Below are positions 1 through 28,513 of a stretch of 28,513 bases of DNA, in pieces; within the stretch, counting starts at the first letter, position 1; the number at the start of each line of letters is the position of its first letter. Source of the stretch: Candidatus Latescibacterota bacterium (GTDB lineage Bacteria; JAAXHH01; JABIQT01); NCBI GenBank assembly GCA_018667995.1, contig JABIQT010000703.1, positions 1-28,513 on the forward strand. Direction: 5' to 3'. A model generated the notes under the pieces. It saw only the letters and a list, made by a program, of their open reading frames with translations, was not told where the DNA came from and made no database searches. The translations under genes were made by a program, and so were the position numbers.

Positions 1-1056
1 AAGGCCGAGGTGCTCGAGGAAATGGTGCCTAATCTCTACGATGAGGCACGAGAAGAGGCGGGTATCGATCCAGTGAGTCAGCCCGTGATCGAAGATCTTG
101 AATTCGAGGAGGGCGATGATCTGCGATTCAAGGCCGTTGTTGAGATAAAGCCCGCAATCGACCTTGATGACTATAAAGGTATTAATGTCTCAAAGAAGGC
201 TGCTGCGATCGGCGAGGAGGAAATTGGTAAAGTCCTCGAATCCCTAAGGGACCGGCATGCAGATGTGGCCCGAATTGACGGTGCCGCCGAGAAGGGGCAC
301 TATATCATGGCGGACCTCCAGAGTCTGGACGAAGGCGGGGTACCGATAGTCGGTGAAAAGAAGGAAAATCAATTCGTAGAAGTCGGATCCGGTGCAATGG
401 GTGAAGCATTCGATGAGCAGTTGTTGGGTATTAAGGCTGGAGACGTTCGACGTGTGTCTTCTTCTTACTCCGAAGACCACGAAGACGAGTCTCTTGCGGG
501 TCAACCAATCCACATGGAGATATCAGTTAGGGACGTGCTTCAGAAGAAGCTGCCCGACTTGGACGATGACTTCGCAAAGGACGTCGGCTCGGAGGATCTT
601 GATACTCTGAAAGAGTCGATTAAGACAGATTTGGAGCAGGAGCCGGAGCGGGAGGTGCGTTCACAGATCATCCAGCACTTGGTAGAAAGTAACGAATTCG
701 AAATTCCGGATTCCATGCTGAAAACTCAGATGGAAAGAATGATTGCCGATGCAAAGCGGGGTGCCCGCGAAGAAGTTGATGAGGAAGAACTGAAGAAGAT
801 CTATGAACCAATGGCCGTAAATCAGATCAAGCGATTCTTGATTCTCGAGGAAATAGCCGAGAGGGAAGACCTGGACATCCAACAGGATCAAGTTGACGAG
901 AGGATAGAGAGTATAGCTTCTGGTGCCAACGTTCCTGTAGATCAAGTGCGTCGTATGTTCCGTGAAAACGGTCGGATAGAGCAGATAGAATCAGAAATAC
1001 GTGAAGAGAAGGTCATAGCGTTCCTTGTTGAACACGCGGATATTAAAGTGGAGTAG
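1..1056 (+). CDS. tig: Trigger factor, 5'-truncated by the window edge
   Basis: Trigger factor is the ribosome-bound chaperone that meets nascent chains at the exit tunnel. The frame is open from base 1, so the true start lies upstream; a GTG at 10 is internal. About 351 residues remain out of a usual 430 or so, so the N-terminal ribosome-docking domain is mostly missing. What is visible is the linker, then the FKBP-like peptidyl-prolyl isomerase segment (about residues 85-185, with VEVGSGAMGEAFDEQLLGI as a recognisable stretch), then the long, highly charged helical C-terminal domain that forms the substrate cradle. The order tig-clpP-clpX, with clpP starting 12 bases after the stop, is the classical bacterial arrangement and supports the call. 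Identification is from family resemblance; the isomerase segment looks divergent and may be catalytically weak. Confidence 0.93.
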   Translation, partial: KAEVLEEMVPNLYDEAREEAGIDPVSQPVIEDLEFEEGDDLRFKAVVEIKPAIDLDDYKGINVSKKAAAIGEEEIGKVLESLRDRHADVARIDGAAEKGHYIMADLQSLDEGGVPIVGEKKENQFVEVGSGAMGEAFDEQLLGIKAGDVRRVSSSYSEDHEDESLAGQPIHMEISVRDVLQKKLPDLDDDFAKDVGSEDLDTLKESIKTDLEQEPEREVRSQIIQHLVESNEFEIPDSMLKTQMERMIADAKRGAREEVDEEELKKIYEPMAVNQIKRFLILEEIAEREDLDIQQDQVDERIESIASGANVPVDQVRRMFRENGRIEQIESEIREEKVIAFLVEHADIKVE

Positions 1057-1068
1057 AAGGAGTACTGA

Positions 1069-1707
1069 ATGTTGATTCCGATGGTGATAGAACAAACGGG
1101 TCGGGGCGAGCGCGCATATGATATTTACTCGCTGCTTCTGAAGAATCGTATCATTTTCATAGGCACACCAATAGATGATACCATTGCCAATCTGGTAATA
1201 GCACAATTGCTCTACTTGCAGTACGAGGACGCCGAAAAGGATATAACGGTATATATCAATAGCCCCGGGGGAAGCATTACCGCTGGCTTGGCCATCTACG
1301 ACACGATGCAATACATCAAACCACCAGTCGCGACTTACTGCCTGGGAATGGCGGCCAGTATGGGCGCATTCCTGCTGACTGCCGGTGCCAAGGACAAGCG
1401 ATTCGTGTTGCCCTATGCCCGGGTCCTGATTCATCAACCATCTATCGGCCACATGGCAGGCACAGCCAAGGATATTGAAATTCAGGCCGAAGAGATGTTA
1501 AGGATGAAGCGTACCATGAATGAGGTCATGGCATACCATACCGGTCAGATCATCGAGAAAATCGAGCAGGATACAGATCGCGATTACTGGATGTCTGCAA
1601 GCCAAGCCGTAGAGTATGGCCTTGTGGATCACGTCGTAGATACAAAGACCGCGACCTCGATCACAGAGAATATGGGTGCATCAGCAAAGCCCGAAAAGAC
1701 CGATTAG
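1069..1707 (+). CDS. clpP: ATP-dependent Clp protease proteolytic subunit
   Basis: ClpP is the serine peptidase that forms a double heptameric barrel and degrades proteins unfolded and fed in by ClpX or ClpA. The 212 residues match the usual family length. The catalytic serine sits in GMAASMG (Ser97), the histidine in LIHQPS (His122), and the aspartate is most likely Asp172 in the TDRDYWMS segment; the YINSPGG oxyanion-region motif is at about 62-68. The ATG at 1069 is preceded by a perfect AAGGAG at 1057-1062 with six bases between, which fixes the start. It lies 12 bases after tig and 54 bases before clpX, so the three are very likely one transcript. The short lysine-rich tail after residue 195 is variable in this family. 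Confidence 0.97.
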
Positions 1708-1735
1708 ACATCTTCTGGTTGTCTTACTCCAACCA

Positions 1736-1747
1736 TTGACCGGTCAA
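1736..1747. promoter_or_regulatory. 12-base palindrome in the clpP-clpX gap
   Basis: TTGACCGGTCAA is a perfect dyad located 14 bases before the clpX start, just ahead of the ribosome binding site (GGAGAG). It could be an operator or chance; a related dyad lies at 16194-16208. No known regulator is assigned. Confidence 0.25.
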
Positions 1748-1761
1748 ATCCGGAGAGAATC

Positions 1762-3009
1762 ATGAAAAAACGTCCATCGTCGCGACACGAATTGCGTTGT
1801 TCTTTCTGCAACAGAAGCGCAGAGGAAGTCGAGCGATTGATAACAGGGCCGAATGTGCATATCTGTAACGAGTGCGTGATGATGTGCAACGACATTTTGG
1901 CCGAAGAGATGACCAAGAGCGCGTTGACCTCGGTCGATAGGTTGCCTACACCCGCGGAAATCAAAATAACGTTGGATGAATACGTTATTGGTCAGGAGCG
2001 GGCAAAGAAGATCCTCTCGGTAGCCGTCTACAATCATTATAAGCGTATTCAATTCGGATCGGCGCAGGATGAGGTTGAGCTAGAGAAAAGCAATATTCTC
2101 ATGGTGGGCCCTACCGGTACTGGCAAGACGCTCCTGGCGCACACACTGGCAAAGATGCTTCATGTGCCGTTCTGCATTGCTGATGCTACCGTATTGACCG
2201 AAGCTGGATACGTGGGGGAAGACGTAGAAAGTATCCTTGTGAGACTCCTCCAATCTGCGGACTACGATGTGGCTAAAGCTGAGACGGGAATTATCTACGT
2301 TGACGAAATCGATAAGATCGCTCGTAAGTCCGCCAATCCTTCGATTACGCGTGATGTATCGGGTGAGGGTGTGCAGCAATCTTTATTGAAGATGCTGGAG
2401 GGCACCATCGCAAATGTTCCTCCGAAAGGCGGCCGGAAACACCCGGAACAGAACTTTGTTCAGATCAATACCAAGAATATCCTCTTTATATGTGGCGGGG
2501 CGTTTGATGATCTGGATCGGGTCATCGAGAAGAGAATCGCTGAGGGTACTATGGGATTCGGCGGCGTCTCCAGGAAAAAAGAGGATCGCAGTGTAGGCGA
2601 GATATTGGCCCATGTAGAGCCAGACGATCTGCTCCAATACGGGTTAATTCCAGAGATAATTGGGCGCTTGCCTATTCTTGCTACGCTGAATGAGTTGAAG
2701 GCGGACGCCCTGATGCAGATCTTGACAGAACCGAAGAACGCGCTCGTTAAACAGTATCAGCGATTGTTTGATATGGAAGATACAAAACTGTCGTTCCAGC
2801 AAGATGCGCTGGATGCGGTGGTGGAAATCGCAATGACCAAGAAAACGGGTGCCAGATCGCTGCGATCCATTCTGGAAGATGTTATGCTTGATATCATGTT
2901 CGAGATACCATCTGAGCCCAGCGTGCAGGAGTGTATCATCACGAAAGACTCCATACTTAAGAAGGAAACTCCTCTCTTCATAACAGGTGAGGAGAAGAAA
3001 CCCGCCTGA
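1762..3009 (+). CDS. clpX: ATP-dependent Clp protease ATP-binding subunit ClpX
   Basis: ClpX is the hexameric AAA+ unfoldase that recognises tagged substrates and threads them into ClpP. The 415 residues are a normal length. An N-terminal zinc-binding domain is intact (Cys13, Cys16, Cys35, Cys38). Walker A is GPTGTGKT (116-123), the first pore loop is GYVG (149-152), Walker B is IIYVDEID (177-184), and the C-terminal small domain keeps the [13 protein letters not shown] sensor-2 stretch. The ATG at 1762 follows GGAGAG at a suitable distance. It is followed by a strong intrinsic terminator, so the tig-clpP-clpX unit probably ends here for most transcripts. Confidence 0.97.
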
Positions 3010-3041
3010 TAATAGGTGCCATTCAGACAATCATCCGATTG

Positions 3042-3074
3042 ACGCCAACCTGTTATCGGCAGGTTGGCGTTTTT
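3042..3074 (+). terminator. Intrinsic terminator after clpX, just before lon
   Basis: A perfect 10-bp stem (CGCCAACCTG at 3043-3052 with CAGGTTGGCG at 3060-3069), closed outside by an A-T pair, has a 7-base loop and is followed directly by five T residues (3070-3074). This is a textbook rho-independent terminator on the plus strand. It ends only 17 bases before the lon start codon. Confidence 0.85.
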
Positions 3075-3091
3075 ATTGCATTGAGCGTGAG

Positions 3092-5515
3092 ATGAACATC
3101 AAACATGATGACGAAGTAATTGAAATTGGTGAACGGCTCCCCGTTATTCCACTGCGGGAGATCGTAGTATTCCCTCATATGGTCATCCCCCTACCTATCG
3201 CCCGAGAGAAGTCCATAAAGGCTCTTGAAAAAGCGACTGGGAATGACCGCCTCCTTTTCCTCACGGCCCAGCGAAATTCTGAAGTCGAAGAACCGACTCG
3301 AGATGATGTTTATCGAACGGGCGTAGTGGCGAGGATTCTTCAAGTTTCTAAATTGCCCAATGGGGTGATGCGGGTGTTAGTGGAGGGGCTTGTCCGAGCC
3401 AAGGTTACGAGATTTGTACCAACAGCCGCATTTATGCAGGCACGGATAGAAGTGATTGAGCTGGAGAGTGAAACCGATGTGGAGGCCCAAGCGCGATTGA
3501 GGGCCGCATTGGGTCAGTTTACAGATTATGTCAAACTGAATCAGCAGATCCCAGATGAAGCGCTACTAACACTCAACAACGGAGACGATCCAAGGCGGCT
3601 GGCGGATACCATGGCAGCCTACGTTGTGCAGACTCCCCAGATAAAACAGGAGATGATTGAAGCGACAACCTTCACAAAGCATCTGGAAACGCTTGCCTCT
3701 ATTCTTGCAATCGAATTGGAGATTCTGGAGATAAAGACTCAGATTGATGGTGAGGTGCGAGATCGTATTCACAAAGCGCAAAGGGAGTTCTTTCTCCAGG
3801 AACAGATGAAGGTGATCAAGCAGGAGCTCGGCGAGTTTGATGAACCCGCCGACGAGATCGATGAACTCGCTCAGAGTATTTCACAGACTCGAATGCCAAA
3901 GGCCGTGGAAGAAAAAGCCGTTGCCGAGTTGAATAAGCTACAGCTCATGCATCCTACGTCCCCCGAAGCTACTGTTGTTCGAAATTACTTGGATTGGGTC
4001 ATCTCTGTGCCATGGTCCAAAAAGACCCGAGATACCAAAGACTTGAAAGCAGTTTCAGCGACGCTGGACGCTGACCACTACGGACTACGCAAGCCCAAAG
4101 AGCGGATAATTGAGTATTTGGCAGTAGTCCAACATACTCGGACGATTCGTGGTCCCATAATCTGTCTCGTTGGCCCTCCGGGTGTTGGAAAGACTTCGTT
4201 GGGCAAATCCATCGCTCGAGCCATGAAACGAAAGTTCGTCCGTATGTCCCTGGGCGGCGTCCGGGACGAGGCTGAGATCCGTGGGCACCGACGTACCTAC
4301 ATTGGATCCATGCCCGGTCGCATCATGCAAGCGATGCGCAAGGCCGGTACCGTTAATCCCGTGATACTACTGGACGAGATAGACAAGCTGGGATCGGACT
4401 ATAGAGGTGATCCCGCCTCTGCATTGCTGGAAGTACTGGATCCAGAGCAAAACAATGCGTTCAATGATCACTATCTTGAGGTAGACTACGACCTTTCCAA
4501 GGTCCTGTTCATCACGACGGCAAACACAACGTTTTCAATTCCTCCGGCGCTGAGGGATCGTATGGAGATCATACAACTATCCGGTTACCTCGAATATGAG
4601 AAATTGGTTATCGCCCAAGATTTTCTGGTTCCCAAACAGTTGACAGCAAATGGTCTCGACAAGAAACTCGTTACATTCCGCAAGCCTTCCCTGGAATACA
4701 TCATTAATATGTATACGCGTGAGGCCGGTGTGCGCAGCTTGGAGCGCCACATCGGAACTGTGTGTCGCAAGATCACCAGAAACGTGGTAGAGGGTGATCT
4801 GGTCTCTCGGATTCAGTTAACACCCTCGAGACTTTCCGAGTACCTGGGGATACCTCCGTTCGAAGATTCAGAATTACTGCCTCATGACACAGTGGGTGCG
4901 GCAACGGGGCTTGCGTGGACGGATGTAGGTGGGGAAATCTTGACGATAGAGGTGAGTATTCTGCACAGGAGTGGCGCCGGTAGATTCACTATCACCGGGC
5001 AGTTAGGCGACGTGATGCAGGAATCTGCACAGGCCGCTCTCAGTTACGTGAGATCGCGGGCCGAAAGCTTGGATTTGGATCCGGATTTCTACAGCGATAT
5101 GGAAATCCATGTTCATGTTCTGGAGGGGGCCGTGCCTAAAGATGGACCCTCTGCGGGTATCTCACTGGCAACGGCCCTGTGTTCTGCCCTCACTGGTCGT
5201 CCCGTCCGCCGCGACGTGGCGATGACGGGCGAAGTGACGCTTAGAGGCACCATCCTCCCCATTGGAGGCTTGAACGAGAAGCTCATGGCTGCGCAGCGTT
5301 CGGGTATCAAGGACGTTATCATCCCTGCCCGCAATAAGAAACTTCTAGCTGAACTTCCCGCCGAGATACGCGATGGCCTCGAGATTCATCTTGTCGAGAG
5401 TATGGACCAGGTGCTGAGTATTGCTCTTGGAGTATCAGTTGCCGGCAGCGACACCACCAAGCCGAGATCCAGAAAATCGATGCAACTGCCCGACCCCAAA
5501 GCTCCTGTAATGTAA
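3092..5515 (+). CDS. lon: ATP-dependent protease Lon
   Basis: Lon is a soluble AAA+ protease that removes misfolded and short-lived regulatory proteins. From the ATG at 3092 it has 807 residues, close to the bacterial norm. The N-terminal substrate-binding domain begins right away (LPVIPLREIVVFPHMVIPL). The ATPase domain has Walker A GPPGVGKTS and Walker B VILLDEIDKLG. The protease domain carries the catalytic Ser687 in KDGPSAG and Lys730 in GLNEKLMAA. The frame is open back to 2987, but that extension would run through the clpX end and the terminator and has no Lon similarity, so it is rejected. The weakly purine-rich GAGCGTGAG before 3092 serves as the ribosome binding site. The last 30 residues are a variable basic tail. 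Confidence 0.97.
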   Translation: MNIKHDDEVIEIGERLPVIPLREIVVFPHMVIPLPIAREKSIKALEKATGNDRLLFLTAQRNSEVEEPTRDDVYRTGVVARILQVSKLPNGVMRVLVEGLVRAKVTRFVPTAAFMQARIEVIELESETDVEAQARLRAALGQFTDYVKLNQQIPDEALLTLNNGDDPRRLADTMAAYVVQTPQIKQEMIEATTFTKHLETLASILAIELEILEIKTQIDGEVRDRIHKAQREFFLQEQMKVIKQELGEFDEPADEIDELAQSISQTRMPKAVEEKAVAELNKLQLMHPTSPEATVVRNYLDWVISVPWSKKTRDTKDLKAVSATLDADHYGLRKPKERIIEYLAVVQHTRTIRGPIICLVGPPGVGKTSLGKSIARAMKRKFVRMSLGGVRDEAEIRGHRRTYIGSMPGRIMQAMRKAGTVNPVILLDEIDKLGSDYRGDPASALLEVLDPEQNNAFNDHYLEVDYDLSKVLFITTANTTFSIPPALRDRMEIIQLSGYLEYEKLVIAQDFLVPKQLTANGLDKKLVTFRKPSLEYIINMYTREAGVRSLERHIGTVCRKITRNVVEGDLVSRIQLTPSRLSEYLGIPPFEDSELLPHDTVGAATGLAWTDVGGEILTIEVSILHRSGAGRFTITGQLGDVMQESAQAALSYVRSRAESLDLDPDFYSDMEIHVHVLEGAVPKDGPSAGISLATALCSALTGRPVRRDVAMTGEVTLRGTILPIGGLNEKLMAAQRSGIKDVIIPARNKKLLAELPAEIRDGLEIHLVESMDQVLSIALGVSVAGSDTTKPRSRKSMQLPDPKAPVM

Positions 5516-5520
5516 TGAGT

Positions 5521-5564
5521 AAGGCTCCTACCCGACCCCAATCCCTGGGCCGGGTAGGAGCCTT
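5521..5564. terminator. Long hairpin between convergent lon and tsaE
   Basis: A perfect 14-bp stem (5521-5534 with 5551-5564) encloses a 16-base loop. It begins 5 bases after the lon stop and lies 29 bases beyond the tsaE stop. There is no T-tract on either side, so it is not a canonical intrinsic terminator, but its position between two gene ends suggests it stops transcription or protects 3' ends from both directions. Confidence 0.6.
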
Positions 5565-5593
5565 CTAGGCTGCTTAATCACACCGGTTCATCT

Positions 5594-6031
5594 TCAGACT
5601 TCGATAATTCGAATTATCCGTTTCGATTCATCCAACATCTCTATCGCCACATCGATTCTGGTGTCGGGAAGAATGAAGGGGAATTTGTCCGCCCATTCTA
5701 CCAGACAGACACCGCGACCATCTATATACTCCTCGAAGCCAAGATCAAGGACCGAGATCTCGTCCTCCAGTCTATAGAGGTCGAAATGGTAAACGGGTAT
5801 ATCTCCACGGTACTCATTTACAAGCGTATAGGTCGGGCTCGTAACGTCATCAATGACGCAGAGTCCTCGACAAATACCTTGTACCAGACAGGTCTTTCCA
5901 CTACCAAGCTCTCCCGAAAGTGTCACGACGTCACCGGGTGCGAGAACCTGTGCCAGTAGATGCCCTATTCTTAGCGTAGACTCCGCATCATTTGTGGTGA
6001 AACAGGAGTCTATGGGGCGATCAAGAGACAT
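5594..6031 (-). CDS. tsaE: tRNA t6A37 threonylcarbamoyl transfer ATPase TsaE
   Basis: TsaE is the small ATPase that works with TsaB and TsaD to put threonylcarbamoyl on A37 of tRNAs that read ANN codons. The 145 residues are typical. Walker A is GELGSGKT (40-47), followed by the family signature TSPTY (65-69) and YHFDLYRL (81-88), and the VEWADKFP stretch near residue 110. The start at 6031 overlaps the end of the upstream porX-like gene by 11 bases, which suggests translational coupling; no clear Shine-Dalgarno is present before it. It is the last gene of the minus-strand block that begins with serS. Confidence 0.93.
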   Translation of the reverse strand: MSLDRPIDSCFTTNDAESTLRIGHLLAQVLAPGDVVTLSGELGSGKTCLVQGICRGLCVIDDVTSPTYTLVNEYRGDIPVYHFDLYRLEDEISVLDLGFEEYIDGRGVCLVEWADKFPFILPDTRIDVAIEMLDESKRIIRIIEV

Positions 6032-7604
6032 GCCGTGGTCGCATCGTGCAAACGGGCAGTATCATCTCTTCCATAGAGATTCCTCCGTGCTGAAAGCTGT
6101 CCTGATATTGGCGCTGATACTCGTGGAACTTGGTAGGATACACAAAGTAATAGTCTTCTTTAGCTATGATGTAATTGGTGCTCTGTGAGAAGACTGGAAG
6201 CCGAAGTGGGCGTGGGTCGGATATCATCATGGCGTGCTTCTCGTCACATTTGAGGTGGTCACCGTATTTGTACCTGAGATTGGTAGACGTCTCACGATCC
6301 CCGAAAGCCTTTGTGCCTCGCATCCCAAGAACCGCGCCATGGTCCGTCGTCAGCACCACAGTACAATCCTGCCGGGAGAGCCTTCGTAGCATGTCGAAGA
6401 GGGCAGAATGGCTGAACCACGATTTTGTGAGCGTGCGGAATCCGGACTCATCCGGGGCTATCTCTTGGAGTAATTCTGACTCCGAGCGACCGTGGGCCAG
6501 ATTGTCGACGAAGTTGTATACCATGGAAACCAACGGTACGTCGTAGAAAGTGGTAATTTTGCGCGCGACTGACCTGGCCTCGGCGATATCCAGAATCTTC
6601 ACGTACTTGGGCTCCGGATCGAGCTGAATTCCCAATCGTTCGAGTTGTCGATCCATAAGCTGGCGTTCGTATCGGTTTCTGCTGGATTCATCCTGCATTC
6701 CGCGCTGCCACAGATCGGGATGTTTGGTTTCGATTTCGGATGGGAAGAGGCCGCTGAATATGGCGTTTCTGGAATAAGGCGTGGCCGTAGGTAGAATAGA
6801 GTAATAGTACTGGCGATCAATCGTGAAGTACTCTGAAATCATGGGCTCGATAGTCAACCATTGGTCGAGTCTCATACAATCGATGACAATAAAATATACG
6901 CGGTGACTGTTATCCAAGTGTGGCACCACGTACTCTTTGACAACATCTGTCGATAGTACGGGAGCTTCATTGCCCTCAACCCAACGGGCGTACTCGTTCT
7001 GAATGTAGGTGCCAAATTCAGCGTTGCATTCACGGTGCTGGTCGCGCTGCGTTTGTGCCAAACCAGCATCCTGGAACCCATCAAGCTCCACATCCCATTC
7101 AGAAAGGGTCCTGTGAATATCGACCCAGTCAGTTTGGGTTAACGGCGTGCAAAGTCGTTCACGAATCTTATTGAACTCGGTGATATAGTCTCTTACAGCC
7201 CACCCCTCCCGGATCTTTTTTGAGTCCAGAATTCGCTTGCATGCAGAGAGGATCTGCGTAGGGTTCACTGGCTTGATCAGATAGTCGGCGATCTGATGAC
7301 CGATGGCTTCATCCATCAGTCGTTCCTCTTCATTCTTGGTTATCATGACTACGGGAAGATTCGGATCGATACTCGATATTCCCTCAAGCGTGGAGAGACC
7401 ATCCCGTCCCGGCATCATCTCGTCCAGAAGTACGATATCAAATCGTTCTTTCCCACAAAGAGCGATGGCATCATCACCATTGGAGACAGGCGTCACATCG
7501 TAATGCCTTTCGTTCAGGAACATAATATGTGGGCGCAGCAGTTCTATTTCATCGTCGACCCACAGAATGCGCTTGGATTCATCTGTCCCGCGGCCTACAG
7601 ACAT
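6021..7604 (-). CDS. porX: PorX-type response regulator with PglZ domain
   Basis: A 527-residue two-domain protein. Residues 12-125 form a receiver domain with the acidic pair Asp17-Asp18, phospho-acceptor Asp61 (LLDEMMPG), Thr89 and Lys111. A helical linker leads to a C-terminal PglZ/alkaline-phosphatase-like domain with its metal-site motifs: Asp242 in VIDCMRLDQW, the PTATPYSRNA nucleophile motif with Thr273/Thr275, Asp367 and His371, Asp421-His422 in TTDHG, and His506 in QHGGIS. This is the layout of PorX, known in Bacteroidota to control type IX secretion and to have phosphodiesterase activity on oligonucleotides. The ATG at 7604 is chosen over one at 7643 because it has GAAAGG before it and avoids overlapping the kinase gene. 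No T9SS structural gene is in view, so the role in secretion is inference. Confidence 0.88.
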   Translation of the reverse strand: MSVGRGTDESKRILWVDDEIELLRPHIMFLNERHYDVTPVSNGDDAIALCGKERFDIVLLDEMMPGRDGLSTLEGISSIDPNLPVVMITKNEEERLMDEAIGHQIADYLIKPVNPTQILSACKRILDSKKIREGWAVRDYITEFNKIRERLCTPLTQTDWVDIHRTLSEWDVELDGFQDAGLAQTQRDQHRECNAEFGTYIQNEYARWVEGNEAPVLSTDVVKEYVVPHLDNSHRVYFIVIDCMRLDQWLTIEPMISEYFTIDRQYYYSILPTATPYSRNAIFSGLFPSEIETKHPDLWQRGMQDESSRNRYERQLMDRQLERLGIQLDPEPKYVKILDIAEARSVARKITTFYDVPLVSMVYNFVDNLAHGRSESELLQEIAPDESGFRTLTKSWFSHSALFDMLRRLSRQDCTVVLTTDHGAVLGMRGTKAFGDRETSTNLRYKYGDHLKCDEKHAMMISDPRPLRLPVFSQSTNYIIAKEDYYFVYPTKFHEYQRQYQDSFQHGGISMEEMILPVCTMRPRHVS

Positions 7605-7617
7605 ACTGATACCTTTC

Positions 7618-8874
7618 TCAACGGTCAGAAATCGGTAACACAATCTCGAAGACCGTCCGTTCTCCTGGACGACTTTCGTTTAGCAGGAGCTTTCCACGAT
7701 GGTATTCCTCGACGATACGTTTAGCCAGGCTTAGCCCGAGGCCCCATCCTCGTTTTTTTGTGGTATATCCGGGGTCAAAGACCTTTCGATGGGCTTTCGC
7801 AGGGATTCCTTTGCCGTTATCCTCGATGATAATCGAAATCTCACTACCGTCATCACTGGGCTTAGCCACGACGGAAATCACTCCGATATCGCTCTCTATG
7901 GCATCCAGTGCATTCTTCAGTAAGTTTTCAAATACCCAGGCAAGTAGCTCCCCGTTAATGGCCATATTCAGTGGACCGTCCATACAGTAGGTCTCACGGA
8001 CTTCAACGGATCTCCCCTGCTGTGGGACTCGCTTTCGAAAGTAATCAACGCTTTCGGCAATCACTTCGCGAATATCCCGTTTTTGAAGTTCGGGTACTGA
8101 TCCAATCTGACCAAACCTGGATGCAATGCGCCGGAGTCGATCAATATCACCGTTCATTTCGTCGATGATGTTGTCGATCTTACGGCTAGTACCTCTACGG
8201 TCTTTACCTTCCGGTAGCAACTCCGCTCGGATTAACTCCAGCCACCCCATTAAGGCCGACAACGGAGTGCCGAACTGATGGGCGGTCTCGCGGGCCATGC
8301 CGATCCAGATGTAGCGCTGCTCCATTTGTTTCAGATTGCGGTAGACGAACAGGCTGAGGAAGACAAACAGCCCTGCAATACCGATTTCTACGAAAGGCAA
8401 CCAGCGCATTCGCCGAACTGCAGGCGGATTCTGGTAATGCAGCAGCATCCTCAAGTCGGGACTGTAGTCGAAAGGTACGGGGTCCGCTTCGGCATCCATT
8501 TCTACTATCAGATCCCTGATCTGGGAGATGGCTACCGGATCATCAGGGTCCTGGGGAATGTCGACGCCCTTCCATGCCGTTGGATTGCCTTCGATGTCGG
8601 TGACGACAATCGGAATATCCATTTCCTGAATCCGATTGAGAACCAGACTCAGTTCTTCTCCCTCCAGGAGGTCGGTTGAAGCCACCCGGGTGATCAAATA
8701 TACGCCATATGACCTGATTATCTCTCGCTGGTTCTCCTCGAGATCCCGCACCGTAGCACGGGCATCGAAGAGAAAGGCCAGGGTCAGTGCGGCCCCGACC
8801 ACGATAAAATAGGCCTTGAATGCACCTGGGCTTCCCAGTGATTGTAGTCGTCGCCCAATCAGGTTAAAAACCAT
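7618..8874 (-). CDS. Two-TM sensor histidine kinase, likely PorX partner
   Basis: A 418-residue membrane sensor kinase. TM1 is about 19-37 and TM2 about 159-178, with an extracytoplasmic domain of about 120 residues between them. The dimerisation/phosphoacceptor segment is ARETAHQFGTPLSALMGW with His199; the catalytic domain has the N box (ENLLKNALDAI), G1 (IEDNGKGI) and the F/G2 region (FDPGYTTKKRGWGLGLSLAKRI). The AHQFGTPLSALM type of H box is common in kinases of Bacteroidota and relatives. It sits 30 bases after serS and 13 bases before the PorX-type regulator, so it is the natural phosphodonor. Whether it is orthologous to PorY of Porphyromonas cannot be decided by eye, so no symbol is given. 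The sensor domain is not one I recognise. Confidence 0.9.
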   Translation of the reverse strand: MVFNLIGRRLQSLGSPGAFKAYFIVVGAALTLAFLFDARATVRDLEENQREIIRSYGVYLITRVASTDLLEGEELSLVLNRIQEMDIPIVVTDIEGNPTAWKGVDIPQDPDDPVAISQIRDLIVEMDAEADPVPFDYSPDLRMLLHYQNPPAVRRMRWLPFVEIGIAGLFVFLSLFVYRNLKQMEQRYIWIGMARETAHQFGTPLSALMGWLELIRAELLPEGKDRRGTSRKIDNIIDEMNGDIDRLRRIASRFGQIGSVPELQKRDIREVIAESVDYFRKRVPQQGRSVEVRETYCMDGPLNMAINGELLAWVFENLLKNALDAIESDIGVISVVAKPSDDGSEISIIIEDNGKGIPAKAHRKVFDPGYTTKKRGWGLGLSLAKRIVEEYHRGKLLLNESRPGERTVFEIVLPISDR

Positions 8875-8904
8875 GGATCCAGTACCTGTCCTCTGATCAT
8901 AGGA

Positions 8905-10173
8905 TCACTCAATGACCTTCAGTCCACCCATATATGGCTGCAATACCTCTGGCACCCGGATGGTACCCTCGGCCGTCTGATAGTGTTCAATAATGGCAAT
9001 CAGCGTACGTGGCAGGCCGAGTCCGGACCCATTCAGCGTATGGACGAGTTGCGATTTTCCCGATTTGGCCCGAAAGCGTATTTCCGAGCGTCTTGCCTGG
9101 AAATCCACAAAATTGCTGCAGGATGATACTTCCTGCCAGCGTTCTATTCCGGGCGCCCACGCCTCCAAATCATAGCACTTGGCGGCCGCAAAGCTCAGAT
9201 CGCCAGTGGCCAGGTTGAGTACGCGATAAGGGATTCCGAGTAATTGAAGTACCTCTTCTGCATCCTGAACAAGGCTCTCCAGCTCATCGTAGGAAGTATC
9301 TGGATGTGTGAACTTCACCATTTCTACCTTATCAAATTGGTGAAGACGTGTTAATCCGCGCGTGTCGCGTCCATAGGATCCTGCCTCGCGGCGAAAGCAT
9401 GGAGTGTACGCGGTGTAACGAATGGGTAGCTCTTCCTCGTTGAGTATTTCTCCCCGATGGATATTGGTAACTGGCACCTCTGCCGTAGGGATCAGGAAGA
9501 GGTCGTCTTCATCGATACGGTACATATCATATTCCATCTTCGGAATCTGACCTGTTCCGAACATGCTGTCGCGATTGACAACGAAGGGTGGCGAAATCTC
9601 AGTATAACCATGCTTCTGCGTGTGCAAATCAAGCATGAACTGTATGATTGCTCGCTCCAACCGGGCGCCTGCTCCCTTGTATATCATGAAGTTGCTTCCA
9701 GTGATTTTGCCAGGGCGCTGGAAATCCAGGATGTCAAGGGCTTCACCGATTTCCCAGTGCGGCTTACGCTGGAAGTCTACAACAGGAGTTTCTCCCCAAC
9801 GCCTTACCTCCTCGTTGGCAGATTCGTCTGGACCCACCGGAACCGACTCGTGAGGAATGTTGGGAATTCTGGTCAGTATCTCCTGTATGTCCGCTTCGAT
9901 CTTTGCCAATTCGGTATCGAGAGTCTTTACGTGCGCTGAGACCTCCCGCATTGCGGCTATCTGGACACTTGCGTCTTCTTGATTGCGCTTCATTTCAGCA
10001 ATTGCCTGGGACTCAGTATTGCGCTGGTTCTTGAGTCCTTCGACTTCCTTCAGTAAGTCCCTGCGACGCTGGTCGCTATCGGTATATGTACTGAAGTCCA
10101 ATCGCTCGTTCTTGTTTTTGACAGCTTCCTGGACGATATCGGGATTAGCGCGTACAAATTTCAGATCCAACAT
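8905..10173 (-). CDS. serS: Seryl-tRNA synthetase
   Basis: SerS charges tRNA-Ser (and tRNA-Sec) with serine in the cytoplasm. The 422 residues are a normal length. The N-terminal 100 residues are the charged antiparallel coiled-coil arm that grips the long variable arm of tRNA-Ser. The class II core shows the TAEVP motif (230-234), motif 2 (CFRREAGSYGRDTRGLTRLHQF, about 259-280, here with its usual arginines) and motif 3 (GSGLGLPRTL, about 382-391). The ATG at 10173 is preceded by AAAGGTGAT. It appears to be the first gene of the block that continues into the kinase, the PorX-type regulator and tsaE. Confidence 0.97.
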   Translation of the reverse strand: MLDLKFVRANPDIVQEAVKNKNERLDFSTYTDSDQRRRDLLKEVEGLKNQRNTESQAIAEMKRNQEDASVQIAAMREVSAHVKTLDTELAKIEADIQEILTRIPNIPHESVPVGPDESANEEVRRWGETPVVDFQRKPHWEIGEALDILDFQRPGKITGSNFMIYKGAGARLERAIIQFMLDLHTQKHGYTEISPPFVVNRDSMFGTGQIPKMEYDMYRIDEDDLFLIPTAEVPVTNIHRGEILNEEELPIRYTAYTPCFRREAGSYGRDTRGLTRLHQFDKVEMVKFTHPDTSYDELESLVQDAEEVLQLLGIPYRVLNLATGDLSFAAAKCYDLEAWAPGIERWQEVSSCSNFVDFQARRSEIRFRAKSGKSQLVHTLNGSGLGLPRTLIAIIEHYQTAEGTIRVPEVLQPYMGGLKVIE

Positions 10174-10245
10174 GAGATCACCTTTCGAGTTCTCTACATT
10201 CCTTGGGCGCTTGTATCAAGCGGTTTGGTATCAGCCATGCTCATC

Positions 10246-11253
10246 TCAGACCTGCTTACCGTGTTCCAGGATGACCATAGATGCTTCCAGATTCTTTACT
10301 GCTGCATGACCATTAACGAATGGCTCCGTGGCACTGTTCTGAATGGCACTGATAAACTGACGAACAGACAACTGCATGTAGTCTTCGGAGTCGACGGTAT
10401 CATCGCCGTGTTTGAGGAAGGCTCGGTAAACCCCGTGATCGTCGGCTTTGCCGAAGTAGTCCACGATAAACCCATTGATACCGAATCGTCGATTCATTCC
10501 TGAGTCCACACTCTTGCCCATCTCCGCATCTATCTCTGCGCCTCCGTACCGAAACCTGGCAACCGTTCTATGGGATGCAACGGTACATTCAATCGATGAC
10601 GCATCAAGGGTACCATCCGGCAACCAGTCGATGATCTGGCCCAGTGCGTGGGGCGCCATATCGATCCAGATCCCCTCATGGCTGCCGTATCTGCCAGAGA
10701 GACCTTTGGACTCCAGGAGGAAATGGAATTCCCGAATCTGCCCGATTGGTCCACGTTCTCGTTCGTAGAGCACTCGATATGATTCTCGTGCTGCCACATA
10801 TTGAGCATTCATGGCAAGCACTAACTGGCTGTCGGCGGCATAGTCAACGAGAACATGGGCGCTTTCCAGTAAATCTCGTAGCGTACTATCGCTCACACCC
10901 GCGGGGGCAGATGTCGCTTGCGCGAAGGCATCGTACGTCCCAGGTTTCGGCCAAACAAATGGCTTCTCGCAGTAGACATGGCATCCGGCTTCCAAAGCGT
11001 AACGGACTTGTTCGAGATGCACTTCCTGTGGTGAGGCGACGCAGACAACATCCAAGGATTCCTGATCGATCATCTGTCGACTGTCGGTATAGGCTGTGCC
11101 GCGAAACCCCACTGTCTCCGTCAACAATTTACTCGTCCGCTGGCAGCTATCTTCAGTGGTACCTGAGAAGGCTGCGATTCGACATCCTTCGGCCTGGAAC
11201 CATTTTGCATGCTGCTTCCCGATGCCGCTGGCGCCAATAATAGCAACGTTCAT
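10246..11253 (-). CDS. Gfo/Idh/MocA family oxidoreductase
   Basis: An NAD(P)-dependent sugar or sugar-derivative dehydrogenase of about 335 residues; the substrate cannot be told from sequence. The Rossmann fold opens the protein (MNVAIIGASGIGKQHAKW), the family EKP motif is in YCEKPFVWP, and the C-terminal domain has the GIWIDMAPHALGQ stretch with the Asp and His used in catalysis by relatives. An upstream in-frame ATG at 11265 exists, but the ATG at 11253 has GGAG seven bases ahead of it, so it is preferred. It has a likely promoter at 11325-11353 and is separated by 72 bases from serS. An insert-like stretch at about residues 110-125 may be lineage-specific. Confidence 0.88.
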   Translation of the reverse strand: MNVAIIGASGIGKQHAKWFQAEGCRIAAFSGTTEDSCQRTSKLLTETVGFRGTAYTDSRQMIDQESLDVVCVASPQEVHLEQVRYALEAGCHVYCEKPFVWPKPGTYDAFAQATSAPAGVSDSTLRDLLESAHVLVDYAADSQLVLAMNAQYVAARESYRVLYERERGPIGQIREFHFLLESKGLSGRYGSHEGIWIDMAPHALGQIIDWLPDGTLDASSIECTVASHRTVARFRYGGAEIDAEMGKSVDSGMNRRFGINGFIVDYFGKADDHGVYRAFLKHGDDTVDSEDYMQLSVRQFISAIQNSATEPFVNGHAAVKNLEASMVILEHGKQV

Positions 11254-11324
11254 TCGTATCTCCATTACTACAATGGATTTACATCCAGAGTCACCTTTGC
11301 GTTCCTGTCCACTGTTAGCATTTC

Positions 11325-11353
11325 AGTGTAAGGATTACCATTTAGGATGACAA
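11325..11353 (-). promoter_or_regulatory. Likely sigma-70 promoter for the oxidoreductase
   Basis: On the minus strand TTGTCA (11348-11353) and TACACT (11325-11330) are separated by 17 bases. They match five and four of six consensus positions. Transcription would start near 11318, giving a leader of about 65 bases before the start at 11253. Confidence 0.45.
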
Positions 11354-11385
11354 GTTCTTTCTAAGTGGCGAGCAGACCCTATACT

Positions 11386-11403
11386 GGCCTGTTTTAGCAG
11401 GCC
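11386..11403. terminator. Hairpin downstream of the permease operon, weak terminator candidate
   Basis: A 6-bp perfect stem (GGCCTG with CAGGCC) and a 6-base loop lie about 125 bases beyond the stop of the last permease gene and upstream of the oxidoreductase promoter. No T-tract follows on either strand, so the terminator role rests only on position. The rest of 11254-11529 shows no gene. Confidence 0.3.
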
Positions 11404-11529
11404 GTGGATAGTTCAAGCATGCCACGTGGGAGCACATATTCTAATCTTTGAAAACGTTGAAGTCTGGTTGGCGGATCGAGGTTGGTATGCTGACTCTGTG
11501 TGATGATCTGAAAGCACCGGGGCCGGTAC

Positions 11530-12777
11530 TCAGACTTCGTAGCGGAGTGCGTCAACAGGGTCAAGCTTGGCAGCGCGATTCGCCGGAAAGATGCCAAACA
11601 GGATACCGATTCCAGCTGAGACGACCACGGCGACCAATACCCAGTGCCAGGGAAGAGTGAATGGAAAGCCACCGATACTAGTAATGGCCAGGGCAAGAAG
11701 CAGTCCCGCGAGGATCCCAACGATGCCACCGATACTTGTCAAAGCAGTGGCTTCAATAAGGAACTGCCAGATGATCTCTTTACGAGTCGCACCGAGGGCC
11801 TTTCGTATTCCAATCTCCCGTGTTCGTTCCGTAACGGACACCAGCATGATCACCATGACACCAATTCCGCCGACCATGAGTCCGATCGACGAGATGATCA
11901 CGAGAACAAGTCCGATGGGGCCAGTAATACGCTGAATAAACTCCAGGGCCGCGTCCGACGTACTGAGGTAGAAATCATCTGGTTGTCCAGGACGTACCTT
12001 ACGACGTGCGCGAAGCAGCGACCTTACCTCTTCTCGAACCGACTCAAGGTGTTGTTTGCCGTCGATGATTAGTTGAATAAACATCGTTTCCCGCCTGGAC
12101 TTGAAGTCACGCGTGTAGGAAGTATATGGAATGACTACGAAATTCTCACGAAGGCTGCCGAATACTTTGGCGAAGACGCTTTCGTCTTCTTGAAAGACAC
12201 CTATGATTCTGTATTCCTGGTTACCCATACGGATAAACTTACCAACCGGATCGACCCCGGGAAAGAGCTCCTCAGCGGGACGGCTGCCGATGACCAGGAC
12301 CTTTCGACGTTTTTCCATCTCGAACTGGGTAAAGAATCGACCGTTGGCAACGCCCATATTATTGATTTGAGGAAAGAAGGTGGTCGTTCCTAATATCGCG
12401 ATGATTCTTGCCTTCCTGCCCTGATGACGAAGCGGACGATTCGTCTGGAAATGTATGTTGACACCCGCTGTATGGGGAATGCTCGTCAGTGACAGGGCAT
12501 CGCTTTCCGAGAGATCTTTACGTCTGCGGATCTGCTCCGATGCACGATCTCCACCGAAGAAGTTGAACTTCGTTACCTGCAAAACTACCGTATCACCACC
12601 AATTACATCCTGTTCGATCTTACTGCTCAATCCAGACAGAATTGCTACCATACCCATCAATGTGGATACGGCCACAGCCACACCCAGGATGACCAGACCA
12701 GACCGCAGCTTATGGCCCCATATGACATCGAGCGCCAGTTTTACGCTTTCTGAAAACTGGGTTTTTGGTTGATTCAT
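11530..12777 (-). CDS. ABC transporter permease, MacB/FtsX type (second of a pair)
   Basis: A 415-residue inner-membrane permease. It has one N-terminal TM helix (about 19-44), a large periplasmic MacB-like domain, and three C-terminal TM helices carrying the FtsX-type domain, ending in the typical FPANRAAKLDPVDALRYE. The stretch TREIGIRKALGAT between TM helices is the usual coupling region to the ATPase. A longer frame begins at 12888, but the ATG at 12777 overlaps the stop of the preceding permease as ATGA, which strongly favours it. Such permeases work with a periplasmic adaptor and an ATPase to move lipoproteins, peptides or drugs; the cargo is unknown. No ATPase gene is adjacent. Confidence 0.9.
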   Translation of the reverse strand: MNQPKTQFSESVKLALDVIWGHKLRSGLVILGVAVAVSTLMGMVAILSGLSSKIEQDVIGGDTVVLQVTKFNFFGGDRASEQIRRRKDLSESDALSLTSIPHTAGVNIHFQTNRPLRHQGRKARIIAILGTTTFFPQINNMGVANGRFFTQFEMEKRRKVLVIGSRPAEELFPGVDPVGKFIRMGNQEYRIIGVFQEDESVFAKVFGSLRENFVVIPYTSYTRDFKSRRETMFIQLIIDGKQHLESVREEVRSLLRARRKVRPGQPDDFYLSTSDAALEFIQRITGPIGLVLVIISSIGLMVGGIGVMVIMLVSVTERTREIGIRKALGATRKEIIWQFLIEATALTSIGGIVGILAGLLLALAITSIGGFPFTLPWHWVLVAVVVSAGIGILFGIFPANRAAKLDPVDALRYEV

Positions 12778-14003
12778 TCGTGCCTCAGAGCGTCGACGGG
12801 ATCCAATTGCGCTGCACGGTTGGCTGGGTAGATACCAAAAAACAGTCCCACGATCAATACGATGATAAGTGCTACTCCGATCGACCATCCCTTTACGGCA
12901 TACGGAAGCGGCGAGAACGACGCAATCATGTAGGCTGCAAAGAAACCTGCTGCGATCCCTACCAATCCGCCAATCATGGTAAGCGTTGTCGATTCCACAA
13001 GGAATTGGAGGAGGATATCGCGTCGTTGTGCTCCCAGGGCCTTTCGTATCCCAATTTCTCGGGTTCTTTCGGTGACCGCAACCAGCATGATGTTCATGAT
13101 TATTATGCCACCGATGACAAGCGTGATGCTTACGAGTCCGATCAAGGCGGAAAATATGCCCTGGCTGATTCCTTCCCAGAGACTCATGAGTGCTGCAGAA
13201 GTGGCAAGATGGAAATTATCGTCCTCACCTGGTCTCAGCTTTCGCCTGAGCCGCATCAGAGCTCGGGTATCCTCCATTGCAGCTGGAATGACATCGAGAT
13301 TGTCTGTCTTGATTGATACACTCAGGGAACGACGCGAGCCAAAGTGCTTCAGAAAACTGGTTACGGGTATGAAGATGAAGACGTTTTGATTGGCGCCAAG
13401 TATGGTGGTCTTTTCCTTGACCACCCCTACCACTTCATAGTGACGTCCCCCAAAGCGAATGCGCTGTCCTATGGGATCCTGAGAGGGAAATAGGGTCTCA
13501 CTCACATCCCAGCCGATGACACATACGGCGCGACGCTGCATAACATCAATCGGAACAAGGTGCCGGCCCAGGTAAATTGGCCACTTGCCCATGATCGGGT
13601 AGTCACTCAATCTGCCCGAAATCCCGACGCGATCTACGAATCGTTCACGAAAGGTGACTTTTCTATTGGTGCTGGCTGAGGCGTCTACGTATTTAGCCTG
13701 CGGGATATCTCGGGCAATGGCCTCCGCGTCATCGAGTGTGACGTTGGGGTATCGGAGGGATTTCAGGTAGAGATCAAAGTTGGTCAAGACGGACAGCTGA
13801 TTCACGCGTTCCAGGGAATAGACATCTGTCCCCTGGGATATGACCTCTTCTTCCACATAGGAATTCATGCCATCGATTATCGAAACGACAGCGATGATAG
13901 CCATGATCGACACAATGACACACAGGAGTGTAAGAAACGATCTGAGCTTATTCGCCCAGAGGGCGGCCAGAGCGATAATAATGGCTTCGATTGATTTGTG
14001 CAT
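12774..14003 (-). CDS. ABC transporter permease, MacB/FtsX type (first of a pair)
   Basis: A 409-residue paralogue of the next gene with the same plan: N-terminal TM helix (about 18-42), periplasmic MacB-like domain with the VCVIGWDVSETLFP segment, then three C-terminal TM helices and the ending YPANRAAQLDPVDALRHE. TREIGIRKALGAQ marks the ATPase-coupling loop. Its stop overlaps the next start by four bases, so the two are made together and may form a heterodimer. It begins 42 bases after the adaptor gene. The ribosome binding site is not obvious. Confidence 0.9.
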   Translation of the reverse strand: MHKSIEAIIIALAALWANKLRSFLTLLCVIVSIMAIIAVVSIIDGMNSYVEEEVISQGTDVYSLERVNQLSVLTNFDLYLKSLRYPNVTLDDAEAIARDIPQAKYVDASASTNRKVTFRERFVDRVGISGRLSDYPIMGKWPIYLGRHLVPIDVMQRRAVCVIGWDVSETLFPSQDPIGQRIRFGGRHYEVVGVVKEKTTILGANQNVFIFIPVTSFLKHFGSRRSLSVSIKTDNLDVIPAAMEDTRALMRLRRKLRPGEDDNFHLATSAALMSLWEGISQGIFSALIGLVSITLVIGGIIIMNIMLVAVTERTREIGIRKALGAQRRDILLQFLVESTTLTMIGGLVGIAAGFFAAYMIASFSPLPYAVKGWSIGVALIIVLIVGLFFGIYPANRAAQLDPVDALRHE

Positions 14004-14045
14004 GGAAGACCGGGGTTGCGACGTGCTTGCCGCCGCTGTGAGTGG

Positions 14046-15293
14046 TTATTCTACCTCGTCTTTTTTGTCCTCGATCTTTACGAGAGCGCTGTCTTTCATG
14101 GTGCGCAGTATCTCAAAGGGTCCCGTAACTACAACCATTTCCTCATCAATCCCAGATAAGACCTCAAAGCGCCTCTCGCCGGTCAGTCCAGTAGTGACGT
14201 GACGAAAAATGGCCATCTCATTTTCCACGACAAATACCCCTTCGCTGGATCGGTCACGGCGCCGGGTCAGGTTCGGTGAATCGTCATCCGACGATTCGTC
14301 TGTCTCCGACTCGGATGTTCGAACCGTCAAAGATTGTATGGGTATTGCCAATGCGTTGGAACGAACGCCGGTAATGATGTCAGCCACGCAGGAAAGTCCG
14401 GGACGCACATTCGGAATGGAGTCGGTCATTACGATAACGACCTCAAAGTTGATAGACTCCTGATCGCTCGCTCCTCCCGCCTGAGCGATTGGACTGTGCC
14501 CTATACGTTCGATGGCCCCATTGAAAACGGTATCAGGATACGCGTCCACGAGAATTTCCGCCGGCTGTCCGATGCGTAGATCCACCACATCCGTCTCATC
14601 GACCTCCACCCATGCCTCCATGTGAGACAGATTGGATACTGTCATGAGGATCGTACCGGGATTGTTGAATGTCCCCACGAAGGCATTTTCGCCTTCCCGG
14701 ATATTCAGGACCGTCACGACGCCGGATATGTCTGAATGTACATTAACTTTTGTCAGGTCGTGTTTGGCATTGCGCAGAGAAGCATCCAAGCGCGCGATTT
14801 CCTGAACCGATCCAGCTCTGCGTGCGACCTCAACATCATATGTGGAGCGCGCCCGTTGTACCAACTCCTCTGCGATCACATCGCGGCTGAGCAGTTCCTG
14901 CTGCCGTTCCAGTTCAATGCGTGCCTGATTCAGATTAGCCTCATTCAGCGTCAACGTTGCCTGGGCCGACCGGATGCTGGCCTCAAGTTGGCTCACAGCA
15001 GTCTGAGTGGGGGTAGGATCGATCCTCAGTAACAGTTCACCCTCGGTTACGTATTGGCCTTCCTCAACGGCGAGTTGGATCACCTTGCCGCTGATACTTG
15101 CGCTCACGTCAACTTTTCGAGTGGTCTGAATCCGTCCAGAGGCCGATACGCGAGCCGTGAGATTGCGGCGCTCCACGTTCTGAGTCTGCACAGTGACGGT
15201 TTCCTTGCGCTGGTAATTAATGTTGGCCCATACGATTGCCGATATGAGGACCACAACTACAATTCCTATAATGACCTTAGTTCGAATCGGCAT
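14046..15293 (-). CDS. Periplasmic adaptor (MacA/HlyD-type membrane fusion protein)
   Basis: A 415-residue membrane fusion protein that would link the inner-membrane permeases to an outer-membrane channel. One N-terminal TM anchor (about 7-24) is followed by a barrel/lipoyl half-motif (SASGRIQTTRKVDVSASISG), a long alpha-hairpin rich in Gln, Glu and Arg (about 80-165), the second lipoyl half (HSDISGVVTVLNIREGENAF), and a beta-barrel domain. A stretch of Asp, Ser and Arg at about 330-350 looks like a flexible surface loop. It lies 17 bases after the Yip1-family gene and 42 before the permeases. MacA is the nearest named relative by type, but orthology is not claimed. Confidence 0.9.
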   Translation of the reverse strand: MPIRTKVIIGIVVVVLISAIVWANINYQRKETVTVQTQNVERRNLTARVSASGRIQTTRKVDVSASISGKVIQLAVEEGQYVTEGELLLRIDPTPTQTAVSQLEASIRSAQATLTLNEANLNQARIELERQQELLSRDVIAEELVQRARSTYDVEVARRAGSVQEIARLDASLRNAKHDLTKVNVHSDISGVVTVLNIREGENAFVGTFNNPGTILMTVSNLSHMEAWVEVDETDVVDLRIGQPAEILVDAYPDTVFNGAIERIGHSPIAQAGGASDQESINFEVVIVMTDSIPNVRPGLSCVADIITGVRSNALAIPIQSLTVRTSESETDESSDDDSPNLTRRRDRSSEGVFVVENEMAIFRHVTTGLTGERRFEVLSGIDEEMVVVTGPFEILRTMKDSALVKIEDKKDEVE

Positions 15294-15310
15294 GGATTAT
15301 GTCTTCTCCT

Positions 15311-16063
15311 TTATAGCCAGGGCAGATACTTACCGAAGAATTCAGCAGCGACGATTTTGACGACTATCCAAAGGGTCCACAGTGAAAGCGGCACCATGGC
15401 GGCAGTCCTTGTCGTCATACGGAAGAGTACGCCAAAACCGATACTCAAGAGGCATATCCACAACCCCGTGAAGATATCAATGCTTTTCAAGATACGATAC
15501 ACCAGACTATCGGTCTCTAGGAAAGGGACAAGAGAACCCAGGTGAAGTGAGACTACCAATTCTTGCTGGTACACCGACAGTGATACCACCACCACTGTTC
15601 CGACAATGGTGATAAACTGGCTGTGCGCTATTATGGACAGAACGGATCTAAAGGATGCGTTTTGGCCCATCATTACTGTGTAAATCGCCCAGTATAATAG
15701 TGTGTACACAAGCATCTGGATGGGGACCATGATAATCGCTGCTATGGCGCCGATGACCATATTGGCAGTGCTGCCCGCCTGTGCCGATGCCTGTGCTATC
15801 TCTTCTTCAGTGGCATCCGGATTGAAACTTCGAATCTGAGATTCGACCATCGGACCGTTGAGCGGAGTGAGGAATGGAATTACAGACGCGCTCACAATCA
15901 TCAATATCAGAATAGGTCCCCATATAGTCGGCCTTTCTCTTACGGACTGGAATACCTTTCCGGGGAAAAACACGATACCGATCAAGCGGGAAAAGAGTCC
16001 CATTGCTTGCGTTTGTTCGTCGCCATGTTCCATATCTTTGGGTTGTGCCAGTTCGGTATCCAT
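15311..16063 (-). CDS. Yip1-family integral membrane protein
   Basis: A 250-residue protein with a short polar N terminus and about five hydrophobic helices (near 48-68, 100-125, 133-160, 195-215 and 222-240). The opening FSRLIGIVFFPGKVFQSVRERPTIWGP is the typical start of bacterial Yip1-domain proteins, whose function is largely unknown. The ATG at 16063 has GGAG six bases ahead. It is the first gene of the adaptor-permease unit, only 17 bases before the adaptor, a placement seen for this family next to export systems. A role in assembling or regulating that transporter is inference. Confidence 0.8.
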   Translation of the reverse strand: MDTELAQPKDMEHGDEQTQAMGLFSRLIGIVFFPGKVFQSVRERPTIWGPILILMIVSASVIPFLTPLNGPMVESQIRSFNPDATEEEIAQASAQAGSTANMVIGAIAAIIMVPIQMLVYTLLYWAIYTVMMGQNASFRSVLSIIAHSQFITIVGTVVVVSLSVYQQELVVSLHLGSLVPFLETDSLVYRILKSIDIFTGLWICLLSIGFGVLFRMTTRTAAMVPLSLWTLWIVVKIVAAEFFGKYLPWL

Positions 16064-16155
16064 TTAGTCTCCACATCGGTTCTCGCAGCCGACTGTATGC
16101 ATCCATCAATAATTGTAGATAGAGTCCAGATATTAGGAATTACTCGTAGCAACAC

Positions 16156-16184
16156 AATCTATGAAAAAAAGGTCATTGAGACAA
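16156..16184 (-). promoter_or_regulatory. Possible promoter for the Yip1-adaptor-permease unit
   Basis: On the minus strand TTGTCT (16179-16184) and TAGATT (16156-16161) are spaced by 17 bases, each matching four of six consensus positions. The leader would be about 85 bases. A run of seven T residues lies in the spacer. Confidence 0.35.
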
Positions 16185-16193
16185 GGCCTAGTG

Positions 16194-16208
16194 GCTTGAC
16201 GGTCAAGC
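16194..16208. promoter_or_regulatory. Inverted repeat in the divergent yip1 / barrel-protein gap
   Basis: GCTTGAC and GTCAAGC are perfect 7-base arms around a single G. The dyad sits just upstream of the possible minus-strand promoter and 150 bases before the plus-strand gene, so it could be an operator for either. It shares TTGAC/GTCAA arms with the dyad at 1736-1747. Confidence 0.35.
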
Positions 16209-16360
16209 AAACAAGAACGCGGGGTGTACAGTAGGGATTACATATTGACATGCGGGGAATTCCGAGCCTACTTACGCCGAACGAAACTCCACCTATATCG
16301 TCCTACCTTCGCGACTGCCGCGCGACTCATTCGCGTGCCGGTCGCTGCGGATCTGAATTA

Positions 16361-17620
16361 ATGCTCAAGATTGCCATGGAACGCGCCATTCATAGTCGTC
16401 TGGTAACCGTCCGCACCTTCTGCCTCCTCCTTATTGCGAATGCTTCAATTTGCGTCACCCCGCTACGATTGGATGCACAGTCACCGCCGTCTTCCCCGGA
16501 AACGTTGATGTTGCACGGTCGCTTCGATGTCCGGGGGCAGTACGGTACAATTCCCGGGCAGACGACCCTACTCGAGCGGGATTTTGAATGGTGGCGCAGA
16601 GGTGACGTGGGATTTTGGCAGTACCACTTGGAGCTTGGAGGTGAATCACGTTTGAGGGAAAATGTCACTGTTCGCCTGACACTTACAGCGAGAAGTAGGG
16701 ATTCTGATCGGGATTACGTGGCTTGGGGAAACGAGGTCGGTCTCTCGGCCAGGGTGAAGGAAGCCAGTATCAGTCTGAACCGGCTCTTTTCCTCGCGCGT
16801 AGCGCTTTCCGGGGGACGGCAACAGGTCGCATACCCGATGTTCACGCTTTACGATTACGTGGGTGGACGCTTGACTGTACGCGCCACCTCCTGGCTGTCT
16901 CTCGATTGGGGGCAGTGGCAAGTTTTCGAGGGGCGGAATATTGAGCTATCAGGCCAGTCATCTGATGACATCGATCTCTGGGGCCCTCAGGCGAAATTCG
17001 TGACGCCCACTGTGTCAGGAAAGGTCTATGCACTGATCCATTCCAAGGCAGGAGGCAGTGATGGGGTCAGCAACAATGTTCGACTACTCGGTCTCTCAGC
17101 TACCACCCGTTATTGGCAGGGCTTTTCTATCTACGGAGCCGGAGTATATCAGCATGGAAATAGTTCTGCTCCACTGATAGGTCAGAGAACTGTTCGTGCT
17201 TGGGCATTTCGAGGGAACCTGATTCTTAAAGCATCGGAGAAGCTGATAATGGGACTGGAGTACTGGCAAGGCTCCGGTGATGATCCCGGCACCGGGGGGA
17301 AGCTGGAGAATTTTCAACAGTTTGGATACCGGAACTCATTGGCGAAATCCAGTCAATTTTACCGGCCTGGACTGTCGAACTTACGTCTCGTACGATTCCG
17401 ACTTAAAGGTACGAAACGGTCGTTGACCGGCAGTGCCCACATCGCTCGAGTCGGTGAATCCCGTCCTGGCAAATGGTTCAGTACCGAAGTAGGCATCGCC
17501 GTTAGCTATGCCTATTCGAAGGATGTTTCGCTAAGGTGGCGCTACGGCAGTACTTTCAACGGAGACCGAATGCAGGTATTTGAGATGTCATCCGGGTTTA
17601 TAGGTAATGATCGGAGGTAG
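16361..17620 (+). CDS. Secreted beta-barrel protein, alginate-export/porin-like
   Basis: About 420 residues. From the ATG at 16361 the N terminus has basic residues, a hydrophobic core (TFCLLLIANASICV) and a plausible cleavage after LDAQ, so it is exported. The mature part is dominated by alternating polar/aromatic strands with many Tyr, Trp and Arg, and strand pairs such as FDVRGQYG, LELGGESRL, VALSGGRQQVAYP, LILKASEKLIMGLEYWQG and VGIAVSYAYSKDVSLRWRYG, typical of an outer-membrane barrel. The overall look resembles AlgE-like alginate-export or other carbohydrate porins, but that is a resemblance only. ATG codons at 16250 and 16376 are alternatives; 16361 has a weak GCGGA ahead of it. It ends two bases before the convergent TIGR02757 gene. 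Confidence 0.65.
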   Translation: MLKIAMERAIHSRLVTVRTFCLLLIANASICVTPLRLDAQSPPSSPETLMLHGRFDVRGQYGTIPGQTTLLERDFEWWRRGDVGFWQYHLELGGESRLRENVTVRLTLTARSRDSDRDYVAWGNEVGLSARVKEASISLNRLFSSRVALSGGRQQVAYPMFTLYDYVGGRLTVRATSWLSLDWGQWQVFEGRNIELSGQSSDDIDLWGPQAKFVTPTVSGKVYALIHSKAGGSDGVSNNVRLLGLSATTRYWQGFSIYGAGVYQHGNSSAPLIGQRTVRAWAFRGNLILKASEKLIMGLEYWQGSGDDPGTGGKLENFQQFGYRNSLAKSSQFYRPGLSNLRLVRFRLKGTKRSLTGSAHIARVGESRPGKWFSTEVGIAVSYAYSKDVSLRWRYGSTFNGDRMQVFEMSSGFIGNDRR

Positions 17621-17622
17621 GT

Positions 17623-18435
17623 CTATTCAAGTCCGCGGACCTGTCGCATTCCCCAGTGGCAGAGCGCAAAGTCATATTTTACGGGATCGTCGGGATCAAA
17701 TCTTCGGAGAGCATCGGTTATCTCTGCTGCCATTTTCCAGTCGGGTTGCTTCCTTCCAGTCAGTCCAATGGCGCGGGCAAGTCTTGCAATGTGCGTGTCG
17801 ACGGGAATGATGAGCTTTGATGTGGGGATTTCCGGCCAGAGACCCAGATCTATGCCATCAGGACCATTTCGAACCATCCAGCGGACAAATAAATTCAATC
17901 GTTTGCATGCACTGCCGGATCGAGGTGACGGAAGAAAATAGCGTACACCTCCCCGTTCAGGCAGACACCCTCCTGAATATGGTAATTCTCGCGGGTAATC
18001 GAGCAACCGCTCTACGAATCCTGTCATCGCTTCGCCAGTATCGCGGTCATTCGCATCGAACCCGTCGAGGAATGCGGCCCCAAGCCGGCCCGATTCCCTC
18101 AACATCTTCTGAAGCATAAGAATTAACGCCACGATGTCTCGACCTCGAGATAGGCGGTATACGAAACCGTCAAATCGGCCGGCATCGCGGTTCAAATCAA
18201 ACGCCATCGTGAAGCGATACGGTTGATTGTCCATCAGTTGGAAGACCTCTTCGAGCGCCTTTATGATCAGTTCGACACGTCCATAGGCCAAGGAAGCAGC
18301 GATGATTCCTGCGACCTCCCTATCTTCCGGTGTATGGAACGTGCGTACCACCTGCAAAGGGTCGGGAGACAGCATGGAGACATCGAAAGTATGGTAGAGG
18401 TCGTCGAGTTGATCCTTGATAGATGCCGCTGGCAT
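17623..18435 (-). CDS. TIGR02757 family protein (DUF2400)
   Basis: A 270-residue protein of a conserved family frequent in Bacteroidota and relatives whose function is not established. The signature regions are present: REVAGIIAASLAYGRVE near 38-54, SGSACKRLNLFVRWMVR near 172-188, and PTSKLIIPVDTHIARLARAIGL followed by PVKYDFALCHWG at the C terminus. The DTH and the late CHWG segments recall helix-hairpin-helix DNA glycosylases, a relation I offer only as a hint. The gene is divergent from the diguanylate cyclase gene and convergent with the barrel-protein gene. Confidence 0.87.
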   Translation of the reverse strand: MPAASIKDQLDDLYHTFDVSMLSPDPLQVVRTFHTPEDREVAGIIAASLAYGRVELIIKALEEVFQLMDNQPYRFTMAFDLNRDAGRFDGFVYRLSRGRDIVALILMLQKMLRESGRLGAAFLDGFDANDRDTGEAMTGFVERLLDYPRELPYSGGCLPERGGVRYFLPSPRSGSACKRLNLFVRWMVRNGPDGIDLGLWPEIPTSKLIIPVDTHIARLARAIGLTGRKQPDWKMAAEITDALRRFDPDDPVKYDFALCHWGMRQVRGLE

Positions 18436-18474
18436 TCGCCTTATAGACTCCTGTGTCTCTGTTTGTGCAATAAG

Positions 18475-18490
18475 ACACTATATATAGTGT
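18475..18490. promoter_or_regulatory. 16-base perfect palindrome upstream of the diguanylate cyclase promoter
   Basis: ACACTATATATAGTGT is a perfect 16-base palindrome in the 176-base gap between divergent genes. It ends 7 bases before the -35 element at 18498, the place where an activator or a repressor of either gene could bind. Confidence 0.5.
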
Positions 18491-18497
18491 TTCATGC

Positions 18498-18526
18498 TTG
18501 ACATTACTGCTCTGTTTCTATACGAT
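18498..18526 (+). promoter_or_regulatory. Sigma-70-type promoter for the diguanylate cyclase-holA-rsgA unit
   Basis: A full consensus TTGACA (18498-18503) and TACGAT (18521-18526, four of six) are exactly 17 bases apart. Transcription would begin near 18533, giving a leader of about 80 bases before the ATG at 18612. Confidence 0.6.
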
Positions 18527-18570
18527 TTGGAAGCATTTCTCCGCCAAGCAGACAACCGCAAGGAACATAG

Positions 18571-18618
18571 ATGGTGCAGGCCCCCTCCGCAACCGATGAA
18601 AAGGACTCTCAATGGTAA
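18571..18618 (+). CDS. Possible 15-codon leader peptide overlapping the cyclase start
   Basis: An ATG at 18571, with AGGA seven bases ahead, opens a 15-codon frame that ends in TAA at 18616-18618, overlapping the start codon of the next gene in another frame. It could be a translational coupling leader. Short frames with a nearby SD also occur by chance, so support is weak. Confidence 0.2.
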   Translation: MVQAPSATDEKDSQW

Positions 18619-19481
18619 AAGCGCTGGTAGTTGATGACGAAGCGCTATTGCGTGAACTCTTCGAACAGATGCTCGAATCGCAGGGCTACGACGTTGCGGT
18701 GGCCAGTAACGGTGAAGAAGCGTTGGATCTGCTAAAGGCAGATCAGTTTGAGGTCGTCCTACTGGATCTGATGCTCGGGCCCGTCAGCGGGTTCACGGTA
18801 CTCGAAGAGATTCATCAGATGTATTATCCGCCGGTGATACTCGTCATGACCGGATATGGATCTACTGACGTAGCCATTCAGGCCATGAAATCAGGTGCTG
18901 CCGACTTCATCATGAAGCCCGTCGATCCAGATGTACTGGATATCCGAATTCGCAAGGCTCTTGATGAGCGTCGAGCACAGCGTCTCGCGATCACCGACGG
19001 TCTGACTTCATTGTACAACCGCCGATACTTCGAGGAGAGGCTGGAGGAAGAAACACGCCGCGCTCGACGATACAGCCGGCCCATGTCCATCATGATGCTG
19101 GACATCGATTTCTTCAAGCAGTTCAACGACAATAACGGGCACCTGAAGGGTGATCAGGTACTTCGTGAAATCGCCCAGGTTTTGCTTCGATTTTCCCGTG
19201 AAACTGATATTGTCGCAAGATATGGGGGCGAGGAATTTGTGATGATTCTACCCGAGACCGATGCGCACAATTCCGGGCTTTTGGCTGAGAGAATAAGGAT
19301 CAGCGTTGATGAGACTATTTTCGAAGGTCAGGAGAATATCCCATCCGGTAATGTAACATTGAGTATAGGTGTAAGCTGCTTGGCTGGAGATGAGGGTGGC
19401 CATGACACATTGGAGAGGGCCGACCAAGCTCTGTACAAATCGAAGCAGAACGGTCGTAACCAGACCACCATTCTAGAGTGA
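18612..19481 (+). CDS. Response-regulator diguanylate cyclase (REC-GGDEF)
   Basis: A 289-residue soluble protein that would make cyclic di-GMP from two GTP when phosphorylated. Receiver domain 1-120: acidic pair Asp8-Asp9, phospho-acceptor Asp52, Thr80 and Lys102. GGDEF domain from about 125: metal-binding Asp164 in MLDIDFFKQFND, active site GGEEF at 205-209, and the inhibitory-site RETD (196-199) five residues ahead, so product feedback inhibition is expected. This is the PleD/WspR type of architecture with a single receiver. No kinase gene is adjacent. AGGA lies a few bases before the ATG at 18612. It is followed after 10 bases by holA. Confidence 0.95.
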   Translation: MVKALVVDDEALLRELFEQMLESQGYDVAVASNGEEALDLLKADQFEVVLLDLMLGPVSGFTVLEEIHQMYYPPVILVMTGYGSTDVAIQAMKSGAADFIMKPVDPDVLDIRIRKALDERRAQRLAITDGLTSLYNRRYFEERLEEETRRARRYSRPMSIMMLDIDFFKQFNDNNGHLKGDQVLREIAQVLLRFSRETDIVARYGGEEFVMILPETDAHNSGLLAERIRISVDETIFEGQENIPSGNVTLSIGVSCLAGDEGGHDTLERADQALYKSKQNGRNQTTILE

Positions 19482-19491
19482 AGCCGGACAT

Positions 19492-20514
19492 GTGAAACCA
19501 GACGAGTTACAGGCGCAGATCAAGAAGCGCCGCATTGCACCTGTATATTTTCTCTCCGGTGAAGATGAATACTCCCGGGAAGAGGCCGTAAGCTGTATCG
19601 TTGATGCTGTAGTTGATCCCTCCGATCAGGCATTCAGCCTCGACCTTCTCAACGGTGAGAGTACAGATGCATCGACCGTTCTAACGCTCTCGGCAACCGT
19701 GCCCATGCTTACGGAGAAGCGGGTTGTTGTAGTTCGGTCCTTTCAGCGCTTGCCCCAGAAGGATCGGGAGTCCGTGATATCCTACGCGGAGAATCCCTCA
19801 AAGACAACCTGTCTCATTCTTACCACACCTAAAGTCGACCTCAAGACCAAATTATATGCACGACTGAACGCCGCGGCCGAATCGGTGGTCTTCTATCCGT
19901 TGAACCCGGATCGTGATTCAGGACGAATACTAGCCTGGTTGCGCCGTAGAGCTGAAGGAAAGAACAAGCGTCTATCGGGAGACGCCGCCGACTCGCTGAT
20001 GGAACATATAGGCGGCGACCTGGGAGATCTTGCACGCGAGATGGAAAAGCTGACGGTCTATGTCGGCACGCGAGAGTCCATCGATGCGTCAGACGTTGAA
20101 GCCGTCATGGGGGCGTCGCGCACGGGAACGGTGTTTGATCTGGCTGAAGCCATTGGGCGCAAGGATTTGGCCGGGGCGTACCTGTCGCTTGATCGCGCCC
20201 TTAGTGCCGGTGAACCTCCGCAGGCTCTTATTGCCATACTGGTTCGGCATATGACGATTCTCTGGAAAATCCGACTCATGAAGCGGGACAAGCGATCTGA
20301 CGATGACGTTAAGAAGGCACTACGGTTGGGCTGGGGTTTTAATCGCAATTTCGGCAAGTATGTGAGTCAGTCCCGCCTATTGTCCCGAAAAGACCTGACA
20401 GGAGGCTTCGAGGCTTTGCTTCAGGCAGATCTGTCGCTGAAGACCAGTACTCATACGCCGCAGCTGATCATGCAGAGAATGCTCTACGAAATGTGTACAT
20501 TGAACCAGTCATAG
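19492..20514 (+). CDS. holA: DNA polymerase III delta subunit
   Basis: The delta subunit is the wrench of the clamp loader that opens the sliding clamp. The 340 residues fit the family. Typical regions are the N-terminal PVYFLSGEDEYSREEAV, the LILTTPKVDLKTKLYARL segment, the MEHIGGDLGDLAREMEKL helices and the RTGTVFDLAEAIGRKDLAGAYLSLDRAL stretch that starts the collar domain. The start codon is GTG at 19492; an overlapping ATG at 19490 is out of frame. It lies 10 bases after the cyclase and 48 bases before rsgA, consistent with one operon. Confidence 0.93.
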   Translation: MKPDELQAQIKKRRIAPVYFLSGEDEYSREEAVSCIVDAVVDPSDQAFSLDLLNGESTDASTVLTLSATVPMLTEKRVVVVRSFQRLPQKDRESVISYAENPSKTTCLILTTPKVDLKTKLYARLNAAAESVVFYPLNPDRDSGRILAWLRRRAEGKNKRLSGDAADSLMEHIGGDLGDLAREMEKLTVYVGTRESIDASDVEAVMGASRTGTVFDLAEAIGRKDLAGAYLSLDRALSAGEPPQALIAILVRHMTILWKIRLMKRDKRSDDDVKKALRLGWGFNRNFGKYVSQSRLLSRKDLTGGFEALLQADLSLKTSTHTPQLIMQRMLYEMCTLNQS

Positions 20515-20565
20515 ACAGACCATACATTATAAGATCGCCTACACCCGGCTTCTGGGAGGCTGTTG

Positions 20566-21540
20566 TTGGCCAATGACCACGGTATTATAGTCAGAGAACA
20601 TCGAGGATTCTTCGAGGTCGAGACGGAGACTGGTTCGTATCTCTGTACGCTCAGAAGTAAGCTGCGGAAATCTCTGCTTTACCCTGACAGTACGAATAAG
20701 CACCAATCCGTGGCATCGGTGCGTCGAATAAAAGCGATCAGTCCTGTAGCTATTGGTGATCAGGTCCGAATTGTATCGTCAAGTCAAGAAGCTGGCGTCA
20801 TCGAAGAAGTGTTTACGCGACGCACAAAACTCTCCCGTGCCGCGCCGGGACGCCGCCCCGTAGAGCAGGTAATGATTGCCAATGCGGACCAGCTTCTGAT
20901 TGTCTTTGCCATGACGAACCCTAAGCCGAACCTGAGACTTCTGGATCGGATTCTCGTCGCTGCCGGGGTTGGTAGACTGCAGTCCGTGATATGTTTCAAC
21001 AAAATGGACCTGGCTGAGGATGAGGCTGGAGACATCTCTCGAATATATGAGCAAGTCGGCTACCGCGTTGTCGAGGCCAGCGCCGCCAATGGGCGCGGCG
21101 TTGATGAGTTAGGTCAGGTACTCATTGGGAAGCTCTCTGCGATTGCGGGCCCATCGGGAGTCGGAAAGACGACATTACTGAATTTGGTACAACCTGGTTT
21201 GGGTCTGAAGGTCCGCGAAGTTAGCGAAATCACCGGAAAAGGGCGGCATACGACCACGTATCTTGCCGCTCACAAGCTCGACGCAGGAGGTATGGTCATT
21301 GATATGCCCGGGATCAGGGAGCTTAGCCTTTGGGAGGTTGAGTCGGAGGACCTTGCCGGGTGGTTTCCTGAGATGATTCCGTACCTGGACGGCTGCAAAT
21401 ACCAGGATTGTGCACACGTGACAGAGCCTCGTTGCGCTATAAAAGCGGCTCTTGCAGAAGGCATCATCAGCAGTGATCGCTATGAAAGCTACGTGCACCT
21501 GCGTGCAGAATTGGTGGGGAGGGAGCGGGCCGCGAGCTAA
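20566..21540 (+). CDS. rsgA: Ribosome small-subunit-dependent GTPase A
   Basis: RsgA is a circularly permuted GTPase that checks late 30S subunit maturation. Counting from the TTG at 20563, an N-terminal OB-fold is followed by G4 NKMD (146-149), G5 (EASA), G1 GPSGVGKT (196-203) and G3 DMPG (247-250), then a zinc knuckle with Cys278, Cys283, His285 and Cys291. That G4-G5-G1-G3 order is diagnostic. Two adjacent TTG codons (20563 and 20566) could start it; GGGAGG at 20554-20559 is six bases from the second and only three from the first, so 20566 is chosen. Length (about 324) is normal. Confidence 0.94.
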   Translation: MANDHGIIVREHRGFFEVETETGSYLCTLRSKLRKSLLYPDSTNKHQSVASVRRIKAISPVAIGDQVRIVSSSQEAGVIEEVFTRRTKLSRAAPGRRPVEQVMIANADQLLIVFAMTNPKPNLRLLDRILVAAGVGRLQSVICFNKMDLAEDEAGDISRIYEQVGYRVVEASAANGRGVDELGQVLIGKLSAIAGPSGVGKTTLLNLVQPGLGLKVREVSEITGKGRHTTTYLAAHKLDAGGMVIDMPGIRELSLWEVESEDLAGWFPEMIPYLDGCKYQDCAHVTEPRCAIKAALAEGIISSDRYESYVHLRAELVGRERAAS

Positions 21541-21614
21541 CACCCTCAGCTCGTTGTATTTATCTATTCAACAGTGTTCAGCAGATCATGGATACATGGA
21601 TAGGATAGCGTGCG

Positions 21615-22079
21615 TTAGAATCCCAGTTGATTTCCATGTTCTTCAGAGTCGATTCCCGCTATCGTGACTACGTCATCAAGGTCAAAGTCGGAATCACGAC
21701 CTGTTTTACGGGATGCCACTTCAACGATCACATTGAGGTGGTTTGGCATGTGCGTTTCATCGAACCCGACTACGTGGCCGATCTCTGCCTTCGCAATTGA
21801 TATGACATCCCCGCTCAGCAGCAGCCCGGCCTCAGCTACTTCGGCGAAACCGATTGTAGCAATTCGATCCACCCCATCACCTGCCTTCTTGCCTGCTTCA
21901 TCTGTCGTGATCAGTTCGAGAATATCACCGCGCCTGACTGCCCGTGAAATGTGAGGCATTATGGTCAGTCCCCGGTCGTCCACCTTCCAATCCAGAATCG
22001 CGAATAATCGACCTCTGAACTCTGTCTTTCGATAATAGTGGTCTCGTGATACTCTTCCCTGCTCGTGAGGATCATTCAT
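21615..22079 (-). CDS. Small conserved protein of unknown function (DUF6917-like)
   Basis: A 154-residue soluble protein with no TM helix or signal peptide. Its conserved-looking features are RGLTIMPHISRAVRRGDILELITTD, GVDRIATIGFAEV, and VVGFDETHMPNHLNVIVEV, a pattern of short beta strands with Gly-Asp turns. From memory this matches an unnamed bacterial domain family (DUF6917), but the name should be treated as tentative. The ATG at 22079 has GGAG about ten bases ahead. It follows the PBP4-type gene after 67 bases on the same strand and converges on rsgA, with 74 bases between that show no clear terminator. Function is unknown. Confidence 0.75.
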   Translation of the reverse strand: MNDPHEQGRVSRDHYYRKTEFRGRLFAILDWKVDDRGLTIMPHISRAVRRGDILELITTDEAGKKAGDGVDRIATIGFAEVAEAGLLLSGDVISIAKAEIGHVVGFDETHMPNHLNVIVEVASRKTGRDSDFDLDDVVTIAGIDSEEHGNQLGF

Positions 22080-22146
22080 TGCTCTATCACTCCGTGTCGG
22101 TTAGTCGATGTTGATTTCTGCAATAGCCAGGTGCGCTCTGTGCCTC

Positions 22147-23664
22147 TCACTGCCTTGCCAACTTCTTCGGGCTGCCGTATTCTGCGAGGATCCGGCAGAT
22201 ATCATCCTGCACCTGCCGTGCCGCTCTTGATGAGCCGATATAATGATTTACCATAATGGAAAAAGCAAGAGGTTCGTCACTACCGATGTTGGCATAGCCA
22301 CTGAGGCAGCTTACACCGCTCATGCCCATGGTACCGGTCTTCGCCCTTATATTGCGAGCCAGTGCAAGCGATGCTAGACGGTTCTTGAGAGTGCCGTCAA
22401 GTCCGGCGATGGGTAGGCCTGCCAAGATAGGGTCGCGAATGTCGGGATCACCATAGGCATATCTAAGTCCGCTGGTCAAAAGCCTTGGTGAGATTAAATT
22501 GTATGTAGAAAGCCCCGAGCCATCTACTTGCCTATATAAAAGTGTATCTATGCCGGCTGCGGCCATGGCTCTCCGGGCTATCTGCAGGCCTGAGTATAGT
22601 GTGCCAGGCTTTCCCACTACCCTTAGACCCATGGTCTTTATAAGCAGCTCGGAAGCCAAATTGTCGCTGTCCTTGAGTATGAATTCAATGGCGGACGGCA
22701 GTGGTTCAGACTTGTGGAATGCTACTCTTATGGCATCCTCTCCGGTAGCGCCGAGTCTGATTGTTCCGAGCGTTGTCATTCCCGCTTCTTGCAGCAGATC
22801 TCGCAGGAGCGTTCCAGCGTAAAGAGTCGGGTTCTCGACGGATCGGATGGCCCGGATCGTATCCGCATCCGCTGATAGCTGCCCCGAAATTGTGATCACG
22901 TTACTCTTCTTACGCCAATCTCGCATGACACGCAATGGCAGTCTCACCGAGTCGGGAGTGTCCGCAGAGACGGTTGTGGCCTCAATATCGGATTGCATAA
23001 AGGAATTTCGGGGCAGGAAGTAGGATTGTATTGGAGTGTCGGACCCGGTTCCGGGAACGACGACTACTTCCACACTATTCCGGTTTATGGAGAGGGCACT
23101 AATTTGAGCTGAATAATCATATTGGACATCGTCCCACATCCACCCCGGGCCCAGACGGACATCGTCGAATAAGGTGTCGTCAGCGACGATATCGCCTGCG
23201 ATATACTGTGTTTCGAACCTTTTGAGTTGATGCACAAGCTCTGATAGTTCTTCGGTGTAGAACTCCGGATCCCCACCGCCTTTCAAGAAGATATCAGAAT
23301 ACAGCGTGTCTCCGCTTACGTGGAATCCTTCACTAAGGTACAAACCAGTCTCAAAGCGGAAATCCTGCCCCAGAGTCTTTAAGGCGCTAACGGCGGTAAG
23401 TAGCTTGGCGTTAGACGCAGGTATGAAGAGTCTATTGGAGTTTGATTGAAATAGCGTCTTGTCGTTTCGTAGCGAGACGATGTTGATGCCAATCGCAGCT
23501 TGCGAAAGCTCCGAATTGCCGAGTACGGTCTGAAGTCTCGTTTTCAGCTCATCTGGAGATATCCCACTTCTGCGGGAGGATCCTGCTGTTGAGGCGCATG
23601 AGGCCATCTGCCCTATGGCACAGCATAATACCAGAATACGTAAGATCTTCGGTAGGTTCATCAT
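22147..23664 (-). CDS. dacB: D-alanyl-D-alanine carboxypeptidase/endopeptidase (PBP4 type), lipoprotein
   Basis: A 505-residue class C penicillin-binding protein of the peptidase S13 family, which trims the terminal D-Ala or cleaves cross-links in peptidoglycan. The active-site triad is complete: SNAK with Ser84 and Lys87, the Ser-Asp-Asn motif in KDSDNLASELLIK, and KTG in RAKTGTMGM. The N terminus is a signal peptide with a possible lipobox MASC (Cys23), so it is probably anchored in a membrane facing the periplasm; the lipobox is not ideal. The ATG at 23664 overlaps the dapF stop as ATGA, fixing the start and implying coupling. Pairing with dapF makes sense because dapF supplies meso-diaminopimelate for the same wall. 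Confidence 0.92.
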   Translation of the reverse strand: MMNLPKILRILVLCCAIGQMASCASTAGSSRRSGISPDELKTRLQTVLGNSELSQAAIGINIVSLRNDKTLFQSNSNRLFIPASNAKLLTAVSALKTLGQDFRFETGLYLSEGFHVSGDTLYSDIFLKGGGDPEFYTEELSELVHQLKRFETQYIAGDIVADDTLFDDVRLGPGWMWDDVQYDYSAQISALSINRNSVEVVVVPGTGSDTPIQSYFLPRNSFMQSDIEATTVSADTPDSVRLPLRVMRDWRKKSNVITISGQLSADADTIRAIRSVENPTLYAGTLLRDLLQEAGMTTLGTIRLGATGEDAIRVAFHKSEPLPSAIEFILKDSDNLASELLIKTMGLRVVGKPGTLYSGLQIARRAMAAAGIDTLLYRQVDGSGLSTYNLISPRLLTSGLRYAYGDPDIRDPILAGLPIAGLDGTLKNRLASLALARNIRAKTGTMGMSGVSCLSGYANIGSDEPLAFSIMVNHYIGSSRAARQVQDDICRILAEYGSPKKLARQ

Positions 23665-24479
23665 GGCGTATCCGCAATCTCTCCATGGTATACAATGTGA
23701 GCGCTTCCTTCCAACGTGACGTCCTGTATTTGCGATCCATCCATATTAAAATCCACGATGAGACGCTCCCCACCACGAGTCATCACCGAAACGGGCGGAG
23801 CAACGTGGCCACAGAGCGTAGAAACTACAGCTGCTGCTACGGAACCTGTGCCGCAGCTTAGAGTCTCTGCCTCTACGCCCTTCTCGTAAGTCCTCACGTT
23901 GAGATTCCCGAGACCCACTGGCTCTACAAAGGTAACATTTGTCCCCACGGGATCGAAACGCGGGTGATATCTGATAGAACGACCGACCGCATCAACGGAA
24001 ACAGTCTCCACTTCTTCGGAAAAGACAACCGCATGAGGAGTTCCGGTGTCGATGCAGTAAAGCATGTAGTTCGTATCGGAAACGGTCAATTCTTGGCCCA
24101 TCTGGATTTGCTGGTTAATAGTCATGTCAAGGCGGACGCTATGGCCTTCCACTCGTGCACCGTGTTGGCCGTCGTCCGCGGCAAAAGTAAGATCCTTAGG
24201 TGCGATGCCGTGCGTATAGGCGAACCGAGCTATGCACCGGGCCCCGTTGCCGCAGAATGAGGATCGGGTGCCGTCTGGGTTATAGTGCCTCATGCTGAAG
24301 CTGGTTGCAGGGTCTGAATCGAGGAGTATCAGGCCGTCCGCTCCCGCACCTACCCGTCTCGTGCATTGTACACGAGCCATGTCGGAGGCCTCGGTTTCGG
24401 TCAGTCTATAATGGCGATTATCGATGACGAGAAAATCGTTACCTGCGCCGTGCATCTTTGTAAAGCGTATTGGCGGCAT
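23661..24479 (-). CDS. dapF: Diaminopimelate epimerase
   Basis: DapF converts LL- to meso-diaminopimelate, for lysine and peptidoglycan synthesis. The 272 residues are normal length. The two catalytic cysteines are present: Cys76 in SSFCGNGARC and Cys209 in ETLSCGTGS. The N terminus FTKMHGAGNDFLVID is the family signature. It lies 29 bases after thrC and overlaps the following PBP4-type gene by four bases. Confidence 0.97.
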   Translation of the reverse strand: MPPIRFTKMHGAGNDFLVIDNRHYRLTETEASDMARVQCTRRVGAGADGLILLDSDPATSFSMRHYNPDGTRSSFCGNGARCIARFAYTHGIAPKDLTFAADDGQHGARVEGHSVRLDMTINQQIQMGQELTVSDTNYMLYCIDTGTPHAVVFSEEVETVSVDAVGRSIRYHPRFDPVGTNVTFVEPVGLGNLNVRTYEKGVEAETLSCGTGSVAAAVVSTLCGHVAPPVSVMTRGGERLIVDFNMDGSQIQDVTLEGSAHIVYHGEIADTP

Positions 24480-24508
24480 AAGTCTTCTTGTTGCGGGGGA
24501 AAAGTCGT

Positions 24509-25831
24509 CTACAGTCTCTGATCGAGCACCTTGGCGACGGCATCGTAGTCGGGCGGCAACTCTACCGGTTTCTGGGCATGTTTGAACGATACGTCTTCCA
24601 GTCGCTCTTCGTGGTACTTGACCTTGAAATCAGTAAACTTTAAGCCGTTCGCTGTGGATATCACGATGACTCGGTCGTCCCGTGAAATGTCTCCTCTCTG
24701 TATCAATTTGAACAGAGCCGCCAATGCCACACCAGTATGGGGGCAATTGTACAGACCAGTCAAATCTGCTCGTGCCGCTGCGTTGGCGATTTCATCCTCT
24801 GTCGCCTGCTCGACAATTCCATCAAATGCTTTGAGGACTCGAATTGCACGATTGATGCTCACGGGATTGCCTATTTGGATGGCACTGGCAATAGTTTGCT
24901 GGGCCTGAATGGATTCGAATTCCTCGAATCCCGTCAGATAACTCTTATATAATGGATTGGCACGCTCCGCTTGAGCACAAACGATACGGGGTCGTTTGTT
25001 TATAATCCCCAGCTCTTCCATCATCAAAAATCCCTTACCCAGTGCGCTGACATTGCCAAGATTTCCACCAGGTATGACCACTACGTCCGGTGCCTCCCAG
25101 TCGAACTGTTGGACGATTTCCATGCTAATGGTCTTTTGTCCCTCGATCCGTAGCGAATTCATTGAATTGGCCAGATATATATGTTCTTCTTTGGCTACTT
25201 CCTGGACGATCTCCATACACCCGTCGAAATCGGTATCCAGGGAGATCGTCAGTGCGCCATTGGCAATGGGTTGAATGAGCTGTGCTACGGAGACCTTATC
25301 TTTTGGCAGGAAGACCACAGACGGGATTCCGGTGTACGCACAGTAGGCCGCCAGTGATGCGGAGGTATCCCCGGTTGAAGCACACGCTATTCCTCTGATA
25401 TCCTGTCCATCGGAGATCATTTGCTTAACCATTGATACGAGCACAGTCATGCCGAGGTCCTTAAAGGAACCTGTCGGGTTGTTGCCACATTGCTTAATCC
25501 AAAGGTCATTGACGCCCAGTTCCTGTCCCAATCGTTCCGCCCAGAATAGATTACTGCCGCCTTCGTACATGGATACCACATTCTCGTCTGATACGGCTGG
25601 GCACACCAACTCCTTCTTGCCCCAGACGGAGCTTCCAAAAGGGTAATCGGTACGCTGGTACCTGTCGTCAAAGAGTCTCATCCAGGCTGCACCGCTTCTC
25701 ACCTTCAACTGGTCCATATCATGGACAACTTCCAATAGTCCCCCACAAGATTTGCAGCGATAGATGACTTCATTGAGAGGGTAGCGTTCATTGCAACCGG
25801 AGATGCAGCCAAACCATGCCTTATACTTCAT
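24509..25831 (-). CDS. thrC: Threonine synthase
   Basis: A pyridoxal-phosphate enzyme that converts O-phosphohomoserine to threonine. The 440 residues include an N-terminal zinc-ribbon-like segment (Cys9, Cys13, Cys26, Cys29), then the fold type II core with the PLP lysine Lys124 in [14 protein letters not shown] and the phosphate-binding GGNLGN loop. The C-terminal region with [12 protein letters not shown] is also typical. The ATG at 25831 has AGAGG about ten bases ahead. It is 78 bases after the thioesterase gene and 29 before dapF, so the two aspartate-family genes are probably co-transcribed. Confidence 0.95.
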
Positions 25832-25909
25832 CGATTATAGACCTCTTTTAAGGCGAGCAGGATACTACCATCAAGTAAGGGATCCGTTGTTATCTGTTGT
25901 TGCTGTCTC

Positions 25910-26386
25910 TTAATGATGAATACGTGCGAGTCTACGATTGCGCCTTTCCTTTGCCTCGGCATACCGACGCATCTGCTCATCCGTTTCAGGTACAAGTATC
26001 GGAACCTCCTTCGGGAGCCCATCGGGACCGAGCGCAACGAACGTCAAGTAAGCGCTACTTGTATGCAGACGCTCCCCAGAAAGACTATCTTCGGAGAAGA
26101 CCTTAACGCCAATTTCCATGGAGGTAGTTCCGGCATAGTTTACCGATGCCAACAGGATGATGAATTGACCGACCTTCACAGGATGATGGAAATCCACCTC
26201 ATCAATAGAGGCAGTCACTACAGGTGACCTGCTGTGTCGCTGTGCCGCAATTGCCGCAGTTATGTCCACAAGGTGCATCACGCGTCCACCCAAGATGTTT
26301 CCGAGAGGATTGGCGTCGTTGGGCAGGACCATTTCGACACGTTCCACTGTGGAGTCATCTACAGATTTCTTACAAATGTCCGACAA
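25910..26386 (-). CDS. Hotdog-fold acyl-CoA thioesterase
   Basis: A 158-residue single-domain protein of the YciA/BACH type, which hydrolyses acyl-CoA esters. The signature is MVLPNDANPLGNILGGRVMHLVDITAAIAA (residues 19-48 in part), followed by DEVDFHHPVKVGQF and the late strand SSAYLTFVAL. The frame has no ATG before residue 19, which lies inside the first conserved strand; the only start that keeps the N-terminal strand is TTG at 26386, with a purine-rich AGGGCGG ahead of it. The chain is highly basic at its C terminus. It heads the minus-strand block running to thrC and dapF. Substrate range is unknown. Confidence 0.85.
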   Translation of the reverse strand: MSDICKKSVDDSTVERVEMVLPNDANPLGNILGGRVMHLVDITAAIAAQRHSRSPVVTASIDEVDFHHPVKVGQFIILLASVNYAGTTSMEIGVKVFSEDSLSGERLHTSSAYLTFVALGPDGLPKEVPILVPETDEQMRRYAEAKERRNRRLARIHH

Positions 26387-26421
26387 AGCAAACCGCCCTA
26401 TCTTAAATGAGCCACTGTTAT

Positions 26422-26434
26422 CCCTCTTAGAGGG
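26422..26434. promoter_or_regulatory. 13-base inverted repeat upstream of the thioesterase gene
   Basis: CCCTCT and AGAGGG are perfect 6-base arms around a single T, 36 bases ahead of the TTG start on the minus strand. It could be an operator or a leader hairpin. Confidence 0.3.
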
Positions 26435-26485
26435 CGATTCCCGGAAAAAGACAACTGTTCATCGTCCCGCGATCCAAAAAAACAT

Positions 26486-26514
26486 TTGACTACCGATACT
26501 CAGCCGTATATACT
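26486..26514 (+). promoter_or_regulatory. Near-consensus sigma-70 promoter reading into the intergenic region
   Basis: TTGACT (26486-26491) and TATACT (26509-26514), each five of six consensus bases, are separated by exactly 17 bases. Transcription would start near 26521. The next gene on this strand begins 815 bases later, so the product is either a very long leader or a separate non-coding RNA. Confidence 0.55.
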
Positions 26515-26658
26515 GTTCCCTCGCTCAACGCACATCGTGTAAATAGAGGTTTGGCGCCGGCTTCAGGTGCCTTCCAGATTATCGGGTTGCCTGATTGTTG
26601 TCAAGCAGATTCAAACAGTCTGAAGCATACCGATTTATGTACGTTAGAGTGACCAAAA

Positions 26659-26674
26659 TGTGATCCAGATCACA
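26659..26674. promoter_or_regulatory. CRP/FNR-family-type operator, consensus half-sites
   Basis: TGTGATCCAGATCACA has perfect 7-base arms and the exact TGTGA-N6-TCACA spacing of E. coli CRP sites, with flanking A residues as in that consensus. A CRP/FNR-superfamily regulator is the likely ligand. Its identity in this organism is not known. Confidence 0.6.
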
Positions 26675-26675
26675 A

Positions 26676-26700
26676 GAACACGAAATCATCTTCGGTGTTC
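26676..26700. other. Hairpin between the two CRP-type dyads
   Basis: GAACACGAA pairs with TTC-G-GTGTTC, nine pairs with one bulged G and a 6-base loop. It starts two bases after one dyad and ends two bases before the next. Confidence 0.45.
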
Positions 26701-26701
26701 C

Positions 26702-26719
26702 TGTGAAAAACATTTCACA
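26702..26719. promoter_or_regulatory. Second CRP-like inverted repeat
   Basis: TGTGAAA and TTTCACA are perfect 7-base arms around AACA, so the TGTGA/TCACA half-sites are 8 bases apart instead of 6. The centre is 44 bases from the first dyad, about four helical turns. A possible -10 (TAAAGT at 26739-26744) would put this site near -41, the class II activator position. Confidence 0.45.
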
Positions 26720-26813
26720 CTTTCGACGATGTGCCTTTTAAAGTTTGGAATTTAGATGATTGCCCCGTGGTGGCACTTGCATGAGAGATTGATCCGATAA
26801 CGAGAATTATAAA

Positions 26814-26843
26814 TTGTTGTAGAAGTAGGTTGTTGTAAGTAGA
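26814..26843. repeat. Imperfect tandem repeat
   Basis: TTGTTGTAGAAGTAGG is followed directly by TTGTTGTAAGTAGA. The shared TTGTTGTA and AAGTAG segments could be regulator contacts or slippage products. Confidence 0.3.
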
Positions 26844-26940
26844 ACCTGTTCGCACCAGATTGGTTTTATGAAGGTTTTTATTGAACTAATGGCACGATGT
26901 TTGCATCATAATCTACCATTATTCAACTTCCTGCATCATC

Positions 26941-26978
26941 AGTATGACCCAATCGCATGAGTATGACCCAATCGCATG
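26941..26978. repeat. Perfect 19-base tandem duplication
   Basis: The unit AGTATGACCCAATCGCATG occurs twice without interruption. The second copy runs straight into a hairpin at 26979, and its ATGACCC is matched by an inverted GGGTCAT at 27001-27007. Confidence 0.85.
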
Positions 26979-27001
26979 CGTATGCCTTCAACGGGCATAC
27001 G
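26979..27001. other. Hairpin joined to the tandem duplication
   Basis: CGTATGCC and GGCATACG form a perfect 8-bp stem with a 7-base loop. No T-tract follows, so it is unlikely to be a simple terminator. Confidence 0.5.
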
Positions 27002-27143
27002 GGTCATCCTCAAAACTGGTGAGCTCTGCTCTTAGAGTTGAGGGTTGTAGTACTCACTGGCACCGCTTCCGATATACTGTTCCAAACAGATCTCGTTATC
27101 GAGTGCTGGTAAATGTTTGTTTGTCCAGTAAACTGATTTGAGT

Positions 27144-27169
27144 GAGCGTTTGTTCTTGGACTAACGCTC
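27144..27169. other. Hairpin upstream of the TonB-receptor gene
   Basis: GAGCGTT and AACGCTC form a 7-bp stem with a 12-base loop, followed by GAAAAAT. The A-run is on the wrong strand for a plus-strand terminator and no T-tract follows on the minus strand either. Confidence 0.35.
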
Positions 27170-27205
27170 GAAAAATACTTCACTGCCCCTGTTTCGATAG
27201 ACTGG

Positions 27206-27213
27206 AAGGAGGT
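27206..27213 (+). promoter_or_regulatory. Orphan Shine-Dalgarno sequence
   Basis: AAGGAGGT is a perfect anti-16S match, but no ATG, GTG or TTG lies at the usual 5-12 bases downstream. The next ATG (27252) is 38 bases away and opens a frame of only 17 codons. Confidence 0.4.
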
Positions 27214-27271
27214 AAAGACGACGTATTAACTGTAGTTTTGGGATATTGCCCATGAAACCATTAACTGATCA

Positions 27272-27295
27272 GTCAGCAAGTAGGGGCGAGCTGAC
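27272..27295 (+). other. Leader hairpin before the TonB-receptor gene
   Basis: GTCAGC and GCTGAC form a 6-bp stem with a 12-base loop, ending 40 bases before the start codon. It may shape the leader; evidence is only pairing. Confidence 0.3.
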
Positions 27296-27335
27296 AGCAA
27301 TTTAGAAGGGCGTCGATTAAAGAGGAGTGAAACGA

Positions 27336-28513
27336 ATGTCTAACATTTCGAGAGCTTTGGCGATTGTTTCTGCAATCGCTCTTCTGCTCTGTTTCTCCAC
27401 TTCGTCCTTTGCGCAAGGAACTGCCGGTAAAATCACCGGTCAGGTCATTGACGCAGGGTCGAAAGAGCCGTTACCGGCTGCCAGCGTCCGGATCGAAGGG
27501 ACGCCGATGGGAGCCATGGCGGACGAAACGGGAAACTATTTTATACTCAACGTACCACCAGGCGAGATTGTTCTGGTTGTAAACGTTATTGGCTACCAGC
27601 CCATACGTGTTGAGCAGGTAATCGTGAAGCAGGATTTTACGACCTACCAGAACTTCGAACTGGAATCAACAGTCCTCGAGGTAACGGAGGCGGTAACGGT
27701 CATAGCGGAACGTCCGCTGGTCGAAAAATCCCTGACTTCAAGTCGAACCATCGTGAATGCCGACGAAATCAAAGCCTTGCCAATTGTAAGCATAGCGGAA
27801 GTTGTGCTGACAACGGCTGGCAGTTTTGCCGGTAACCTCCGCGGCGGCCGCGCACAGGATCAGCAGACAACGCTGGACGGTGCGACGGTGACGAGCCAGA
27901 GGGGTAATACGGGTCAGGCCTTTACGGTCAACCCATTCATGATTCAGGAACTCGAAGTTAAGACGGGTACCTTTAATGCTGAATACACCAATGCGTTGTC
28001 TGGTCTGACCTCGGTTGTGACCAAGGACGGTGGCCCAAGCTTCACTGGAAACCTTGAATTCCGGACACTCGGACAAAAAGGTCTCAACTGGGCAAAGCCA
28101 CCGAATCTGGACTTGGTAGACAAACTGCGCACGGGTGAGTCCAATGCCAGTGATCTTCGCAATCTGATTAATACCGCGCTGACACTTACGGACGCATTCA
28201 ACAACGATCCTGCCCGTATTGATGACGGTCTCCATCTCAAGAACCCATTCAGCAATGGTGGTTTGGATACGAGTTCCTCGGATCCGCTGAACTGGACCGC
28301 GAGATACAGCCGGGACAACTACTACTGGGATTACGATCGCATCATCCCGGAAGCCGAAGCTCCTGGTTTTTCGTATTTGTCTCAGGGACTGCCGCTCGCC
28401 CAGGCACAGAGCCAGGGCGTCGACAGGTCATTCCATCCTGACAAATACAATGAATTCGCACGCAACAATCGCACAGAGAAACGTCCTACCCAGATTGATT
28501 GGGGTATGGGTGG
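27336..28513 (+). CDS. TonB-dependent receptor with carboxypeptidase-regulatory-like domain, 3'-truncated by window edge
   Basis: The first 392 residues of an outer-membrane receptor for energised uptake of large or scarce nutrients. A signal peptide spans about 1-27 (ALAIVSAIALLLCF then SSFAQ). Residues 32-112 are a carboxypeptidase-D regulatory-like domain (KITGQVIDAGSKEPLPAASV to ETGNYFILNVPPGE). The plug follows at about 128-232 with QQTTLDGATV and ELEVKTGTFNAEYTNALSG, and the barrel begins after it. This layout is typical of FCB-group bacteria. The start is set by AGGAG at 27323-27327, eight bases before the ATG. No SusD-like partner can be seen because the window ends. The substrate is unknown. 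The long upstream region suggests conditional expression. Confidence 0.9.
   Translation, partial: MSNISRALAIVSAIALLLCFSTSSFAQGTAGKITGQVIDAGSKEPLPAASVRIEGTPMGAMADETGNYFILNVPPGEIVLVVNVIGYQPIRVEQVIVKQDFTTYQNFELESTVLEVTEAVTVIAERPLVEKSLTSSRTIVNADEIKALPIVSIAEVVLTTAGSFAGNLRGGRAQDQQTTLDGATVTSQRGNTGQAFTVNPFMIQELEVKTGTFNAEYTNALSGLTSVVTKDGGPSFTGNLEFRTLGQKGLNWAKPPNLDLVDKLRTGESNASDLRNLINTALTLTDAFNNDPARIDDGLHLKNPFSNGGLDTSSSDPLNWTARYSRDNYYWDYDRIIPEAEAPGFSYLSQGLPLAQAQSQGVDRSFHPDKYNEFARNNRTEKRPTQIDWGMG

Follow-up and report, generated by a model that had tools for sequence, protein, structure and literature searches.

A predicted composite array of CRP-type and EBP-type sites upstream of a sigma-54 promoter for a TonB-dependent receptor gene in Candidatus Latescibacterota

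Introduction

Between a pair of minus-strand genes and a gene for a TonB-dependent receptor, a contig from a Candidatus Latescibacterota bacterium carries three adjoining dyads within 61 bp (26659-26719). Which regulators these dyads would serve, and at which promoter, is the question addressed here. An earlier note on this DNA had read the outer two as sites for one CRP/FNR-family regulator, and comparison with the same region in relatives leads to a different assignment for part of the array.

Results

The locus and the sequences compared

The stretch analysed (the window, 28,513 nucleotides) is one contig of a 6.06 Mb assembly that is 85% complete and consists of 1165 contigs. The relatives are mostly metagenome genomes assigned to Candidatus Latescibacterota, although two of the close records carry the labels Gemmatimonadetes and Zixiibacteriota. 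Orthologues of the receptor (TonB1), 65-71% identical to it, were found in 14 relatives (G002-G015), and their comparison identifies the ATG at 27336 as the conserved start. The minus strand to the left of the array carries genes for a thioesterase and for threonine synthase (thrC). In the relatives that were read, thrC adjoins the receptor upstream region directly, without the thioesterase gene; it is divergent in this genome, G002, G011 and G013b. The features of the region are listed in Table 1.

Sixteen TonB1 upstream sequences were compared, namely that of the window, one from G011, two from G013 (G013a and G013b) and 12 from a single genus, g3. The G013 copies are near-identical and are counted as about one independent case. 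They are located on contigs C68 and C84, which suggests either a strain mixture or a recent duplication (contamination in this genome is 6%).

Table 1. Predicted and annotated features around the dyad array (window coordinates; EBP, enhancer-binding protein).
Feature	Position	Strand	Description
4HBT-type thioesterase, divergent	25910..26386	-	Pfam PF03061
Sigma-70 promoter, thioesterase and threonine synthase	26576..26604	-	TTGACA-17-TAATCT; probable; conserved in type
CRP site TGTGATCCAGATCACA	26659..26674		perfect TGTGA-N6-TCACA; kept in CRP-bearing relatives; predicted from sequence
EBP-type dyad 1 (core GAAATCATCTTC, 26682-26693)	26680..26695		GMAA-N4-YTTC in 16/16; inside hairpin 26676-26700; predicted
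EBP-type dyad 2 (core GAAAAACATTTC, 26705-26716)	26703..26718		third dyad, 26702-26719; GAAA-N4-TTTC in 16/16; predicted
Sigma-54 (-24/-12) promoter TGGCACGATGTTTGC	26890..26904	+	TGGCACGNNGTTTGC kept upstream of every orthologue
TonB-dependent receptor (TonB1)	27336..28511	+	Pfam PF13715 (CarboxypepD_reg-like) and PF07715 (Plug); runs beyond window end

Composition of the array

The array reads TGTGATC-CA-GATCACA, A, GAACACGAA-atcatc-TTCGGTGTTC, C, TGTGAAA-AACA-TTTCACA, in agreement with the three adjoining dyads of the earlier note. Both outer dyads are perfect and, as the note also had it, are centred 44 bp apart (26666.5 and 26710.5), and the middle element pairs over 9 base pairs with one bulged base. 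As DNA the segment folds at -14.2 kcal/mol (z = -4.5), a value equalled in 0 of 200 shuffles. When the intergenic region is dinucleotide-shuffled, 6.4% of the shuffles contain two perfect dyads with 7-bp arms no more than 50 bp apart and 0.23% contain a perfect TGTGA-N6-TCACA, which also turns up in 2% of shuffles of the whole window. The geometry is thus only moderately unusual by chance and constitutes modest evidence; the verdict on the array rests on the comparison with relatives, and it is conservation that carries conviction. A DNA search of the relatives with the dyad region itself returned chance-level matches only (best E 0.06 outside this genome), and conservation was therefore traced through the receptor orthologues.

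The first dyad tracks a CRP-type regulator

The first dyad is retained at the orthologous position upstream of the receptor in G011 and in both G013 copies, which represent two other Latescibacterota genera with an encoded CRP. The counterparts are TGTGATGGAGATCACA in G011, and TGTGATGCAAATCACA and TGTGATGCAGATCACA in the first and second G013 copies. None of the 12 g3 receptor upstream regions contains the site. Genome-wide, TGTGATNNNNATCACA occurs 7 times each in G011 and G013, 3 times in the genome of the window, once in G001 and not at all in any g3 genome searched, the reversed motif giving 2 matches in the window's own genome and 0 in either G011 or G013. Among the genomes searched, the motif is restricted to those with a CRP-type regulator. 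Strong CRP orthologues are encoded by G011 and G013, and a distant one (31%) by G001; in the g3 genomes searched there was no CRP orthologue, and a single weak cyclic-nucleotide match in G003.

In the genome of the window, CRP is represented by a fragment on contig C574, which is 55-56% identical to the G011 protein and stops at the contig edge, short of the DNA-binding domain (HTH). This truncation explains why a search of that genome with Pfam HTH_Crp_2 recovered no CRP. The complete proteins of G011 and G013 carry RETVSR in the recognition helix, and the CRP proteins match the structures of M. tuberculosis and E. coli CRP by sequence. Residues R-S-A and T-N are also present, which from known CRPs we take to form the cAMP pocket. 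The regulator is therefore CRP-like and most likely cAMP-dependent, and the first dyad is, by its sequence, a predicted CRP-type site that goes with the TonB receptor gene. That dyad had been proposed as a consensus CRP-type site that could act on the receptor or the divergent thioesterase, to be checked against a homologue in the genome and conservation in relatives. For the receptor the proposal holds on each count, since a CRP orthologue is present and the dyad, which keeps its position before the orthologues, is absent only where CRP is. The family named in the note can be narrowed to its CRP branch; the redox branch, FNR, drops out. An FNR site (TTGAT-N4-ATCAA, bound by redox-type Fnr) was considered and rejected, as the half-site here is TGTGA and the regulators carry the CRP-type RETVSR. 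A NifA-type reading, TGT-N10-ACA, fits the sequence but was also dropped, because presence of the dyad follows CRP whereas sigma-54 EBPs occur in all the genomes.

A further conserved CRP locus was seen between genes for a hypothetical protein and a zinc-ribbon protein, at C1039:5172-5213 in the window's own genome (two sites 26 bp apart) and at C59:16702 in G011, with matching neighbours. It has no sigma-54 promoter in either genome, so CRP is not specific to sigma-54 logic. Among the CRP loci examined, the receptor locus alone clearly pairs a CRP site with a sigma-54 promoter.

The middle and third dyads form a tandem of EBP-type sites

The third dyad had been described as another CRP-type site, but it is TGTGA-N8-TCACA where the spacing of a CRP site is N6. 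Its core is kept in relatives with and without CRP and its outer TGT..ACA is not, and a second CRP site was accordingly rejected here. What all 16 TonB1 upstream sequences share, CRP or not, is a tandem GMAA-N4-YTTC (TGMAA-N4-TTTC type) that takes in the middle and third dyads. The spacing within the tandem is 23, 24 or 29 bp, g3 having 29 bp as against 21-24 bp elsewhere. The pairing of the middle dyad was correctly described in the earlier note; a structural role is not borne out, as an EBP-type site lies there whether or not CRP is present.

The tandem pattern matches about once per genome, at the receptor, with 0 matches for the reversed control. Two additional matches fall upstream of a second receptor (TonB2, 35-39% identical). 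In the relatives that were read, TonB2 adjoins or lies close to the genes of a solute-binding protein, a dCache histidine kinase and an NtrC-type response regulator. This regulator (the EBP) has REC, sigma-54 AAA+ and Fis-type HTH domains and is 66-68% identical across G001-G014. The TonB2 promoters carry the tandem with 21-24 bp between dyads, 100-145 bp upstream of a -24/-12 element, and this arrangement next to the EBP gene was found in nearly all genomes examined, G013 having a variant. A matrix trained solely on TonB2 promoters scores the pair 26680/26703 highest among 313,203 placements in the window, and so predicts the array coordinates independently. It gives 8.6 bits for the first EBP-type dyad and 15.9 bits for the second, which is the best single site of the whole window. 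The best reading of the middle and third dyads is thus a predicted tandem of EBP-type sites, the EBP being linked to them by motif and gene neighbourhood. The window's own assembly yielded no EBP orthologue (best match 40%) and no close counterpart of the second receptor, both possibly missing through its incompleteness.

The genes for the solute-binding protein, dCache kinase, EBP and TonB receptor occur as a cassette in G001 (C140), G005 (C6), G011 (C190) and G009 (C23), and this may be a sensor-controlled uptake system.

Promoters on either side of the array

Downstream of the array, the defining bases of a canonical TGGCACG-N4-TTGC type sigma-54 element are invariant in every orthologue. 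An RpoN gene was found in each of the seven genomes tested, in that of the window as a fragment. With 80-200 bp taken as the range for a tandem upstream of such a promoter, the second EBP-type dyad lies 106-180 bp from it across the sequences and about 180 bp in the window. Promoters of this class require an EBP. A scan for forward sigma-70 promoters between the dyads and the receptor gene returned no supported candidate. The weak -10 at 26739, which would have made the third dyad a class II site, is accordingly unsupported; the segment containing it is not conserved, and the conserved promoter is of the sigma-54 type.

On the minus strand, TTGACA/T-N17-TAA(T/G)xT is the best match at a comparable position in the two G013 copies and in 10 of the 12 g3 sequences, and the G011 counterpart is TTGACA-16-GATATT. 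A sigma-70-like TTGACT-17-TATACT also lies upstream of the dyads at 26486-26514 (+), though matches of this kind are no more numerous than expected by chance.

A fixed spacing between the CRP site and the tandem

In all four sequences that carry the CRP site, which come from two families, precisely 21 bp separate its centre from that of the first EBP-type dyad. The other distances vary, with 106-180 bp from dyad to sigma-54 element and 71-82 bp from the first EBP-type dyad to the divergent promoter. CRP and its site are found in two families, f1 and f3 (genera g4 and g5), and are absent from genus g3 of f3. The simplest reading of this distribution is that the composite would be ancestral and that its CRP half would have been lost together with CRP in g3.

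Discussion

The arrangement is best explained, with a probability that we put at roughly three in four, if 26659-26719 serves the sigma-54 promoter at 26890-26904 as a composite enhancer, or upstream activating sequence, in which CRP would dock at the EBP tandem. An NtrC-type EBP would bind at 26680-26718, on the two tandem palindromes, and through a DNA loop would drive open complex formation by sigma-54 RNA polymerase and hence transcription of the TonB receptor gene. The CRP-family regulator would occupy 26659-26674, two turns from the first EBP-type dyad and on the same helical face, so that carbon status could gate the EBP through CRP. The comparison itself establishes the sites with their conservation and constant spacing, the sigma-54 promoter, and the joint occurrence of the CRP motif and CRP; in this scheme we infer that these proteins bind, which EBP is involved, that cAMP is the ligand and in which direction CRP acts. 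Abutting sites two helical turns apart suggest either direct contact or mutual exclusion, and we lean slightly towards cooperative help to EBP binding. Several observations weigh against the scheme. Where CRP is known to act at sigma-54 promoters, it often inhibits (PMC3900584). The window's own assembly has no recognised EBP orthologue and only a CRP fragment that ends ahead of the HTH, the tandem is more widely spaced in g3, and CRP also has a conserved locus with no sigma-54 promoter.

Rival readings differ chiefly in the promoter or protein that they assign to the array. The CRP site might mainly serve the divergent thrC/thioesterase promoter as a far class I site, its closeness to the EBP sites being crowding. 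The conserved position of the minus-strand sigma-70 promoter and the repeated divergence of thrC agree with this. The divergent -35 is nevertheless at varying distances from the first EBP-type dyad, and hence from the CRP site (71, 77 and 81-82 bp), while the CRP site and that dyad keep their 21 bp, and a class I activator at about -92 to -103 would be working at the outer limit of known distances. We consider this unlikely as the main function, although a role at the divergent promoter is compatible with one in the enhancer. The original proposal, that CRP occupies the two outer dyads cooperatively and activates as a class II factor from a sigma-70 -10 near 26739, retains the CRP assignment of the first dyad and can point to a TTCACA-17-TTTAAA in the window. 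It is very improbable given the N8 spacing of the third dyad, the TGAAA-N4-TTTC found there in relatives that include those without CRP, and a conserved sigma-54 promoter where the forward sigma-70 scan was empty.

That the tandem binds some unrelated repressor or activator instead of a sigma-54 EBP would be in keeping with its recognition as a sequence motif and with the lack of a cognate EBP in the window's own assembly. The same tandem recurs 100-145 bp before a second sigma-54 promoter, beside an EBP gene and in nearly all genomes, and promoters of this class need such a protein; a regulator of another type is quite improbable. The strong fold could also be taken to mean that the three hairpins function as DNA or RNA structure, for example as an attenuator or a cruciform. 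The array is, however, upstream of the sigma-54 promoter and so would lie outside that transcript, the extended pairing GAACAC..GTGTTC is not retained in relatives, where the core palindromes only are kept, and there is no Rfam match. We regard a structural function as scarcely credible.

CRP at sigma-54 promoters is already known, and it is the fixed-phase arrangement in an uncultured phylum that is new. The composite enhancer proposed here resembles the prpBCDE system (PrpR) of E. coli and Salmonella in having a sigma-54 promoter with an EBP, a requirement for CRP (at the prpB promoter) and a catabolic gene tied to carbon status (PMC5566544). That system has a ligand-sensing EBP and enzyme genes, whereas here the EBP family is of the two-component type, the gene is that of a TonB receptor, and the CRP site keeps a constant 21 bp to the EBP tandem. 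CRP also acts on sigma-54 transcription at dctA, glnAp2 and Pu in E. coli, where it inhibits, mainly via polymerase contact, and Pu is without a predicted CRP site (PMC3900584); here a perfect, conserved predicted site abuts the enhancer. In Dickeya, CRP binds the NtrC-family regulator VfmH, a physical contact of the kind envisaged here, but VfmH has an altered sigma-54-contact motif, and the accessible part of that report describes no fixed-phase composite site (PMC10714721). Tandem upstream sites of the NtrC/XylR type have a similar layout, with a pair of palindromes separated by two to three turns and placed 100-200 bp before a -24/-12 promoter, and differ in sequence from the TGMAA-N4-TTTC found here with its added CRP site.

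A tentative extension, to which we give somewhat less than even odds, is that CRP and the two-component EBP would form one fixed-phase complex acting as a two-input AND gate for carbon status and the kinase signal. One genus would then have dropped CRP and its sites and kept the EBP half, leaving a one-input gate. The joint absence of CRP and sites from that genus, with the sigma-54 enhancer intact, provides a natural experiment on the loss of an input. For an uncultured phylum the locus offers testable regulatory wiring, comprising a promoter, its sigma factor, the activator family and a co-regulator of nutrient uptake. Because inhibition is a frequent outcome elsewhere, a conserved CRP site in phase with an EBP enhancer makes cooperative CRP-EBP action a testable question.

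Further features between the sigma-54 promoter and the receptor gene

Two 19-bp direct repeats (CATSAGTATGACCCAATCG) at 26937-26974 lie directly 3' of the sigma-54 promoter and are followed by hairpins; they are not evident in the aligned relatives. Nearer the gene, a receptor leader (27272-27295, within about 27200-27340) is conserved in 15 orthologues. It consists of a AAGGAGGTGAG-like block, a GTCAGC..GCTGAC stem-loop and AGAAGGGC, in that order, followed by the ribosome-binding site. An Rfam search of the receptor leaders gave no match, and the conserved leader is possibly an unnamed leader RNA element.
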